Of a DNA stretch of 64,000 nucleotides, positions 1-64,000 are shown piece by piece; the first letter of the stretch is position 1, and every line of letters starts with the position of its first letter. The notes under the pieces are model-generated. The model was not told where the DNA came from, did no database searches, and saw only the letters and a list, made by a program, of their open reading frames with translations. Source of the stretch: Pseudarthrobacter sp. GA104 (GTDB lineage: Bacteria; Actinomycetota; Actinomycetes; Actinomycetales; Micrococcaceae); NCBI RefSeq assembly GCF_009741265.1, contig NZ_WOWL01000001.1:1612001-1676000 (forward strand), given 5' to 3'. The position numbers were made by a program, and so were the translations under genes.

Positions 1-299
1 GCAAATTCACCCCGGACCAGATCTCGGCAGGCCTTAAGCCGCTGCTGAAGTTCCTGGCGGTGGTTCCCCGCGCGTCGGTCATCGTTGCCCACGGCACGGA
101 AGCCAACCGCCTGGCCAACCTGCTCCTGAAAACCGAAGTCCCGCTGCTCTGGCGCCGCGGCCTGAAGACGTACAAGGTGCGCTCCCTCAGCGGCCGCGCC
201 TTCGCCGGTTCACCTGCCCGCCAGGAGGAGTACCTCGAGGACATGCGGGTCGCCTACGCGGACGCGATGGCGCGGACAGGGCTGCAAAAGGCCAGCTAA
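1..299 (+). CDS. C-terminal fragment, possible uracil-DNA glycosylase family protein
   Basis: The reading frame is open from base 3, so the gene begins before the window and about 98 C-terminal residues are visible, ending at TAA (297-299). The visible part has a hydrophobic strand followed by AHGTEANRLANLLL and then a basic stretch ending RSLSGRAFAGSPARQ, with a helical tail. This looks like the last strand-helix units of a uracil-DNA glycosylase superfamily protein. However, the family's HPSPLS-type loop is not clearly present and the N-terminal catalytic motif is outside the window, so the name is a guess. A strong hairpin follows at 322-374. Confidence 0.4.
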   Translation, partial: KFTPDQISAGLKPLLKFLAVVPRASVIVAHGTEANRLANLLLKTEVPLLWRRGLKTYKVRSLSGRAFAGSPARQEEYLEDMRVAYADAMARTGLQKAS

Positions 300-321
300 T
301 CCGGCTCCGGACCCTTAAGCC

Positions 322-374
322 GAACGACGGCGGGCTGCCACCTTTCTCGAAAAGGTGACCGCCCGCCGTCGTTC
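322..374. terminator. Bidirectional hairpin terminator between convergent genes
   Basis: The arms GAACGACGGCGGGC (322-335) and GCCCGCCGTCGTTC (361-374) are perfectly complementary over 14 bp. A second small hairpin (CACCTTT/AAAGGTG) sits inside the loop. The element lies between the ends of two converging genes. It has no long T tract, so calling it a terminator rests on stem strength and position. Confidence 0.65.
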
Positions 375-450
375 GTTAAACCAACGCGGGGTCGCTAAAC
401 GCCGTCTCCGAGTCCCGGAAAGGGCGGTAAGTGACCCCGCGTCGCTGTTG

Positions 451-873
451 CTAGGAGGCTTCGATGGCCGCCTTGGCCGACGGGTCGGAATCGTTGAGGA
501 ACTTCTCGATCCGTTCCGGCTCCTCCGCTTCGCCAATCGCAGCCGAGGCGCGGCCGAGCGAGTACAGTGCCCGCAGGAAACCCCGGTTGGGTTCGTGCTC
601 CCAGGGAATGGGACCGACGCCCCGCCAGCCGTTGCGGCGCAGCGAGTCCAGGCCGCGGTGGTAGCCCACGCGCGAGTAGGCGTAGGAATCGATGGTCCGT
701 CCTTCTGCCCAGGCCTCTTCCGCCAGCACTGCCCACAACAGCGAGGATGTGGGGTGCTTGGCCACCAGGTCCAGGGCTTCCTGGCCCGCTTCGAGCTGCT
801 GGTAGACCTCAGTCTCGGCAGGCAGGAGCGTGGGCTCGGGGCCCATCAAATTCCTACGGAACTCATCGGACAT
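451..873 (-). CDS. DUF3151 domain-containing protein
   Basis: This 140-residue soluble protein is rich in acidic residues and helices and contains LLPAETEVY near the N-terminus and PIPWEHEPNRGFLRALYSLG in the C-terminal half, which I recognise as the actinobacterial DUF3151 family. No catalytic motif is visible and the function is unknown. The start ATG lies 2 nt after the fbaA stop codon on the same strand, so it is almost certainly translated from the fbaA mRNA. The fba-DUF3151 pairing is common in Actinobacteria. It ends upstream of the hairpin at 322-374. Confidence 0.85.
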   Translation of the reverse strand: MSDEFRRNLMGPEPTLLPAETEVYQQLEAGQEALDLVAKHPTSSLLWAVLAEEAWAEGRTIDSYAYSRVGYHRGLDSLRRNGWRGVGPIPWEHEPNRGFLRALYSLGRASAAIGEAEEPERIEKFLNDSDPSAKAAIEAS

Positions 874-875
874 TC

Positions 876-1895
<1,020 letters not shown>

Positions 1896-2032
1896 GCTGA
1901 CTCCTATGCTGAGGTTCGTCTTTGGGTTGGTAACCCTGGAGTACCGCTTACGGCTAGCACCATCCTAGTCATTTCCGTGCAGCCTGTGCTCCCGGTTACG
2001 CCCGCATCCCAAACCCGCAAGCCCGGCGCAAG

Positions 2033-2710
2033 CTACACGTGCTGGTTGAACACGTGCCGGCGCACCCAGGCGTGCATGGCGATGGCCGCGGCAGAGGCTG
2101 CGTTGATGGACCGGGTGGAGCCGAACTGCTCGATGGACAGGGTGGCCACGGCAGCCTCGTGGACCTCCGGCGTCAGCCCGGGTCCTTCCTGGCCGAACAC
2201 CAGGACGCAGTCCCTGGGCAATTCATACGTCTCCAGCGGCACGGAGTCCGGGAAAATGTCGATCCCGATAATCGCCAGCCCCTCCCCCTGCGCCCAGGCC
2301 ACGAAGTCCGCCACAGTGGGGTGGTGCCGGACGTGCTGGTAGCGGTCGGTGACCATGGCGCCCCGCCGGTTCCACCGGCGTCGTCCGATGATGTGCACTT
2401 CCTTGGCGAGGAACGCGTTGGCCGTCCGCACCACGGTGCCAATGTTGAGGTCGTGCTGCCAGTTCTCGATGGCGACGTGAAAGTTGTGGCGCCTGGAGTC
2501 CAGCTCCGCCACAATCGCCTCGTGCTTCCAGTAGCGGTACTTGTCCAGGACGTTGCGGCGGTCGCCGTCGGCGAGTAGATCGGGGTCCCAGTGGTCGCCT
2601 TCGGGCAGTTCGCCTTCCCAGGGCCCGACGCCGACCTCCGCCTTTTCAGGGGCAGCCTCCTCGGGTTCGGGCTGCTGGGGGTCGGACGTCATGCCGGGCG
2701 TTTGGTTCAC
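2033..2710 (-). CDS. TrmH/SpoU-family RNA 2'-O-methyltransferase
   Basis: This 225-residue SPOUT-class methyltransferase has an acidic, proline-rich N-terminal tail (about 45 residues) before the catalytic domain. Motif 1 is NIGTVVRTANAF (89-100) with the conserved Asn and Arg, motif 2 is VFGQEGPGL (171-179), and motif 3 is IEQFGSTRSINAASAAAI from 193. These form the SAM-binding trefoil knot that methylates ribose in tRNA or rRNA. The exact substrate cannot be read from the sequence. The GTG start at 2710 has no good Shine-Dalgarno, but TAGTGT lies 6 nt upstream, suggesting a leaderless mRNA. An in-frame ATG at residue 7 is an alternative start. Confidence 0.88.
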   Translation of the reverse strand: MNQTPGMTSDPQQPEPEEAAPEKAEVGVGPWEGELPEGDHWDPDLLADGDRRNVLDKYRYWKHEAIVAELDSRRHNFHVAIENWQHDLNIGTVVRTANAFLAKEVHIIGRRRWNRRGAMVTDRYQHVRHHPTVADFVAWAQGEGLAIIGIDIFPDSVPLETYELPRDCVLVFGQEGPGLTPEVHEAAVATLSIEQFGSTRSINAASAAAIAMHAWVRRHVFNQHV

Positions 2711-2771
2711 CCCTCAACACTAGACTGGACCTTTCGGGCTTTCATCACAGGCATCACACGCGGAGGTAGGC

Positions 2772-3602
2772 ATGGCAGACGAGGACAAGGTCAAGGGATC
2801 ACCGGCGGTATACCGCAGCGGCCAGGAGATTGAATGCTGGCTGACGGACATGGACGGCGTGCTGGTCCACGAGAACCAGCCGATCCCCGGCGCCGCTGAG
2901 CTTATCCAGCGTTGGGTGGACACCTCCAAGCGCTTCCTGGTGCTGACCAATAACTCCATCTTCACCCCGCGCGACCTTGCTGCGCGCCTGCGCTCCTCCG
3001 GCCTCGAAATCCCCGAGGAGAACATCTGGACCTCCGCCCTGGCCACCGCGCAGTTCCTCAAGGACCAGGTGCGGGGCTCGGAATCCGGAAACCGCGCCTA
3101 CACCATCGGCGAGGCAGGACTGACGACGGCGCTGCACGAGGCAGGCTTTATCCTCACGGACCAGAACCCGGACTTCGTGGTGCTCGGCGAGACGCGCACG
3201 TACTCTTTTGAAGCCATCACCATGGCCATCCGCCTGATCCTCGCGGGCGCCCGGTTCATCGCCACCAACCCGGACGCAACCGGCCCTTCCAAAGACGGAC
3301 CCATGCCTGCCACCGGAGCCATCGCGGCCCTGATCACCAAGGCCACCGGACGTGAGCCGTACATCGTGGGCAAGCCGAACCCCATGATGTTCCGTTCGGC
3401 GATGAACCAGATCGACGCCCACTCCGAGACCACCGCCATGATCGGGGACCGGATGGACACGGACATCATCGCGGGCATGGAGGCGGGGCTCCACACCGTC
3501 CTGGTCCTCAGCGGCATCACCCACAAGGACGACATCGCTGCCTACCCCTTCCGGCCGAACCAGATCCTGAACTCCGTGGCGGACCTGAAGAACCAGATCT
3601 AG
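2772..3602 (+). CDS. HAD-IIA family sugar/nucleotide phosphatase (NagD-like)
   Basis: This 276-residue cytosolic HAD hydrolase carries motif I DMDGV (26-30) with the nucleophile and general-acid aspartates, motif II TNNS (59-62), and motif IV GDRMDTDI (225-232) followed by GMEAGLHTVLVLSG, typical of the IIA (NagD/pyridoxal phosphatase-like) subfamily with a C2 cap between motifs II and III. Likely substrates are small phosphometabolites; specificity is not deducible. The ATG is preceded by GGAGG (GCGGAGGTAGGC). Its stop overlaps the convergent hydrolase gene by 4 nt. Confidence 0.92.
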   Translation: MADEDKVKGSPAVYRSGQEIECWLTDMDGVLVHENQPIPGAAELIQRWVDTSKRFLVLTNNSIFTPRDLAARLRSSGLEIPEENIWTSALATAQFLKDQVRGSESGNRAYTIGEAGLTTALHEAGFILTDQNPDFVVLGETRTYSFEAITMAIRLILAGARFIATNPDATGPSKDGPMPATGAIAALITKATGREPYIVGKPNPMMFRSAMNQIDAHSETTAMIGDRMDTDIIAGMEAGLHTVLVLSGITHKDDIAAYPFRPNQILNSVADLKNQI

Positions 3603-4639
3603 AACACCGTCACCCGGGAGCCGCCGCGCGGCAGCGGGAAGTGCTCATCCAGCAGTTCTTCCAGGATGGGCCGGTAGACGCCGGGGTTCCAGCCCGGGCT
3701 CGCATGGGCCGGCCTGGCGCCCTCTGTCTGCAGGGAGCTTGACACCATGTTCGCCTTGAAAGCTACGGCCCAGGCCTCCACGGCCGTCTGGTACCGGACG
3801 GTGCGGTCGCTGGGGTTGCCGATGTAGGCCATCTTGGCGCCGCCCAGTTTGTCCGCGAACCGGCTGCCCTCGAAGTGGTAGATGTACGCCGACTCGGACT
3901 GGATGAGCACGCTGGACGGGGCGATCGGCGACAGCTGCTCCAGGGTCTGGTCAAGGATCTGGCGCCAGCTCCGTTCGTCCTTATGGATGACCCGCTCCCC
4001 CAGCTCGTAGCCGCCGCGGAGGGTGGACGGGAACCGGAAACCGCGCTCATAAAGGAACACGACGCCGTCGAACCAGCTCTGGTCCAGGACGTCATGCTTG
4101 CTGTAGGGGCTGGAATCGAGAACGATGAACTGCACCTCCACGCCATGGATCTCCCGCAGGCGCGCGGCCACCTGGGTGGCCACCATCCCGCCGAAGCTGT
4201 GGCCGTAGAAGAACAACTTGGTGAGCTTCTGCGCCCGGACATGTTCGATGACCGCAATCACGATCTCGTCAATGTCCAGGCCCTGGTTGGAATACCCGAC
4301 GGCGGCAAGCCGTGCGCGCTTGTTCAGCGCGCCGCGGAGGGAGTTGAGGATCCACTGGGCTTCTTCCCAACTCGTCTTATAGCCGGGAAAAAGGAACCAA
4401 CTGGCATCGCGGTAGTAGAGATCGGCGAAGCCGTCATCAACGGGCAGGATCCTATTGGTCCGGCGCTGTGACTGCACCTGGCGGGTCAGCAGCATGTCCG
4501 CAGCGAGCAGTCCCGACGCACCGGCTCCCGACAGGAACCCGCGCCGGGAAAACTGTTTGAGGGCAGCACCTTCCGCCAGCAGCCGGGCCCCCGGAACCCC
4601 GGGCCGGTCCTGCGGACTTACCTCCCCCTCATACGGCAC
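3599..4639 (-). CDS. Tat-exported alpha/beta hydrolase
   Basis: This protein is about 346 residues long from the GTG at 4639. FSRRGFLSGAG (about 30-40) followed by ASGLLAADMLL is a twin-arginine export signal with the SRRxFL consensus, so the enzyme is probably folded in the cytosol and exported or membrane-held. The catalytic domain shows the nucleophile elbow YGHSFGG with Ser near 148 and a C-terminal fold consistent with an esterase/lipase-like hydrolase. No substrate is evident. The frame stays open upstream to 4873, but that part overlaps the STAS gene and reads as low-quality Arg-rich sequence, so the GTG start after that gene was preferred. The Shine-Dalgarno (TAGAGG) is weak. Confidence 0.75.
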   Translation of the reverse strand: MPYEGEVSPQDRPGVPGARLLAEGAALKQFSRRGFLSGAGASGLLAADMLLTRQVQSQRRTNRILPVDDGFADLYYRDASWFLFPGYKTSWEEAQWILNSLRGALNKRARLAAVGYSNQGLDIDEIVIAVIEHVRAQKLTKLFFYGHSFGGMVATQVAARLREIHGVEVQFIVLDSSPYSKHDVLDQSWFDGVVFLYERGFRFPSTLRGGYELGERVIHKDERSWRQILDQTLEQLSPIAPSSVLIQSESAYIYHFEGSRFADKLGGAKMAYIGNPSDRTVRYQTAVEAWAVAFKANMVSSSLQTEGARPAHASPGWNPGVYRPILEELLDEHFPLPRGGSRVTVF

Positions 4640-4721
4640 GCCTCTACCGTAGGCACACCTGAAGTTACCGCCGCAAGACGGCGCCCGTAACCATTGAGTG
4701 ACGCCATGCAGCGAGCGGCGC

Positions 4722-5345
4722 TCAGCTGGCCGCCTGCCCCTCCGAGGCTGGAAGTGCTGCGCCGGAATCCTCCTGGCGTCGCCGCAGCTCTTCTCCGATG
4801 TCGTTGTAGCGGCCCAGCAGGTCCGAACCCGGGAACGCTTTCGGGCTGTCCAGCAGGGCAAAGATGGAGTCACTCGCGGTCAGCAGTTCCGCTTCCGAAT
4901 ACTCTTCCAAGGGCCGGCCGCACAACTCTTCCAGGCGGCCGACGGGCACCAGCGGAAACTCCTCGGCAAGGTCCTCGGCGTCCCCGCACCCGTCGGCCAG
5001 CCCTTCCATGAGTGCAAGCTCGGGTCCATCTGGATCGTTGCCCCCGGCCCGATCCCCGCTGCCACGGGAGACATCCAGGGAAACGCCGTCGCCATAGATT
5101 CCAGGCAGCGTACCGGTGTCAATGGCATTCAGATCGCTCCGCAGGCCGGCGAGGGCGGCGGACTCCACCAGCTCAGCCCCGGAAAGGTCAACGTGGATGT
5201 GGGAGCGGATGCCCATCCGCCTGATCCGTCGAATAATGTGGGCAAGTTCGGGCCGGGAGCCTTGATTCAGGCTTCCCCGGACACCGATCCGGACAATGTC
5301 GCCGGGGACATCGAGGTTAATAAAGGCATTTAGGGCGCGGTCCAT
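4722..5345 (-). CDS. STAS-like anti-sigma-antagonist domain protein
   Basis: The protein is 207 residues from the ATG at 5345, which has GGAG 6 nt upstream; an in-frame start further up (5420) lacks this. Residues about 1-85 have the strand pattern of a STAS domain (INLDVPGDIVRIGVRG, then SHIHVDLSGAELVESAALAGL), where the Ser/Asp region is the usual phosphorylation loop of anti-sigma factor antagonists. The C-terminal 120 residues are acidic and helical with no recognised domain. It lies just downstream of the GAF-ANTAR gene on the same strand, so the two may form one regulatory unit. Confidence 0.65.
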   Translation of the reverse strand: MDRALNAFINLDVPGDIVRIGVRGSLNQGSRPELAHIIRRIRRMGIRSHIHVDLSGAELVESAALAGLRSDLNAIDTGTLPGIYGDGVSLDVSRGSGDRAGGNDPDGPELALMEGLADGCGDAEDLAEEFPLVPVGRLEELCGRPLEEYSEAELLTASDSIFALLDSPKAFPGSDLLGRYNDIGEELRRRQEDSGAALPASEGQAAS

Positions 5346-5447
5346 AGGTACTCCAAAAGAGGTGTCTATGGCCGACGGCTCAACCTCGGTAAGCGTAACC
5401 TCCCCCGAAGCCCCGCACAACCCGTCAGTAACAAGGAAGGGAGCCTG

Positions 5448-6215
5448 CTATGCGCTCTGGTCCGCCTGGACTTTCCCCGGTTCCTGGAAGTGGGTCCGGG
5501 TGCCGGCACCGCCAACCGAATCAACCAAGGACTTGGCAATGTCCCTCAGCTTGGTGTTCGTGTTGCTGGACGCCTCTGTCAGGATGGCGACTGCAGCCTC
5601 CTGGCTGCACCTGTTCTGGGCCATCACAATGCCGATCGCGATGTCGATGATGGTGCGGGACTCCAGGGTGGCCCGGAGGTTTGCCGCGCTGTCGGTGTGA
5701 AGCGAGAAGCGTACGGCCAGCCGCAGCGCCTGGGAGATCTCCCGGGTGAATTCACGCGCCCTGGCAGTGGCACGCTCATCGAACTTGTGCGGGGCATCGG
5801 AGTACAGGTTCAGGGCCGCCTTCGCTTCCCCCTGCAGGTTGAAAGGCAGGGACAGCACGGACCGGAGGCCGTGGGAGGCCACGGCTGTTGCGTAGTCAGG
5901 GCCCCAGCGGTTCTCCTCGAACAGGTCCGGAACGTGGACTTCGCGCTCCTCCTGGGCGGCGGTGAGGCACGGTCCCTGCGAGAGCGAATACTGGATCTGG
6001 TCCACTTCCCGGGCCGAATCGCTGCTCCAGCCGATGGTGGCAGCCTTGCGGTCGCGGAGCAGCGTGATGCCGCAGAGCGCGTCGTCGCCGTCGCCGGCCA
6101 TTTGGTGCGCGGAAAAGCGGGCGAGCTCGTTGAGGAAGTCCTCGAAGTCGGCACTCTCCAGGATCAGGTTCTGGACCTGGTCGGTGGTGCTCAAAGGCTG
6201 TTCAGGGGGGAGCAT
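5448..6215 (-). CDS. GAF-ANTAR antitermination regulator
   Basis: This 255-residue protein starts at ATG 6215 with GGAG upstream (CGGAGAACGTGCACC). A GAF domain fills about residues 15-160 (SLSQGPCLTAAQEE and SVLSLPFNLQGEAKAALNLY are typical GAF strands), followed by an ANTAR RNA-binding three-helix domain at about 180-234 (RTIIDIAIGIVMAQNRCSQEAA). ANTAR proteins bind paired hairpins in nascent RNA and prevent termination; the GAF domain presumably senses a ligand or redox state. Its neighbour is a STAS protein, suggesting a stress-signalling pair. The RNA target is not visible here. Confidence 0.88.
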   Translation of the reverse strand: MLPPEQPLSTTDQVQNLILESADFEDFLNELARFSAHQMAGDGDDALCGITLLRDRKAATIGWSSDSAREVDQIQYSLSQGPCLTAAQEEREVHVPDLFEENRWGPDYATAVASHGLRSVLSLPFNLQGEAKAALNLYSDAPHKFDERATARAREFTREISQALRLAVRFSLHTDSAANLRATLESRTIIDIAIGIVMAQNRCSQEAAVAILTEASSNTNTKLRDIAKSLVDSVGGAGTRTHFQEPGKVQADQSA

Positions 6216-6332
6216 GGTGCACGTTCTCCGTACGGGATAGAGGGTTACCGCAAATGATAGAGCAGCCCCACGGCCCGGTCCACACCGCGGGCGGCCCAAG
6301 GCCGGCCCGCGAGGCGAACGTAACGGGAAAGG

Positions 6333-6917
6333 CTAGGAAAGCCCCAGCTCATCCTTGCCGAAGGCGAACAGGTAAGGCACACCGGTTTCCGCTTCGATCT
6401 TTTCCTTGGCGCCCGTATCACGGTCCACGATGACGGCCACAGCCACCACGTTGCCGCCAGCCTTCCGGACGCCCTCCACGGCCGTCAGGGCCGAGCCGCC
6501 GGTAGTGGATGTGTCCTCCAGGACCAGCACTTTCCGCCCTTCAACCGACGGGCCCTCCACCTGCCGGCCCATGCCATAGGACTTCTGCGCCTTGCGGACC
6601 ACAAACGCGTCGACGGTCCGACCTGCGTCCGCTGCAGCGTGCATGACCGCGGTACCCACCGGGTCCGCGCCCATGGTGAGTCCGCCGGCGCACTCAAAGT
6701 CGATCCCGGCGTCGTCCGCCAGGGCCAGCATCACCTGGCCAACCAGCTTGGAGGCCTCGTGGTGCAGCGTGATGCGGCGCAGGTCGATGTAGTAGTCAGC
6801 CTCGGCTCCGCTGGAGAGGATCACCTTGCCGCGGACCACGGCGAGTTCCTTGATCAGTTCCAGCAGTCGGGCGCGGGCGGCTGCAGTATCCACTGCAGTG
6901 TCACTGGGGGAAGTCAT
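6333..6917 (-). CDS. pyrE: Orotate phosphoribosyltransferase
   Basis: PyrE converts orotate plus PRPP to orotidine-5'-monophosphate in pyrimidine synthesis. At 194 residues from ATG 6917 it has family length. The PRPP-binding motif is VLVLEDTSTTGGSA (about 130-143), preceded by the ADYYIDLRRITLH N-terminal hood and GGLTMGADPVGTAV. An ATG 18 codons upstream also exists, but the chosen start has both GGAG and a TAAACT hexamer 7 nt upstream, consistent with leaderless or near-leaderless expression. It is divergent from nadE with 74 bp between starts. It is not linked to other pyr genes here. Confidence 0.95.
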   Translation of the reverse strand: MTSPSDTAVDTAAARARLLELIKELAVVRGKVILSSGAEADYYIDLRRITLHHEASKLVGQVMLALADDAGIDFECAGGLTMGADPVGTAVMHAAADAGRTVDAFVVRKAQKSYGMGRQVEGPSVEGRKVLVLEDTSTTGGSALTAVEGVRKAGGNVVAVAVIVDRDTGAKEKIEAETGVPYLFAFGKDELGLS

Positions 6918-6954
6918 GGACTCCAGTTTAGTGGGGGCGGCCCGGTGTGGATGC

Positions 6955-6984
6955 TTGAGCGTTGTTGACACTGCTGGCTAGGCT
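6955..6984 (+). promoter_or_regulatory. Putative leaderless promoter of nadE
   Basis: TTGAGC (6955-6960), an 18-bp spacer and TAGGCT (6979-6984) place the transcription start at about the A of the nadE ATG (6992). No Shine-Dalgarno is present. Confidence 0.45.
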
Positions 6985-6991
6985 GGTCCCC

Positions 6992-7846
6992 ATGCGCGAA
7001 CTCCAGGCCAGCATCATCAAAGAAATGGGCGTACAGCCCCGGATCGATCCTGCCGGGGAGGTACGCAAGCGCGTCACGTTCCTGAAGCATTACCTGAAGG
7101 CCACCCATACCAAGGGCTTCGTTCTGGGCATTTCCGGGGGGCTGGACTCTTCCCTGGCGGGCAAGCTGGCCCAGCTGGCCGTCGAGGAGCTAGAGGCCGA
7201 GGGGGTGGAAGCCAACTTCGTGGCGGTTCGCCTGCCCTACGGCGTCCAGCATGACGAGGAAGACGCCCAGGCTGCCCTCGACTTCATCAAGCCCAAGACG
7301 GAGTGGACGTTCAACATCTCCGCGGCGGTTGACGGCTTCGAGGACGAGTTCGAAAAAACCGTTGGAACGGAAATTTCCGACTTCCACAAGGGCAACACCA
7401 AGGCGCGGACCCGCATGATCGCCCAGTACGCCCTGGCCGGAGAACACAATTACCTGGTCATTGGCACGGACCACGGCGCCGAGTCCGTAACGGGCTTCTT
7501 CACCAAGTACGGCGACGGCGGCGCGGACATCCTGCCGCTGTTCGGCCTGAACAAGCGGCAGAACCGTGCCCTGCTGGCCGAGCTCGGCGCCCCGGCCCGA
7601 GTATGGGAAAAGGTGCCCACCGCGGACCTGCTGGACGACAGGCCGGGCCGCACCGATGAGGACGAGCTGGGCCTGAGCTATGACCAGATCGACGACTACC
7701 TGGAAGGCCGGGATGTTCCCGAGTCCGTGGCCAAGTCGATTGAAGAAAAGTACCTGCGCACCCGGCACAAGCGCACGGTCCCCGTGACCATCTTTGACAC
7801 CTGGTGGAAGAGCGAGGGTCCGGAGGAGCCGCGGGCCGGGCTGTAG
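6992..7846 (+). CDS. nadE: NH3-dependent NAD+ synthetase
   Basis: This 284-residue enzyme amidates nicotinic acid adenine dinucleotide to NAD+ using ammonia and ATP. The PP-loop ATP pyrophosphatase motif SGGLDSS is at 48-54. [28 protein letters not shown] and the C-terminal RTRHKRTVP are typical of the single-domain bacterial NadE. The length equals the E. coli type and there is no glutaminase domain. The ATG at 6992 gives the family N-terminus (MRELQASII). A TAGGCT hexamer 7 nt upstream suggests leaderless expression. The gene ends just before a double hairpin. Confidence 0.96.
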
Positions 7847-7855
7847 CCCGCCGCA

Positions 7856-7922
7856 GCCTCCCCCACCATCAGGGGAGGCACGACGGCGCGCCGCACCGAG
7901 AGGGTCGGTGCGCCGTCGTGCC
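7856..7922. terminator. Two adjoining hairpins between nadE and the iclR-type gene
   Basis: GCCTCCCC (7856-7863) pairs with GGGGAGGC (7872-7879). A second structure pairs GGCACGACGGCG (7877-7888) with CGCCGTCGTGCC (7911-7922), with CACCGA/TCGGTG extending the stem. The two share bases 7877-7879 and so are mutually exclusive at the junction. They lie between convergent genes; no long T tract is present. Confidence 0.65.
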
Positions 7923-7945
7923 TTGCCCTGGAAGGCAGGAGGGAC

Positions 7946-8737
7946 TCAGCGGGGCAGGCGGGCCTTCTCGCCGCCCAACTGCTGCGTGATCCGGTGGGCC
8001 TCCGCCATCAGCAGGCCGCCCAGTTCTTCCTGCCGGTCGGGCTTGAACCGCGGCTCGATTCCGGTGAGTGAGAGGGCCCAGGCGGGCCGGCCGGCCTGAT
8101 CGAACACCGCCGCGCCCATGCCCCAGCTGCCTTCCAGGACCAGCCCGGGATTCACCGAGTAGCCCTCCAGCCGGGTCCGGGCAAGGTTGGCCCGGACCAG
8201 TTCCTCCGTGTGGGCGGCGGCGAAACTGCCGGCGTGTTCCACCCAGTGGCTGAACAGCTCCTCCTGCTCCGCCTCGGGCAGGAAGGCCATGATTGCTGTG
8301 CCCGCGGAGGCCACGCCGAGGGGGAACCGCACGCCCTCGTGCAGCACGAAGGACCGGACCGGAAAGCTGCCTTCCTCACGCAGCAGGCACACCGTTTCGG
8401 AACCACGCCGGATGGAGAAGAACGCACTCTCGCCGGTGGCTTCGGCAAGCCGGCGGAGGCTGGGCCTGGCGATGTCCTCCAGCGGAAACCTAGCCGACGC
8501 CACTGATCCCATCAGGAGGATCTCGGGCCCTAAAACCCAGTTGCCGCTTCCGGCATCGTGGTCGAGCAGCCCCTCGGAAGCCAGGGAGGAGAGGAGCCGG
8601 TGGACCGTGGGCCTCGTGAGGCCTGATTCCTGCACCAGCGCGGCCAGGGACATCCCCTCCGCGCTGCGACCGACCAGCCGCAGCAATCCGGCGATGCGGC
8701 TTACCACTTGGGCTCCCTGCACGGGAATTTGGCTCAT
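7946..8737 (-). CDS. IclR-family transcriptional regulator
   Basis: This 263-residue protein has an N-terminal winged helix (about 10-70, with LAALVQESGLTRPTVHRLLS as the recognition region) and the IclR effector-binding domain (about 85-255, SAGTAIMAFLPEAE and LSLTGIEPRF). It is divergent from the CoA-transferase/thiolase operon across 178 bp that hold two near-identical palindromes, one 16 bp from its own start. It is therefore the likely regulator of that operon and of itself. The effector is probably a pathway acid; which one cannot be told. Confidence 0.92.
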   Translation of the reverse strand: MSQIPVQGAQVVSRIAGLLRLVGRSAEGMSLAALVQESGLTRPTVHRLLSSLASEGLLDHDAGSGNWVLGPEILLMGSVASARFPLEDIARPSLRRLAEATGESAFFSIRRGSETVCLLREEGSFPVRSFVLHEGVRFPLGVASAGTAIMAFLPEAEQEELFSHWVEHAGSFAAAHTEELVRANLARTRLEGYSVNPGLVLEGSWGMGAAVFDQAGRPAWALSLTGIEPRFKPDRQEELGGLLMAEAHRITQQLGGEKARLPR

Positions 8738-8752
8738 TTCACTCCTTCGATG

Positions 8753-8765
8753 TCCATAATGTGGA
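8753..8765. promoter_or_regulatory. Operator-like palindrome near iclR start (TCCATAATGTGGA)
   Basis: TCCAT-AAT-GTGGA has one mismatch in 5-bp arms. Its 16-nt context TGTCCATAATGTGGAT matches the site at 8873-8885 at 14 of 16 positions. It sits between the iclR start and the divergent promoter. Confidence 0.6.
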
Positions 8766-8825
8766 TAGTGATCAGCGTACCGTCCACACTATAGAACGGG
8801 CTAGTTTCGGCATCCTGCGACCGCC

Positions 8826-8854
8826 TTGACACCCCCAAAGACTCCCCGTACTGT
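8826..8854 (+). promoter_or_regulatory. Sigma-70-type promoter of the CoA-transferase operon
   Basis: TTGACA (8826-8831), a 17-bp spacer and TACTGT (8849-8854) form a near-consensus promoter. The predicted start at about 8861 puts the palindrome at 8873-8885 just downstream, a roadblock position for repression. Confidence 0.6.
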
Positions 8855-8872
8855 CCCTTTCCAGACCTACTG

Positions 8873-8885
8873 TCCACAAAGTGGA
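8873..8885. promoter_or_regulatory. Operator-like palindrome before the CoA-transferase operon (TCCACAAAGTGGA)
   Basis: TCCAC-AAA-GTGGA is a perfect 5-bp inverted repeat with a 3-bp centre, 120 bp from the sister site at 8753. A half site, TCCAC, occurs at 8783-8787. The spacing (30, 90 and 120 bp) is close to whole helical turns. Confidence 0.65.
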
Positions 8886-8915
8886 TGACTGCAGGACACT
8901 CAATGAGGAGACGCC

Positions 8916-9647
8916 ATGACCAAACTCCAGCCAACTGCCGCCGCCGCACTGGAAGGGGGCCTGCGGGACGGCATAACCCTGGCTGTGGGCGGATTCGGCC
9001 TCAGCGGCATACCCGCAGACCTGATTGAAGCGGTGCGCGATTCCGGGGTGAAGGACCTGACGGTGGTCTCGAACAACATGGGTGTGGACGGCAAGGGCCT
9101 GGGCATCCTGATCGAGGCCGGCCAGGTCCGCAAGGTCATCGCAAGCTATGTGGGCGAAAACAAGCTCTTTGCGGAGCAGTACCTGGCCGGACGGCTTGAG
9201 GTTGAGTTCACGCCGCAGGGAACCCTGGCCGAGCGCCTGCGGGCAGGCGGCGCCGGCATCCCTGCTTTCTACACCAGGACCGGCGTGGGAACCCTGGTTG
9301 CCGAAGGCAAGCCGCACGAGGTGTTCGACGGCGAAACGTACGTCCAGGAGCGGGCCATCCGGGCCGACGTCGCGCTTGTCCACGCGCACACCGCGGACAC
9401 GGACGGTAACCTCACGTACCGCTACACCGCCCGCAACTTCAACCCCGTCATTGCAACGGCAGGGCTGCTGACCATCGCGGAGGCGGAAGTCATCGTCGAA
9501 CCAGGCGCACTGGACCCCAACCACATCGTCACGCCCGGCGTGTACGTCCAGCGGCTTGTCCAGGCCAGCAGCAGGATCAAGGACATCGAGCAGCGGACCG
9601 TCCGGCCGCGCGTCATGTCCGTTGATGCCGAACCACTGGCCGTCTGA
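8916..9647 (+). CDS. 3-oxoacid CoA-transferase, subunit A
   Basis: This 243-residue alpha subunit belongs to a family I CoA-transferase, which moves CoA from succinyl-CoA (or a similar donor) to a 3-oxo acid such as acetoacetate or 3-oxoadipate. GGFGLSGIP near 25-33 and [13 protein letters not shown] are family motifs, and the length matches ScoA/AtoD/PcaI. The ATG has GAGGAG upstream (AATGAGGAGACGCC). It is the first gene of a three-gene operon with the B subunit and a thiolase, under the divergent IclR regulator. Sequence alone does not separate acetoacetate from oxoadipate use. Confidence 0.92.
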
Positions 9648-9676
9648 AAACCGAACCCACCGAGGAGTACACCATC

Positions 9677-10366
9677 ATGGCTTGGACCAGGGATGAAATG
9701 GCTGCCATCGCAGCCGAGGAACTGAACGACGGCGACTACGTCAACCTGGGCATCGGCATCCCCACGCTGGTGGCCAACAACCTGCCCGAGGGCGTGCGGG
9801 TGGTGCTGCAGAGCGAAAACGGGCTGCTGGGCATGGGACCGTTCCCGTACGAGGGCGAAGAGGACGCCGACCTCATCAATGCGGGCAAGCAGACTGTCAC
9901 CGTATTGCCAGGCGGGAGCATTTTCGATTCCGCCACCTCCTTCGGCATGATCCGCGGCGGCCACGTGAAGGTCGCCATCCTCGGCGCCATGCAGGTTTCC
10001 GGCAGCGGCGACCTCGCCAACTGGACCATCCCCGGCAAGATGGTCAAGGGCATGGGCGGGGCCATGGACCTGGTGGCCGGTACGCCGCGGGTGGTGGTCC
10101 TCACCGAACACAACGCCAAAGACGGTTCGGCCAAGATCGTGCGGGAGTGCACTCTTCCACTGACCGGCCTCGGCGTGGTGGACCGGATCATCAGCGACCT
10201 CGCAGTGTTTGACCTTGTGAAGAACGGGCAGGCACCAGGAGGCGGCCGGCAGCTCACGCTGACCCGCCTCGCGCCGGGGGTCACCGTGGAGGAGATCCGC
10301 GAAAAGACGGAAGCGGAGTTCGCTGTCGCATTGGAAGAAGCAGCCCTGGAAGGAGCTTCAGCATGA
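9677..10366 (+). CDS. 3-oxoacid CoA-transferase, subunit B
   Basis: This 229-residue beta subunit carries the catalytic glutamate (Glu47) in [11 protein letters not shown], the residue that forms the enzyme-CoA thioester. The N-terminal [15 protein letters not shown] and [15 protein letters not shown] are typical of ScoB/AtoA/PcaJ. It lies 29 nt after subunit A with GAGGAG before its ATG, and its stop overlaps the thiolase start as ATGA, implying translational coupling and matched amounts of transferase and thiolase. Confidence 0.93.
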
Positions 10367-11553
10367 GCCTCAAGGAACAGTTCGGCAAGGATGTCCTGCT
10401 CACGGGCTGGGGCCACAGCCGATTCGGCAAACTGACGGACGAGACCCTGGAATCCCTGATCGTCCAGGTGTCCGCCGAGGCCATCAGCAATGCCGGCATC
10501 GAGCCCGGCCAGATCGACGAGATTTACCTCGGGCAATTCAACTCCGGCATGATGCCGCTGGCGTTCCCGTCGTCGCTGGCGCTGCAGGTCTCCCCCGACT
10601 TGGCGAACGTCGCCGCCACGCGTGTGGAGAACGCCTGCGCCTCTGGTTCCGCTGCCTTCCAGCAGGGCACCAAGTCGCTGCTGGCGGGCACGGCCAAGAC
10701 CGTGCTGGTGATCGGCGCGGAGAAGATGACCCACGCGGGCGCCGAAGTTGTGGGGGCGGGTCTGCTGGGCGCCGACTATGACATGGCCGGCAAGGCGTCC
10801 ACCACTGGATTCACCGGGCTCTTCGCCGAGGTGGCCAAGCACTACGGGAAGCGGTACGGCGACGGGAAACTGGGCGACGTCCTGGGCAGTATCGCCGCCA
10901 AGAACCACCGCAACGGCGTGGACAATCCCTATGCCCAGCTCCGCAAGGACCTCGGCGAGGACTTCTGCCGCACCGTCTCGGACAAGAACCCCATGGTGGC
11001 CGATCCCCTGCGCCGCACGGACTGTTCCCCCGTCTCGGACGGTGCCGCCGCCGTCGTGCTGTCAACCTCCGCAACCGGCGGTGCCACTGCGCCCGTGCGG
11101 CTCGCAGGCTTTGGCCACGCGAACGATTTCTTCCCCGCGGCCCGCCGTGACCCCGTGGCCTTCGAGGCCACCCGCGCCTCGTGGCAGCGCGCGCTGGCGA
11201 TGGCCGGCGTCGGGCTGGCGGACCTGGACTTCGCCGAAGTCCATGACTGCTTCACCATCGCCGAACTGCTGATGTACGAGGCCATGGGCCTGACGGAGCC
11301 CGGCCAGGGCGCCCGCGCCATCGAAGAAGGCTGGGTGTACAGGGACGGCAAGCTGCCCGTCAACGTCTCTGGCGGCCTCAAGGCGAAGGGCCACCCCGTG
11401 GGCGCAACCGGCGTCTCCCAGCACGTCATCGCCGCCATGCAGCTCACGGGGACCGCGGGCGACATGCAGCTCGCGGCCCCCCGCCGGGCTGCCGTCCAGA
11501 ACATGGGCGGCGTGGGCATCGCCAACTACGTCAGCGTGCTCGAGGCCGCCTAA
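10363..11553 (+). CDS. Thiolase (SCP2/SCP-x type acetyl-CoA acyltransferase)
   Basis: This 396-residue thiolase-fold enzyme has the nucleophilic Cys92 in [12 protein letters not shown], the [12 protein letters not shown] segment and the C-terminal [13 protein letters not shown] histidine loop. These resemble the SCP-x subgroup more than classical thiolase I/PcaF, where a second Cys in CxGG is expected. With the CoA-transferase it would activate a 3-oxo acid and cleave it to acetyl-CoA plus a shorter acyl-CoA. It is the last gene of the operon; its stop is 4 nt from the convergent ankyrin lipoprotein gene. Confidence 0.88.
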
Positions 11554-11557
11554 ACTC

Positions 11558-12247
11558 CTAGCCGCGGTGACGGAGCAGGTTGGCGATCTCCGTAAAGCCC
11601 AGGCGTTCGGCATTCTGGAGGGCGGTCCTGCCCTCCGGATCGCGGATTTCCGGGTCGGCGCCGGCTGCAAGGAGAAGCCTGACCACCTCCTGCTGGCGGG
11701 GACCACCGCTGTTCAGCAGGATGGCCTCCTGCATGGCGGTCCAGCCCAGGTTGTTGACGTGGTTGACAGGCACGCCGGCGTCGATCAGGATCCGGACAGT
11801 GTCCACGTGGCCGTGCTCGCTGGCCGGGATCAGTGCGGTGCCGCCGTATCGGTTGGTGCTGGCGACATCGGCTCCGGCCGCCAGCGTCAATCCGAGCACC
11901 TCGTTGAATCCTTCGGCCCCCGCGTACAGGAAAGCCGAGTCCTGGAGGGCGTCCTTGGCATTGACGTTCCCGCCGCGGCGAATCAGCTCCCTGACCAACG
12001 GGACGTCGTTGGCCTTGGCAGCAGTGACGAGGTCCTGGTCGAGTTGCGCCTGTTCCCCGGCGGACAGGGCCGGCGGGGGAGGCGCGGCGGGCGCCGTTGC
12101 AGGAGGCCCCCCTTTCGTGCTTTCAGGGGACGACGCCGGAGCAGCCTGCGGCGGCCGGGCCTCCTTCGGCCCCGCCTGGCACGCCGTCATGGACAAGGCC
12201 AGGGAAAGGACCAGGCCAAGCGCCCCGGACCTCAAAACCGGCATCAT
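11558..12247 (-). CDS. Ankyrin-repeat lipoprotein
   Basis: This 229-residue protein has a lipobox LSMTAC, with Cys23 as the lipidation site, so it is probably anchored outside the membrane. A Pro/Ala/Ser-rich spacer (about 25-60) leads into four to five ankyrin repeats (about 70-229; DVPLVRELIRRGGNVNAKD, HGHVDTVRILIDAGVPVNHV, QQEVVRLLLAAGADPEIRD). It lies 15 nt downstream of the HbpS-like gene on the same strand, so co-transcription is likely. Periplasmic ankyrin proteins such as Pseudomonas AnkB support catalase function; a link to heme or peroxide here is an inference. Confidence 0.85.
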   Translation of the reverse strand: MMPVLRSGALGLVLSLALSMTACQAGPKEARPPQAAPASSPESTKGGPPATAPAAPPPPALSAGEQAQLDQDLVTAAKANDVPLVRELIRRGGNVNAKDALQDSAFLYAGAEGFNEVLGLTLAAGADVASTNRYGGTALIPASEHGHVDTVRILIDAGVPVNHVNNLGWTAMQEAILLNSGGPRQQEVVRLLLAAGADPEIRDPEGRTALQNAERLGFTEIANLLRHRG

Positions 12248-12262
12248 TCCGCGCCGCCCAGC

Positions 12263-12829
12263 CTACTGGCCGGCAGCAGCAGCGATGGCATCAGCGCCGG
12301 CTGCAGCACAGGCTTCATCCAGGGCACCGTCCGGAGCGCCGCCGACGCCGATGCCGGCCACCGAAACACCGTTAACCTTCAGCGGGAGGCCGCCGGCCAG
12401 GAAGAGCGTGCCCGGAAGGTCCGCGATGCTGGGGCCCGTTCCGTTGATCCGCTTGGCGAGCTCGCTGGTGGGGGTCCCGAAAGCTGCCGCCGTGTAGGCC
12501 TTCTCCCGGGCGGCCTCAATCGTGTGTTCGGCCGCATTGTCGCCCCGCAGGAGTGCCTGTACGGTCCCGAAGCGGTCCACCACCGCTACAGTCACGAACG
12601 GCAGATTGTCCGCCTGGCACTTAGCCAGCGCGGCCTGGACAGCCTTGGCCGAGGCGCCCACCGAAATGCGGTTCTGCTGCACCACGTTGGCGGGCACAGG
12701 CTGGATGTCAACGGCCGGGACGGCCGAGGGGGCAGGCCCGGCGCCCGCATTCGCGGCAGCCGTCACCCCGGCGGTCAGGGCAAGGGCGCCGGCGGCTGCC
12801 GCGGCGACTACTTTTGTGGACTTTTTCAT
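12263..12829 (-). CDS. Secreted GlcG/HbpS-family heme-binding protein
   Basis: This 188-residue protein begins with a Sec signal peptide (MKKSTKVVAAAAAGALALTA, cleavage likely near 28). The mature part is a single GlcG/HbpS domain (ALAKCQADNLPFVTVAVVD, FGTPTSELAKRIN, LFLAGGLPL and the C-terminal GIGVGGAP). In Streptomyces reticuli HbpS binds heme outside the cell and controls the sensor kinase SenS. The kinase/regulator pair encoded divergently 201 bp away has the matching architecture, so this is a likely HbpS homologue. AAAGGAAACACC precedes the ATG. Heme binding by this protein is untested. Confidence 0.88.
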   Translation of the reverse strand: MKKSTKVVAAAAAGALALTAGVTAAANAGAGPAPSAVPAVDIQPVPANVVQQNRISVGASAKAVQAALAKCQADNLPFVTVAVVDRFGTVQALLRGDNAAEHTIEAAREKAYTAAAFGTPTSELAKRINGTGPSIADLPGTLFLAGGLPLKVNGVSVAGIGVGGAPDGALDEACAAAGADAIAAAAGQ

Positions 12830-13030
12830 GGTGTTTCCTTTGGTCGGCCATCGCTTGAAGCGGGTACGTTTTCCATCCTTCCGCCCCGGATGCCTCCTGC
12901 CATCGGGCCTTCGGCTGCTTACCGCTGCTCCATAAAGCCAGCCGTATCAGCCAAAAGGCGGAGAGACGCCGCAGGGACCCGGGCAATAACATGGTGGATA
13001 CCGTTCCTTCCATCCCGAACCGGAATCCCC

Positions 13031-14317
13031 ATGCCCACCCGAGCGTCCGTTCCATCCCCGGCCGAGGCCTCCGCAGAGAGCCAACCACCCTCCCTGGTCC
13101 GGTCCAGCACCCCGTCCGCTGTACCGTCCGCAGGCGGCCTGCCGGGCCTGGCGTCCCTGGCCGGCATCGGCTTGGCCGTTCATCTTGGTTTCGCGGTGCT
13201 GCTGGTGGCGTCGCTGGTCCGCTACGTGATGCGGCACAGCCCGGCGGACAACCTGATGGTCCTCGGACTGGCCGCCGTCGCCTGCCTGTTGTACGCCGTC
13301 GTGGCCGTGCTGGCCCGGCGCGGGCACCCCGGGGCTCCATGGATGTTCGCCCTGGTGGCAGTCTGGGCAGTCCTGGTGGTTGCAGCTCCGAGCTTTGCCT
13401 GGTGCTCGTTTGCGCTCTTCTTCCTCAGCCGCTACGCCCTGTCCGGCGCCGCAGCGTACGCCGCGGCTGGAATCACGGCCGCTGCCACCGCTGCCGGCCT
13501 GTTCCGGATGAGCGGCGGCACGGACCTGGCCATGCTCCTCGGCCCGCTGGCCGTGGGCGCCATGCTGACGCTCATCTATGACCGGATCCAGCACGACGCC
13601 GAGGAGCAGCGCCGCCTTCACGCCGAGGTTTCACTGGCCCAGGAACAGCTGGCGGCGAGCGAGCGGCGCGCGGGCACCATCGCCGAGCGGGAACGGGTCT
13701 CCCGGGAAATCCACGACACCGTTACCCAGGGGTTGGCCAGCAGCCTGCTCCTGCTCGAGGCCGCAGGGCGGGCCTGGCCAAGTGACGCGGCGCGGCGGGA
13801 TCTCCGCGAAGCCACTGTGCTGCTGCGGGGCAACCTGTCCGAGACCCGCAGCCTGGTGCACGAGCTCGCGTCCCCGGGCCTGGACGGGTCTCCGCTGCCC
13901 GAAGCCCTGCTCCTCGCGGCACGGCAATATGTTCCGGAGGCCAGGCTCCTGGTCACCGGGGAGCCACGTCCTGTTTCCCCGGAGGTCCGCCACGCGCTGC
14001 TGCGGGTAGTGCAGAGCGCCGCCTCCAACATCCGGCTGCACGCCTCCGCGGGCGCAGCCGCCGTGACCCTCGGCTTCCTTCCCGAGGCGGTTACCCTGGA
14101 CATTTACGACGACGGCGCAGGCTTCGACCCGGCGGCGGCAGCACCGCCGTCGGACGCCGGCGGTTATGGGCTGCGGGCCATGCGGCAACGGGTGGAGCAG
14201 CTGGGCGGCGTTCTTTCGGTGCAAAGCGCGCCCGGGGAAGGGACCATCGTGGCCGCCCAGTTGCCTTTGCCCTCCGCCGGACAGGGCACTGCGGACACTG
14301 CAGGGGCCCCGGCATGA
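13031..14317 (+). CDS. Five-TM sensor histidine kinase (SenS-like)
   Basis: The protein is 428 residues from ATG 13031; the frame is open far upstream but that part is antisense to the HbpS gene. A Ser/Pro-rich N-tail (1-40) leads into about five hydrophobic segments (about 41-67, 75-95, 103-134, 138-157, 165-183), then a coiled dimerisation region and a HisKA_3 box REIHDTVTQG with phospho-acceptor His228, and a HATPase_c domain (IYDDGAGF, GYGLRAMRQRVEQLGG). Five TM segments, HisKA_3 class and the HbpS neighbour match SenS. No Shine-Dalgarno is clear. The stop overlaps the regulator gene as ATGA. Confidence 0.86.
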   Translation: MPTRASVPSPAEASAESQPPSLVRSSTPSAVPSAGGLPGLASLAGIGLAVHLGFAVLLVASLVRYVMRHSPADNLMVLGLAAVACLLYAVVAVLARRGHPGAPWMFALVAVWAVLVVAAPSFAWCSFALFFLSRYALSGAAAYAAAGITAAATAAGLFRMSGGTDLAMLLGPLAVGAMLTLIYDRIQHDAEEQRRLHAEVSLAQEQLAASERRAGTIAERERVSREIHDTVTQGLASSLLLLEAAGRAWPSDAARRDLREATVLLRGNLSETRSLVHELASPGLDGSPLPEALLLAARQYVPEARLLVTGEPRPVSPEVRHALLRVVQSAASNIRLHASAGAAAVTLGFLPEAVTLDIYDDGAGFDPAAAAPPSDAGGYGLRAMRQRVEQLGGVLSVQSAPGEGTIVAAQLPLPSAGQGTADTAGAPA

Positions 14318-14940
14318 GCACGATCACCGTCCTGCTGGTGGACGACCACCTGGTGGTGAGGAGCGGGCTGCGGGCCCTCCTGGGGACGCAGCCCGACCTG
14401 CAGGTGATCGGAGAGGCAGCATCCGGGGAAGAAGCGGTGGAGCGGGTGCAGGAGCACTCCCCTGCCGTGGTGGTCATGGACCTCGCCATGGGCTCCGGCA
14501 TGGACGGGATCGAGGCCATCAGGAAGATCCGCCAACGCAACAGGGGCCAGGCGATCCTCGTGTTCACCACGTACGACTCCGACGCGGATATTGTGCGGGC
14601 AGTCGATGCCGGCGCCATGGGATACCTGCTGAAGGATGCAGCTCCGGAGGAAATCTTCGCTGCCATCCGGGGAGCGGTCCAGGGCAAGAGCGTCATGAGC
14701 CCGCCAGTGGCGTCGCGGCTGTTCCAGCAACTGCGCAATCCGGAGGAAATCCTCACTCCCCGGGAGGCCGAACTGCTGAGCCTCCTCACGGAGGGACTGA
14801 GCAACCGCGAACTCGGCCGGCGCCTTTTTATCTCGGAAGCCACGGTGAAGACGCACCTGGCCCACATCTACGCCAAGCTCGGGGTGGACACCAGAGCGGC
14901 CGCAATTGCCACCGCCATCCGACGCGAAGGCATGCGTTGA
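14314..14940 (+). CDS. NarL/LuxR-family response regulator (SenR-like)
   Basis: This 208-residue regulator has a receiver domain with the acidic pocket VDDH (9-12), phospho-acceptor Asp56 in VVMDLAMG, a Thr/Lys switch ([14 protein letters not shown]) and a C-terminal LuxR helix-turn-helix (about 143-205; [20 protein letters not shown]). It overlaps the kinase gene by 4 nt and is its cognate partner. By analogy with SenR it would control the divergent HbpS-like gene and heme or peroxide defence genes, probably binding in 12830-13030. Confidence 0.9.
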
Positions 14941-14963
14941 CCTCGCCAAATGTTGCCCAACCC

Positions 14964-14992
14964 TTGCAAGCGCGGCTTCCGCCCCGTACGTT
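14964..14992 (+). promoter_or_regulatory. Putative promoter of the cold-shock gene
   Basis: TTGCAA (14964-14969), a 17-bp spacer and TACGTT (14987-14992) would give a leader of about 75 nt before the cold-shock ATG, shorter than the long leaders of enterobacterial cspA. Confidence 0.45.
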
Positions 14993-15073
14993 GGGGACTG
15001 CGGGGGACGTTCTCCGCGCACTTCGGGCTTATTGCCCGGGGAGAGAATCAGAGTCACACGAAGGAATGCAGCC

Positions 15074-15277
15074 ATGGCAACAGGCACAGTTAAATGGTTC
15101 AACGCCGAAAAGGGTTTTGGCTTCATTGCCCCCGATGACGGGTCCGCTGACGTTTTCGCCCACTACTCGGCAATCGCCAGCAGCGGATACCGTTCACTCG
15201 ATGAGAACCAGAAGGTTGAATTCGATGTGACCCAGGGCCCCAAGGGCCCGCAGGCAGAGAACATCCGCCCGCTCTAA
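15074..15277 (+). CDS. cspA: Cold-shock domain protein (CspA family)
   Basis: This 67-residue single OB-fold RNA chaperone has both nucleic-acid-binding motifs, RNP1 KGFGFI (about 14-19) and RNP2 DVFAHYS (about 26-32), after the family start [13 protein letters not shown]. It binds single-stranded RNA and DNA and melts secondary structure; actinobacterial copies are often abundant at normal temperature. GAAGGA lies upstream of the ATG and the gene is followed by a strong intrinsic terminator, consistent with a short, highly expressed monocistronic mRNA. Confidence 0.95.
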
Positions 15278-15321
15278 GGCTTAGGTGACCTCCGGCTCTG
15301 CCGGGGAAACCCTGTACCAGG

Positions 15322-15362
15322 CAGCGGCCCCTTCAGCATCATGCTGGAGGGGCCGCTGTTTT
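15322..15362 (+). terminator. Intrinsic terminator of the cold-shock gene
   Basis: A stem of about 18 bp (CAGCGGCCCCTTCAGCAT with its complement, one G-U pair) with a single-base loop is followed directly by TTTT (15359-15362). This is the clearest canonical terminator on the plus strand. Confidence 0.88.
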
Positions 15363-15426
15363 GCTCCCCCACGTCAGCCCCGTCGCTTCTCCCCCGATTC
15401 CGGCTGGGGTTTGGGACAATTGGAGG

Positions 15427-15786
15427 GTGACGGGACAGGACCAGGGCCAGGATCCCTGGGAGGAGTTCGACAGGCTGGGACCGGCCGTGCCTGACCGCGT
15501 TCCCGGGCACCCCGGCGGGGAACCCCTCGGCTTCGGTTTCCGCACCGGCGTGCGCAGCGCACGCGTCGCCATCGGATTTGCCGTCTACACCCTCGCGCTG
15601 GGGACCATCCTGGCCCTGACCGGATGCATCTTTTTCGCCGCCCGCGGGCAATGGCTGCTCGTGGGACTGATGCTCGCCATCGAGGCAGTCTTCATTTTCG
15701 CGTTCAGGAGGCTTGTGGCGCAGGCCCGGAACCGGTCAGCCCGGCACCGTCCGCGCGGCCATGGTTTTCCCGAACAACCTGCTTGA
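15427..15786 (+). CDS. Small two-TM membrane protein
   Basis: From the GTG at 15427 this is a 119-residue protein. The N-terminal half is hydrophilic and Pro/Gly-rich (about 1-45), followed by two hydrophobic helices (about 52-73 and 78-96) and a basic Arg-rich tail, so it is probably a membrane protein with both ends inside. I do not recognise a family. GGAGG directly abuts the GTG, too close for a normal Shine-Dalgarno, while GACAAT lies 6 nt upstream as a possible -10 of a leaderless mRNA. It stands alone between the cold-shock terminator and the TipA-like gene. Confidence 0.6.
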   Translation: MTGQDQGQDPWEEFDRLGPAVPDRVPGHPGGEPLGFGFRTGVRSARVAIGFAVYTLALGTILALTGCIFFAARGQWLLVGLMLAIEAVFIFAFRRLVAQARNRSARHRPRGHGFPEQPA

Positions 15787-15813
15787 CCTTGACGCAGCGT
15801 CAACCCCTACGCT
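15783..15813 (+). promoter_or_regulatory. MerR-type promoter/operator of the tipA-like gene
   Basis: TTGACC (15783-15788), a 19-bp spacer and TACGCT (15808-15813) have the overlong spacing of MerR-family promoters. The spacer holds TTGACGC-A-GCGTCAA (15789-15803), a perfect 7-bp palindrome. The -10 ends 6 nt before the ATG (15820), so the mRNA would be leaderless. Confidence 0.75.
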
Positions 15814-15819
15814 CGAAGC

Positions 15820-16638
15820 ATGGATGCAGCGGAAGGTAAGGCCGGCACGGACTGGGCCATCCAGGACATCGCCAGGATGGCCGGAACCACCAGCCGTACG
15901 CTGCGCCATTACGGCGACATCGGGCTGCTGAAGCCCAGCCGCGTGGGCAGCAACGGCTACCGGTACTACGACGCCGCCGCCCTCCTGCAACTGCAGCGGA
16001 TCCTCCTCCTGCGGGAGCTTGGGCTGGGCCTGCCGGCCATTGCCGAAGTCTTCCGCCGGCAGACAGACGCGGTCGAAGCGCTCAGCCACCACCTGGAGTG
16101 GCTGGGCCAGGAACAGGATCGGCTTTCGCGGCAGATGGCGTCCGTCCGGCAAACAATCGAAACGATTAAAAGAGGAGGCGGGATGGTGGCGGAAAAGATG
16201 TTCGACGGCTTTGACCACACACAGTACAAGGACGAGGTGGAGGAGCGCTGGGGCAAGGATGCCTACGCAAAGAGCGATGCCTGGTGGCGGGGCATGGATG
16301 CAGCGGGGAAACAGGAGTGGAAGTCCGCTGCTGAAAAGCTCGGCAGCGACTGGATCGCCGCGGCAGGTTCAGGGGCCGCCCCGGATGGCGCTGAGGCCCA
16401 GGACTTGGCCCGGCGGCAGGTCGAATGGCTGTCAGCCATTCCCGGGACACCCGCAGCCGGGCAAGGCGGGGACCTCAAGGGGTACGTGACCGGACTGGCG
16501 GAAATGTACGTGGCCGATGCCAGGTTCGCCGCCAATTACGGGGGTGAAGAAGGGGCGGCGTTTGTTCGTGACGCACTGCTGGTGTACGCCGACAGGAACC
16601 TCCAGGACCCGGCCCCGCCAACAGGAGGGGCCCGCTAG
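15820..16638 (+). CDS. TipA-like MerR-family activator with TipAS ligand-binding domain
   Basis: This 272-residue protein has an N-terminal MerR winged helix (about 13-80; RTLRHYGDIGLLKPSRVG), a dimerisation coiled coil (about 85-118) and a C-terminal TipAS domain (about 125-262; HTQYKDEVEERWG, YVADARFAANYGG), which in Streptomyces TipA binds thiopeptide antibiotics. It lies under its own 19-bp-spacer promoter with a palindrome, so autoactivation is likely. An internal in-frame ATG (codon 122, base 16183) preceded by AGAGGAGG probably yields a separate TipAS-like short form. The 3' end overlaps the convergent acyl-CoA dehydrogenase gene by 4 nt. Confidence 0.92.
   Translation: MDAAEGKAGTDWAIQDIARMAGTTSRTLRHYGDIGLLKPSRVGSNGYRYYDAAALLQLQRILLLRELGLGLPAIAEVFRRQTDAVEALSHHLEWLGQEQDRLSRQMASVRQTIETIKRGGGMVAEKMFDGFDHTQYKDEVEERWGKDAYAKSDAWWRGMDAAGKQEWKSAAEKLGSDWIAAAGSGAAPDGAEAQDLARRQVEWLSAIPGTPAAGQGGDLKGYVTGLAEMYVADARFAANYGGEEGAAFVRDALLVYADRNLQDPAPPTGGAR
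16171..16185 (+). promoter_or_regulatory. Internal Shine-Dalgarno and start for a TipAS-like short product
   Basis: AGAGGAGG (16171-16178) lies 4 nt before an in-frame ATG (16183), which is followed by codons for VAEKMFDGF. It would give a 151-residue protein of only the ligand domain, close to the 144 residues of Streptomyces TipAS. This is the best ribosome-binding site of the gene. Confidence 0.65.
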
Positions 16639-17825
16639 ACGAAGGCCGACTTCCCGGTGACGGCACGCCCCACAATGAGGGAATTGATCTCGTAGCTGCC
16701 CTCGTAGGTGTAGAGGATTTCAGCGTCACCGAAGAGCTTGCCCATCTCATAGTCGGCACTGATTCCGTTGCCGCCCAGCAAGGACCGTCCCATGGCCACC
16801 GATGCCCGGGCAAGCCTGGTGGTGGTGGCCTTCGCCATGGCGGCCTGCGCCATCTCCAGCTTCCCCTCCTCCTGGATGCGGGCCAACTGCACCATAAGCG
16901 CCAGCGAGGCGGTGGCATTGCCCAGGATGTCAGCGAGCTGTTGCTGGACCAGCTGGAACCGCGCCAGCTCCCGGCCGAACTGCCGGCGGCTCAGCGAGTA
17001 GGCCCGCGCAACGTCGAACGCGGCAAGCTGGATTCCGGCGGCCTGCCAGCCCACCCAGGCGCGGGAGTCCCGGAGCAGGTCGTTCGCCTTGGCGAAGTCG
17101 GTGGCCCCGGGCAGCAGGTTGGAAGCCGGGATGCGGACGTCGCGCAGGGTGATGTCTGCGTTCTGCATGATCCGCAGGCCTATCTTGTTGCAGATCTTGG
17201 TGGCTGCATAGCCGGGCCGGTCCGTCTCCACAATGAAGGCCTTGACCTGCCGGTCTGCCATGTCCCGGGCCCACACCAGGGCAAAGTCTGCGATGGTTCC
17301 TGCACCGATCCAGCGCTTGGCGCCGTTCAGGATCCATCCATCGCCGTCCAGCCTGGCGGACGTCTCCAGCCCTCCGGAGATGTCGGAACCATGGCCAGGT
17401 TCCGTCAGGGCAAAGGCCCCCAGGCTGGTAAAGGCTTCCAGTCCCGGCAGCCAGCGGTGCTTCTGCTCCTGGGAGCCCAACTCGTTGAGGGTGCCCACGA
17501 TCAGTTCATTGTGGATCCCGGCCAGCGCCGAGAGGGACACATCCGCCCGGGCCATTTCCACGTACATGAGGCCCTTGAAAAGAACCGAACTGCCGTCCAC
17601 CTGAAGCGCGCCGAGGCCATGCCTGCCCAGTTCCGCCAGCAGGCCGAAGGGGAACTCTTCGCGGTTCCAATACTGGATGGACTGTTGGCGCACCCGTGCC
17701 TGCAGGAATTCGCGGACGCTGAGGAACCTCTCGCGTTCGTGGTGCGGCAGGAGGTCCGCCACGTACATCAGGTCCGCGTCAGGAAAAGGCAGCGCGTCGG
17801 CGGGACCTTGCGGCTGCACTGGCAT
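16635..17825 (-). CDS. Acyl-CoA dehydrogenase (glutaryl-CoA dehydrogenase-like)
   Basis: This 396-residue FAD enzyme oxidises an acyl-CoA to a 2-enoyl-CoA. FALTEPGHGSDISGG (about 137-151) is the acyl-CoA dehydrogenase signature. WILNGAKRWIGAGT, the SRRQFGRELARFQLVQQQLA helix and LLGGNGISADY follow, and YEGSYEINSLIVGRAVTG near the C-terminus contains the catalytic Glu region in the glutaryl-CoA-dehydrogenase/ACX4 arrangement. It diverges from a marR gene whose promoter motif recurs upstream of the mms valine operon, so isobutyryl-CoA is a possible substrate. Motif resemblance alone would favour glutaryl-CoA. Confidence 0.9.
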   Translation of the reverse strand: MPVQPQGPADALPFPDADLMYVADLLPHHERERFLSVREFLQARVRQQSIQYWNREEFPFGLLAELGRHGLGALQVDGSSVLFKGLMYVEMARADVSLSALAGIHNELIVGTLNELGSQEQKHRWLPGLEAFTSLGAFALTEPGHGSDISGGLETSARLDGDGWILNGAKRWIGAGTIADFALVWARDMADRQVKAFIVETDRPGYAATKICNKIGLRIMQNADITLRDVRIPASNLLPGATDFAKANDLLRDSRAWVGWQAAGIQLAAFDVARAYSLSRRQFGRELARFQLVQQQLADILGNATASLALMVQLARIQEEGKLEMAQAAMAKATTTRLARASVAMGRSLLGGNGISADYEMGKLFGDAEILYTYEGSYEINSLIVGRAVTGKSAFV

Positions 17826-17851
17826 AAGTCCCCTCCGCTCACGTAACCGTT

Positions 17852-17875
17852 GGATGTCCTAGTATATTCACAAGG
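17852..17875 (+). promoter_or_regulatory. Shared promoter/operator motif upstream of marR
   Basis: Reading toward marR, GTCCTAGTATATTCAC lies about 45 bp before the start codon; TATATT (17863-17868) can serve as -10. The same sequence with few changes lies upstream of mmsA (23650-23673) in the same orientation relative to the gene. On the opposite strand TATACT could be the -10 for the acyl-CoA dehydrogenase gene. Confidence 0.5.
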
Positions 17876-17916
17876 CCAGGAAAAGTGAGCCGCATCACCA
17901 CGAGGAAAGGTGTTCC

Positions 17917-18423
17917 ATGCCTGCCCCGCTCTCCCGCGATCCCATTGCCGAAGCCCAGCGGAACTGGGAAGAACACGGCTGGGGGGATGTGGCCGCTCCG
18001 ATGGCGGCCATAACGGCCATCATGCGCACCCAGCAGATCCTGCTGGCCAGGATCGAGTCCATCCTCAAACCGTTCGGCCTCACGTTTGCCCGCTATGAAC
18101 TCCTGGCGCTGCTGAGCTTCGCCAGGAAGGGTTCGCTTCCCATGAACAAGGCGAGCGCCCTGTTGCAGGTCCATCCCACGTCCATCACCAATGCAGTGGA
18201 CAGGCTGGAACGCGCCGGCCTGGTGGCCCGCTTCCCGCACCCCACGGACGGCCGGACCACGCTGATCGAACTCACCACCGAGGGGCGCACCCTGGCCAAG
18301 CGTTCGACGGCGGCCCTCAACGCCGAGGTGTTCAGCGCCCCCGGCTTTGAACCCGGCGACGTGGAGCACTTGATCCGGATCCTCCGGGCCTTCCGCCGGA
18401 ACGCCGGCGATTTTGAGGATTGA
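17917..18423 (+). CDS. MarR-family transcriptional regulator
   Basis: This 168-residue winged-helix regulator has an N-terminal dimerisation helix (about 25-50, AITAIMRTQQILLARIES), DNA-binding helices (about 75-110; SLPMNKASALLQVHPTSITN, then VDRLERAGLVAR), the wing HPTDGRTTLIELT and a C-terminal dimer helix. It is preceded by GAGGAAAGG at good spacing and diverges from an acyl-CoA dehydrogenase gene over 91 bp. A motif in that gap recurs upstream of the mms operon 5.8 kb away, making this the prime candidate regulator of valine degradation here. The ligand is unknown, perhaps an acyl-CoA. Confidence 0.9.
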   Translation: MPAPLSRDPIAEAQRNWEEHGWGDVAAPMAAITAIMRTQQILLARIESILKPFGLTFARYELLALLSFARKGSLPMNKASALLQVHPTSITNAVDRLERAGLVARFPHPTDGRTTLIELTTEGRTLAKRSTAALNAEVFSAPGFEPGDVEHLIRILRAFRRNAGDFED

Positions 18424-18452
18424 GGATCATGCGGGTCTAGGGGCAATCCTGG

Positions 18453-19106
18453 TCAGCGTCGATACTTTTCCCGCTTGAACCGCCGGACCACGAGGGCGGC
18501 CACGGCAATCGCCAGGGCAGCGTAGACCGCGTAGTTCAGGAACTTGGAGTACTGCTCGATGAGCTGGTACTGGGTGCCCAGAAGGTACCCCAGGCCAATC
18601 AGTGCCCCGTTCCACAGACCGCTGCCGGCCAGGGTGAACAGGCTGAAGGTGCCCATGGGCATGCGCGATGCCCCTGCCGGGAGCGAGATCAGGCTGCGGA
18701 TGCCGGGGAGCAGCCTGCCGAAAAAGATCGATGACCTGCCGTGGCGGCGGAACCAGCCTGCCGCGTGTTCAAAATCCTCACGGTCCACCAACGGAAGCCT
18801 GGACAACCCCCGGATGGAGCGCTCCAGGCCCAGCCTGGCGCCAAGCCAATAGAGGAACAAGGCACCGAGGTAGGCCCCAAGCGTGCTTGCCAAGAACACC
18901 ATTACCAGGTTCAGGGACCCCTGCTTGGCAAGGTAGCCGGCCAGAGGCAGGATCACCTCACTGGGGATGGGCGGCACCACAGTTTCGGCGAGGGTAAAAG
19001 CACCTACGCCCCACTCGCCAAGCTGCTCTATGGCGCGGGCGGCGACGCCTACCAGGCCGGTGAGGTTATCCGTCGAGCCGCCTGCATCCCCCGCCAATGC
19101 CCACAT
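18453..19106 (-). CDS. DedA-family membrane protein
   Basis: This 217-residue integral membrane protein of the DedA/SNARE-associated family is likely involved in lipid carrier (polyprenyl phosphate) flipping and envelope homeostasis. It has four to five hydrophobic segments, including re-entrant-type loops. ETVVPPIPSEVILPLAGYLA (about 41-60) carries the conserved Glu/Pro motif and FFGRLLPGIRSLISLPAGAS (about 128-147) the second conserved Arg motif. The C-terminus is basic. GGGGAG precedes the ATG at 19106. It separates the MarR gene from the mms operon and has no evident link to valine catabolism. Confidence 0.92.
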   Translation of the reverse strand: MWALAGDAGGSTDNLTGLVGVAARAIEQLGEWGVGAFTLAETVVPPIPSEVILPLAGYLAKQGSLNLVMVFLASTLGAYLGALFLYWLGARLGLERSIRGLSRLPLVDREDFEHAAGWFRRHGRSSIFFGRLLPGIRSLISLPAGASRMPMGTFSLFTLAGSGLWNGALIGLGYLLGTQYQLIEQYSKFLNYAVYAALAIAVAALVVRRFKREKYRR

Positions 19107-19181
19107 GCCACTCCCCCATCCGGGTCAAGGTTGCCCTGCCTTGTTTACCTTACGCACCTGTGAACAGGCTGGGACCTATCC

Positions 19182-19958
19182 TTACCGGTGCCTGAACTCC
19201 GGCTGGCGCTTCTCGCTGAATGCCGCCATGCCTTCCTTCTGGTCCTCTGTGGCGAAGAGGGAGTGGAACAGCCTGCGCTCGAACAGGACACCCTGGGCCA
19301 GCCCGGTTTCGAAGGCGGCGTTCACGGCTTCCTTCGCCACCATGGCCGCGGGCTTGGACTTTGACGCGATCACATCAGCGGCCTTGAGGGCCTCCTCCAC
19401 GACATCCTCGGCAGGCACCACCCGGGACACCAGGCCGCAGCGGTCCGCCTCCTCCGCTCCAATGAACCGTCCCGTAAGGATCAGGTCCATTGCCTTGGCC
19501 TTGCCCACCGCACGGGTCAGCCGCTGCGAACCGCCCATGCCCGGCAGGACGCCCAGGTTGATCTCCGGCTGGCCGAACTTGGCGTTGTCCCCGGCGATGA
19601 TGAGGTCGCACATCATGGCCAGCTCGCATCCGCCCCCCAGTGCGAATCCAGAGACCGCGGCAATGGTGGGAATGCGGAGCCTGGTGAAATCCTCCCAGCC
19701 GCGGAACCAGTCGGCTGCATACATATCGATGTAGCTTTGGTCCGCCATCTCCTTGATGTCCGCCCCGGCAGCAAAGGCCTTGCCGGAACCCGTGATGACC
19801 ACGGCTCCCACGCCCGGATCTGCGTCCATGATCCTCACGGCGGACACGAGTTCCTCCATGGTGTCCTTGTTGAGGGCATTAAGCGCGTGCGGCCGGTTCA
19901 GCGTCACCAGCCCTACCCGGCCCCGCTGTTCCACGAGGATGTTCGTGTATTCCGTCAC
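19182..19958 (-). CDS. Enoyl-CoA hydratase
   Basis: This 258-residue crotonase hydrates 2-enoyl-CoA, here probably methacrylyl-CoA to 3-hydroxyisobutyryl-CoA. The CoA-binding oxyanion loop is [11 protein letters not shown] and the second is [37 protein letters not shown] carries the second catalytic glutamate region, and [14 protein letters not shown] closes the domain. Both active-site Glu positions look intact. The GTG start at 19958 overlaps the mmsB stop as GTGA, so it is translationally coupled as the last gene of the operon. Confidence 0.93.
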
Positions 19959-20980
19959 TCCGGGCTCCCGTCGTCCTGCGCGGCACTGCGTGCTGCGCTT
20001 GGTGGTGCACCGCCTGACGCGTCCTGCAGTGCACTGGTTCTTGAGTTGTCTGGTTCCGCGCCGTCCGGGCGCCCGGACATGTTGCGGATGTCCGTGATGA
20101 TGCCCGAGAAGTCCCTGCCGGCGCCCTCCCCCGCGGCAAACGTATCGTAGATTTCTGCTGCGAGCGGGCCCATCCGCGCCGCCACCCCGGTGCTTTTGAG
20201 CGCGTTGAGGGCGAGGTTGAGGTCCTTTGCCATGAGGGCTCCGGCAAAACCGGGCTGGTAGTCGCGGTTGGCAGGGCTCGTGGGAACGGGGCCGGGGACC
20301 GGGCAGTTGGTGGTGAGCGCCCAGCACTGCCCGGACGCTGCAGACGCCACATCAAACAGCGCCTGGTGGCTCAGGCCCAGCTTCTCCCCCAGGACGAAAG
20401 CTTCGCTGACGGCGATCATGGAAACACCGAGGATCAGGTTGTTGCAGATCTTGGCAGCCTGGCCCGCGCCGTGCCCCCCGCAGTGCACCGCGCGCTTGCC
20501 CATGACGTCGAGCAGCGGACGGACGTGCTCGACGCCCTCGTCCTCCCCGCCGACCATGAAGGTCAGGGTGCCGGCCTCCGCGCCCACCACGCCGCCCGAG
20601 ACCGGAGCGTCCACTGACCGGTGGCCGGCGCCCACAGCGAGGGCTGCCGCTTCGCGGGCCTCGTTGACATTGATTGTGGAGCAGTCCAGGAACATGGTTC
20701 CGGGCTTCGCCGCCGCCAGCAGCCCCCGTTCTCCGGCGTTGCCGCGGTAGGCATCCAATACATGCCGGCCGCTGGGGAACATCGTGAGGACCACATCCGC
20801 GCCGGATACTGCTTCCTCCGCGCTCGCCGCAGTGGGGACGCCGGCGGCCTGGGCGGCTTCAAGGGCTGCCGGCACAACGTCGAAGCCGGTCACGGGGTAG
20901 CCGGCCTTCACCAGGTTCACGGCCATGGGCCCGCCCATATGGCCGAGGCCCAGGAACGCCACAGTGTACTTTTCAGGCAT
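19955..20980 (-). CDS. mmsB: 3-hydroxyisobutyrate dehydrogenase
   Basis: This NAD-dependent enzyme oxidises 3-hydroxyisobutyrate to methylmalonate semialdehyde. [13 protein letters not shown] (about 11-23) is the Rossmann glycine motif and family signature; [20 protein letters not shown] (about 125-144) carries the substrate-binding loop and [14 protein letters not shown] contains the catalytic Lys. At 341 residues it is about 40 longer than usual: the last 45 residues are Ser/Ala/Asp-rich and outside the family fold. It overlaps its upstream neighbour by 8 nt and the following hydratase gene by 4 nt. Confidence 0.94.
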
Positions 20981-22112
20981 GGTCAGGCTCCTTTAGCTGC
21001 AGGTCCACGCTATTAAGGTCCAATTCCCTGCTGCCCAGCGGCTCGAAAAAGCGGTCCACCAGGCCCGGTTCCACCTCGGCCAGGGTGGGCGGCTTCCAGC
21101 GGGGGTTCCGGTCCTTGTCCACCACCTGCGCCCGGATGCCCTCCCGGAAGTCCGGCGCAGACAGGAACCGGAGGCCCACGCGGTATTCCTGGGCCAGCGC
21201 CTCATCCAGTGTCCGGCCCCTAATCCTGCGCAGGGAGGCCAGCGTGACCTTGACCGACGTGGGCGACTTCGCCTCGATGGTATCGGCGGCCTGAAGGGCT
21301 TCGGCGCTCTTGCCCCCTTGGTAGCCGCGCAGGCGCCGCACAATGTCCTCGGCGTCGTCCGAGGCATAGCAGCTGTCGATCCAGTCCCGCTGCCCCTCCA
21401 GCACGGAGGGCGGGGCTTCCACCCGGTAACGCCCGACGGCGGCCTCCGCCGTCTCGTCCTCCAGCGCCGCCACCAGGGCAGGCAGCTTTTCGGACGGGAC
21501 AAAGTGGCTGGCCAGGCCAAGGAACAGGGCGTCCGCTGCGGTCAGATGCGCGCCCGTCAGGGCGGCATGGGTCCCGGCTTCCCCGGGGGCGCGGGACAGG
21601 AGGAAGGTCCCGCCCACGTCGGGGGCAAAGCCGATGGTGGTTTCCGGCATCCCCGTCCGGGTGCGCTCGGTGACCACCCGGACGGACCCGTGCGCGGAAA
21701 TTCCAACGCCCCCGCCCAACACCAGCCCGTCCATCAATGCCACATAGGGCTTGGGATACCGGGCAATGAGGGAATTGACCTGATACTCCGTCTCCCAGAA
21801 ATGCGCCGTCCTGCCACCGCCCGCCAGCATGTCTTCGTAGATTGCCACGATGTCGCCGCCGGCACAGAGGCCACGGCTGCCGGCGCCCTGCACCAGGACC
21901 GTGGCAACCCCGTCGTCGTCCGCCCACAGGGTGAGCTGCTCCAAAAGCGCGCCAACCATCCCCGCCGTAAGCGCATTCACCGCCTTGGGCCGGTTGAGGG
22001 TCACCACCCCCAGCCGGCCGCGGCGCTCGAACAGCACCTCGGCGTTGCTGCCTGCAGCTCCGGAGGGGCTCCCGGCACCGTCTGCTGCGCTGTTTGCCAT
22101 GCTGGCCGCCAT
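20973..22112 (-). CDS. 3-hydroxyisobutyryl-CoA hydrolase (crotonase family)
   Basis: This 379-residue protein combines a crotonase N-terminal half (GSRGLCAGGDIVAIYEDM, LVLGGGVGISAHGSVRVVT, PETTIGFAPDVGG) with the long C-terminal region typical of HIBYL-CoA hydrolases (WKPPTLAEVEPGLVDRFFEP). It removes CoA from 3-hydroxyisobutyryl-CoA in valine degradation. GAGVGISAHG-type loops and the Glu in PETTIGF match the hydrolase subgroup. The ATG at 22112 overlaps the mmsA stop (TGATG) with AAGGAAG upstream; an ATG four codons later is also possible. Confidence 0.9.
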   Translation of the reverse strand: MAASMANSAADGAGSPSGAAGSNAEVLFERRGRLGVVTLNRPKAVNALTAGMVGALLEQLTLWADDDGVATVLVQGAGSRGLCAGGDIVAIYEDMLAGGGRTAHFWETEYQVNSLIARYPKPYVALMDGLVLGGGVGISAHGSVRVVTERTRTGMPETTIGFAPDVGGTFLLSRAPGEAGTHAALTGAHLTAADALFLGLASHFVPSEKLPALVAALEDETAEAAVGRYRVEAPPSVLEGQRDWIDSCYASDDAEDIVRRLRGYQGGKSAEALQAADTIEAKSPTSVKVTLASLRRIRGRTLDEALAQEYRVGLRFLSAPDFREGIRAQVVDKDRNPRWKPPTLAEVEPGLVDRFFEPLGSRELDLNSVDLQLKEPDHA

Positions 22113-23611
22113 CAGCTTCCTTCCGGCATCACGAAGCTGGCTCCGTTGCGTATTCCTGACGGCCACCGCGTGGTCACCGTCTTGGTCTTGGTGTAGAAGC
22201 GGAACGCGTCCGCGCCGTGTTGGTTGAGGTCGCCGAATCCTGACGCCTTCCAGCCACCGAACGTGTAATACGCGATGGGCACGGGGATGGGCACATTGAC
22301 GCCCACCATGCCCACGTCCACCCGGGTGGCGAAATCCCTGGCGGCGTCACCGTCGCGGGTGAAAATCGCGACGCCGTTGCCGAACTCGTTGTCAGTGCAC
22401 AGCCGCAGGGCTTCATCATAATCAGCCGCCCTGACAACGCTGAGGACGGGACCGAAGATCTCATTGCGGTAGATCGCCATGTCCTTGCTGACGTGGTCGA
22501 AAAGGGTGGGCCCTATCCAGAAGCCGTCTTCATGTCCCTGCACGCTGAAGCCCCGGCCGTCGGCCAGCAGCGTGGCGCCTTCATCCACCCCTGCCTGGAT
22601 GTAGCCCTCGATGCGCTCCTTGGCGGCAGCCGTGACCACCGGGCCAAAGTCCGTGTCCTTGTCCAGGCTTGGGCCCACCCTGAGCGCCTTGATCCGTTCC
22701 TGGAGCCTGGCCACCAACCGGTTGGCTGTCTCCTCCCCTACCGGCACGGCCACCGAAACAGCCATGCAGCGCTCGCCGGCTGAGCCGTATCCCGCTCCGA
22801 TGAGGGCGTCGGCCGCCTGGTCCAGGTCCGCATCAGGCATGACCACCATGTGGTTCTTGGCACCGCCAAAGCACTGCGCCCGCTTTCCGTGGGCCGCAGC
22901 CGTGGCGTAGATGTACTGGGCCACGGGGGTGGAGCCCACGAACCCCACGGCTTTTACCCGGGGATCCTCGAGCAGGGCGTCCACTGCTTCCTTGTCTCCG
23001 TTCACCACATTGAACACCCCGTCCGGAACGCCCGCCTCGGCGTACAGCTCGGCCAGGCGGAGGGGCACGGAGGGATCGCGTTCGGAGGGTTTCAGGATGA
23101 AGGCGTTGCCGGCCGCCAGGGCGGGGCCGGACTTCCACAGCGGAATCATCGCGGGAAAGTTGAACGGCGTGATGCCCGCCACCACGCCAAGGGGCTGGCG
23201 CAGTGAGTGGATGTCAATCCCCGGGCCCGCATCGGTGGAGAACTCGCCCTTGAGCAAGTGCGGCGCGCCGGCAGCGAACTCCACCACCTCCAGGCCGCGC
23301 TGGATGTCGCCTTTCGAATCGGCGAGGGTCTTCCCATGTTCGGAGGAGAGCAGCCGGGCGAGCCCATCGATGTCCTGGTTGACCAGGTCCACGAACCGCA
23401 GCATGATCCTGCCGCGCCGCTGCGGGTTCATGGCCGCCCACTCCAGCTGCGCCTTTTCCGCGACAGCTACTGCGTTCTGCACCTCGTCCCGGCCGGCGAG
23501 CGGCACCCGGGCCTGGACCTCGCCGGTGCATGGATCAAAGACGTCGCCAAATCGGCCTGACAGGCCGGCAGCATGGTGGCCGCCGACAAAATGGGACAGT
23601 TCGCGGACCAT
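22112..23611 (-). CDS. mmsA: Methylmalonate-semialdehyde dehydrogenase (CoA-acylating)
   Basis: This 499-residue aldehyde dehydrogenase converts methylmalonate semialdehyde plus CoA and NAD+ to propionyl-CoA and CO2. The anion-hole Asn is in ITPFNFPAMIPLW (about 147-159), the NAD-binding loop is GFVGSTPVAQYIY (about 223-235), and the catalytic Cys282 is in YGSAGERCMAVSVAV. FGGAKNHMVVMPDADLD is the MMSDH-specific stretch replacing the usual ALDH glutamate motif. It is first in the mmsA/hydrolase/mmsB/hydratase operon; GCGAAGGAG precedes the ATG. The upstream motif is shared with the marR promoter. Confidence 0.95.
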   Translation of the reverse strand: MVRELSHFVGGHHAAGLSGRFGDVFDPCTGEVQARVPLAGRDEVQNAVAVAEKAQLEWAAMNPQRRGRIMLRFVDLVNQDIDGLARLLSSEHGKTLADSKGDIQRGLEVVEFAAGAPHLLKGEFSTDAGPGIDIHSLRQPLGVVAGITPFNFPAMIPLWKSGPALAAGNAFILKPSERDPSVPLRLAELYAEAGVPDGVFNVVNGDKEAVDALLEDPRVKAVGFVGSTPVAQYIYATAAAHGKRAQCFGGAKNHMVVMPDADLDQAADALIGAGYGSAGERCMAVSVAVPVGEETANRLVARLQERIKALRVGPSLDKDTDFGPVVTAAAKERIEGYIQAGVDEGATLLADGRGFSVQGHEDGFWIGPTLFDHVSKDMAIYRNEIFGPVLSVVRAADYDEALRLCTDNEFGNGVAIFTRDGDAARDFATRVDVGMVGVNVPIPVPIAYYTFGGWKASGFGDLNQHGADAFRFYTKTKTVTTRWPSGIRNGASFVMPEGS

Positions 23612-23649
23612 GACTGCAGGCTCCTTCGCATGTGATCCAGGTCATTCCT

Positions 23650-23673
23650 GTTTGCGAATATACTCGGACTTCC
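23650..23673 (-). promoter_or_regulatory. Shared promoter/operator motif upstream of mmsA
   Basis: Read toward mmsA the sequence is GTCCGAGTATATTCGC, matching 14 of 16 bases of the motif before marR (17852-17875). It lies about 40 bp before the mmsA start, in the same orientation and at a similar distance as in marR. TATATT would be the -10. Confidence 0.5.
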
Positions 23674-23856
23674 TACTAATTTCCATACGCGCTGCCCTGG
23701 CCCCGTGGCAGGGTGGCGGTCTGCGCCGTCGTGCGGCACAGTGGTGCCCGATTCCGGCGGATTGGACTCAACGCGCGAGCGTGTCCGCGCCGTTGTGCCC
23801 CGTTTCGGAGCCCTGCCCCGGTCCGCATCTCCGGCGCTCAAGGTAGGTTAGGAACT

Positions 23857-24663
23857 GTGAAGATTGCTACCTGGAACGTGAACTCCCTCCGTGCCCGCGC
23901 CGACCGCGTCGAAGCCTGGCTTCAGCGCAGCGACTGCGATGTCCTGGCCATCCAGGAGACCAAGTGCAAGGATGAAAACTTTCCGTGGGAACTCTTTGAG
24001 CGGATGGGCTACGAGGTTGCCCACTTCGGCGTCAACCAGTGGAACGGGGTGGCCATCGCTTCCCGCGTGGGGCTGGACGACGTGGAGCGCACCTTCCTGG
24101 ACCAGCCCTCGTTCGGCAAGGCCGGCAAGGACCCCGTGCAGGAGGCCCGGGCCATGGCCGCCACCTGCGCCGGTATCCGCATCTGGAGCCTCTACGTCCC
24201 CAATGGCCGGTCCCTGGACGACGAACACATGCCGTACAAGCTCAAGTGGCTGGAGAGCCTGAAGACGCACGCCCAGGAACTGGTCACGCAGAACCCCGAA
24301 GCCCAGGTGGCCCTGATGGGCGATTGGAACATCGCCCCGTTCGACGAGGACGTCTGGGACATCGACCTCTTCGTCAACAACCGGTACACCCACGTCAGCC
24401 CGCCCGAGCGAGCCGCCTTCCACGCTTTCGAGTCGGCAGGCTTCACCGACGTAGTGCGCCCCTACACCCCGGGCCCGGGCGTATACACGTACTGGGATTA
24501 CACCCAGCTGCGCTTTCCCAAAAAGGAGGGCATGCGGATCGACTTCGTGCTGGCCAGCCCGGCCCTGGCGGCGCGCGTGACCGGCGCTTCGATCGACCGC
24601 GAGGAGCGCAAGGGCAAGGGCGCCTCGGACCACGCCCCCGTGCTGGTGGAACTGGCGGACTGA
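23857..24663 (+). CDS. xthA: Exodeoxyribonuclease III
   Basis: This 268-residue enzyme of the EEP nuclease superfamily cleaves DNA at abasic sites and degrades 3' ends in base-excision repair. TWNVNSLRAR (about 5-14) provides the first metal-binding Asn, IQETKCKD (about 34-41) the metal Glu, LYVPNGR the catalytic Tyr/Asn region, GDWNIAPFDEDVWD the catalytic Asp/Asn pair, and GASDHAPVLVEL the C-terminal Asp-His. The GTG at 23857 gives the family N-terminus. TAGGTT lies 7 nt upstream without a convincing Shine-Dalgarno, suggesting leaderless expression. Confidence 0.95.
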   Translation: MKIATWNVNSLRARADRVEAWLQRSDCDVLAIQETKCKDENFPWELFERMGYEVAHFGVNQWNGVAIASRVGLDDVERTFLDQPSFGKAGKDPVQEARAMAATCAGIRIWSLYVPNGRSLDDEHMPYKLKWLESLKTHAQELVTQNPEAQVALMGDWNIAPFDEDVWDIDLFVNNRYTHVSPPERAAFHAFESAGFTDVVRPYTPGPGVYTYWDYTQLRFPKKEGMRIDFVLASPALAARVTGASIDREERKGKGASDHAPVLVELAD

Positions 24664-24697
24664 TGTCAGCATCCTGGACCCACGTTGGGAGGCCGAG

Positions 24698-25522
24698 ATG
24701 ACCGGAAACCTCTACCGGGGCCAGGCCGGCCTGCCATTCTCGTCCACCCTGCGTGTCTACGAGCCGCTGGAAGCCTTCCCCGAGGAGCAGCGCCAGGCAA
24801 TCCAGGCTGAGGGCGCGCGCTCGGCCTCCCGCGCCGCCGTCGAAAATGCGGAACTCCTGGCCTCGCTGGGACGCATCACGCGCTCCGGCGGCGACCCCTT
24901 CCCCACGGGACGCACGGACCTGGTCCGTGTCACCACTGCCCCGGCATCATCCGCGGGAACCGCCGGCGAAACATCCGACGACGACAATGCTGACGCGGAG
25001 CCGGTGCTGCTGTACTGCCCCAGCCAGTTGGTGCTGAGGGCCGGCCTGGCGGCCAACGCCCTGATGCAGGGCATCCACGGTCCGCTGGCCGAACTGCTGA
25101 TCCCCGAGGAGCAGCGGGACAAGCATCAGGAACGGATAGACCAGGTCAAAGCCCGCGACGGATCCGTCCGGGTGCACACCCGTGCGTCCACCTGGGGGAT
25201 CCCCTTCAGCTGGTTCTCCCTGTTCATGGAATCGGACCACAAGGACGTGGTGGAGGCCGGCGGCCGGATCGTCACCGTCCGGGTGTGGGCGCCCATTACC
25301 GACGCCCTGGAGCGGGCACGCTACGCCGTGGCGAACCTTGCCCTGGCCGCACCGGACCTGGACATGCTGGACGACCTCGCCCAGCTCACCGAATGGCTGG
25401 AACTGTTCCACGTCAATTCGATGGTGGAGCTTGACTATGGGGCTGTTGCCGACAAGGTGTACCCGGACGATTCGCCCATGGATATCCGGCTGGGCATTGA
25501 GTGCCTCGCCGAGGGGACATGA
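24698..25522 (+). CDS. Conserved hypothetical protein
   Basis: This 274-residue soluble protein has no signal peptide or membrane segment. The N-terminal part (about 1-100) is Ala/Glu-rich with an acidic linker (ETSDDDNADAEP). The second half looks globular: VLLYCPSQLVLRAGLAAN, ASTWGIPFSWFSLFM and GGRIVTVRVWAPITDALERA are well-structured strand-helix segments. No catalytic motif is evident and I cannot name a family. It follows xthA by 34 nt with GGAGG before the ATG and may be co-transcribed, which does not establish a repair role. Confidence 0.7.
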   Translation: MTGNLYRGQAGLPFSSTLRVYEPLEAFPEEQRQAIQAEGARSASRAAVENAELLASLGRITRSGGDPFPTGRTDLVRVTTAPASSAGTAGETSDDDNADAEPVLLYCPSQLVLRAGLAANALMQGIHGPLAELLIPEEQRDKHQERIDQVKARDGSVRVHTRASTWGIPFSWFSLFMESDHKDVVEAGGRIVTVRVWAPITDALERARYAVANLALAAPDLDMLDDLAQLTEWLELFHVNSMVELDYGAVADKVYPDDSPMDIRLGIECLAEGT

Positions 25523-25619
25523 CCGGCGCCGCTGCAGCCTACCGGCGCCTGGCGTCCCGCTGGATCCCCATCCGCCAGCTGGCGCGCGCTTCCTGACGCC
25601 ATCCGCGCGGGCCAGTCGT

Positions 25620-26672
25620 TCAGGACTGGGGCGGCGCCGTGGTCCTTCGGACAATCAGCTCATGGGGCGCGACGGCGGACCGCACGGAGCCGATCTGCCC
25701 GTCCAGTTCGTCCAGCAGCATCTTGGTGGCCAGCTCTGCCTGCTCATCGGGCCGCTGGCCAACGGTGGTCAGCCCCATGGCGTCGGCAAAATCGTGGTTA
25801 TCGATGCCCACCACGGAGAGTTCCTCCGGGACCCGCACGCCAATGCGGGCCGCTTCAAAAATGACGCCCATGGCCATCTCGTCCGAGGCGCAGAAGATGG
25901 CAGTCGGCTTTTTCCCCGGTTTGGACCAGAGCCGGCGCAAGGCTTCCTGGCCGCTGCGGACCGTGAAGTCACCCCATTCATCCCACTCGGGGCGGGTGGG
26001 GAGGCCGGCGGCCGTCATGACGTCCTTGAACGCAAGGATACGGACCCGGGGAACATCAAAGTTCAGGTCTGTCTCGTCGTCCCCGTGCAGCAGGGCGATA
26101 TCCCGGTGGCCCAGGTCGATCAGGTGGCGGACGGCAGCAGATGCGGCGGCATAGTCGTCAATGCCGATATAGGCGCACTCTTCGACATGGCCGCCCACCA
26201 CCACCAGCGGAATGTCGATCTTCTGCAGATGGTCCAGCTCTTCGTGGGTCAGCGCCATACACAACACCAGCAGGGCATCGATCTGCTTATAGACCATGGT
26301 CTTGCTGAAAAGCCGCTCCCGGTTGCTCCCGTGTCCACCGAGGTTGAACAGCGAAAGGTTGTAGTTGCGGGCGTGCAGTTCGCGGTCCGCGCCCTCGATG
26401 GCCTTGGAAAAGAACCAGCGGCTCACGAACGGGGCAAGCACCCCGATCGTCCTGGTGCGTCCCGTGGCCAGGCCGGACGCGGAGGAGGAGGCAACGTAGC
26501 CCAGGTCTCCTGCGACGTCGAGGATCTTTTGCCGTGTTGCCGGGGACACCCGGGGCAGTCCCCGGACCGCCCGGGACACGGTGGCGGTGGACACTCCTGC
26601 GGCGGCCGCTACGTCTTCAATGCTGACCCCGCTGTGGCCTCCCCGTTGAGACCTTTCAGTTGTGCGTGCCAC
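25620..26672 (-). CDS. LacI-family transcriptional repressor
   Basis: This 350-residue repressor has the LacI helix-turn-helix at about 16-40 (VSIEDVAAAAGVSTATVSRA) with the hinge helix ATGRTRTIGVLAPF, and a periplasmic-binding-protein-like effector domain (about 60-340) ending in SVVGIDNHDFADAMGLTTVGQ. It lies downstream of and on the same strand as the sugar ABC transporter genes. A LacI/CcpA-type operator (TGCAAGCGTTTACA) sits between the binding-protein gene and the GH13 gene, so it most likely represses both units until an alpha-glucoside or derivative is present. Confidence 0.93.
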   Translation of the reverse strand: MARTTERSQRGGHSGVSIEDVAAAAGVSTATVSRAVRGLPRVSPATRQKILDVAGDLGYVASSSASGLATGRTRTIGVLAPFVSRWFFSKAIEGADRELHARNYNLSLFNLGGHGSNRERLFSKTMVYKQIDALLVLCMALTHEELDHLQKIDIPLVVVGGHVEECAYIGIDDYAAASAAVRHLIDLGHRDIALLHGDDETDLNFDVPRVRILAFKDVMTAAGLPTRPEWDEWGDFTVRSGQEALRRLWSKPGKKPTAIFCASDEMAMGVIFEAARIGVRVPEELSVVGIDNHDFADAMGLTTVGQRPDEQAELATKMLLDELDGQIGSVRSAVAPHELIVRRTTAPPQS

Positions 26673-26806
26673 GGTGTCCCCTCATGTACTCCCTGCAGGT
26701 GTCCGCCCTGCTTAATGCGATACCGCCGTGCCAATCGTATTTTGGACACAGTCGTGCATCGCAGTGTTACCGCGCCGGGTGGACGCCGGCAGCGGATCCA
26801 GCTGTA

Positions 26807-27055
26807 TCATCTCCGTTCCGGCAGGCGCCGCCGCAGCCGCACCATTCCGTACAGCGCCAAAAGCGTTGCCAGCAGGCCCAGTGCCCAGCCAAGGGCGGGC
26901 TGCGCAGTCACCTCCATCCAGACGGTGACCACAAGAAGGACCAGTGCCCAGAAGCCGAGGAACCCGATGATGATGTCAAAATCCTCGCCGGACCTCAGGA
27001 GCCGGCGGCCGCCCCCCGCCCCCGGGGTGCGGGGGCGGGAAGCGTCGCGTGTCAC
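26807..27055 (-). CDS. Small two-TM membrane protein at the end of the sugar ABC operon
   Basis: This protein of about 82 residues has an Arg/Pro/Gly-rich N-terminus followed by two hydrophobic helices (about 28-49 and 54-72) and an Arg-rich C-terminus. Its GTG start overlaps the stop of the upstream permease gene as GTGA, arguing that it is real and translated from the same mRNA. I do not recognise a family. Its hydrophobicity and position suggest an accessory of the transporter or a general small membrane protein. Confidence 0.65.
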   Translation of the reverse strand: MTRDASRPRTPGAGGGRRLLRSGEDFDIIIGFLGFWALVLLVVTVWMEVTAQPALGWALGLLATLLALYGMVRLRRRLPERR

Positions 27056-27948
27056 TTGACCGCACCAGCCGTCAGGCCGGCAACGATCTTGCGCTGGAAG
27101 ACAAGCACCAGGATCACCAGAGGAATGGTGACAATGGTGCCCGCGGCCATGATGGCGGTGTAGGGGATCTGGTTGGGCTGCGCGCCGGCGAAGCTGGCGA
27201 TGGCAACCGTGACGGGCTTCGTTGCCTCATTCGACAACTGGCTGGCGATGAGGAATTCATTCCAGGAGGAGATGAAGGCCAGGATCGCCGTGGTGAAGAT
27301 GGCCGGGGCGGCCAGCGGCATGATCACTTTCCGGAACGCCTGGCCCTGCGTGCAGCCGTCAACGCGGGCTGATTCCTCAAGCTCCCACGGCATCTCGCGG
27401 AAGAAGGAGGTCAGGGTGTAGACGGTGAGCGGCAGGACGAAGGAGATGTTCGGGATGATCAGGGCCTGGTAGGTGCCCATCCAGCCGATGTTGGTGAAAA
27501 GCTGGAACAGCGGGGTGATCAGGGCAACACCGGGGAACATGGAGGCGCCCAGGATGAACCCCAGCACGAGGTACTTGAACCGGAAGTTCAGGCGTGCCAG
27601 TGCATAGGCTGCGAAGACGCCGATCACCAGCGAGATCACCGTGACCGTCACACCGATAATGATGCTGTTGCCAAGGGCCCGGCCGAACTGGTTGCCGAAG
27701 GACGTATCGAACGCAGTGGTGAAGTTGTCCATGGTCACGTGCGTCGGCCAAGGCGTTGTGTCGTAGGTGAAGCCGACCTCGCGGAACGCCGTCACCACCA
27801 TCCAGTAAGCCGGTGCAAGGCACCAGATCAGGATCACGACGGCGCTGATGTACGTACGGGCGCTCGCCCACTTTTCCCGGGTCTGGGCGGCCTTGCGGCC
27901 CTTGTCCTGCTGCGCCCGCAATGCCGTGGAGGCAGTTGTGGTTGTCAT
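27052..27948 (-). CDS. ABC sugar transporter permease (MalG/AglG type)
   Basis: This 298-residue inner-membrane permease has six hydrophobic segments and the EAA loop EESARVDGCTQGQAFRKVIM (about 206-225) that docks on the ATPase, followed by LAAPAIFTTAILAFISSWNEF, characteristic of MalG-type carbohydrate permeases. It overlaps the MalF-type gene by 4 nt and is coupled to it. No ATPase gene is present in this cluster, so it probably uses a shared MsiK-type ATPase encoded elsewhere. Confidence 0.94.
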   Translation of the reverse strand: MTTTTASTALRAQQDKGRKAAQTREKWASARTYISAVVILIWCLAPAYWMVVTAFREVGFTYDTTPWPTHVTMDNFTTAFDTSFGNQFGRALGNSIIIGVTVTVISLVIGVFAAYALARLNFRFKYLVLGFILGASMFPGVALITPLFQLFTNIGWMGTYQALIIPNISFVLPLTVYTLTSFFREMPWELEESARVDGCTQGQAFRKVIMPLAAPAIFTTAILAFISSWNEFLIASQLSNEATKPVTVAIASFAGAQPNQIPYTAIMAAGTIVTIPLVILVLVFQRKIVAGLTAGAVK

Positions 27949-28979
27949 TTCTTCCCCTTACCGGTGGCTCCGCTTTGTTCCACGACGTTCGCACCGAGGA
28001 AGCGGACGAAGATGAATGCGACCAGGAAAATGATGATGAACGTAATGGTGGACAAGGCAGCTGCCGAGTTGAACCCTTGCCTGATCTGGTTGATCACCAG
28101 GATGGACAGTGTGGTGGTGTTATTGGCACCGCCGGTCAGGATGTAGGGAAGGTCGAACATACGCAGGGCATCCAGGGTGCGGAACAGGATGGCCACCATC
28201 AGCGCGGGCTTCACCAGCGGAAGCGTGATGAGGCGGAAGCGCTGCCAGGCACTTGCGCCATCGACCTTTGCGGCCTCGTAGACCTCTGCCGGGATCATCT
28301 GCAGGCCGGCCAGGATCAGCAGCGCCATGAACGGCGTGGTTTTCCAGGTGTCTGCGATGATCACTGCCCACTTGGCCGGCCACTCGCTGCCTGTCCACAG
28401 GATGGAAACGTTGAACAGCTTGTTGATGATGCCGTTGAAGTCGAACATGAAGAGCCACAGCTGGGCCGTGACAGCGGTGGGGATGGCCCACGGAACGAGG
28501 ACGGCTGCGCGGACCAGGCCGCGGCCCTTGAACGTCCGCGCCATGATCATGGCCATCCAGAAGCCAAGCACTGTCTCAAAGGCCACGGTGATGACCGTAA
28601 AGAGGAAGGTGGTTCCGGTGGCGGTCCAGAACTGGCCGCCAAGGGTGCCCGGCGGGCAAGCGACGGTACCACCGTTCGGGGCGGCACACTGCTGCCCCAG
28701 CCAGTTGACGTAGTTTTGGATACCCGCTGGGCCCCCGGCCGTGAACAGCCCGGTGACCGGGTCCAGCCCCGCATCCTTCTGGAAGGACATCACAATGGCG
28801 CTGATGATGGGGTAAACAATGACGATGCCCAGGGCAATGATCGTGGGAGCCAACAGCCAGGAGGCCCATTTGCCCTGGCTGAGGATCGCGTTGTCTTCGC
28901 CTACACCTTTGGGACCGTGGTGTACATCGGGGGCGCCCGACGCCGGCTTTACCGGCGTCGGGCCCAATTCGGTTGCCAT
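27945..28979 (-). CDS. ABC sugar transporter permease (MalF/AglF type)
   Basis: This 344-residue permease starts at ATG 28979, 7 nt after the binding-protein stop; the frame is open further upstream but would overlap that gene. It has a cytosolic N-terminal tail, six TM segments and a large extracellular loop after TM1 (about 75-130, with the Cys-rich GQQCAAPNGGTVACPPGT). The EAA loop EAAKVDGASAWQRFRLITLP (about 233-252) contacts the ATPase. It pairs with the MalG-type permease as a heterodimeric pore for an oligosaccharide. Confidence 0.93.
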   Translation of the reverse strand: MATELGPTPVKPASGAPDVHHGPKGVGEDNAILSQGKWASWLLAPTIIALGIVIVYPIISAIVMSFQKDAGLDPVTGLFTAGGPAGIQNYVNWLGQQCAAPNGGTVACPPGTLGGQFWTATGTTFLFTVITVAFETVLGFWMAMIMARTFKGRGLVRAAVLVPWAIPTAVTAQLWLFMFDFNGIINKLFNVSILWTGSEWPAKWAVIIADTWKTTPFMALLILAGLQMIPAEVYEAAKVDGASAWQRFRLITLPLVKPALMVAILFRTLDALRMFDLPYILTGGANNTTTLSILVINQIRQGFNSAAALSTITFIIIFLVAFIFVRFLGANVVEQSGATGKGKK

Positions 28980-28986
28980 GGCTAAA

Positions 28987-30276
28987 CTACGATCCTGCGC
29001 CAGCGGACTCGATGGACTTCTGCATGTCAGACAGCGCGTCCTTGGCCGGCTTCTCACCCTTCAGTGCAGCGTAGGCGTTTTCCTGGATCGCCTGCGTAAC
29101 AGCCGGGTAGAACGGGGTTACCGGACGGGGAACAGCGTTCTCGATGGAGGTCTTCAGCACCGGCAGGTACGGAAGCTTGGCAACCAGTTCCTTGTCTTCA
29201 TACAGTGCACCGAAGACCGGAGCCAGCGAACCCTTCGTGGCGAAGAACTTCTGCTGCTCTTCCGCGATCAGGAACTTCACGAAGTCCAGGGAAGTTGCCT
29301 TGTGGTCCGAGTAGACGCTGATGGCTGCGCTGTGGCCGCCGAGGGAGGAGGCACCGGGGCCGTCCTTGCCCGGCAGGGCAGCCATACCCAGCACGTCCTT
29401 CACCTTGGAGGAACCTTCGGTGGTGGCCAGGTTGTAGACGTAGGGCCAGTTGCGGAGGAAGAGCAGCTTGCCTTCCTGGAAAGCGCGGCGGCTTTCCTCT
29501 TCCTGGTAGGTGATGGCCTCGGCCGGGATGTTCCCGTTCTTGAAGGCCTCAACCAGGTTGTTCAGGCCCTTTTCTGCCTCAGGGGTGTTCAGGTTCGGCT
29601 TGCCCTGGTCATTAAGGACGGATCCGCCGGCCGAGTTGATGGCCTCGGAAGCATTGACCGTGAGGCCTTCATACTGCTTGAACTGTCCCGAGTAGCAGCC
29701 CATGTTGTTCTGCTTTGCGATGGAGCACATCCCCATCATCTCGTCCCACGTCTTGGGTGCTTCCGGCACAAGGTCCTTGCGGTAGTACAGGATGCCGCCA
29801 TCGGAAGACACCGGGGCTGCGTATAGAGTGCCCTTGTACGAACCGGCTTCGACCGTGGGTTCAAGCATTCCCTTGGTTTCTACGGCCATCTTGTCCTTGA
29901 GGGGCTGCAGCCACCCCTTGGCTGCGAACTCGGCGGTCCACACGACATCCACGCTTGCCACATCGTAGTCAGCGTTCTTGGCCTGGAAGTTCTGTACCAG
30001 GTCGTCATGCTGCTGGTCGGCCTGGTCTGTCTGCTCCTTGAACGTGACCTTCTCGTCCGGGTGGGCAGCATTCCACTTTTCGATCAGGGGACGCACCACA
30101 TTGCTGTTGTCTTTGCCTTGGACGTACGTAATGGGACCCCGGCTGTCCAGGTTCTTTTCGGCGTCGGTACCGCCGCCGCCAGTGGTCCCGCCGCCGCCTC
30201 CGCCGCCGCATGCGGTCAGGGACAGGGCCAGGACACCGGCGGTTGCAGCCGGCAGTAGGAATCTAGGGGTTTTCAT
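28987..30276 (-). CDS. Sugar ABC transporter substrate-binding lipoprotein
   Basis: This 429-residue extracellular binding protein has a lipoprotein signal with lipobox LSLTAC (Cys23), a Gly-rich linker, and a type 2 periplasmic-binding fold (SBP_bac_1/MalE cluster; DVVWTAEFAAKGWLQPL, GILYYRKDLVPEAPKTWDE, FLRNWPYVYNLA). Trp and Tyr-rich segments suit a sugar ligand; the closest recognisable group is trehalose/maltose/alpha-glucoside binders. GAGGAG precedes the ATG. It is the first gene of the operon, reading away from the GH13 gene with a LacI-type operator between them. Confidence 0.93.
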   Translation of the reverse strand: MKTPRFLLPAATAGVLALSLTACGGGGGGGTTGGGGTDAEKNLDSRGPITYVQGKDNSNVVRPLIEKWNAAHPDEKVTFKEQTDQADQQHDDLVQNFQAKNADYDVASVDVVWTAEFAAKGWLQPLKDKMAVETKGMLEPTVEAGSYKGTLYAAPVSSDGGILYYRKDLVPEAPKTWDEMMGMCSIAKQNNMGCYSGQFKQYEGLTVNASEAINSAGGSVLNDQGKPNLNTPEAEKGLNNLVEAFKNGNIPAEAITYQEEESRRAFQEGKLLFLRNWPYVYNLATTEGSSKVKDVLGMAALPGKDGPGASSLGGHSAAISVYSDHKATSLDFVKFLIAEEQQKFFATKGSLAPVFGALYEDKELVAKLPYLPVLKTSIENAVPRPVTPFYPAVTQAIQENAYAALKGEKPAKDALSDMQKSIESAGAGS

Positions 30277-30351
30277 TGGCTTGAAGCTCCTCGCTGAGTG
30301 ACAAGTAAGTCGGCAGTGCGCTTGCTAGGTGAGGTTGATGTGGTGACCATC

Positions 30352-30381
30352 ACACTAGTAAGGTTGCTCGTGGTTATGCAA
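30352..30381 (-). promoter_or_regulatory. Putative promoter of the sugar ABC operon
   Basis: On the minus strand TTGCAT (30376-30381), an 18-bp spacer and TAGTGT (30352-30357) drive the binding-protein gene. The -35 lies inside the LacI-type operator. Confidence 0.5.
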
Positions 30382-30392
30382 GCGTTTACATC
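30364..30392 (+). promoter_or_regulatory. Putative promoter of the GH13 gene
   Basis: TTGCTC (30364-30369), a 17-bp spacer and TACATC (30387-30392) read toward the GH13 gene. The operator covers the end of the spacer and most of the -10. Confidence 0.5.
30377..30390. promoter_or_regulatory. LacI/CcpA-type operator (TGCAAGCGTTTACA)
   Basis: This fits the LacI-family consensus TGNAANCGNTTNCA at every defined base, with the central CG. It is the only such site seen in the 140-bp divergent region. Confidence 0.75.
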
Positions 30393-30416
30393 AAAAAGTT
30401 ATCTGAGAGGAACCAA

Positions 30417-32234
30417 ATGTCCAACCCGGCCGTTCCTGCCTCCGACGCTTCCCATGAATGGTGGACCGACGCCGTCGTCTACCAGGTCTACCCCCGGTCT
30501 TTCGCGGACGGCAACGGCGACGGCATGGGCGATTTGCGCGGGGTGATGGACCGCTTGCCCTACCTGGAACGGCTGGGCGTGGATGCAATCTGGCTGTCCC
30601 CCTTCTACAAGTCGCCGCAGGCCGACGGCGGCTATGACGTGGCCGATTACCGCCAGGTTGACCCCCTGTTCGGGTCCCTGGCGGACTTCGATGCGATGTT
30701 GCATGAAACTCACCGGCGGGGCATGAAGGTCATCGTTGACCTGGTCCCTAACCACACCTCTGACGAACACGCGTGGTTCCGGGAGGCCCTCGCTGCGCCG
30801 CCGGGATCCCCTGAACGCGACCGTTACATCTTTCGCCCCGGGAAGGACGAAGTACCCGGATCCGGCGACGGCAACCGGGCACCGAACAACTGGAAATCGA
30901 TTTTCGGAGGACCGGCCTGGACCCGGATCACCGAAGCGGACGGCTCCCCGGGCGAGTGGTACCTCCACCTGTTCGACACGAAGCAACCGGACCTGAACTG
31001 GGACAACCAGGAAGTGCAGGAGGAGATGCGCTCCGTACTCCGCTTCTGGCTGGACCGCGGAGCGGACGGTTTCCGGGTGGACGTTGCGCACGGCATGGTC
31101 AAGGAGGCCGGCCTGCCCGACTGGGACGGGGTGGCGGCAATGGTTGAAGGCACCTCGGCTGAGGGCAAAGTGGAGGTGCACAGGGAACCGTCGCTGCCAG
31201 GCGATGCGCCCGGCGCACATACCAATGCCGAAGAACCCCACCGCGCCGTATCTCCCGTTTATCCGCCGTCGCCCTTCTTCGACCAGGACGGCGTGCACGC
31301 GATTTACCGTGACTGGCACCGCGTCCTGTCGGAGTACGGCAGCGACCGGATGATGGTGGCCGAAGCCTGGGTGGAACCAGCAGAGCGGCTGGCGCTTTAC
31401 GTCCGGCCGGACGAAATGCAGCAGGCCTTCAACTTCGACTCCCTGATGGCCGGGTGGGATGCAGAACGGATGTCAGAGGCGATCGACGCATCCCTGAAGG
31501 CCGCCGCAGCCGTGGGGGCACCGTGCACCTGGGTGCTGAGCAACCACGACACCGTCCGCCATTCCACCCGGTTCGGCCTCAAGGATCCCACCACCTTTCC
31601 CAAGGGCATCGCAGCGGACGATGAGCAGCCGGATGCCGCCCTTGGACTGGCCCGGGCCCGGGCGGCCACCCTGGTGGAGCTGGCGCTGCCGGGTTCCGCC
31701 TACCTGTACCAGGGCGAGGAACTGGGGCTCCCTGAGCACACCACGCTCCCCCCGGAGGCCCGCCAGGACCCTACCTTTTTCCGGACGCAGGGGGCAGAAA
31801 CCGGCCGCGACGGCTGCCGGGTCCCGCTGCCCTGGGCGGCGGAACTACCTGGTTATGGCTTCTCACAGTCCTTCCAGGGCGAAGCGGCCCCGCCCTGGCT
31901 TCCGCAGCCCGAAAGCTTCGGTCCGCTCGCAGCGGACCAGCAGGAAATCGAGGAAGGCTCCACGCTTGAGCTGTACCGGGCTGCACTGGCGTTCCGGTCC
32001 GCCCGGAACCTGGGCAAGGGTTCCCTTGAATGGGCCGAGGTCCACGCTCCGGAAAGCGGCCTGCTGGGCTTCCACAACGGAGATGTGCTGGTCCTGGCCA
32101 ACATGGGCTTTGCCTCCGCGCCCATCCCTGAGGGCTATTCCGTGGAGCTGTCCAGCGGCACGGAGCCGGCCTCGGAATGGGGCCAAATGGATGAGGTGCC
32201 CGTGGACTGCGCCGTCTACCTCACCCGGAACTAG
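30417..32234 (+). CDS. Glycoside hydrolase family 13 alpha-glucosidase
   Basis: This 605-residue intracellular enzyme (no signal peptide) probably splits imported alpha-glucosides such as maltose, trehalose-like or sucrose-type sugars. The GH13 regions are GGYDVADY (about 71-78), DLVPNHTSDEH (108-118), GFRVDVAH with nucleophile Asp222, VAEAW with acid Glu316, and SNHDTVRHS with transition-state Asp378. EWWTDAVVYQVYPRSFADGN is the alpha-glucosidase/oligo-1,6-glucosidase N-terminus. A C-terminal beta domain (about 525-605) follows. GAGAGG precedes the ATG. It diverges from the ABC importer over a shared LacI-type operator. Confidence 0.94.
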   Translation: MSNPAVPASDASHEWWTDAVVYQVYPRSFADGNGDGMGDLRGVMDRLPYLERLGVDAIWLSPFYKSPQADGGYDVADYRQVDPLFGSLADFDAMLHETHRRGMKVIVDLVPNHTSDEHAWFREALAAPPGSPERDRYIFRPGKDEVPGSGDGNRAPNNWKSIFGGPAWTRITEADGSPGEWYLHLFDTKQPDLNWDNQEVQEEMRSVLRFWLDRGADGFRVDVAHGMVKEAGLPDWDGVAAMVEGTSAEGKVEVHREPSLPGDAPGAHTNAEEPHRAVSPVYPPSPFFDQDGVHAIYRDWHRVLSEYGSDRMMVAEAWVEPAERLALYVRPDEMQQAFNFDSLMAGWDAERMSEAIDASLKAAAAVGAPCTWVLSNHDTVRHSTRFGLKDPTTFPKGIAADDEQPDAALGLARARAATLVELALPGSAYLYQGEELGLPEHTTLPPEARQDPTFFRTQGAETGRDGCRVPLPWAAELPGYGFSQSFQGEAAPPWLPQPESFGPLAADQQEIEEGSTLELYRAALAFRSARNLGKGSLEWAEVHAPESGLLGFHNGDVLVLANMGFASAPIPEGYSVELSSGTEPASEWGQMDEVPVDCAVYLTRN

Positions 32235-32238
32235 TCTT

Positions 32239-32850
32239 TCAGCGGACGCGCTCGGCCCTGCCGAAGCGCGTCCGCGCCCCGGCGCCGATGTGGATGAGGA
32301 CAGGAATCTTCCTGCCCACCACGGCTTCAAGGGAATCCAGCAGTTCCGCCACCTCTGCTGCGAGCAGGTGCGGTGCCACGCCCTGCCGGGGCAGGAGCCG
32401 CACTTTCAAGGCCGGGGACCCCTTGACGTCATAGGTGACCACAGTGGAACCGGCCAGGTCCGGCCGGCCGGCGAGGGCCTGCTTGAGGGCTTGCTCAGCC
32501 ACTCCCCCGCTGATCCGGACGTCCCCGGGAACGTCGCCGGGATCGTACTCGGCAGCCAGCAGGTTGGAGCGGCCCTTGCCCTGCTGCGCGATCCAGGCAA
32601 CCATGAGGCCGATCAGCAGGAGGAGGGCCAAGGCCACCACAATCCACAGCCAGCTCTCCGAACGGCCAGGGAAACGGGTGGCGTTGAAGGCGCTGTTCGC
32701 TGTGTCCCAAAGGCCCGCGGACCAGGAGTGCCACCACGGCCCGACCGCCGGCACCGCTGCCAGCAGCATCAACAGCACTCCTATGGCCAGCAACTTAAGG
32801 CCCAGGACAGCGAGCAGGATCCTGTTGAGGAGGCTCGGGGTGCTGTTCAT
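32239..32850 (-). CDS. Asp23-cluster membrane protein (AmaP-like)
   Basis: This 203-residue protein has two TM helices (about 10-32 and 66-86) flanking an external Trp-rich loop (GPWWHSWSAGLWDTANSAFN), and a cytosolic C-terminal domain (about 95-200) with VAEQALKQAL and an Asp23-like strand-helix pattern. It resembles AmaP, the membrane anchor of Asp23, but the family is inferred from layout and operon position. It overlaps the DUF6286 gene by 4 nt and is the last gene of the cluster. Its 3' end contains a strong hairpin (32242-32275). Confidence 0.75.
   Translation of the reverse strand: MNSTPSLLNRILLAVLGLKLLAIGVLLMLLAAVPAVGPWWHSWSAGLWDTANSAFNATRFPGRSESWLWIVVALALLLLIGLMVAWIAQQGKGRSNLLAAEYDPGDVPGDVRISGGVAEQALKQALAGRPDLAGSTVVTYDVKGSPALKVRLLPRQGVAPHLLAAEVAELLDSLEAVVGRKIPVLIHIGAGARTRFGRAERVR
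32242..32275. terminator. Hairpin at the end of the convergent GH13 and Asp23-cluster genes
   Basis: GCGGACGCGCT (32242-32252) pairs perfectly with AGCGCGTCCGC (32265-32275), and CGGC/GCCG continues the stem. It lies inside the last codons of the minus-strand gene and 8 nt past the GH13 stop. With no T tract it may terminate or merely stabilise the GH13 transcript. Confidence 0.4.
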
Positions 32851-33503
32851 GCCCCGATCACCCCGGACGGCGCCACGTTGATGCGGACTCCGGGTGCGGG
32901 ATCGAGCCCCATTTCATCGAGCTCATCCTGGACCGCGGCGAGCACGCTTTCCTCCCGGACGGGCACGCCGGACGTCGGCCGGACGTTCACCACCACCTGC
33001 CGCCGGGAGACCACCACCATCACCTGCTCGGGTGTCACGTTGGCGGCCAGGCGGGCCCGCCGGGCCAGCGAGGAGGCGATGACTTCATCATCCACCACCA
33101 CAGCCGGTCCGGCCCCGGCACGTCCGCCGGGCACCAGAAGGTGCCTGGCACGCCGTCCGGGCAGTACGCCGTTGAGGAAGAAGACCAGGCCAACCATCGC
33201 CAGCACGGCACCGATCGCGCCCAGCAGCAGCGGGGAAATCCCTGCGGGCAGGGCAACGATGCGCTGTGCCGCCGCTTGGGGATCGATGAGCCACGGAGGC
33301 TCGCCAATAACGTGCACGGCAGCTTCCAGGAGTCCGTACGCGGCCAGCACCATGACCACGACGGCGGCGACAGTTGCCATCGCTGCCCGTGATGAATGGG
33401 TTTCCCGCCGCAAAATCCGGTCCATGTCCGGCCCGTTTGCCCTGCGGACGCGTGACTGCGGGTTCGAAGCTTCAGCGGTGCTCCCCTGCCGGGTTCGGTT
33501 CAC
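32847..33503 (-). CDS. DUF6286 domain-containing membrane protein
   Basis: This 218-residue protein has a basic N-terminal tail (1-40), two TM helices (about 42-65 and 90-113), and a cytosolic C-terminal domain (about 130-215) with VVVDDEVIASSLARRAR and VVVNVRPTSGVPVREESV, matching the DUF6286 proteins found in actinobacterial Asp23 clusters. The function is unknown, presumably envelope-stress related. It overlaps both neighbours by 4 nt. Confidence 0.8.
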   Translation of the reverse strand: MNRTRQGSTAEASNPQSRVRRANGPDMDRILRRETHSSRAAMATVAAVVVMVLAAYGLLEAAVHVIGEPPWLIDPQAAAQRIVALPAGISPLLLGAIGAVLAMVGLVFFLNGVLPGRRARHLLVPGGRAGAGPAVVVDDEVIASSLARRARLAANVTPEQVMVVVSRRQVVVNVRPTSGVPVREESVLAAVQDELDEMGLDPAPGVRINVAPSGVIGA

Positions 33504-33880
33504 TGGACCCGCCCCCCTTGGCTGATCCTGACGCCGCTGATCCTGATATCCACCCGGCTCAGCTGTGCGCCGCTGAGCTCGGCCACGGTAGCAAGGATGT
33601 GGGCTTTGGCGCTGACGCCACGGTCCCAGATGGAGCCTCCGAAGGCCTCCACCCGGTTGGGGTCGAGGGCTGCCGCCCGCAGCGGCGGTGCGCTGATCGG
33701 CGCGACGAGGGACAGTGCCAGCAGGCCGTCGTCGTCAGCCCAGTCCGCCCTGACGTCCTGGGCGTCGACGCCCAGGGCCTGGGCGGCGGCCGCCTTCGCG
33801 AGGCTTGTCAGGGCTTGCGTACTGATCCGGTTGTGGCCGTTGAGCACCTGCGCCCGCACGGCCGGCGCGGGCGAACTCAT
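33500..33880 (-). CDS. Asp23/Gls24-like protein (second copy)
   Basis: This 126-residue soluble protein starts at ATG 33880, which overlaps the upstream stop (ATGA); the longer frame upstream would cover the preceding gene. ISTQALTSLAKAAAAQALGV and VSAKAHILATVAEL show the alternating helix-strand pattern of Asp23 proteins, though weaker than in the 34065-34520 gene. It is the third gene of a five-gene coupled operon. Confidence 0.7.
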   Translation of the reverse strand: MSSPAPAVRAQVLNGHNRISTQALTSLAKAAAAQALGVDAQDVRADWADDDGLLALSLVAPISAPPLRAAALDPNRVEAFGGSIWDRGVSAKAHILATVAELSGAQLSRVDIRISGVRISQGGRVQ

Positions 33881-34068
33881 GAGGACGAGCGCCGGCCGAT
33901 GATGGCATCCAGCACGCCGCGCAGGTCCAGTTTGCCCTCCGCGGCACGGCCCAGCAGCGCCCCGACCGCCATGAAGAGCAGGGATATAAGGAAGCCCCAC
34001 AGGCCGAACTGCAGGGACATGAAGGCGACGAACGCGCCCATCGCCATACCGGCTACGGTGAGGTTCAC
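33877..34068 (-). CDS. Small membrane protein of the Asp23 cluster (DUF2273-like)
   Basis: This 63-residue protein is almost entirely two hydrophobic helices (about 5-22 and 24-42) followed by a charged tail (RAAEGKLDLRGVLDAIIGRR). Comparable small two-helix proteins accompany Asp23 in Firmicutes and Actinobacteria. It has 4-nt overlaps on both sides. Confidence 0.7.
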   Translation of the reverse strand: MNLTVAGMAMGAFVAFMSLQFGLWGFLISLLFMAVGALLGRAAEGKLDLRGVLDAIIGRRSSS

Positions 34069-34520
34069 AGGAGTGCCTCCCTTTCGGTAGGGCCGGGGGT
34101 AGTTGGCTTTACGGGCGGCGGCACGTAGACGTCAGTGACCTCCACGTTGACCTCGATGACCTGGAGTCCCACCAGTTCCTCCACCGCGCGGTAGACGGCG
34201 GCCCGGACCTGGTCTGCGAGGGAGTGGAGGGGAGTCCCGTAGCTTGCCACCAGGCTGATGTCCACGGCCACCTGGGTTTCGCCGACTTCCGCATGCACCC
34301 CGGCAGCATGGTCCGAACTGCCGACGGCGTCCCGGATGGCGCCCAGTGCGCGTGACGGTCCGGACCCCAGGGAATAGACCCCGGGGACGGCACGGGCGGC
34401 GATCCCCGCCACCTTGGCCACTGCTGTTTCGGAGATCACGGTGCGGCCCAGCGCGGACGCCGGGGCCGGCACGGCGCGGCCCTGGACGGCCGCCTCGGGT
34501 TGTGGGTTCTGGTATTCCAT
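34065..34520 (-). CDS. Asp23/Gls24 family envelope stress response protein
   Basis: This 151-residue cytosolic protein has the Asp23 core: GRTVISETAVAKVAGIAARAV, then the glycine-rich VPGVYSLGSG, then VAVDISLVASYGTPLHSLAD and VQVIEVNVEVTDVYV-type strands ending in a Pro-rich tail. Asp23 proteins gather at the membrane through partner proteins and are linked to alkaline or envelope stress. It is the first gene of the operon; GGGGGAG precedes the ATG. Confidence 0.92.
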   Translation of the reverse strand: MEYQNPQPEAAVQGRAVPAPASALGRTVISETAVAKVAGIAARAVPGVYSLGSGPSRALGAIRDAVGSSDHAAGVHAEVGETQVAVDISLVASYGTPLHSLADQVRAAVYRAVEELVGLQVIEVNVEVTDVYVPPPVKPTTPGPTEREALL

Positions 34521-34671
34521 CAGGCACTCCCCCTTCTGTTGCTCCCAACCCTATCCCTTGCCCGGGGCTTACGGCAGAAGGCAGGCCCCGCGGGGGCCCG
34601 CGGACGGGGCCGGGAACATCAGGTCAAGGGTGGAACATCGCGGCAAGCGTTAAGGGGCAGCCGTTAAGCAG

Positions 34672-34701
34672 AAAAGCACCAGTTCCGAAGAACTGATGCT
34701 T
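34672..34701 (-). terminator. Intrinsic terminator of the tRNA operon
   Basis: Read on the minus strand, AAGCATCAGTTC pairs with GAACTGGTGCTT (one G-U pair) around a UUCG tetraloop, and the stem runs into TTTT. It lies 8 nt beyond the 3' end of tRNA-Phe. Confidence 0.88.
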
Positions 34702-34709
34702 CCCAGTGG

Positions 34710-34782
34710 TGGCTCCGACCGGCGTCGATCCGGTGACCTTTCGATTTTCAGTCGAACGCTCTACCAACTGAGCTACAGAGCC
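34710..34782 (-). tRNA. tRNA-Phe (anticodon GAA)
   Basis: This is a 73-nt cloverleaf: acceptor GGCTCTG/CGGAGCC (one G-U), D arm GCTCAGTTGGTAGAGC, anticodon arm TTCGA-CTGAAAA-TCGAA with GAA, and T arm CCGG-ATCGACG-CCGG with discriminator A. No CCA is encoded. It is the third tRNA in the minus-strand cluster. Confidence 0.97.
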
Positions 34783-34830
34783 TAGGTGACTAGTCACCAT
34801 GAGAGCCGGAATTGCTTCCAACAATCAGAG

Positions 34831-34904
34831 CGACCCTGACGGGACTTGAACCCGCGACCTCCGCCGTGACAGGGCGGCGCGCTAACCAACTGCGCTACAG
34901 GGCC
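34831..34904 (-). tRNA. tRNA-Asp (anticodon GTC)
   Basis: This is a 74-nt cloverleaf: acceptor GGCCCTG/CAGGGTC, anticodon arm CCGCC-CTGTCAC-GGCGG with GTC, T arm GCGGG-TTCAAGT-CCCGT, and discriminator G as usual for tRNA-Asp. CCA is not encoded. It is the middle gene of the cluster. Confidence 0.97.
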
Positions 34905-34995
34905 TTGCGTTTCTTGCTTCCGCAGTATCTCTACCGCTTTTTTCAAGGCTTCCAGCCTACCAGACATTTTCTGCCTGCCTGACCAGTTCCTTGCG

Positions 34996-35068
34996 TACCC
35001 CCAACGGGATTCGAACCCGTGCCGCCGCCGTGAAAGGGCGGTGTCCTAGGCCGCTAGACGATGGGGGC
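34996..35068 (-). tRNA. tRNA-Glu (anticodon TTC)
   Basis: This is a 73-nt cloverleaf: acceptor GCCCCCA/TGGGGGT (terminal G-U), anticodon arm CCGCC-CTTTCAC-GGCGG with TTC, and T arm ACGGG-TTCGAAT-CCCGT. It is first in the Glu-Asp-Phe cluster; the promoter was not identified. Confidence 0.97.
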
Positions 35069-35232
35069 CAGAACCCGTTCGGAACAAAATAAAAGGCGTC
35101 AAGCGAGGCTTTCCGTCTTTGTCCTTTGCGTTTCTCCGAACTGGACTCTAAAACTATAGGGCCTAGGCAGGAATTATCCAAAATCGGCCAAAACACCGCC
35201 GCCGGGCGGGCTGGACGGGCCAAGATGGACGG

Positions 35233-36279
35233 ATGGATCCCGTAGCAGCGCTCAACGAGATTGCCTTCTGGCTGGAGCGCGAACGCGCCGCCACCTTCAA
35301 GGTCCAGGCGTTCCGCAAGGCGGCAGCGGCCATCAGCCCGGTGCCGCCGGAGGAAGTGGCCGAGCGTGCGCGCAACGGCCGGCTGAAGTCGATGAAGGGC
35401 ATCGGCGACCGGACGTACCAGGTGATCCGGCAGGCGGTAGAGGGAGAGGTCCCGGACTATCTCGCCGACCTCCGCGAGAAGGGCGCCCGGCCGCTGGCTT
35501 CCGCCGGGGCCTCCATCCGGGACGCCCTGCGGGGCGACCTGCACAGCCACAGTGAATGGTCCGACGGCGGCTCCCCGATCGAGCTGATGGTGGCGGCCGC
35601 CGGGGTGCTGGGCAGGGAATACCTTGCCCTGACGGACCACTCCCCCAACCTCACCATCGCGAACGGGCTCTCGGCGGAGCGCCTCCTGCAGCAACTGGAC
35701 GTGGTGGACGCGATCAACGACGGCATCCGCACCGCGGTCGATGACGCCCGGGCGGCCAACCCTGTGCGGTTGCTGGCCGGCATCGAGGTGGACATCCTGG
35801 AGTCCGGGGACCTGGACCAGGAACCGGAGCTGCTGGACCGCCTGGACATTGTGGTGGCCAGCGTCCATTCAAAGCTCCGCGCGGACAGCCGGACCATGAC
35901 CCGGCGGATGCTCGGCGGCATCCAGGATCCGCACACCAACATCCTTGGCCACTGCACGGGGCGCCTCGTCGAGGGGTCCCGGGGGACGCGGCCGCCGTCG
36001 GACTTCGATGCCAAGGATGTGTTCGCCGCCTGCGCTGAACACAACGTGGCAGTCGAGATCAACTCACGGCCGGAACGGCAGGATCCGCCGGACGCGCTGA
36101 TCCAGCTGGCGCTCGAGGCCGGCTGCTTGTTCTCGATCGACAGCGATGCCCACGCGCCGGGCCAGCTGGATTTCCTGCAGTACGGAGCGGAGCGTGCCGA
36201 GCGGAACGGGGTCCCCGCTGACCGCATCATCACCACCTGGCCGGTGGAACGCCTGCTGGAATGGGCGGGCGCCCGGTAG
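35233..36279 (+). CDS. PHP-domain phosphoesterase with pol-beta-type HhH N-terminus
   Basis: This 348-residue protein resembles a PolX without a polymerase. Residues 1-90 form the DNA polymerase beta-like helix-hairpin-helix region (ATFKVQAFRKAAAAI, MKGIGDRTYQVI), and 100-345 form a PHP domain with metal ligands DLHSHSEWSDG (His104, His106), LTDHS (Asp135, His136), GIEVDIL, ASVHSK, and the late SDAHA. The fold suggests a metal-dependent phosphoesterase, possibly on DNA ends; the substrate is unproven. It is monocistronic, convergent with the DsbA-like gene 17 nt away. Confidence 0.9.
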   Translation: MDPVAALNEIAFWLERERAATFKVQAFRKAAAAISPVPPEEVAERARNGRLKSMKGIGDRTYQVIRQAVEGEVPDYLADLREKGARPLASAGASIRDALRGDLHSHSEWSDGGSPIELMVAAAGVLGREYLALTDHSPNLTIANGLSAERLLQQLDVVDAINDGIRTAVDDARAANPVRLLAGIEVDILESGDLDQEPELLDRLDIVVASVHSKLRADSRTMTRRMLGGIQDPHTNILGHCTGRLVEGSRGTRPPSDFDAKDVFAACAEHNVAVEINSRPERQDPPDALIQLALEAGCLFSIDSDAHAPGQLDFLQYGAERAERNGVPADRIITTWPVERLLEWAGAR

Positions 36280-36296
36280 GCCTGGCCGAACGGGTC

Positions 36297-36980
36297 CTAC
36301 TTGACGGCGTCGGCGAGCTTCTGCCGGAAATCGGCCTTGGTGGTGAGCGTGAGCTTTTCGCCGTCCAGGAAAAAGGTGGGCGTTCCAGTCACGCCGAGCG
36401 CCTTGCCGTCCGCAACGTCGGCCAGGATGCGCTCCTCCGTCCCGGGGTCGGCGACGGCGGCATCGAAGCGGGAAAGGTCCAGCCCCAACTGCTCGGCGTA
36501 GGTGCGGAAGAGGGGGGCCTGGGATGCCTGGTTCCCGGCCCATTGGGACTGGGTTTCGAACAGCCTGTCCGCCATCTGCTGGTACTGCCCCTGCTGGCCG
36601 GCGGCCTCGGCGGCAAGGGCCGCCTGCCCCGAATTCGGGTGGGCCGACAGGGGGAAGTGCCGGTGGACGAACGTGATCCTGTCGCCGAACTCCGCCTTGA
36701 ATTCCTCCACCACCGGATGGATGGAGCCACAGGACGGGCATTCGAAATCAAGGAATTCCACAAGCTGCGCCTTCTCCACCGCCGGGCTGGTCAACCGGTG
36801 GCTGTCCGTCCGGACCAGCTGTTCAGAGCCGCCTGGCTGGGAGGCGGATTCCGGTGACTTCCCCAGCGTCAGCACCGAGTACCAGGCAGCACAGCCCGCC
36901 ACGATCAGCGCGAGGACGATCCAGGTCACCTTCCTGGCAAGGCGTGCAGAATCGCGGGGCGGAGCCGGGCTTGAGACCAT
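36297..36980 (-). CDS. Membrane-anchored DsbA-family thioredoxin-fold protein
   Basis: This protein is 227 residues from ATG 36980. A short cytosolic tail leads to one TM helix (about 18-39), then an extracytoplasmic DsbA-like domain with active-site CPSC (Cys81, Cys84) in EFLDFECPSCGSIHP, an inserted helical domain, and the cis-Pro loop GVTGTPTFFL (about 202-211). It likely oxidises or isomerises disulfides in exported proteins. An ATG three codons upstream is an alternative start. Ribosome-binding signals are weak. Confidence 0.9.
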   Translation of the reverse strand: MVSSPAPPRDSARLARKVTWIVLALIVAGCAAWYSVLTLGKSPESASQPGGSEQLVRTDSHRLTSPAVEKAQLVEFLDFECPSCGSIHPVVEEFKAEFGDRITFVHRHFPLSAHPNSGQAALAAEAAGQQGQYQQMADRLFETQSQWAGNQASQAPLFRTYAEQLGLDLSRFDAAVADPGTEERILADVADGKALGVTGTPTFFLDGEKLTLTTKADFRQKLADAVK

Positions 36981-37107
36981 AAACCGCATCCTAGCCGAGG
37001 CACCGTGTCGCGGGGCTGCACGGCTGCCCGCCTTTTTGGCAGGAAGTTGCCCAGACATGGCCGATTTCCGCCAGCCAGTGCTGCCTGCCCGCGGCTAGAT
37101 TTGCTTC

Positions 37108-38088
37108 ATGCCTTCAACCAGCCCCGCCAGCCCTACCGCCACTGCACCTCCCCAAGCCGCCGCCCGGGTGAAGGCTCTCGGAGTGGCCGCCATGGTGGTG
37201 ACCGTAGTCCTTTGGGCATCGGCCTTTGTGGGTATCCGGGCGATAGGCCCACACTTTTCCCCCGGCTCCCTGACGCTCGGCCGGCTGGTGATTGCCGCCG
37301 TCGTACTGGCCCTGCTGGTCCTCCCCCAACTGCTGAAGAGCAGGCTGCTGCCCCGGGGAAGGGAGTGGTGGCCCATCCTCGCCTACGGAGTGATGTGGTT
37401 CGGTGGGTACAACGTGGCGCTGAACGCCGCAGAGCACATCCTTGATGCCGGCACCAGCGCCCTGCTGATCAATGTCAACCCCATCCTTGTGGCCATCATG
37501 GCCGGCATATTCCTCAAGGAGGGCTTCCCGCGGTGGCTGATCATCGGGAGCCTGGTTGCCTTCGCCGGGGTGGCGTTGATCGCCTTCGGCTCCGGCCAGG
37601 CTTCCGCGCCGGGGGAACGCACGACGGCGGACGTGGCAGGCGTGCTGCTATGCCTCCTTGCCGCCGTGCTCGCCGCAGTCAGCGTCATCATCCAGAAGCC
37701 GGTGCTGCGGAAGTTTCCTGCAGCACAAGCCACCTGGTTCGGGATCCTTGTGGGCGCGGTGTGCTGCCTGCCCTTTACCGGCCAGCTCATAGCCGAGGTC
37801 CAGGCCGCGCCGCCGCAGGCAACCTGGGGCCTCGCCTACCTTGGCGTCTTTCCAACAGCGATCGCCTTCACCACCTGGGCGTACGCGCTCTCACTGGTGG
37901 ATGCGGGGAAGCTGGCCGCCACCACGTACCTGGTGCCCGGAACCACCATCCTGATTTCCTGGCTGCTGCTCGGTGAAATTCCCGGCGTCCTGGGCCTGGT
38001 TGGCGGACTGGTCTGCCTGGTTGGCGTGGGTCTGACCCGGCGCAGGAGCAAGGCTGCACGCGGGGCCGGGCCGTCCGCTTCCCGCTAG
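37108..38088 (+). CDS. EamA-family (DMT) transporter
   Basis: This 326-residue membrane protein has ten hydrophobic helices arranged as two EamA repeats (about 20-150 and 170-310). Landmarks are VVTVVLWASAFVGIRAIGPH at the N-terminus and the C-terminal LGEIPGVLGLVGGLVCLVGV. Members export amino acids, metabolites or drugs; no substrate is deducible. TAGATT lies 6 nt before the ATG, suggesting a leaderless mRNA. The next gene starts 9 nt downstream. Confidence 0.9.
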   Translation: MPSTSPASPTATAPPQAAARVKALGVAAMVVTVVLWASAFVGIRAIGPHFSPGSLTLGRLVIAAVVLALLVLPQLLKSRLLPRGREWWPILAYGVMWFGGYNVALNAAEHILDAGTSALLINVNPILVAIMAGIFLKEGFPRWLIIGSLVAFAGVALIAFGSGQASAPGERTTADVAGVLLCLLAAVLAAVSVIIQKPVLRKFPAAQATWFGILVGAVCCLPFTGQLIAEVQAAPPQATWGLAYLGVFPTAIAFTTWAYALSLVDAGKLAATTYLVPGTTILISWLLLGEIPGVLGLVGGLVCLVGVGLTRRRSKAARGAGPSASR

Positions 38089-38097
38089 AATCCAGGT

Positions 38098-38526
38098 ATG
38101 CCAGCCAGCCTGCCGCCGGGACTGCCGACCGTTCCTGAAGGCCCCAGCGAGCCCCTTCGCTTCACCATGCCCGAGGACGAGTTCGAGGCCGCCGTCCAGG
38201 ACGCCCTGGACAGCATCCCGGAGAAGCTGGCGGCCGCCATGGACAACGTGGCGGTCTTCATCGAGGACGACTACGTGCCAAAACCTGGAGAGGACCCGGA
38301 CACGGTCCTGCTGGGGCTCTACGAAGGCGTGCCGCTGACCGAACGTGATTCCTGGTGGGACGCCGGCTCGCTGCCGGACAGGATCACCATCTACCGCGAA
38401 CCCATCCTGGAGATCTGCTCCTCACGGGAGGACGTCATCCACGAAGTTGCGGTGACAGTGGTGCACGAAATCGCCCACCACTTCGGGATAGACGACCACC
38501 GGCTGCACGAGCTCGGCTGGGGCTAG
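38098..38526 (+). CDS. Zincin-like metallopeptidase (PF06262 type)
   Basis: This 142-residue protein has one zincin motif HEIAHHFGIDD, with His123 and His127 as zinc ligands and Glu124 as base; the downstream Asp is the probable third ligand as in the minimal zincin family. DSIPEKLAAAMDNVAVFIED and ILGLYEGVPLT-like segments (here LLGLYEGVPLT) are family marks. It is small and cytosolic, with an unknown role. The start has TAGAAT 6 nt upstream, the first bases being the stop codon of the EamA gene. Confidence 0.88.
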   Translation: MPASLPPGLPTVPEGPSEPLRFTMPEDEFEAAVQDALDSIPEKLAAAMDNVAVFIEDDYVPKPGEDPDTVLLGLYEGVPLTERDSWWDAGSLPDRITIYREPILEICSSREDVIHEVAVTVVHEIAHHFGIDDHRLHELGWG

Positions 38527-38536
38527 CCTTGTAGGC

Positions 38537-39457
38537 ATGGGACACGACCACAGCCACACCCACGGAATCACCGCGACCGGCCGGCACCGGAAACGGCTGG
38601 TGGCTGTCCTGGTGATCACGCTCGCCGTGGTCCTGGTCCAGGTGGTGGGCGCCGTCCTTTCCGGATCGTTGTCCCTGCTGGCCGATGCGGGCCATATGCT
38701 CTCTGACGCGGCGGGCGTGACAATCGCCCTGCTGGCCGCCTGGATAGCGGGACGGCCTGCCAGCGACCAGAGAACCTATGGCTACCAGCGAGCAGAGGTG
38801 CTTGCCGCACTGGCCAACGCATTGATCCTGGTGGTGATCTCCGTTGTCATCTTCACCGAAGCGGTGCGCCGGATCGGCGCGGCGCCGGAAGTGCAGACCA
38901 ACATCATGCTTTTCGCCGCCATCCTCGGCGCGGCAGCAAACGTGGCCTCCCTCCTGATCCTGCACGGCGCCCACCAGGAGAGCCTCAACGTGCGCGGCGC
39001 CTACCTGGAAGTGCTGGGTGACCTGCTGGGATCCTTCGCTGTCATTGCTGCCGCCGTGGTGATCATGGTGACCGGCTTCCAGGCCGCGGACACCATCGCT
39101 TCCGTGGTGATCGCCCTGCTGATCCTGCCTCGGGCCTGGTCCCTGCTCCGCGACGTGGTGGATGTGCTTCTGGAGGCCAGCCCCAAGGGGGTGGAAGTAC
39201 AGATGATCCGTGAACACATCCTTTCCGTCGAAGGCGTCACGGACGTGCACGACATCCACATCTGGACCATCACATCCGGCGTTCCGGTCTTTTCCGCGCA
39301 TGTGGTGGTGGAGGACGGGGTGCTCAACGCACGCGGCGCGGACCAGCTTCTGGACAAGCTGGTCACCTGCCTGGGCTCGCACTTCGACACGGACCACTGC
39401 ACCTTCCAGCTGGAACCCGCCACGCATTCCGAGCACGAAGCCCATCAGCACGCCTAG
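38537..39457 (+). CDS. Cation diffusion facilitator (zinc/cobalt efflux)
   Basis: This 306-residue transporter exports divalent metals in exchange for protons. A His-rich N-terminus (MGHDHSHTHG) precedes six TM helices (about 20-200). The transport-site motifs are LLADAGHMLSDAAG in TM2 and YLEVLGDLLGSFAV in TM5, the HxxxD/ExxxD-type sites, and a cytosolic ferredoxin-like C-terminal domain with HDIHIWTITSG follows. The tail is also His-rich. It is ZitB/CzcD-like, most likely for Zn. No metal-responsive regulator is adjacent. Confidence 0.94.
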   Translation: MGHDHSHTHGITATGRHRKRLVAVLVITLAVVLVQVVGAVLSGSLSLLADAGHMLSDAAGVTIALLAAWIAGRPASDQRTYGYQRAEVLAALANALILVVISVVIFTEAVRRIGAAPEVQTNIMLFAAILGAAANVASLLILHGAHQESLNVRGAYLEVLGDLLGSFAVIAAAVVIMVTGFQAADTIASVVIALLILPRAWSLLRDVVDVLLEASPKGVEVQMIREHILSVEGVTDVHDIHIWTITSGVPVFSAHVVVEDGVLNARGADQLLDKLVTCLGSHFDTDHCTFQLEPATHSEHEAHQHA

Positions 39458-39670
39458 CCAAGCCATGCCGCCGGGTTAACCGGAACGTCCGACGCGACAC
39501 GCCGTTCCGCGGGTCCGGTCAAATGACACTGATGTGTTTTATGTTAGTGATGTGACTCTTGTTGCCAAAGTGCAAGGGGTCGCGTAACCTCGGACTGCTG
39601 GCGGGCATCAGAGGGGCACTGTTGTGCCTCCACCAGGACCTCCAGCCCTACCGCTTCGAGGTTCCTGCAG

Positions 39671-41128
39671 ATGGTTTCAAACAATTCCTTTCGCAAGTCG
39701 CTGCGCACTACCCTGGGCAAGTCCGCCGTGGTGTGTGCCGCCGTCGTGATGGTGGGGACTGCGGCAGCGCCCGCAGGCGCGCTGCCCGCCCCGCAACGGC
39801 CCTCTTTTTCCATCCCGGCCTCGCCGGAAGTCCCCTCGGCGGAAGACATCGCCGCAGCGAAATCAAACGAGGCCGCCGCCGCGGACCAGGTGGCAGTGAT
39901 CGAACGGATCCTTGGCTCCGCCGCTGAGTCCCGGCAGGCCGCTCTTGCCGTGGCAATGCAGGCCAACAACGCTTACAGCGAAGCCCTTGTGGAGCTGCAG
40001 CAGCGCAGCTCCGCAGCGGCAGCGGCGTCAGCCAGGGCTGCGACAGCGCAGGAGCAGCAGGACAAAACCCGCAGGCAGGTGGGGCAGCTGGCCGGCGACC
40101 TCTACCGCAACGGCGGCCTGAACCCCACGCTTGGCACGCTGGCCAGCGGCGGCGGAGAAACCCTTCAGCAGGCAGCCACCCTCCAGGCGCTCTCGGCCGG
40201 CCGGAGCCGGGCCTTTGAGGCTGCAGACGCCGCCGCCGAAGCAACACGTTCCCTGACCGCGGCAGCAGAAGAAGCCACGAAGGCCGCGGACGAGGCAGCC
40301 CGAACAGCCGAAACCCGGAAGTCCCAGGCTGACGAAGCCAACGCAGCCTCCGCCAAGGCAGTGGCGGACGCCAAGGCACAGCGCACTGTCCTGGTGGACC
40401 AGCTGGCCCAACTCCGGAACACCACTGTGGCACTGGAATCGGCCCGGGTGGACGCCCTGGACCGGCAACGGGAAGAGGCCCGGCTGACGGCACTGGCGGC
40501 TGCGGCCGAAAAAGCGGCGGCAGAGGCGGCAGCCCCTGAGCAGCGGACCACCGCGGGCGACCGGCCTGCCGCTGCAGCACCGGCGGCACCGGCACTTCCC
40601 GCTCCCGCGGCGGCTCCAGCCCCCGCGGTACCCGCCCCGCCCGCTGCGCCGGCTCCAGCGCCGGCGCCCGCCCCGCCTGCTGCACCGGCGCCCGCCCCGG
40701 CTCCAGCCCCCGCGGTACCCGCCCCCGCCCCGGCACCCGCCCCGTCCCTTGGCGGAGGAACCTATGAGGCGGCCATCTCGGCCGCCCTGGGGAAGGTAGG
40801 CGCGCCCTACTACTACCAATGGGGCGGAACCGGCCCCTACGGTTTTGACTGCTCAGGCCTGGTGCAGGCGGCGTTCGCCGCCGCCGGAAAGAACCTCCCG
40901 CGCACGGCCGCGCAGCAGTACGCATCCGCCTCCACGCACGTACCCCTCTCCCAGGCACGGCGCGGGGACCTGCTGGTGTGGGGCTCGCCGTCGAACTTCT
41001 ACCATGTAGCCATTTACCTGGGGAACGGGCAGGTGGTCCACGCGCTGAACCCGCAGGAGGGCATCGGGGTGACCCAGCTCAGCGCCATGGCCGGGATGCA
41101 GCTCTACCCGTACGCCGCGCGCTACTAG
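39671..41128 (+). CDS. Secreted NlpC/P60 (C40) peptidoglycan hydrolase
   Basis: This 485-residue protein has a signal peptide (about 1-38), a long Ala-rich coiled-coil region (about 55-295, like RipA/PcsB hydrolases, often an autoinhibitory or FtsX-docking segment), a Pro/Ala linker (about 297-358) and a C-terminal NlpC/P60 domain with catalytic Cys in YGFDCSGLVQ, His in FYHVAIYLG and the polar third residue near VVHALNPQE. It likely cuts D-Glu-mDAP or equivalent cross-peptides in cell separation. Two 26-nt direct repeats encode part of the linker. Confidence 0.93.
   Translation: MVSNNSFRKSLRTTLGKSAVVCAAVVMVGTAAAPAGALPAPQRPSFSIPASPEVPSAEDIAAAKSNEAAAADQVAVIERILGSAAESRQAALAVAMQANNAYSEALVELQQRSSAAAAASARAATAQEQQDKTRRQVGQLAGDLYRNGGLNPTLGTLASGGGETLQQAATLQALSAGRSRAFEAADAAAEATRSLTAAAEEATKAADEAARTAETRKSQADEANAASAKAVADAKAQRTVLVDQLAQLRNTTVALESARVDALDRQREEARLTALAAAAEKAAAEAAAPEQRTTAGDRPAAAAPAAPALPAPAAAPAPAVPAPPAAPAPAPAPAPPAAPAPAPAPAPAVPAPAPAPAPSLGGGTYEAAISAALGKVGAPYYYQWGGTGPYGFDCSGLVQAAFAAAGKNLPRTAAQQYASASTHVPLSQARRGDLLVWGSPSNFYHVAIYLGNGQVVHALNPQEGIGVTQLSAMAGMQLYPYAARY
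40612..40724 (+). repeat. Direct repeat in the Pro/Ala linker of the NlpC/P60 gene
   Basis: An identical 26-nt unit beginning GGCTCCAGCCCCCGCGGTAC occurs at 40612-40637 and 40699-40724, 87 bp (29 codons) apart and in frame. Recombination or slippage would change linker length without a frameshift. Confidence 0.75.
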
Positions 41129-41154
41129 GCCGGCCGCCACCAAAGGCGCGCAGT

Positions 41155-42048
41155 TCAGCTCAGGACGTCCTTGGTGACGAACCGGCCGTACGCGAGCGCG
41201 CCGAACACGGCCACGTATCCCGCCTGCAGCAGTGCGTTGCTGGCGAACGAGTCCCACAGTACGGGCTGGCGGAGCAGGTCCCCGAAGCCCAGCCAGTAGT
41301 GGCTGAAGAGCCACGGGTGCAGCCATTCGAGCTGTGGCAGTTGGTCGAGGACCTGGGACACCACGGAGATCACCACCGTGGCGGCCATGGCACCCACCGG
41401 AACCACGGTGAGGGTGGACAGGAACAACCCAATCGCGGACAGCCCGGCCAGGGAGACAGCCAGGTATGCGGCGATCAGGAGGAGGCGGAGCGCGGCCTCC
41501 GAAGGCTGGATGACGTCCCCTGACAGCAGGGTCACCGGCCCCACGGGGAAAAGCGCTGCCCCGATGCAGGCCCCGGCAAGGGCCACCGTGACCGGCGCAG
41601 TGAGGCAGAAGGCCAGCGCGCCGGCGTATTTCACCAGGAGCAGCCGGACACGGCCCGTCGGGGCAACCAGCAGGTACCTGAGCGTTCCCAGGTTTGCCTC
41701 GCCTGCGATGGTGTCGCCCGCCACCACCCCGACCGTGAGCGGCAGGAAAAGCGGGACGGACACCAGCATGGCGGTGAACGCCACGAACAGGCCGTTCTGC
41801 GTAATGCGGTCCAGGAAGGCCGGACCCCGCCCGGGGGGAACCGCCGAGGAGACCCGGACGGCCACCGCAATCAGGACCGGGATGGCGGCCAGTGCCAGCA
41901 GCAGGGCCCAGGTTCGCCGGCGCCGGAACAGCACCGCGATTTCCGAGCCGAGAAGAGACCAGCCGGCTCCGCGCGGGGGCGCCGGGGCCCCGGCGGACGT
42001 TTCCAGGTCCTGGTCCGGCACGTCCTGGTCCGGCACGCTACTGGGCAA
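41155..42048 (-). CDS. ABC-2 type transporter permease
   Basis: This 297-residue protein has an N-terminal repeat of VPDQD, then six hydrophobic segments (about 45-290) and the ABC-2 layout: IAVLFRRRRTWALLLALAAI at TM1, GDTIAGEANLGTLRYLLVAP before TM3, a motif of this permease class, and a C-terminal TM pair. It is the membrane partner of the overlapping ATPase gene. The exporter substrate is unknown. It is last in a three-gene unit with a LolA-like protein. Confidence 0.9.
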   Translation of the reverse strand: MPSSVPDQDVPDQDLETSAGAPAPPRGAGWSLLGSEIAVLFRRRRTWALLLALAAIPVLIAVAVRVSSAVPPGRGPAFLDRITQNGLFVAFTAMLVSVPLFLPLTVGVVAGDTIAGEANLGTLRYLLVAPTGRVRLLLVKYAGALAFCLTAPVTVALAGACIGAALFPVGPVTLLSGDVIQPSEAALRLLLIAAYLAVSLAGLSAIGLFLSTLTVVPVGAMAATVVISVVSQVLDQLPQLEWLHPWLFSHYWLGFGDLLRQPVLWDSFASNALLQAGYVAVFGALAYGRFVTKDVLS

Positions 42049-43036
42049 TATCGAACCCCTCCCCGGTCAAGGCGACAAACCGGTCCTCGAGGCTCTCCCG
42101 TTCCACCGCAAAGCCGCGGACCCGGACGCCCGCCTGCACCAGCGCGGCCACCAGCTCCTCCGGGGCAGGGTGTGCCGCTCCGATGCCGTTGCGGGCAAGG
42201 TCGGCCGTCAGCACCTGCCCGTCCGGCTGGGGCGGTCCTTCCTCCGGGGCCAGCCCCAGCCGGACCAGGACGGTGGATGCCTGGCCCGCGTCCGGGGTCA
42301 CCAGGCGCATGCGCGAACTGCCTGACCGGCGCAGGTCCGAAAGGGGACCCTGGGCAACGAGCCTGCCCGCACTCATGACGGCGGCATGGGTACAGATCTG
42401 TTCCACCTCGGCCAGCAGGTGGCTGGAGACGAAAACGGTGGTTCCGTCAGCTGCCAGGGACCGTACCAGGTTCCGCACTTCCCGTGTGCCCTGTGGGTCC
42501 AGGCCGTTGGTGGGCTCATCCAGCACCAGCAGTTCGCGGGGCGACAGCAGGGCGTTGGCGATCCCCAGCCGTTGTTTCATGCCCAGCGAATAGGCATGGA
42601 CACGCTTGCCGGCGGCATGGCTGAGCCCTACCCGTTCCAGCGCCGTGCCCACCCTTGCCTTTCGCGTTGCGGGGTCGGCGTGCCGGCCTGCGGCATCGAG
42701 CCGGTGCAGGTTCGCCGTTCCGGACAGGAACGGGTAGAAGGCCGGCCCCTCCACGAGCGCCCCAACGCGCGGCAGGACATCCTGGAAACTGCCCGGCATC
42801 TCCTTTCCGAGCAGTTTGACCGTGCCGGCGGAAGCGGCCGCGAGGCCCAGCAGCATCCGTATGGTGGTTGTCTTTCCGGAGCCATTGGGCCCCAGGAAGC
42901 CAAAGACGGCACCAGGCGGCACGGCAAGATCCAGGCTGTCCACGGCTACCTGCTGGCCGAAATGCTTTGTCAATCCCCGTGTTTCGATGGTCAGGCCGTA
43001 CGCCCAGGGTCCACGAAGCCCTGATGCGCCCGTCAC
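42038..43036 (-). CDS. ABC transporter ATP-binding protein
   Basis: This 332-residue ATPase has Walker A GPNGSGKTT (about 49-57), a Q-loop near RVGALVEGPAF, the signature YSLGMKQRL, Walker B LLVLDEPTNGLD and the H-loop VFVSSHLLAEVE, followed by a C-terminal domain of about 90 residues as in drug/bacteriocin exporter ATPases. Its GTG start overlaps the upstream stop (GTGA), and the permease start lies 11 nt inside its 3' end. Together these form an ABC-2 exporter. Confidence 0.94.
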   Translation of the reverse strand: MTGASGLRGPWAYGLTIETRGLTKHFGQQVAVDSLDLAVPPGAVFGFLGPNGSGKTTTIRMLLGLAAASAGTVKLLGKEMPGSFQDVLPRVGALVEGPAFYPFLSGTANLHRLDAAGRHADPATRKARVGTALERVGLSHAAGKRVHAYSLGMKQRLGIANALLSPRELLVLDEPTNGLDPQGTREVRNLVRSLAADGTTVFVSSHLLAEVEQICTHAAVMSAGRLVAQGPLSDLRRSGSSRMRLVTPDAGQASTVLVRLGLAPEEGPPQPDGQVLTADLARNGIGAAHPAPEELVAALVQAGVRVRGFAVERESLEDRFVALTGEGFDIAQ

Positions 43037-44223
43037 GGGGCCGAGGATGCGGCTTGCAGTGTGCCCGCCGGAACCATGCCCGCATAGATGCGGCCGTCGT
43101 CGGTGAGCAGGACGGTGAACAGTGCAGTGGAGAGCACCCGCCCGCCAGGAACAACGACGGCGGCCTGGGCCAGCACCGGATTCTGCGCCAGCACCTGGCT
43201 AAGGGTTGTTCCGGCTTCGGTTCCTGCCGGAAGTTTCACCACGGTCTCCCAGCCCGACCCCGTCAGGTAGGGCCGGGCCTTGCCCTGGACATCGGCGGCG
43301 AGCTGGTCCGGGGTGAGGCGCATTCCGGGGTTGCCGGGCAACCCGGAGCTGAGTGGCCAGCGCGTGGGATGCGGGGGCTGCAGTTCCTTCACCGTGCTGC
43401 CCGGCGGCGGGACGAAGCTGAAGAGGGCGTCATCAGGGGCTTCCAGGGAGAGGCTGGTGAATCCGGCGCTGAACGCCGGCGCCTCCGCGCCGCGCGCGGT
43501 GACCTTCACGGAGAGCGGCATGCCGTTCTCCCCGTCGACGGCGATGGCTACCTTGCCAACAAGTGTTCCCTCCGTGCGCGGCTCGAGGACGAGGTTGTAT
43601 GCGCGCCGGCCTGCAACGTTGAGGTCAGGGCCGATTGTCACGGCAGTTGAGCTGTCCGCCGCGGCAAGGAATTTCTCTGCCAGTTCCTGGGGTGTTTTCG
43701 GAACGGGCATCCCGTCCGGGACATGATCAGTGGGGGAAGTGCCAGGAAGCTGATGGCCAGGGTCCATCATCGGCAGGTCGCTGGCATGGGCCGGCAGTGC
43801 CAGGTGCGCCGCAGTATTGTCCTTGGACGAGTAGAACCAGACGTCACTGCCGCGCCGGATGATGTCCCGTTCCGCGAGCCGGTCCACTACCTGGACGCGT
43901 GCTTTGTCCTTGCCGTCCACGAAGACCCGTGCAGTGTGGCGGCCGGTAAGGAACTCGATCGCGGACGCTGCCCCGCCGGCCGAGGCGGGCCCGGATGCGG
44001 GACCGGTTGCCGGCAACTCCGGCAGCCCCAGGTCCGAGGACTGTTCCACAGTGCCCGAAAAAGTGTGCGCGGTGTGGGAACCGAGCAGGGCGATCACTTC
44101 GGCCGGGGTCTTCTCAGGAAGGGGATCGCCGGCCCGTGCCGGGAAGGATCCCACCAGCACCCCAGCCGCGATCACTGCAGGAACGGCCGCGGCAGGAACC
44201 CATCGCAGAAAGGACCGGTTCAT
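43033..44223 (-). CDS. LolA/RseB-like secreted protein linked to an ABC exporter
   Basis: From the ATG at 44223 this is a 396-residue protein with a signal peptide (MNRSFLRWVPAAAVPAVIAA) and an extracytoplasmic domain with a LolA/RseB-like open beta-barrel pattern (HTFSGTVEQSSDLGLP, RRGSDVWFYSSKDNTA, AYNLVLEPRTEGTLVGKVAIA, MPLSVKVTARG). Such proteins bind lipid or sense lipoproteins; in this Gram-positive setting the partner is unknown. Starts at 44274 and 44304 are possible, but only 44223 gives a short signal-peptide N-region. It is coupled to the ABC exporter genes downstream. Confidence 0.75.
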   Translation of the reverse strand: MNRSFLRWVPAAAVPAVIAAGVLVGSFPARAGDPLPEKTPAEVIALLGSHTAHTFSGTVEQSSDLGLPELPATGPASGPASAGGAASAIEFLTGRHTARVFVDGKDKARVQVVDRLAERDIIRRGSDVWFYSSKDNTAAHLALPAHASDLPMMDPGHQLPGTSPTDHVPDGMPVPKTPQELAEKFLAAADSSTAVTIGPDLNVAGRRAYNLVLEPRTEGTLVGKVAIAVDGENGMPLSVKVTARGAEAPAFSAGFTSLSLEAPDDALFSFVPPPGSTVKELQPPHPTRWPLSSGLPGNPGMRLTPDQLAADVQGKARPYLTGSGWETVVKLPAGTEAGTTLSQVLAQNPVLAQAAVVVPGGRVLSTALFTVLLTDDGRIYAGMVPAGTLQAASSAP

Positions 44224-44361
44224 GCCGTGTCCCGCGACCTCGCCGCGTCCGGGTAGCGCATACCGGCCGCTCATTGTCCGGCCGTCTCCGTCCTTGGAGC
44301 CCATAGTCCAAGGGTACGCCTCAGGAACGCTCCCTACACGTGCCGGGCGGCCCGCAGGGGG

Positions 44362-47148
44362 CTAGGCGGGCACGACGGTTCCAGCGCCGCCGTCGACCGT
44401 TATTCTTTGTCCGGTGGCAAGCCGCGAGGTGGCCTCCGCAACCCCCACCACGGCGGGAATGCCGTACTCCCGGGCCACCACGGCACCGTGCGAGTTGGGC
44501 CCGCCCATTTCCATCACCAGGCCGCCGGCAGTCAGGAACAAGGGGGTCCATCCGGGGTCGGTGGACGGCGCCACCAGGATCTCCCCGGGTTCAAGGCGGG
44601 CACCCATGGGGTCCAAAATTACCCGGGCGGGACCGGTGGCCGAGCCCGCTGATGCGGGGCTGCCGGACAGCGCGCCGTTCCCGGCCCCGGCGGCCGCTCC
44701 GGCAGCCGCAGCATGGAGCACTTCGGGCTCGGTTCCGTCCGAAAGCAGGACCCTGGGGACGTGCCGCCGGCCAAGTTCGCTGGCGTAGGCGGCGCGCCGT
44801 TCCAGGACGAGTCCGGGCAGCTTTCGCGGCTGGCTGGCTGCATTCGCGTCCCCGCTGTCCAGGGCACGCCGGACTTCCTCGAAATCGAGGAAGAAGACGT
44901 CGTCCGGGTGCTCCAACTGGCCGGCGGATGCCAGCACAGCTCCCACGTGGGCCACCTGCCTGCGTACTTCGGCGAGGCCCAGGACCAGCTGGTACTTGGG
45001 CAGCTCCCGCAGCCCGGCGAAGAGCCTGGTGCGGCGCAGTGCGGCAGCAACCAGCAGCGCGCGCACCCTGCCGCGGCTCCGGGCCTCGGCAACCAGGCGC
45101 TCCACTTGGGCCTCTGCCTCGGCGCTGGCCCTGCTGAACTGCACGTCCGGCGCCATGCCGGGATCAGTGAGGCGCAGGTAGTTGGCAAGGACACCCAGGA
45201 TGTGCGTGGGATCATCCGACCACCGGGGCATGCCCACATCGATTTCGGCCACGGCCCGCTGCCCGTAGCGGTCGAGGAACCGCACCAGGCCCGCATGCAG
45301 GACGACAGGGAGGTTGCCGGCCCTGAACTCCGCTGCCAGTTCGGATGGCTGCCCTTCCGCCAAGGCCGTGCGTGACTCGCGGTCGTCCCTGATTGCTGAT
45401 GCAAGCCGCCACAGGTCCAGGTCCATCTCCGTGGTCACGTTCCGCGGCAGGCCCCGAAGCACCTTCTCCAGGTCTTTCCAGCGGTCCCGGCCGCCGAGGA
45501 GCTTTCCGGCCAGCCACAGCATGGCGAACCCCAGCCCGGCCAAGGGCAGGATGGCGGGAACCACTGCAAAGAGCCGGCCGCCCAGGAGCCGCTCCGCATG
45601 GTCGAGCCGCTGAAGGGGTCCCGCCCCGGCCTCCAATTCGAGATCCTCGGCGAATTGCCGGGTGAAGCGGTCCAGCCGGCGCAGCGCCGCCTTGGGCCGG
45701 AACAGTCCCCGGAGCACGGCCTCGGGGACGCGGGCCCGCACCGCTGCCGGCAGGACATGGCGCAGGAGTCCGAGCGGGGTCTTGCGGGTTACCGAAAACC
45801 GGGGGTCCGCAAAGACCTGTCGCAGCACCATGGCGGACCTGGCTTCCATGACGTCGAAGACCCGTGGAAGGAGCCGCCGCCCCACGCTGCTCCTGACCGG
45901 CGTTGTGAGATCGAAGTAGAGTCGCTGGGCTGCCTCCGCATACGGTGGTGGACCGCGCCGGGGGTCCGGGACTGCGAACCCTGCGGCTTTGGCCACGGAG
46001 GAGGCAACGAGCCGCAGTGAAGCCAGGCCCATGGGAGTGAGGGGGCGGGTGAGGCCCTGGGCGAGGCTGAAGCACAAGTACACCCTGGTTCCTCCACCTC
46101 CGGACTGGCGTTCCGGCACCGGGAACAGTGTGGTGATGGGCCTCGACTGCGTCAGCCAGAGCGCCCCGCCGGTGTCGATGGCCCATTCGGTGTCCTGCGG
46201 CGAACCGAAGTGCCTTTCAGCCTGCATGCCCAGGGCTGCAAGCCCAATGGCCTGTTCGTCGGTAAGGCTGGCTGCGTCCGCTTGGCCCGGCATGTCCCGT
46301 ACCTCGGTTCCGCCGCCGGGAAGGGGCCGGGCGATGAGGCGTTTATCCCCCAGTTTCCGCTCGAGGACCCGGGACATTTCGGTGTCCACAACATAGTGGT
46401 CCGGATTGACCGCTCCGGAAACCACCGCTTCGCCGAGCCCCGGGGCAGCATCGATGACAGCTTCCCGGCGCCTGCCGGTCAGTGGATTGGCCGTGAACAT
46501 CACCCCGGCGGCCCGGGCGTCAACCATCCGCTGGACCACGACGGCGAGGGCTACTTCGTGCGGCTTGATCCCCAGCGCGGCCCGGTAGGCCACTGCCCGG
46601 TCTGTCCAGAGGGATGCCCAACAGTCCCGCACGGCCTCAAGGACGGCGCCGATGCCTATGACATTCAGGTAGGTGTCCTGCTGGCCGGCGAAGCTCGCGA
46701 ACGGAAGGTCCTCTGCCGTGGCGGAAGACCTTACCGCCACCGGAGCCGCTTTTCCCAGCGCCTCATATGCCTGCTCGACGGCGGCAACGATCCGCGGCGG
46801 AACCGGGGTGGCGCGGATGGACTCGCGTGCTTTGCCGGCCATCCCGGCAAGTTCCGTGGTCCCGCCGGGCGTTCCCGGGGGAAGGGCAGCCTGGAGCCTG
46901 CCCAGCTCTGCGAGCGCGCCGTCCTGCACGGTCCTGGTGGCCTCCCGGTAGGCCGCTGTGGTCAGGCAGAACCCGTCCGGCACGGGCAACCCGGCTGCCA
47001 TCAGCTCACCGAGGTTGGCTGCCTTGCCTCCGACCTGTGGAAGCATGCTGCCGTCCACCTGGCTGAGGCGAAGGATCAAGGCAGGGGCGGTGTCCCCGGA
47101 CTGTTGGCCGGGTCCCTGCCCGGCCGTTCCTGATGGGTGGGCAGCCAT
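44362..47148 (-). CDS. Rifampin phosphotransferase-like / PEP-utilising enzyme
   Basis: This 928-residue enzyme has a PPDK-type ATP-grasp domain at the N-terminus (about 25-335; VGGKAANLGELMAAGLPVPD, AVRSSATAEDLPFASFAGQQ, TANPLTGRRREAVI), a large helical middle domain (about 355-780), and the swivelling phosphohistidine domain at the C-terminus (GGPNSHGAVVAREYGIP, His about 887). The order ATP-middle-His and absence of a C-terminal TIM barrel fit rifampin phosphotransferases, not PEP synthase. The true substrate may be another small molecule. AGGAG precedes the ATG; it lies 27 nt after a universal stress protein gene. Confidence 0.85.
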   Translation of the reverse strand: MAAHPSGTAGQGPGQQSGDTAPALILRLSQVDGSMLPQVGGKAANLGELMAAGLPVPDGFCLTTAAYREATRTVQDGALAELGRLQAALPPGTPGGTTELAGMAGKARESIRATPVPPRIVAAVEQAYEALGKAAPVAVRSSATAEDLPFASFAGQQDTYLNVIGIGAVLEAVRDCWASLWTDRAVAYRAALGIKPHEVALAVVVQRMVDARAAGVMFTANPLTGRRREAVIDAAPGLGEAVVSGAVNPDHYVVDTEMSRVLERKLGDKRLIARPLPGGGTEVRDMPGQADAASLTDEQAIGLAALGMQAERHFGSPQDTEWAIDTGGALWLTQSRPITTLFPVPERQSGGGGTRVYLCFSLAQGLTRPLTPMGLASLRLVASSVAKAAGFAVPDPRRGPPPYAEAAQRLYFDLTTPVRSSVGRRLLPRVFDVMEARSAMVLRQVFADPRFSVTRKTPLGLLRHVLPAAVRARVPEAVLRGLFRPKAALRRLDRFTRQFAEDLELEAGAGPLQRLDHAERLLGGRLFAVVPAILPLAGLGFAMLWLAGKLLGGRDRWKDLEKVLRGLPRNVTTEMDLDLWRLASAIRDDRESRTALAEGQPSELAAEFRAGNLPVVLHAGLVRFLDRYGQRAVAEIDVGMPRWSDDPTHILGVLANYLRLTDPGMAPDVQFSRASAEAEAQVERLVAEARSRGRVRALLVAAALRRTRLFAGLRELPKYQLVLGLAEVRRQVAHVGAVLASAGQLEHPDDVFFLDFEEVRRALDSGDANAASQPRKLPGLVLERRAAYASELGRRHVPRVLLSDGTEPEVLHAAAAGAAAGAGNGALSGSPASAGSATGPARVILDPMGARLEPGEILVAPSTDPGWTPLFLTAGGLVMEMGGPNSHGAVVAREYGIPAVVGVAEATSRLATGQRITVDGGAGTVVPA

Positions 47149-47175
47149 CGCGTAGCTCCTGGCAGCAGGATCTCG

Positions 47176-48207
47176 TCAGGATGAACCGAGAACCGGTCCA
47201 AACTTGGCACGGTCCGCCAGGCGGCGGTCCTCACGGTCCGGCACCACCATGACGGGGCCCTTGGCATGGTGGAGTATGCCGTCGGACGTTGAGCCCAGGA
47301 GCATTCCCGTGAAGCCGCCCCGGCCGCGGGTACCCACAACCACAAGTTCCACATGCCGGCTTTCCTCGACGAGGACGTCAACCGGCGAGCCGTCCTTCAG
47401 CTCTGATTCGGCATGGAGATTGGGGAAGTGGCTGCGCAGCCACGCCATGCCGGCGTCCAGGGTCACCTGGATGTCGGCAAAGAGGGCCTTGCGGTCCATG
47501 GGGGCCGGCACCCATGCCAGCGAGCCGCTGTACTGCGGGACGGCGCAGACGACGCGCAGCGTGGCGCCCATGCGTTCTGCCTCCTCTGCCGCCTCCAGGA
47601 CGGCCACCCGTGCCTGCTCCGAGCCGTCAACACCCACCACCACCACGTTCTCCACACGCTGGTGCCCGGCTTTGGCCTGCTCGGCTTTGATGCGCCTGTC
47701 CTCGGTGGTCTCGCCCAGCCGGTCCGCGCAGATCAGCGGGACCGTCACGGTGGGGCATTTGGCGTGGGCGGGCAGGGCGCTGCTCACCGAGCCGAGGAGC
47801 CTGCCCACGAATCCGCCCCGTCCGCGGGTGCCAAACACCAGGAGCTCGGCAGTCCTGGACATCTCCAGCAGCACGCCGGAGGCATCGCCGTTCTCCACCG
47901 ACGCGGTGACATCGATGTCGTAGGTGGAGATCTTGTCCAGGGCCTGCTTGGCCACCGCCTCGGCGCCCTCGCGGATCACGGAATCGTCCACGGTTGCATA
48001 GCCGCCGTCGAGGCCCGACGCGGCGAAGATCGGTACGGAGTACGCGGTGACGATATGCAGCGGACGGCGCCGGCGCCGGGCCTCGCGCGCGGCCCAAACA
48101 AGCGCGCACTGGCCGTGGTCCGACCCGTCCACGCCAACTACGATTCCCTCGGGAGCAGCAGTGCTGCCGCCGTCCTGAGGGTCCGGATGCAACTCTGGTG
48201 CGCCCAT
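47176..48207 (-). CDS. Tandem universal stress protein
   Basis: This 343-residue protein has two Usp domains (about 20-165 and 190-335). Each keeps the ATP-binding motif G-2x-G-9x-G(S): GTRGRGGFVGRLLGS in the first and GTRGRGGFTGMLLGS in the second, so both should bind ATP. VVGVDGSDHGQCALVWAARE opens domain one. It begins a two-gene unit with the rifampin-phosphotransferase-like enzyme; GAGGAGG precedes the ATG. Such pairs suggest a dormancy or stress regulon, but no regulator is visible. Confidence 0.94.
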   Translation of the reverse strand: MGAPELHPDPQDGGSTAAPEGIVVGVDGSDHGQCALVWAAREARRRRRPLHIVTAYSVPIFAASGLDGGYATVDDSVIREGAEAVAKQALDKISTYDIDVTASVENGDASGVLLEMSRTAELLVFGTRGRGGFVGRLLGSVSSALPAHAKCPTVTVPLICADRLGETTEDRRIKAEQAKAGHQRVENVVVVGVDGSEQARVAVLEAAEEAERMGATLRVVCAVPQYSGSLAWVPAPMDRKALFADIQVTLDAGMAWLRSHFPNLHAESELKDGSPVDVLVEESRHVELVVVGTRGRGGFTGMLLGSTSDGILHHAKGPVMVVPDREDRRLADRAKFGPVLGSS

Positions 48208-48622
48208 GGGGCCGCCTCCTCGCGATACTGCCTGATGTTGCGGCTATTCTGCCAGAAACCGGACCGTTCCCCGCGCACCCTTACCCCGGCCTGAGCTGGG
48301 AAGAAAGGCCTGCTTCCGCTTCCCACTATTCTCCGTCGCCCCTGCCATAGCAAGCCTGTCCATGGCCCGGGAGGTCCGGTTATCCACAGGAACTCCAGGG
48401 CGTCCGGGAAAGCGCCTTCAACCGGCAGGAAAGTGTTTTCGGCTTGGGCTATCCACCGCAGGAAATGTTCTGTAGTCTTCAGGACATTGTTGGTCCGGGA
48501 CGCCTACTGCCTCTTTCCGTCAGGGTGCCCGCCAACGTACTGCGGCCGGACTTTGGGGGTAACGGGACGCGCGCGGGCGAGGACGCCTGCACCTGCCGAA
48601 ACTTCGAAGGAGGGAACCTGTA
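48208..48622. other. 415-bp intergenic region, no gene seen
   Basis: This is a divergent gap between the stress-protein gene and a small flavoprotein-like gene. It holds no convincing coding frame, hairpin or known RNA. One perfect DnaA-box-like TTATCCACA lies at 48380-48388, with a related TATCCACC about 60 bp on; a single box is weak evidence for DnaA control. Confidence 0.5.
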
Positions 48623-49258
48623 GTGTCAAGCATGCCTGGGAATGCCGGGACCGAACAGACCACCACTGTGATCATTGGCACGGGCCTGTCCGGCCTTGCC
48701 GTGGCCGCCGAGCTGTGCCGCCGCGGGGTGGACTCGATAGTGGTGGACGGACTGGACATCCTTGGCGCCGCACAGCCGGCCAACACAGCTTCGCTTCAAC
48801 GCTGCGACGCGGCGGACTCCGTCACCCTTCGTGAACGGAACGAGATCCTGCGGCACCTGCGCAATTACGCCGCCAGCCACGCCGTGGACGTGCGGCACAC
48901 TACCCGCGCCGTCCAGTTGACCATGCTGGCCGGGACTGCGACGGGAACCGCCGCTCCGCAGTGGGAAGTCCATACCCCTTCGGGCATCCTGGTGGCGGAC
49001 CATATTGTCCTGACCCGCTGCGCGCACAGCCAGTTGCGGCGCATGATCAACGATTTCGGGATCGCAGTTGGCCGCAACCTCACCGCTGCCATGCGGGCAA
49101 TCGGCATTTATCTGGTGGGCGTGGGCGAGCTCATCACGCCGTCGCCCAAAGAGGTCCTGCGCCAGGCCAAGACCGTGGGCCAGGCGATTTCCGCCAAAGT
49201 GCATCCGGACCGCGTTGCCTTTCCGGGCACCGGGAGCTTCGCGGCCCTGCCCTGCTAG
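48623..49258 (+). CDS. Small FAD/NAD(P)-binding Rossmann protein
   Basis: This 211-residue protein begins at GTG 48623, preceded by GGAGGGAACC. The N-terminus has a dinucleotide-binding beta-alpha-beta unit, TVIIGTGLSGLAVAAELCRRG (GxGxxG; about 15-35), and VVDGLDILG as the following strand, resembling flavin monooxygenases. A later strand, GILVADHIVLTRCAHSQL, looks like the second half of the FAD domain. The region expected to hold the NADPH/substrate domain is missing and the C-terminus (RQAKTVGQAISAKVHPDRVA) is unrelated. It may be a reduced FMO-derived protein; no substrate is evident. Confidence 0.7.
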   Translation: MSSMPGNAGTEQTTTVIIGTGLSGLAVAAELCRRGVDSIVVDGLDILGAAQPANTASLQRCDAADSVTLRERNEILRHLRNYAASHAVDVRHTTRAVQLTMLAGTATGTAAPQWEVHTPSGILVADHIVLTRCAHSQLRRMINDFGIAVGRNLTAAMRAIGIYLVGVGELITPSPKEVLRQAKTVGQAISAKVHPDRVAFPGTGSFAALPC

Positions 49259-49286
49259 CGCCCGCCAAGGCCCCCGCCGGCCCCCG

Positions 49287-49925
49287 TCAGCCCTCCTCGT
49301 CCGTGCCCGCCGTGAGCCTGCGCCGGGCGAGGACGGCAAGGGTGGCCAGCAGCCCCGCCGCGACGGCAGCGAAAATGACGATGCTCCACTGGAACGGCTC
49401 CCCCGCGTCCGCCGGGTCCGCTGGTTCGGCGGTGGTTCCGGGCCGGGCGGTCCCCATGGCGGGGGCGTTGCCAACGGCCGGAGCGGTGGCAGGAACTGTA
49501 CCGGCCGCCGTCGGACTTGCCGCCGGTGACGTGCCCGGCGCGGCGGAAGCGGCCGTAAAAACAAACGTCCCCTCGATGGGGTGCGAGTCCGAACTGACCA
49601 CGCGCCAGGCAACGGTGTACTGCCCGGCCGCGGCTCCCGCCCTGACCTTCCGGGACGCCACGTTGTCCACGATCTCCACGGGACCTTCTGCCCACTCGGC
49701 GCCGGCGGCGTCCTTGACGGAGATGGACGCGCCAATCCCAAGCGGGTTCTTGTTGAACGTGACCGAAACCTGTTCCGGAGGCGCGGTGACCGAGGCGCCC
49801 TCGGCGGGGCTGGTGGACTCGGCTGCATCATGCGCGGCGGCGGGACCGGCAACGCCCAGCACGGCGGCGGCGGAAACGAGGAATCCGAGCCCAAAAGTCA
49901 GGATTCGGCGGCGGACGGGACGCAT
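49287..49925 (-). CDS. CopC-domain copper-binding protein with C-terminal TM
   Basis: This 212-residue protein has a signal peptide (about 1-31), and the mature N-terminus begins AHDAAESTSPAEG; a terminal His is a CopC copper ligand. The CopC beta-sandwich (about 32-125) includes VSVTFNKNPLGIGASISV and SSDSHPIEGTFVF, with a second copper-site His. A Pro/Ala/Thr linker follows, then one TM helix (about 180-202) and an Arg-rich tail. It probably delivers or buffers extracellular copper. No CopD gene is adjacent. Confidence 0.9.
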   Translation of the reverse strand: MRPVRRRILTFGLGFLVSAAAVLGVAGPAAAHDAAESTSPAEGASVTAPPEQVSVTFNKNPLGIGASISVKDAAGAEWAEGPVEIVDNVASRKVRAGAAAGQYTVAWRVVSSDSHPIEGTFVFTAASAAPGTSPAASPTAAGTVPATAPAVGNAPAMGTARPGTTAEPADPADAGEPFQWSIVIFAAVAAGLLATLAVLARRRLTAGTDEEG

Positions 49926-50035
49926 GCTGGGGGGCTCCTTGTGTTGGCTTCCTTACAGACTAGGCGAAATTGCCTGCCGCCCGGCTGCCGCCCCCATAGG
50001 ATTCAGGTATCCCCACAGACTCCCCCGGAGGACTA

Positions 50036-51475
50036 ATGCTTAAGCAAGGCTCTGCCCTGGACCGGTACTTCATGGTCACCGAACGCGGTTCCAACCTTTC
50101 CCGCGAGATCCGCGGCGGCTTCGCCACATTCTTCGCCATGAGCTACATCGTGGTGCTGAACCCCCTGATCCTCTCCGGCCCGGACTCCAGCGGCACCACG
50201 TTGGGGTTCACCGCAGTCGCCGCCGTGACGGCCTTCGTGGCGGGCCTTCTCACCATCCTGATGGGTGCCTGGGCAAAGCACCCCTTCGCGCTGGCCACGG
50301 GCCTGGGCGTCAACGCCTTCGTCGCCGTCACCGTTGCCACCAATCCGGGACTGACCTGGCCGGACATGATGGGCCTGGTGGTCCTGTCCGGCGTGACCAT
50401 GCTCATCCTGGTCCTCACCGGGTTCCGCACCGCCGTCTTCAAGGCAGTGCCGGATGGACTCAAGACGGCCATCGTGGTGGGCATCGGGCTGTTCATCGCG
50501 CTCATCGGGCTGGTCAATGCGGGCTTCGTCCGCCGCATCCCCGACGTGGCCGGCACCACCGTGCCCGTTGGACTTGGCTTCGACGGCAAGCTCCTGGGCT
50601 GGCCCACGGCAGTGTTCGTGTTCGGCCTGGTCCTGACCATCGCCCTGGTGGTCCGCAAGGTCAAGGGCGCCATCCTGATCGGCATTATCACCTCCACCGT
50701 CATCTCCGTGCTCCTGGAGATGACCCTGCACATCGGACCAAGCTTCGACGGCAAGACCTTCAACCCGCAGGGCTGGTCCCTGGTGGCGCCCAAATTCACG
50801 GGATGGGCCGCCCCGGACCTGTCCCTGATTGGCAAGGCGAACCCCTTGGGAGCCTTTGAGCACCTCGGCTTCGTGGCAGCCACGCTGCTGGCGTTCGTGA
50901 TCCTGCTCAGCATCTTCTTCGACGCCATGGGAACCATGGTGGGCCTGGCCAACGAGGCAGGCACCGTGGATGAACACGGCAACATCCCCGACGTGGACCG
51001 CGTCCTCCAGGTGGACGCCCTCGGCGCCATCGTGGGCGGCGGCGCCTCGGTGTCCTCCAACCAGATCTACGTGGAAGCCGGCGCCGGCATTGGCGAAGGC
51101 GCGCGGACGGGCATTGCCTCGATCGTTACCGGACTCCTGTTCCTGGTGGCGATGTTCTTCACCCCCCTGATCAACCTGGTGCCCTTCGAGGCCGTGGCGC
51201 CGGCTCTGGTGGTGGTGGGCTTCATGATGGTGTCCCAGGTGGGGAAGATCGACTGGCAGGACTGGGGCATTGCGATCCCGGCGTTCCTGACCTTCACGCT
51301 GATGCCGTTCACCTACTCCATCGCCAACGGCCTGGGCGCCGGGTTTATCGCCTTCGTGCTGATCCGCACCGTGCAGGGACGCGTCAAGGAGATCCACCCG
51401 CTGATGTGGGCCGTGGCGGCTGCCTTCCTGCTGTTCTTCGCCGTCGGGCCCATCGAGGCCGCCCTGGGGATGTAG
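50036..51475 (+). CDS. NCS2-family (AzgA-like) purine permease
   Basis: This 479-residue membrane transporter probably takes up adenine, guanine or hypoxanthine with protons. REIRGGFATFFAMSYIVVLN (about 23-42) is the AzgA N-terminus; VNAFVAVTVA, LKTAIVVGIGLFIALIGLVN, FFDAMGTMVGLANEAG and ALVVVGFMMV follow, matching the 14-TM UraA-like fold of the family. Length is typical. It is monocistronic and ends before a hairpin shared with the convergent antiporter gene. Confidence 0.93.
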   Translation: MLKQGSALDRYFMVTERGSNLSREIRGGFATFFAMSYIVVLNPLILSGPDSSGTTLGFTAVAAVTAFVAGLLTILMGAWAKHPFALATGLGVNAFVAVTVATNPGLTWPDMMGLVVLSGVTMLILVLTGFRTAVFKAVPDGLKTAIVVGIGLFIALIGLVNAGFVRRIPDVAGTTVPVGLGFDGKLLGWPTAVFVFGLVLTIALVVRKVKGAILIGIITSTVISVLLEMTLHIGPSFDGKTFNPQGWSLVAPKFTGWAAPDLSLIGKANPLGAFEHLGFVAATLLAFVILLSIFFDAMGTMVGLANEAGTVDEHGNIPDVDRVLQVDALGAIVGGGASVSSNQIYVEAGAGIGEGARTGIASIVTGLLFLVAMFFTPLINLVPFEAVAPALVVVGFMMVSQVGKIDWQDWGIAIPAFLTFTLMPFTYSIANGLGAGFIAFVLIRTVQGRVKEIHPLMWAVAAAFLLFFAVGPIEAALGM

Positions 51476-51498
51476 CGCGGCTGCCCGGACAGGAACCC

Positions 51499-51538
51499 AC
51501 ACCCCCGCACGGCGCTGCGCCGACCTACACGGGGGTGT
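51499..51538. terminator. Hairpin between purine permease and antiporter genes
   Basis: ACACCCCCG (51499-51507) pairs with CGGGGGTGT (51530-51538), and an inner CGGCGC/GCGCCG hairpin sits in the loop. The right arm overlaps the last codons of the antiporter gene. There is no T tract. Confidence 0.5.
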
Positions 51539-52829
51539 TGGGGGCCAGCCCCTCATCACCGGACACTGCGCGGGCCTTCTTCTCGCGGAGCCTGTCCAGC
51601 CGGTTCATCAGCGGTGAAGTGGTGGCGCCGTGGACCACGATCGACAGCGCCACCACCAGCCCCACGAACGCCCAGAGCCACTCCGCCTGGTCAGCGAACT
51701 TTCCTTTGCCCAGCGCATAGGACAGGTAGTACAGCGAGCCGATCCCCCGGATCCCGAAGAAGGAGAGCGCAATCCGCTCCCGCGGGCCGGTCTTGCCGCC
51801 CAGCAGCCCCACCCAGCCCGCCAGGGGGCGGATCACCAGCAGGAATGCCAGTGCCACCAGCACCTCGGCCCAGCCGATCCCTTCCAGCAGCCCGCGGGCG
51901 ATCGCACCGCCCAGCAGGACCAGGATCACCACCGTCAGGAGCCGCTCCAGTTGCTCCACGTAGGAGTGCAGCACCCGGTGGTAGCCATGGGTGTGCTCGG
52001 CGGCCCGGATGGTCACAGCGCAGACAAAGACCGCGATGAAGCCATAGCCCTCCACCATCTCCGTGGCACCGTAGGTCAGGAACGTGGCGGCGAGGGCCAC
52101 GAAGCCCTCGGAATGGTTGGACAGCCGCAGGCTGTCTGCGCGGGCAGAAAAGAAAATCCGTGCCAGCAACTTTCCGGTCAGGAAGCCCAGCAGCAGTCCG
52201 ACAGCCAGCCGCCACAGGACGTCCACGCCGAACCACTCCGGGAACCACGCCAACGGGGATGACCCAACGATGCTGATGGCGATTGCCAGGTAGACAAAGG
52301 GAAAGGCCAGCCCGTCGTTGAGTCCTGCTTCCGAGGTGAGGCCAAAGCGCACCTCGTCCTCTTTGTCGGTTCCGTCGTCGTGGTCCGCGGGCTCACCCAC
52401 TTGCACTTCGGAGGCGAGGACGGGGTCCGTGGGTGCAAGGCTTGAGGCCACCAGCAGTGCTGCACCGAGGCCCAGGCCCAGGAACCACAGCCCCAGCAGC
52501 GTGAGCCCAATGATGCAAAGAGGCATCGCGATTCCCAGCAACCGCCAGGTGGTGGCCCAGCGTTGGCGGCCCACCGGCCGGTCCAGCGCCAGTCCGGCGC
52601 CCATCAGAGAGATGATCACGCACACTTCCGAGAGATGAAGGGCAAAGTCGCTGTGCGCCAAGGGGTCCGGGTCGGGAAGGGTGGGGATCAGGGCGAAAGC
52701 AGCCATACCCGCTCCGAGGAAGACCATCGGCATGGAAAAGGGCATGTTGCGCAGCAGCTTGGGGAGCACTGCGGCCACGAACACTGCGACGCCGGCGGCG
52801 GCAAACAGGATGTTGGGGGCTTCAAACAT
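51525..52829 (-). CDS. Monovalent cation/proton antiporter (CPA1 type)
   Basis: This 434-residue membrane protein is counted from ATG 52829, which has GGAG upstream (CCGGAGAACAGCTTT); the open frame continues upstream as poor sequence. It has twelve or so hydrophobic helices. Conserved elements are ASSLAPTDPVLASEVQVG (the TDP ion-site motif), LTSEAGLNDGLAFPFVYLAI (the ND ion-binding pair) and LSFFGIRGIGSLYYL, the Arg-Gly motif of CPA1 antiporters. An acidic loop (GEPADHDDGTDKEDE) separates two helices. It is likely Na+/H+ or K+/H+ exchange. Confidence 0.92.
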   Translation of the reverse strand: MFEAPNILFAAAGVAVFVAAVLPKLLRNMPFSMPMVFLGAGMAAFALIPTLPDPDPLAHSDFALHLSEVCVIISLMGAGLALDRPVGRQRWATTWRLLGIAMPLCIIGLTLLGLWFLGLGLGAALLVASSLAPTDPVLASEVQVGEPADHDDGTDKEDEVRFGLTSEAGLNDGLAFPFVYLAIAISIVGSSPLAWFPEWFGVDVLWRLAVGLLLGFLTGKLLARIFFSARADSLRLSNHSEGFVALAATFLTYGATEMVEGYGFIAVFVCAVTIRAAEHTHGYHRVLHSYVEQLERLLTVVILVLLGGAIARGLLEGIGWAEVLVALAFLLVIRPLAGWVGLLGGKTGPRERIALSFFGIRGIGSLYYLSYALGKGKFADQAEWLWAFVGLVVALSIVVHGATTSPLMNRLDRLREKKARAVSGDEGLAPNTPV

Positions 52830-53008
52830 AAAGCTGTTCTCCGGCCTGTTTTTTGCGCCTGTTCGGCGCAGGCAAGGTGGTTCGGTCCCCGGGGAGGGAC
52901 TGATCCACAATAGCCCCTGCTGCCGGCAGGCGCTGATGATCTTCGATTCCAGACAGGTCGACGGCGGCGCTGCTGGTTTTCGCTGTCCAATTACGGTGAG
53001 CTTGGGAT

Positions 53009-53983
53009 ATGACCCCTCCGATACCTGCCGTTGATGTCCCGCCCCAGCCCTGGACGGGCAGGTTCGACGGCGACGACGCCAGCCACCGCCGCTGGTGGCA
53101 GGCGATGGTTCCCTACCACGGCGGGGCGGAGGCGGGTGCGGGCGGCGAAGGCGCGGTCCACACGCCAAAACCGGCCGTCCTGCTTGGCTTCGCCAGCGAT
53201 GAGGGCGTGCGCCGGAACAAGGGCCGCACCGGCGCGGCGGCCGCGCCGGCAGCCATCCGGCAGGCCCTGGGCCCCCTGGCGTTCCACCTCGACCGGACCG
53301 TGGCCGACGCAGGGGATGTTGTGGTGTCCGGCGGCGCCCTTGAAGCCGGCCAGGAACGCGCCGGCAGGGCTGTCGCTGCTTTGCTCGACGCCGGGCAACT
53401 CCCCGCGGTGCTGGGCGGCGGCCATGAAACCGCGTATGCCAGTTACCTGGGGGTCAGTTCGTCCGCCGCGGTGCAGGGCGGCCAGCGGCTTGGCATCCTG
53501 AACCTGGACGCCCATTTCGACCTGCGGGACGAGCCCGCACCCAGCTCGGGAACGCCGTTCCTCCAAATGGCCCGCGCGGAAGCCGCCGCCGGGCGCGACT
53601 TCCGCTACGCCGTCGTCGGAATTTCCGAACCCAACAACACGCGCGCCCTCTTCGATACTGCCCGGGAGCTGGGCGTCCAGTACCTGCCGGACGAGGACTG
53701 CGGGGCAGAGCGCGTCCGGGACTTCGTGGCGGGGTTCCTGGCCGGCATCGACGTGCTGTACCTGACCATCGACCTTGACGTGCTGCCGGCCGCGGTGGCG
53801 CCGGGCGTGAGTGCACCCGCAGCGTTCGGCGTGCCGCTGCCCGTCATCAGCGCAGTGTGCCGGCAGGTGGCGGGGTCGGGGAAGCTGCTGCATCTCGACA
53901 TCGCCGAGCTGAACCCGGAATTTGATATCGATGGCAGGACCGCCCGGGTTGCCGCGCGGCTGCTGGACACCCTGCTGCGCTGA
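53009..53983 (+). CDS. hutG: Formimidoylglutamase
   Basis: This 324-residue arginase/ureohydrolase-family enzyme probably hydrolyses N-formimino-L-glutamate to glutamate and formamide, the last hut step. The bimetal motifs are LGGGHETAYAS (first His), NLDAHFDLRDE (the DxHxD site), and YLTIDLDVLPAAVAPG (the DxD site). GFASDEGVRRNKGRTGAAAAP is a HutG/speB-type N-terminal segment. It stands alone here, about 7 kb from hutH-hutU, so the histidine route is split. Agmatinase is an alternative, less likely given the hut genes nearby. Confidence 0.88.
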   Translation: MTPPIPAVDVPPQPWTGRFDGDDASHRRWWQAMVPYHGGAEAGAGGEGAVHTPKPAVLLGFASDEGVRRNKGRTGAAAAPAAIRQALGPLAFHLDRTVADAGDVVVSGGALEAGQERAGRAVAALLDAGQLPAVLGGGHETAYASYLGVSSSAAVQGGQRLGILNLDAHFDLRDEPAPSSGTPFLQMARAEAAAGRDFRYAVVGISEPNNTRALFDTARELGVQYLPDEDCGAERVRDFVAGFLAGIDVLYLTIDLDVLPAAVAPGVSAPAAFGVPLPVISAVCRQVAGSGKLLHLDIAELNPEFDIDGRTARVAARLLDTLLR

Positions 53984-54007
53984 ACCGGGCGCATCCCCGG
54001 GGCCGGG

Positions 54008-54676
54008 CTACCTGCCTTTCAGGACGTAACGCCGCTCCGGACGGCCCACGCCATACTTGAGCCTGACCTCCAGCGTCCCCTCGTCGTGCAGGTATTCCAG
54101 GTAGCGGCGGGCGCTGACGCGGGAGGTTCCCAGCTGCTCCGCGACCTCGGCCGCGGAGAGGTCACCTTCGGCGGCGTTGAGGGTGGCCTCCACGAGCTTG
54201 AGCGTTTCGATGCTGCAGCCCTTGGGAAGCGGCCGCTCCGTGCGGTCCAGGCCGAAGACGCGGTTGACGTCCGACTGCTCGGCCACATCCTTGGCCGAGT
54301 CCAGGCCATGGTAGGCGCTCCGGTAGTGCTCCAGCCGCTCCTGGAGGTCCGACTGGGAAAACGGCTTGATGAGGTAGTGCACGATGCCCCCGCGGAGGGC
54401 CTTGCGGACGGTCTCCACTTCCCGGGCGGCGCTGATCACCAGCACGTCGAGCTCCGGGGCCACCTCGCGCAGCCGGTGCATGAGCTCCAGCCCGTTGATG
54501 TCCGGCAGGTGGATGTCCAGCAGCACCAGGTCCGGCTGCAGCCGTTCCGTTTCGAGCACTGCCCGTGCACCGGTGTGGGCCACGCCCACCACGGCGAAGC
54601 CCGGCGTCCGCTGGATGAAGCCGGCGTGGACCTTCGCCACCATGAAGTCGTCATCGACGATCAGCACGTTGATCAT
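54008..54676 (-). CDS. CitB/DcuR-family response regulator
   Basis: This 222-residue protein has a receiver domain with the acidic pair VDDD (8-11), Asp54 in LLDIHLPDINGLEL, and the Thr/Lys region ISAARE...HYLIKPFSQ, followed by a C-terminal helix-turn-helix (about 160-222; AEVAEQLGTSRVSARRYLEY) as in DcuR/CitB. Its ATG lies within the stop region of the kinase gene (4-nt overlap), so the pair is coupled. It should act on the divergent tctCBA promoter. Confidence 0.92.
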   Translation of the reverse strand: MINVLIVDDDFMVAKVHAGFIQRTPGFAVVGVAHTGARAVLETERLQPDLVLLDIHLPDINGLELMHRLREVAPELDVLVISAAREVETVRKALRGGIVHYLIKPFSQSDLQERLEHYRSAYHGLDSAKDVAEQSDVNRVFGLDRTERPLPKGCSIETLKLVEATLNAAEGDLSAAEVAEQLGTSRVSARRYLEYLHDEGTLEVRLKYGVGRPERRYVLKGR

Positions 54677-56268
54677 GGCTTCACTGCCCCTTTCCTCAGC
54701 CGTGCGGTGAAGACTGCTCCGTTGTCGTTGGCCACCGTGAGGTCCCCGCCGGAGCGCCGGCAGACCACCCTCGAGAGGGCCAGCCCGAATCCGCGGCCCT
54801 CGGCCGGGCCCGCCTCCTTGGTGGAAAACCCCTGGCGGAAGATGTCCTCCACGGCGTCGCCCGGAACGCCCGGTCCGGTGTCCCGCACCGTGACGGTGAC
54901 GTGGTCCTTGCCGTCCTCCACCAGCACCCTGACGGCGGCCTCCGGAAGTCCCGTCACGGCGTCGAACGCGTTGTCCACCAGGTTCCCCACCACCGTCGTG
55001 AGGTCGCGGGACAGTTCGTCGCTGACCGGGCCCAGCGCGGACGCCGGGTCAAGCTGCAGCGCCACGCCGCGCTCCGTGGCGAGGCTGGACTTAGCAATCA
55101 ACAGTGCGGCGAGCGCAGGGTCCTGGATCCGGCTGGTCACTTCGTCGTTCAGCCTGGTCCGGTCCACTGTGGCGCCGTTGACGAACTGCACCACGGAATC
55201 GTATTCGCCGATCTGGATCAGGCCGGAGATGACGTGCAGCTGGTTGGCAAACTCGTGGGCCTGGGCGCGCAGCGTGTCCGTGGCGGTCCGGGTGGCACCG
55301 AGCTCACGTTCGAGGGAGGACAGCTCCGTCCGGTCCCGGAGGGTAGTGACCGAGCCGATGTCCCGGCCGCGGGACCGGATGGGAACACGGTTGAGCACCA
55401 CCAGCCGCTCCCCCACCAGGACCAGCTGATCCGGGTCCGGCTGCTCACGGGTCAGGACCACCTTGAGCGCCGGGTCCACGGGAAGGGATCCGAGCTTCCT
55501 GCCCACGCAGTCCGGCGGCAGCCCAAGGAGTTCCCGCGCACTGTCGTTCGCTACCGTGATGCGCTCATTGGGGTCCAGCGCCACCACGCCTTCCTTCAGT
55601 CCGTGCAGCATCGCCTCCCGGTTTTCCACCAGCCCGGTGATCTCGCTGGGCTCCATGCCGAGGGTCTGCCGCTTGACCCGGCGGGAGAGCAGCAGGGACC
55701 CCGCCACCCCCAGGACGCTGGCTACGCCGAGGTACGTCAGGAGGTTGGGGACGGCGTCGCCCAGCCGTTCAAGGGTGGACGGATAGTTGCGGCCGATGGC
55801 GGCAATCCCGATCATCTTTCCAGCATCGTCGAGGACCGGAACGTGCGCGGACAGGACGGCGTTGCCGCCTTGGTCCACCACACCGGTCCAGGCGCGCCCT
55901 TCCATGACCCTGCTGGCGCCCAGTTCCAGCGGCTCCCCCAGCAGGCTCGGATCCGACGCCGCAACCACCGTGCGGTCCAGCTTCGCGAGCGTGACATGGG
56001 ACGAGCCCGAGACGGTGCGGACCGACTCGGCTACTGCGGGAAGCGCTGAACCGACACGCGGCTCGGCGTCCGGCAGCAGCGCCCGCACCGCAGGATTGTT
56101 GCCGAGCGCTTCCGCGGCCGAGAGGGCCCTGCGGCCTTCAGTCCGTTCAAAGGCGGCAGCGGACTGGGCAAGCGAGATGGCCACCACCGCCACCAGCACG
56201 GCCAGGACAATCAGCAACTGCAGCACAAGGTACTGCCCGGCGAGGGACATTCCTCTTCGTCGAGTCAC
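54673..56268 (-). CDS. CitA/DcuS-family sensor histidine kinase
   Basis: This protein is 531 residues from GTG 56268 (AAAGGAACCCC upstream); ATG 56250 is an alternative but has its Shine-Dalgarno too close. TM1 (about 12-34), an extracytoplasmic PAS/sCache-like domain (about 40-175), TM2 (about 178-200), a cytosolic PAS domain (about 220-310), and a DcuS-type H-box AQAHEFANQLHVISG with the phospho-His lead to a HATPase_c domain (NLVDNAFDAV, DTGPGVPGD, GRGFGLALSRVV). Family members sense citrate, fumarate or other tricarboxylates. It is encoded divergently from tctCBA. Confidence 0.94.
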   Translation of the reverse strand: MTRRRGMSLAGQYLVLQLLIVLAVLVAVVAISLAQSAAAFERTEGRRALSAAEALGNNPAVRALLPDAEPRVGSALPAVAESVRTVSGSSHVTLAKLDRTVVAASDPSLLGEPLELGASRVMEGRAWTGVVDQGGNAVLSAHVPVLDDAGKMIGIAAIGRNYPSTLERLGDAVPNLLTYLGVASVLGVAGSLLLSRRVKRQTLGMEPSEITGLVENREAMLHGLKEGVVALDPNERITVANDSARELLGLPPDCVGRKLGSLPVDPALKVVLTREQPDPDQLVLVGERLVVLNRVPIRSRGRDIGSVTTLRDRTELSSLERELGATRTATDTLRAQAHEFANQLHVISGLIQIGEYDSVVQFVNGATVDRTRLNDEVTSRIQDPALAALLIAKSSLATERGVALQLDPASALGPVSDELSRDLTTVVGNLVDNAFDAVTGLPEAAVRVLVEDGKDHVTVTVRDTGPGVPGDAVEDIFRQGFSTKEAGPAEGRGFGLALSRVVCRRSGGDLTVANDNGAVFTARLRKGAVKP

Positions 56269-56295
56269 TGCGGGGGTTCCTTTTGTTTCTTGATG

Positions 56296-56349
56296 CCTGT
56301 TCCTGGTGCCGTGCGTGTTCCCGGCGCCGTGCCTGTTCCTGGCGCGCGG
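56296..56349. repeat. Three imperfect 18-bp tandem repeats
   Basis: CCTGTTCCTGGTGCCGTG, CGTGTTCCCGGCGCCGTG and CCTGTTCCTGGCGCGCGG follow one another without spacers, 28 bp upstream of the kinase start codon, in its likely 5' untranslated region. Confidence 0.7.
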
Positions 56350-56543
56350 GCCGGCCCTGCGGCAGTAACGGGAACTATATCCCACCGGCGCCCTGGCTTC
56401 GGCGGGAGGCGCCGGCGGGGGCCTTGTACGGCGCCGAGGTGGTTGTCCGGTGGGGCGCCGGAAACGTGAACGCAATGAACTTAACTTTCTCTGCGTACAC
56501 AAGAGTGAGGTCCGTCACGGCGGGCCCTAGCATCGGAAGCACA

Positions 56544-56560
56544 GATCAGGTCCGCTGATC
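56544..56560. promoter_or_regulatory. Inverted repeat upstream of the tctC -10
   Basis: GATCAG-GTCCG-CTGATC has perfect 6-bp arms and a 5-bp centre and ends 6 bp before TAGAGA. It occupies the -35 zone, a possible binding site for the CitB-like regulator. Confidence 0.45.
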
Positions 56561-56598
56561 ATCCTGTAGAGAATTGCATTACTGAGAAGAGGAACACC

Positions 56599-57609
56599 AT
56601 GCGCCAGATCCGCGCATTGCGAGTCGCCGCCGTCGCTGCCGGCATCGCCCTGATGGCCACCGGCTGCGGTGCCACCGGCAAAAGCTCCACCGGTTCGGAA
56701 AGCTCCGGCGCTGCGGCCGGGCCCATCACCGGACTGCAGATCATGGTCCCCAACACCCCGGGCGGCGGCTACGACACTACTGCACGCGCCGCAGCCAAGG
56801 TCCTCGACGACGAGAAGATCTCCACCAACACAGAGGTCTTCAACCTCGCCGGTGCCGGCGGCACCGTGGGCCTTGCCCGCGTTGTCAACGAAAAGGGCAA
56901 CGGCGACCTCGCCATGCTCATGGGCCTTGGCGTGGTGGGAGCAAGCTACACCAACAAGTCCGAGTCCAAGCTGACCGAAACCACCCCGCTTGCACGGCTC
57001 ATCGAAGAGCCCGGCGCCATCATGGTCAGCAAGGATTCCCCGTACAAGACCATCGACGACCTGGTGAAGGCCTGGAAGGCTGACCCGGGCTCCATCTCTG
57101 TGGGCGGCGGCTCCTCCCCGGGCGGCCCGGACCACTTGCTGCCCATGCAGCTTGCAGGCGCCGTGGGCATTGACGCCACCAAGGTGAACTTCGTTTCCTA
57201 CGACGGCGGCGGGGACCTCCTGCCCGCGATCCTGGGCAACAAGCTTGGCTTTGCAGCCTCGGGTGCCGGCGAATACCTGCAGCAGATCCAGTCCGGTGAA
57301 GTCCGGGTCCTGGCCACCAGCGGCGAAAAGCGGCTCGAGGGCGTCGACGCCCCGACGCTGAAGGAATCAGGCATCGACCTGGTGTTCACCAACTGGCGCG
57401 GCATCGTGGCCCCTCCGGGCATCAGCGACAAGGACAAGGCATCCCTGATCGCCGCCCTTGAGAAGATGCACGCGACCGAGGGCTGGAAGGAAGCGCTGAA
57501 GACCCACAGCTGGACGGACGCCTTCATCACCGGCGAGAAGTTCGAAACATTCCTTACCGAGCAGGACAAGCGGGTGGCGGACGTCCTCACCAAGCTTGGG
57601 TTGGCGTGA
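56599..57609 (+). CDS. tctC: Tripartite tricarboxylate transporter substrate-binding protein
   Basis: This 336-residue lipoprotein has the lipobox LMATGC with Cys23. The mature TctC/BugT fold shows IMVPNTPGGGYDTTARAAAK (about 50-69), the carboxylate-binding region, then FNLAGAGGTVGLARVVNE, VGGGSSPGGPDHLLPMQLAG and FTNWRGIVAPPGIS. It delivers citrate or a similar carboxylate to TctAB. It is first in the tctCBA operon, divergent from the CitA/CitB-like system. The substrate cannot be fixed from sequence. Confidence 0.94.
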   Translation: MRQIRALRVAAVAAGIALMATGCGATGKSSTGSESSGAAAGPITGLQIMVPNTPGGGYDTTARAAAKVLDDEKISTNTEVFNLAGAGGTVGLARVVNEKGNGDLAMLMGLGVVGASYTNKSESKLTETTPLARLIEEPGAIMVSKDSPYKTIDDLVKAWKADPGSISVGGGSSPGGPDHLLPMQLAGAVGIDATKVNFVSYDGGGDLLPAILGNKLGFAASGAGEYLQQIQSGEVRVLATSGEKRLEGVDAPTLKESGIDLVFTNWRGIVAPPGISDKDKASLIAALEKMHATEGWKEALKTHSWTDAFITGEKFETFLTEQDKRVADVLTKLGLA

Positions 57610-58109
57610 CCTCGCTAACCACAGGCCTTAAGGGCCGCGCCGAGCTGGGAGTTTCCCTCCTGCTCGGCGCGGCCGGCGTCCTTGTCTTCCTGGACGCCAA
57701 CGGCCTGGTGACCCCGTACTCCCAGTCGGACCCCGTGGGTCCCAAAACAGTTCCGTACATCGTGGCCGGCTTGCTGGTGGCATGCGCTGTCCTGCTGGCC
57801 ATCAACGTGATGCGGGGCGGCCAGGGCGAGGCGGAAGGCGGCGAGGATGTTGACCTCACCCACCCCGCCGACTGGAAAACCATCCTGCCCCTGGCAGGAG
57901 CCTTCATCCTGAACATCCTGCTCATCGACTGGGCCGGCTGGGTCATCTCCGGCACCGTCCTGTTCTGGGGCAGCGTCCTGGCACTGGGCAGCCGGCACTA
58001 CATCCGCGACGGGCTCATCTCCGTAGCCCTGTCCCTGCTGACCTTCTACGGCTTCTACCTCGGCCTCGGCATCGCCCTGCCCGCCGGACTCCTGGAAGGA
58101 ATCCTCTGA
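57606..58109 (+). CDS. tctB: Tripartite tricarboxylate transporter small membrane subunit
   Basis: This 167-residue protein has a GTG start overlapping the tctC stop (GTGA). It has four hydrophobic helices (about 9-28, 42-60, 90-107, 112-150) with the TctB marks [13 protein letters not shown] near 40-52 and [20 protein letters not shown]. It ends in TGATG shared with tctA, so the three subunits are translationally linked. Confidence 0.92.
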
Positions 58110-59647
58110 TGGACGTCTGGTCCTCACTGATGGACGGTTTCGCCACCGCCCTCACCCCCATGAATTTCCTCTACGCCGTGATCGGCGTGATCCTGGGCAC
58201 CGCCGTCGGCGTCCTCCCCGGGCTCGGCCCGGCCATGACCGTGGCCCTGCTCCTGCCCGTCACCTACGCCCTTGAGCCCACCAGCGCCTTCATCATGTTC
58301 GCCGGCATCTACTACGGCGGCATGTACGGCGGTTCCACCACGTCGATCCTCCTCAACACCCCCGGCGAATCGTCCTCCGTGGTCACCGCTATCGAGGGCA
58401 ACAAGATGGCCAAGGCGGGCCGGGCGGCGCAGGCGCTTGCGACGGCGGCAATCGGCTCGTTCGTCGCCGGCACCATCGGCACGGCGCTGCTGGCCGTCTG
58501 CGCACCGATCGTGGTGAAGTTCGCCGTGAGCCTGGGTGCGCCCAGCTACTTCGCCATCATGGTTTTGGCCCTGCTGGCCGTCACCGCGGTCCTGGGTTCG
58601 TCGCGGCTCCGCGGCTTCGCCTCGCTGGCACTTGGCCTGGCCATCGGCCTGGTGGGTATGGACTCGGTCACCGGCCAGCGCCGCCTGACCTTCGGCCAGC
58701 CGCTGCTCGCGGACGGCCTGGACATCGTGGTGGTGGCCGTGGCCATCTTTGCCGTGGGCGAAGCCCTGTGGGTTGCCGCCCACCTGCGCCGCACTCCGCT
58801 GCATGTGATCCCGGTGGGCCGGCCCTGGATGGGCAAGAAGGACTGGAGCCGTTCCTGGAAGCCGTGGCTGCGCGGGACCGCCTTCGGCTTCCCGTTCGGC
58901 GCCCTCCCCGCCGGCGGCGCCGAGATTCCCACGTTCCTTTCCTACGTCACCGAGAAGCGCCTCACCAAGCACCCGGAAGAGTTCGGCAAGGGCGCCATCG
59001 AGGGCGTCGCCGGGCCGGAAGCAGCCAACAACGCTGCCGCCGCCGGCACCCTGACGCCCATGCTGGCCCTGGGCCTGCCCACCAACGCCACGGCCGCCGT
59101 CATGCTCGCAGCCTTCACCTCGTACGGCATCCAGCCGGGCCCGCAGCTGTTTTCCAGCCAGGGACCGCTGGTGTGGGCGCTGATCGCAAGCCTCTTCATC
59201 GGCAACCTGCTGCTCCTGCTGATCAACCTGCCGCTGGCACCCCTGTGGGCCAAGCTCCTGCAGCTCCCCCGGCCGTACCTCTACGCGGGCATCCTCTTCT
59301 TTGCCACGCTCGGCGCCTACTCGGTGAACCTGCAGGCGTTCGACCTGGTGATCCTGCTGGTGCTCGGCGCCCTCGGGTTCATGATGCGCCGGTTCGGGCT
59401 GCCGGTGCTGCCGCTCATCCTCGGCGTGATCCTGGGGCCGCGCATCGAAGGCCAGCTCCGCAAGACCCTGCAGCTCAGCGCAGGCGACCCGGCAGGGCTC
59501 TTCAGCGAGCCGATCGCCGTCGTTATTTACGTCATTGTGGGGCTGATCCTGCTCTGGCCGCTGCTCTACAAACTGGTGCGGCGGAACCGCCCGGCGGGCC
59601 GTTCCCTGGTTCCCGCCAATTCCGGCGCAGCAGACACCAGCGACTAG
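58109..59647 (+). CDS. tctA: Tripartite tricarboxylate transporter large membrane subunit
   Basis: This 512-residue protein is the conducting subunit, with about 12 TM helices. The TctA signature is [20 protein letters not shown] (about 35-54), followed by [20 protein letters not shown] and, in the second half, [20 protein letters not shown]-like [16 protein letters not shown] and [21 protein letters not shown]. It couples substrate uptake to the ion gradient with TctB and TctC. A universal stress protein gene follows 48 nt later. Confidence 0.95.
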
Positions 59648-59695
59648 TCCCCACCGGCACCCTAACCCCGCATCCTGCAAACACAAGGAGATACC

Positions 59696-60088
59696 ATGAC
59701 GATCGTGGTGGGATACGTCCCAACCCCCGAGGGTGAAGCTGCCCTGACCCAGGCCATTGCCGAAGCCCGGAAGGGCAACACCACGCTGCTGGTCATCAAC
59801 TCGTCCAAAGGCGACGCACTGGTGGACAACCGGTATGCCCAGGAGCCGGAGATCCAAAGCATCGAGGACCGCCTGGCCATCCAGGGCATCCAGCACGTGA
59901 TCAAGCAGCCGGTCCGCGGCCACGACGCCGCGGCCGAAGTCCTGGACGCCGCGGAGGAACACAATGCCGAACTGATCGTGATCGGACTGCGCCGGCGGAC
60001 GCCGGTGGGCAAGCTCATCATGGGCAGCGTGTCGCAGCGGATCCTGCTGGAGGCCGACTGCCCGGTCCTGGCGGTGAAAGCCGGTTAA
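59696..60088 (+). CDS. Universal stress protein associated with the tct operon
   Basis: This 130-residue single Usp domain starts at MTIVVGYVPTPEGEAALTQA. The C-terminal nucleotide region is GLRRRTPVGKLIMGS, where the second glycine of the G-2x-G-9x-G motif is replaced by Arg, so ATP binding may differ. It is 48 nt from tctA on the same strand with AAGGAG before the ATG. The arrangement recalls TeaD, the Usp that modulates the TRAP transporter TeaABC, suggesting control of transporter activity. Confidence 0.88.
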   Translation: MTIVVGYVPTPEGEAALTQAIAEARKGNTTLLVINSSKGDALVDNRYAQEPEIQSIEDRLAIQGIQHVIKQPVRGHDAAAEVLDAAEEHNAELIVIGLRRRTPVGKLIMGSVSQRILLEADCPVLAVKAG

Positions 60089-60155
60089 CGCTGCCGCGGT
60101 GATGCGTTCCCGGCGGTGAAAACGGTGGCAAGCGGGGCAGCCAAAGAGCAGTCAT

Positions 60156-60185
60156 CTGACATTTTGCGGAAGCAGCCGGTAGAAT
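60156..60185 (+). promoter_or_regulatory. Promoter of the small gene at 60226
   Basis: CTGACA (60156-60161), an 18-bp spacer and TAGAAT (60180-60185), near consensus in both hexamers. The transcription start would be about 60192. Confidence 0.55.
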
Positions 60186-60225
60186 GGCAGGGCCCTTAGG
60201 CATGAAACACAGAAAGTTCTCCCAA

Positions 60226-60486
60226 ATGACTACAGCCACCCTGGAACGCGTCCCCGCCGTTTCCTCCCCCGCCGACGCCTCGGCAGCCAGGTCCATCGAC
60301 CTGGAGTTTTCCAATGCGCGCGAAGTCCACGCCGGCCTGGAAGAGGCCGTGTCCGAGCTGATCGAGGTCGCCGCGCAGGAAGCCTCCTGCGGCATCCTGG
60401 TCACCAGGCTGCATCCGGGCCGCTACACCGTAGCCCTGGACGAATCGGTACCGTTCGGCGAAACCTACGAGGCCATCGCCGCCTGA
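60226..60486 (+). CDS. Small hypothetical protein
   Basis: From ATG 60226 this is 86 residues; ATGs at 60202 and 60184 are in frame, but 60184 lies within the predicted -10. The N-terminal 25 residues are Thr/Ala/Ser-rich; the rest is acidic, with LEFSNAREVHAGLEEAVSEL forming a helix and CGILVTRLHPGRYTVALD two strands. I do not recognise a family and there is no membrane segment. Having its own promoter and a terminator supports a real gene. Confidence 0.65.
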   Translation: MTTATLERVPAVSSPADASAARSIDLEFSNAREVHAGLEEAVSELIEVAAQEASCGILVTRLHPGRYTVALDESVPFGETYEAIAA

Positions 60487-60520
60487 CCGGCAATCCTGCC
60501 GGGGCATGCCCCGGACAAAA

Positions 60521-60560
60521 AGAAATCCCCGCCCTGCGCAAGCAGTAGGCGGGGATTTCT
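60521..60560. terminator. Bidirectional intrinsic terminator
   Basis: AGAAATCCCCGCC (60521-60533) and GGCGGGGATTTCT (60548-60560) form a perfect 13-bp stem. On the minus strand the stem runs into TTTCTTTTTG, a strong T tract; on the plus strand into TTTCTGTT. A 16-nt palindrome CCGGGGCATGCCCCGG (60499-60514) precedes it. It serves both flanking small genes. Confidence 0.88.
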
Positions 60561-60582
60561 GTTGGTGTGCTTCCCGGGGCTG

Positions 60583-60819
60583 CTAGCCGCGGCGCACCTG
60601 CACGCCGTCGGATTTGAGGAAGAGCTGCTTCTCCGACGGACCGGCCGGCACCAGCCACAGAACGTTTCCGCTCTGGGACACCTCCTCCACCTCCCCGGCG
60701 GCAACCACGTGCGCATGCTTGATGATCTCCACGTGGTCCCCGGCCTTGAGGGTCCTCCAGTCGGAAACAGCGGCGGAATGGGCGTTGCGCCTTGATAAAA
60801 CTGCCCCACGAGCTTTCAT
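60583..60819 (-). CDS. Small hypothetical beta-rich protein
   Basis: From ATG 60819 this is 78 residues. The sequence MKARGAVLSRRNAHSAAVSD is followed by alternating strands (KAGDHVEIIKHAHVVAAGEV, GNVLWLVPAGPSEKQLFL), suggesting a small SH3-like or KOW-like barrel, but I cannot assign a family. A GTG at 60855 would add 12 residues. AAAGGGG lies 11 nt before the ATG. It ends into the strong bidirectional terminator at 60521-60560. Confidence 0.65.
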   Translation of the reverse strand: MKARGAVLSRRNAHSAAVSDWRTLKAGDHVEIIKHAHVVAAGEVEEVSQSGNVLWLVPAGPSEKQLFLKSDGVQVRRG

Positions 60820-60981
60820 TTGAACTTCTACCCCTTTGTATACGTTCTGCGCCACAGCCTCTTTGATGTGACTTTCACTACATCTTCATTTCTACTACAC
60901 TCGGCGCCCCGCGGTGGAACGTGTCGGATGAAATTCCACCAAGTGGACGCCGAGTGCGCACGCCCTGAAGATTCTTCGGAT

Positions 60982-62574
60982 TCAGGAGAGGATTCCGACG
61001 GCGGATTCGGCCGCCCTGCGCACCTCGCCCGAGGCCACCAGCCTGTCGGCAGCCTCGAGCTCGGGTGACAGGAAGCGGTCCGTCCCCGGCCCGTCCACCA
61101 CGCCGCGCAAAGCGGAGACGACGGCGGCGCCCGCCGGCCCCGGCGTCAGGACCCCACCGGAGAGCCGGCTGCGGATGTCCAGGGCGCGTGCCGACGTCAC
61201 CAGCTCGATGGCGAGGACCCGGCGCAGGTTCTCCACCGCCTTCCGCAGCTTGCGTGCGGCGTGCCAGCCCATCGAGACGTGGTCTTCCTGCATGGCGGAA
61301 CTGGGGATGGAGTCCACGGAGGCGGGAACAGCAAGCCGCTTGTTGTCCGAGACCAGGCCGGCCTGGGTGTACTGGGCAATCATCAGCCCTGAGTCCACGC
61401 CGGGGTCGGCCGCAAGGAAGGCCGGCAGGCCGTGGGAGCGGGCCGGATCCAGCATCCTGTCCGTCCGGCGTTCCGCGATGGAGCTCAGGTCCGCGACGGC
61501 GATGGCCAGGAAGTCCAACACGTAGGCCACCGGCGCACCATGGAAGTTGCCGTTGGAGCTGACCGTTCCGTCAGGCAGCACCACAGGGTTGTCGATGGCG
61601 GCCGCCAGTTCGCGGGACGCCACCAGGGCCGCGTGGTCCACTGTGTCCCTTACGGCGCCGGCAACCTGCGGGGCGCAGCGGAGCGAGTAGGCGTCCTGGA
61701 CCCTGTTGTCGCCAACCTTGTGGGAAGCGACGATGGGGGAACCGGACAGGACACGCAGCATGTTGTCGGCGCTGGCGGCCTGCCCCGGATGCGGACGAAG
61801 CGCGGCGTGCAGCTCCGGCAGGAACACCTGGTCGGTGCCCAGCAGTGCCTCGACGCTCATCGCCGCGGTGATGTCCGCCGTCGTCAGCAGCTGGCGAAGG
61901 TCCGCGATGGCCATGAGGAGCATGCCCAGCATGCCTTCGGTGCCGTTGACCAGGGCCAGGCCTTCCTTTTCCGCGAGGGTGACCGGTTCGATGCCGTGTT
62001 CTGCAAGCAGTACCGCGACAGGCTGTTCGCCGCGGCCGCCGTACGTCACGCCGTCGGGCCCTTCCGCCTCGCCCTCGCCCATGAGCACCAGGGCGCAGTG
62101 GGACAGCGGTGCGAGGTCGCCCGAGCAGCCGAGCGAGCCGAACTCGCGGACCAGCGGCGTGATGCCGGCGTTGAGCACGTCCACCATGGTCTGCAGGACC
62201 ACGGGCCGGACGCCGGTGCGGCCGGACGCCAGGGTCTTGGCTCGCAGGAACATGATGCCGCGCACCACTTCGCGCTCCACTGCCGGTCCCATGCCGGCTG
62301 CGTGGCTGCGGATCAGGCTCTTCTGCAGCTGGGTGCGCAGCTCATTCGGGATGTGCCGGTTGGCCAGGGCACCAAAGCCGGTGGAAATTCCGTAGGCCGG
62401 GACGTCGCTGGCTGCGAGCTCGTCGATGTGGGCGCGGACTTTTGCCACCGTGTCCAGTGCTTCCGGGGAGATGGTCACCTTCGCGTTGTGGCGCGCGACG
62501 GCGAGCACGTCCTCGGGCGTAACGCCGCTGGACCCGAGGGTAACGGTCAGCGGTTCGTGGGTTATTGCGGTCAT
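60982..62574 (-). CDS. hutH: Histidine ammonia-lyase
   Basis: This 530-residue enzyme deaminates histidine to urocanate. The catalytic Tyr61 is in YGISTGFGAL. The MIO prosthetic group forms from the tripeptide at 150-152 in GSLGCSGDLAPLSH, where Cys replaces the usual Ala (Cys-Ser-Gly). NGTEGMLGML, PQVAGAVRDT-like region CAPQVAGAV, and QEDHVSMGWHAARKL follow as in all HALs. The start at ATG 62574 has AGTAGGAACC upstream. It is the second gene after hutU, separated by 87 bp containing a perfect inverted repeat. Confidence 0.95.
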   Translation of the reverse strand: MTAITHEPLTVTLGSSGVTPEDVLAVARHNAKVTISPEALDTVAKVRAHIDELAASDVPAYGISTGFGALANRHIPNELRTQLQKSLIRSHAAGMGPAVEREVVRGIMFLRAKTLASGRTGVRPVVLQTMVDVLNAGITPLVREFGSLGCSGDLAPLSHCALVLMGEGEAEGPDGVTYGGRGEQPVAVLLAEHGIEPVTLAEKEGLALVNGTEGMLGMLLMAIADLRQLLTTADITAAMSVEALLGTDQVFLPELHAALRPHPGQAASADNMLRVLSGSPIVASHKVGDNRVQDAYSLRCAPQVAGAVRDTVDHAALVASRELAAAIDNPVVLPDGTVSSNGNFHGAPVAYVLDFLAIAVADLSSIAERRTDRMLDPARSHGLPAFLAADPGVDSGLMIAQYTQAGLVSDNKRLAVPASVDSIPSSAMQEDHVSMGWHAARKLRKAVENLRRVLAIELVTSARALDIRSRLSGGVLTPGPAGAAVVSALRGVVDGPGTDRFLSPELEAADRLVASGEVRRAAESAVGILS

Positions 62575-62591
62575 GGTTCCTACTTCTGTGG

Positions 62592-62651
62592 ATCGATTGC
62601 TCCGTACCTGTCGTATTGCGGGCTCTAAACGACAGGTACGGAGCAATCGAT
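62592..62651. repeat. Perfect 23-bp inverted repeat between hutU and hutH
   Basis: The left arm 62592-62614 (begins ATCGATTGCTCCG, ends CCTGTCGT) and right arm 62629-62651 (begins ACGACAGG, ends AGCAATCGAT) are exact reverse complements over 23 bp with a 14-nt loop. It starts 17 bp before the hutH ATG. G+C is about 50 percent, lower than its surroundings. There is no T tract on either side, so it is not a canonical terminator; an attenuator, mRNA stabiliser or dispersed palindromic element are options. Confidence 0.92.
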
Positions 62652-62661
62652 GTGGGGTTGG

Positions 62662-64000
62662 TTAGTGTGTCTCGTTCATGGGGATGCGGACGCCGCGTTC
62701 CCTGGCGACCTCGAGGGCGCGGTCGTACCCGGCGTCGGCGTGGCGGATGACTCCCATGCCGGGGTCGTTGGTAAGGAGGCGTTCGAGCTTCTGCGCGGCG
62801 AGGTCGGTGCCGTCGGCGACGGAGACCTGGCCGGCATGGATCGAGCGGCCGATGCCTACACCTCCGCCGTGGTGGATTGAGACCCAGGTGGCGCCGGAAG
62901 CGGTGTTGAGCAGGGCGTTGAGCAGAGGCCAGTCAGCGATCGCGTCGGAACCGTCGGCCATGGACTCGGTCTCGCGGTACGGCGAGGCGACGGAGCCGGA
63001 GTCGAGGTGGTCGCGGCCGATGACGATGGGGGCCTTGACCTTGCCGTCCTTCACGAGCTGGTTGAAGAGCAGGCCGGCCTTGGCGCGGTCGCCGTAGCCG
63101 AGCCAGCAGATCCGGGCCGGCAGGCCTTCGAACTCGACGCGCTCCGCGGCAGCATCGATCCAGCGGTGCAGGTGCTTGTTCTCCGGGAACAGTTCCTTGA
63201 TGGCTTCGTCCGTGACGCGGATGTCTTCGGGGTCGCCGGACAGGGCAACCCAGCGGAACGGGCCGAGGCCCTCGCAGAACAGCGGGCGGATGTAGGCCGG
63301 GACGAAGCCGGGGAATTCGAAGGCGCGGGTGTACCCGCCCTTGCGGGCTTCGTCGCGGATGGAGTTGCCGTAGTCGAAGACCTCGGCGCCGGCGTCCTGG
63401 AACTCGACCATGGCCTGGACGTGCTTGGCCATCGAGGCCTGGGCTTTCTTGGTGAATCCCTCCGGGTCAGCCGCGGCTTCGCGGTGCCATTCCTCAACGG
63501 TGATGCCCTCTGGGAGGTAGCTCAGCGGGTCGTGCGCCGAGGTCTGGTCGGTGACGATGTCGACGGTGAGTTCGCCGGCCTTGTGGCGGCGCAGGATTTC
63601 GGGGAAGACGGTGGCGGCGTTGCCCACGTAGCCCACGGACCAGCCGCGGCGCTCTTCCTTGGCCTTGAGCACCTTGGTGATGGCGGCGTCGAGGTCTGTT
63701 TCGACCTCGTCGAGGTAGCGCTTGCCGGCGCGGCGGCGCAGGCGGGTCTCATCGACGTCGACAATCAGGCAGGCGCCCTCGTTCAGGGTGACGGCGAGCG
63801 GCTGGGCGCCGCCCATGCCGCCGCAGCCGCCGGTCAAGGTCAGGGTCCCGGCGAGGGTGCCGTTCTCATCCCCGGCGAGTTTCCGGGCAACGGCTGCGAA
63901 GGTCTCGAACGTGCCCTGCAGGATGCCCTGGGTGCCGATGTAGATCCAGGACCCGGCGGTCATCTGGCCGTACATCATCAGGCCCTCGGCCTCGAGCCGG
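62662..64000 (-). CDS. hutU: Urocanate hydratase (N-terminus beyond the window)
   Basis: About 445 C-terminal residues of a roughly 560-residue enzyme are visible; the frame is open through base 64000. It hydrates urocanate to imidazolone propionate using tightly bound NAD+. [19 protein letters not shown] is the NAD-binding glycine motif, [14 protein letters not shown] the family signature with the active-site Cys, and [20 protein letters not shown] another conserved stretch. It is upstream of hutH on the same strand, with the operon promoter outside the window. Confidence 0.95.

Follow-up and report, generated by a model that had tools for sequence, protein, structure and literature searches.

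The closest described systems are the REP elements of enterobacteria and Pseudomonas, the I-shaped terminators of mycobacteria and the DNA uptake sequences of Neisseriaceae. REPs are dispersed extragenic palindromes of 20–40 bp, often found after stop codons; their definition, as given in the part of PMC3733652 available to us, includes an unpaired GTAG or CGTC tag. A passage of PMC12306157, which cites Liang et al. 2015, reports that E. coli REPs placed no more than 15 nt from the stop codon stall ribosomes and lower translation. The mycobacterial I-shaped terminators are presented in the excerpt of PMC12288462 as hairpins that lack a U-tract and lie no more than 50 bp past the stop codon; whether a U-tract is needed is a matter of dispute. 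The same excerpt describes them by their shape and not as a repeated sequence. In Neisseriaceae the dialects of the uptake sequence are lineage-specific and its inverted pairs are associated with terminators, according to the portion of PMC3630211 available.

We have studied a palindrome found between two genes of histidine degradation, hutU and hutH, in a high-GC actinobacterium. It belongs to family A (60 bp), which has a sister family, B (66 bp). Both look and sit like REPs and U-less terminators, without some of the features that define REP-RAYT systems and mostly without those of a canonical terminator. Like REPs they are dispersed, extragenic and often placed after stop codons, but they are longer and lack an unpaired tag (GTAG or CGTC) at their end: both ends of each consensus are paired (ATCGAT in A, CCCAACT in B), and GTAG is found inside the B stem. 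They also differ by a hypervariable centre of 6 nt and by the absence of a detectable RAYT gene: the Y1_Tnp domain (PF01797) was found in none of 25 genomes of the genus, in a search where 5 of 14 named controls were matched. A REP system driven by RAYT is rejected for these 25 genomes. With I-shaped terminators they share a U-less hairpin close to a stop codon in a high-GC actinobacterium; unlike those in the description above, A and B are repeated sequences, and termination is a candidate function for them. Lineage-specific variants spread over the whole genome and inverted pairs recall the uptake sequences, but here the unit is the whole palindrome, there are tens of copies and the variants partly coexist. 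The abundant unpaired single sites typical of uptake sequences were not found in the genome studied: its arms are 34 forward and 34 reverse, thus mostly pairs, and there are two isolated half-matches of A.

No description of these families was found in the openly licensed papers searched. There, 12-letter pieces of B and of a further type, S, which is presented below, are absent, and pieces of the A arm appear only in 3 papers, on unrelated organisms. A table row in the part of PMC12306157 available counts palindromes over the whole genome of one Arthrobacter species, so that such counts are already in print for this genus; the A and B families are not named in that part.

We will start with the hut copy, which lies in the window, i.e. 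the whole 64-kb stretch of DNA that was analysed. Its features are given in Table 1. On the minus strand the hutU stop codon (62662-62664) is followed by the stem-loop and by the hutH ATG at 62574, with a stop-to-start distance of 87 nt. The first-pass annotation had described two exact 23-bp arms around a 14-nt loop, 17 nt before the hutH start, with no U-tract and a lower GC content than the surroundings. All this was confirmed: the arms are complementary in 23 of 23 positions, no U-tract follows the stem, and the element has 52% GC as compared with 69% in the surrounding 2 kb. The same annotation ranked it first among the hairpins of the window in both length and perfection. It is indeed the longest perfect hairpin there (loop 3–20), but it is not the longest if imperfect arms are admitted: the hairpin at 321-375 has 25-nt arms which are 92% complementary. 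A chance hairpin is ruled out by the predicted folding energy of the RNA (-43.8 kcal/mol, z -11.2) and by first-order Markov simulations of the window (n=100), in which perfect arms never exceeded 14 bp. A search of Rfam with positions 62400-62800 gave no family at the gathering score and only four sub-threshold matches to microRNAs.

Table 1. Features around the palindrome between hutU and hutH (positions in the window)
Feature	Position	Strand	Basis or remark
hutH (histidine ammonia-lyase)	60982..62574	-	name from the first-pass annotation, sequence alone
17-nt gap with probable hutH ribosome-binding site AGTAGGA, outside the long stem	62575..62591	-	sequence, fold
Whole 60-bp element	62592..62651	-	compared with the A copies of its own genome
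Family A palindrome arm (3' arm in hut mRNA)	62592..62614	-	sequence
Unpaired 14-nt middle of the window copy	62615..62628	-	family frame close to TTTTG...CAAAA, hypervariable central 6 nt
Family A palindrome arm (5' arm in hut mRNA)	62629..62651	-	sequence
Gap of 10 nt from hutU stop codon to stem	62652..62661	-	sequence
hutU (urocanate hydratase), 3' part in window	62662..64000	-	name from the first-pass annotation, sequence alone

The possibility of further copies in the same genome (4.78 Mb, 2 contigs), already raised in the first-pass annotation, was borne out by three methods. BLAST with an 80-bp query gave 39 strand-matches at E <= 10, corresponding to about 20 places. A covariance model (R1), built from 17 A copies of this genome, detected at least 63 candidate places for A or B, two of them below 22 bits; at least 22 are A, and at least about 40 are B and its near variants. 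Since only 150 of 1348 first-look candidates were scored, the figure of 63 is a lower bound and more places may exist. A search with the core common to both families, TGTCGTTTTG-6 nt-CAAAACGACA, allowing up to two mismatches, found 66 places, of which a few look fortuitous, and its reversed control gave 0. In a distant blastn search no copies were found on plasmids.

The A copies are quite uniform in size: of the 18 which were measured, 16 have 60 bp and one 59 bp; the remaining copy, L029, is truncated. Their consensus is close to CATCGATTGCTCCGTA-NN-TGYCGTTTTG-N6-CAAAACGRCA-NN-TACGGAGCAATCGATGG, with the outer 15 bp nearly invariant. The B consensus, near variants included, is CCCAACTAGGTAGCGCYAAGTGTCGTTTTG-N6-CAAAACGACACTTRGCGCTACCTAGTTGGG. 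The central 6 nt have 49 distinct sequences among 60 copies of the genome, but the first base is a purine in 58 and the last a pyrimidine in 56 of the 60. An uncontrolled observation is that the sequence before the stem is C-rich in the A and B copies of this genome and G-rich after it, often with GGG runs.

The position of the copies with respect to genes differs from random placement. Genes around the 63 candidate places were called with our own codon-usage script and not taken from an annotation. One place is inside a called gene and the other 62 are intergenic: 23 in gaps between two minus-strand genes, 22 in convergent gaps, 12 between two plus-strand genes and 5 in divergent gaps, where random placement in the gaps of the window would give 51% divergent. 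A majority start very close to a stop codon, within 15 bp in 48 of the 62, the hut copy included, which is the distance of the E. coli REPs that stall ribosomes; 52 are within 20 bp. Random placement of 60 bp in window gaps of at least 60 bp gives only 12% when counted by base, or 30% when counted by gap, within 20 bp after a stop codon. In 14 of the 62 there is overlap between the element and the end of the called gene. We have read 13 places, mostly picked for this overlap: in 11 of them the stop codon is inside the element, and seven of these 11 proteins end in PN, encoded by CCCAACTAG or CCCAACTAA. A palindrome scan of 80 hut loci gave a similar picture: of 83 strong palindromes, which are not independent because the hut loci are orthologous, 1 is in a divergent gap and 56 are at most 25 bp after a stop codon.

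The I-shaped terminators are U-less hairpins within 50 bp of the stop codon; here 55 of the 62 copies lie within this distance, and 49 of the 55 copies placed in tandem or convergent gaps have no T-rich end. In the remaining six, as a raw count, an 8-nt stretch near a facing end contains 5 T or more; the clearest cases are G000:C1:731600 and 1601995. A narrower test, which considers only the sequence past the 66-bp segment and one sense of the convergent gaps, gives 0 of 55. A canonical intrinsic terminator is ruled out for the window copy and for most of the others by the lack of a U-tract in 49 of 55. Among the 80 hut loci, ordinary hairpins with A/T-tracts (U-tracts) are found at the end of hutH in some related species, which indicates that both kinds of hairpin coexist. 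Taken together with the scarcity of T-rich ends, this makes strong intrinsic termination by A and B doubtful. In the window itself, a hairpin at 60515-60566, flanked on either side by A and T tracts, is a candidate for an ordinary bidirectional terminator and does not resemble the repeat families.

Conservation of pairing was studied at three gene ends, traced over 37 genomes of the genus with the best 30 loci of each search. The gene before the B copy G000:C1:965075 has 21 loci with over 60% identity among its best 30, which we have taken as orthologs. The 66-bp B palindrome is present at this convergent gene end in 20 of the 21, imperfect in L291 and L292 and absent in L293. Its stem sequences are very diverse, with GTAGCGCCAAGTGTCG, CTCGCATTTGTTGTCG and GTAACAGCAAACGTCCC among them. 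In an alignment of 19 rows 88% of the cells are paired, with two-sided changes in 21 of 30 pairs. There are 105 two-sided cells, as compared with a shuffled mean of 31 (0 of 500 shuffles as high) and with 24 at most when the partners are slid. Eight of the nine excluded loci (L299-L306), which belong to a relative 45–48% identical to the traced gene, have A at the gene end. The other two ends are less uniform. At the convergent end G000:C1:2350998 we found by eye, among the best 30 loci, 14 A, 7 palindromes of the type ACGACGGCGG...CCGCCGTCGT and 9 with something else or none. At the tandem end G000:C1:2523541 a B-type element is present in 4 of the best 30 loci, its own included, and 26 have neither A nor B.

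In family A the evidence for pairing is weaker. The hut copies show two-sided changes in 6 of 28 pairs, a number reached in 113 of 500 shuffles, and 19 two-sided cells as compared with 9.9 (0 of 500); 12 pairs never vary and the pair 25/42 is broken in 16 of 23 rows. The 17 A copies of the genome give similar values, with 7 two-sided pairs (116 of 500 shuffles as high) and 20 cells as compared with 11.9. Conservation of pairing, considered in the first-pass annotation for orthologous hut operons, is thus strong at one B site and weak at hut itself. Since most of the A stem is invariant, pairing in the RNA and recognition of the DNA cannot be separated from the A data: the constancy of the outer 15 bp fits recognition of a sequence as well as a stem.

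The hutU-hutH junction was compared in 80 rows, the window and 79 related loci, with each spacer tagged by its motif. The tags are tight 39, A 22, A+G 2, B 7, B+G 1, S 7, G 1 and unclear 1. Therefore A is found between hutU and hutH in 24 of the 80 rows of the tree, and about half of the species have no palindrome. The S rows (L139, L141, L145, L148, L158, L202, L216) have palindromes of the type TTTCGACAAGCTC, some of them imperfect. In all rows with a spacer over 60 nt, except L170, there is a motif of some repeat family. In the 39 tight rows the distance from stop to start is -4 to 10 nt, and AAGTAGG, the probable ribosome-binding site of hutH, contains the hutU stop codon in 23 of these rows. 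The tag G is partly wrong: in L178, L189, L206 and probably L176 the repeat is inside the start of hutH, so that L189 is really a tight junction. This further dispersed repeat, CTCCCTAACCTCGCANGCTCGGCCAGGGAACCCTG, seems to be in frame in the first hutH codons of L178, L189 and L206. It is also found in the spacer of L171, and there is a similar sequence after L029 1545, the broken A copy at G000:C1:4558816.

These states have changed frequently. The gene tree accommodates the tags with 34 changes, not far from the 36.5 obtained on average by shuffling (31 of 200 shuffles give as few). There is some clustering of the tight state when it is taken by itself: 21 changes as compared with a shuffled mean of 26.9 (10 of 500 as low). 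The starred branches alone force 16 switches between tight and other states, and even sister species differ: L200 is tight and L214 has A. The spacer contains GAGCC in 16 of the 24 A rows, in the loop in those rows which were read. This common sequence speaks for an old allele which has often been lost, swapped or exchanged, over many independent insertions.

R1 has matches in 37 of 37 genomes of the genus and in 0 of 22 others of the order. The number of copies in the genus is uneven, from 2 to at least 87 strand-matches per genome (E <= 0.001), where no more than 88 candidates per genome were scored. A wider sample of the family gave matches in 34 of 149 genomes (E <= 1e-5), with one genome of the genus (G163) lacking any. 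Strong copies were detected in two further genera: four genomes of g40 have at least 32–35 matches, and one of the two g28 genomes listed has 24. A family confined to one genus is therefore discarded. Genomes of still other genera have 1–10 matches, in part perhaps chance palindromes.

The B stem has several variants. Using exact patterns, GTAGCGC was found in 11 of the 37 genomes, CTCGCATT in 6, neither in 20 and both in none. A third variant, GTAGCAG, is present in 23 of 37; it is dominant in G015 (32 and 33) and appears alongside GTAGCGC in many genomes. Within the CTCGCATT genomes it is found 0–2 times per strand, which hardly differs from the reversed control (0–2). The clear coexistence of GTAGCAG with GTAGCGC weakens the notion of exclusive dialects: B variants dominate by lineage without being exclusive. 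Palindromes which combine a GTAGCGC arm with a GTAGCAG arm were found at G021:C1:2669529, G009:C7:126389, G029:C1:2053622 and G000:C1:1221874.

On balance we incline to a role in the mRNA: A and B would be REP-like, mostly U-less hairpins at the 3' end of messages, which at hut would set the ratio of hutU to hutH. An effect in the mRNA on hutH relative to hutU, as suggested in the first-pass annotation, agrees with where the hairpin lies. What we infer for this operon by analogy is that the palindrome would be transcribed with hutU and form a 23-bp stem shortly past its stop codon. A fraction of the polymerases may stop at the stem, or the RNA downstream may be lost; the stem may also shield the hutU transcript at its 3' end. 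Furthermore the hairpin would separate the translation of hutH from that of hutU, which are adjacent in species with a tight junction. As a net effect hutH would be lower or separately set. Between convergent genes the same palindrome could act for both strands. The present data do not distinguish among transcription stop, message protection and effects on ribosomes.

We consider rather unlikely that the palindromes are selfish miniature mobile DNA of the REP/MITE type, moved by an enzyme in trans, with 3' ends merely tolerating their insertion. The first-pass annotation had thought of such an element, and its dispersal and position are indeed REP-like; dispersed copies in such uneven numbers, genes which extend into the element and end at a stop codon within it, and the rapid turnover at hut all agree with it. 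Mobility itself is only putative: the Y1 type, the only transposase searched for, was found in none of the 25 genomes. Neither a target duplication nor a clean empty site was seen at the hut rows, where the relatives compared are too distant for a sharp test and rows with and without the element differ across the whole spacer. Nor would passive insertion predict the B site, where nearly all orthologs keep the palindrome and its sequence shifts pairwise.

An improbable alternative is a DNA signal for a sequence-specific protein, involved in uptake, chromosome organisation or repair, as in the uptake sequences of Neisseriaceae. It would agree with the nearly invariant outer arms of A and with the lineage-dominant B stems GTAGCGC and CTCGCATT, which are never found together, but GTAGCAG does coexist with GTAGCGC, the arms are mostly paired, and copies number tens and not thousands. 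Such a signal also leaves the position after stop codons unexplained. A dedicated regulator of hutH, limited to the hut operon, is hardly credible. The frequency of A at this junction is in its favour, but the same genome has over 60 other places, the junction is tight in about half of the species and Rfam gave no match at the gathering score; an exclusive role at hutH is refuted by the copies elsewhere in the genome.

Along with the mRNA hairpin we suggest, only tentatively, that the palindromes at gene ends evolve together throughout a genome: at some sites the palindrome and its pairing would be kept across the genus, and the stem sequence would be replaced in most of the copies of a given lineage (GTAGCGC, CTCGCATT and others). 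Such a set would require either a trans-acting factor which reads the stem and changes along with it, or a RAYT-free conversion which copies palindromes of 60–66 bp. Conversion may perhaps proceed one arm at a time; mixed GTAGCGC/GTAGCAG palindromes are found. Higgins et al. 1988 reportedly raised as a question how dispersed REPs stay alike within a genome. If our reading is confirmed, one group of soil actinobacteria marks the ends of genes with repeated, mostly U-less hairpins, some of which bear the stop codon, in the absence of RAYT. These hairpins would then be a natural test set for the question whether U-less hairpins can end transcription in high-GC bacteria, and for the way in which short dispersed palindromes stay alike within a genome. 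In Arthrobacter, A and B might also serve as parts with which to set expression ratios.

The window has other long hairpins, at 321-375, 384-442 and 7876-7923. The first and the last share ACGACGGCG, a third type of palindrome; at an orthologous gene end, 7 of the best 30 loci have it where others have A.
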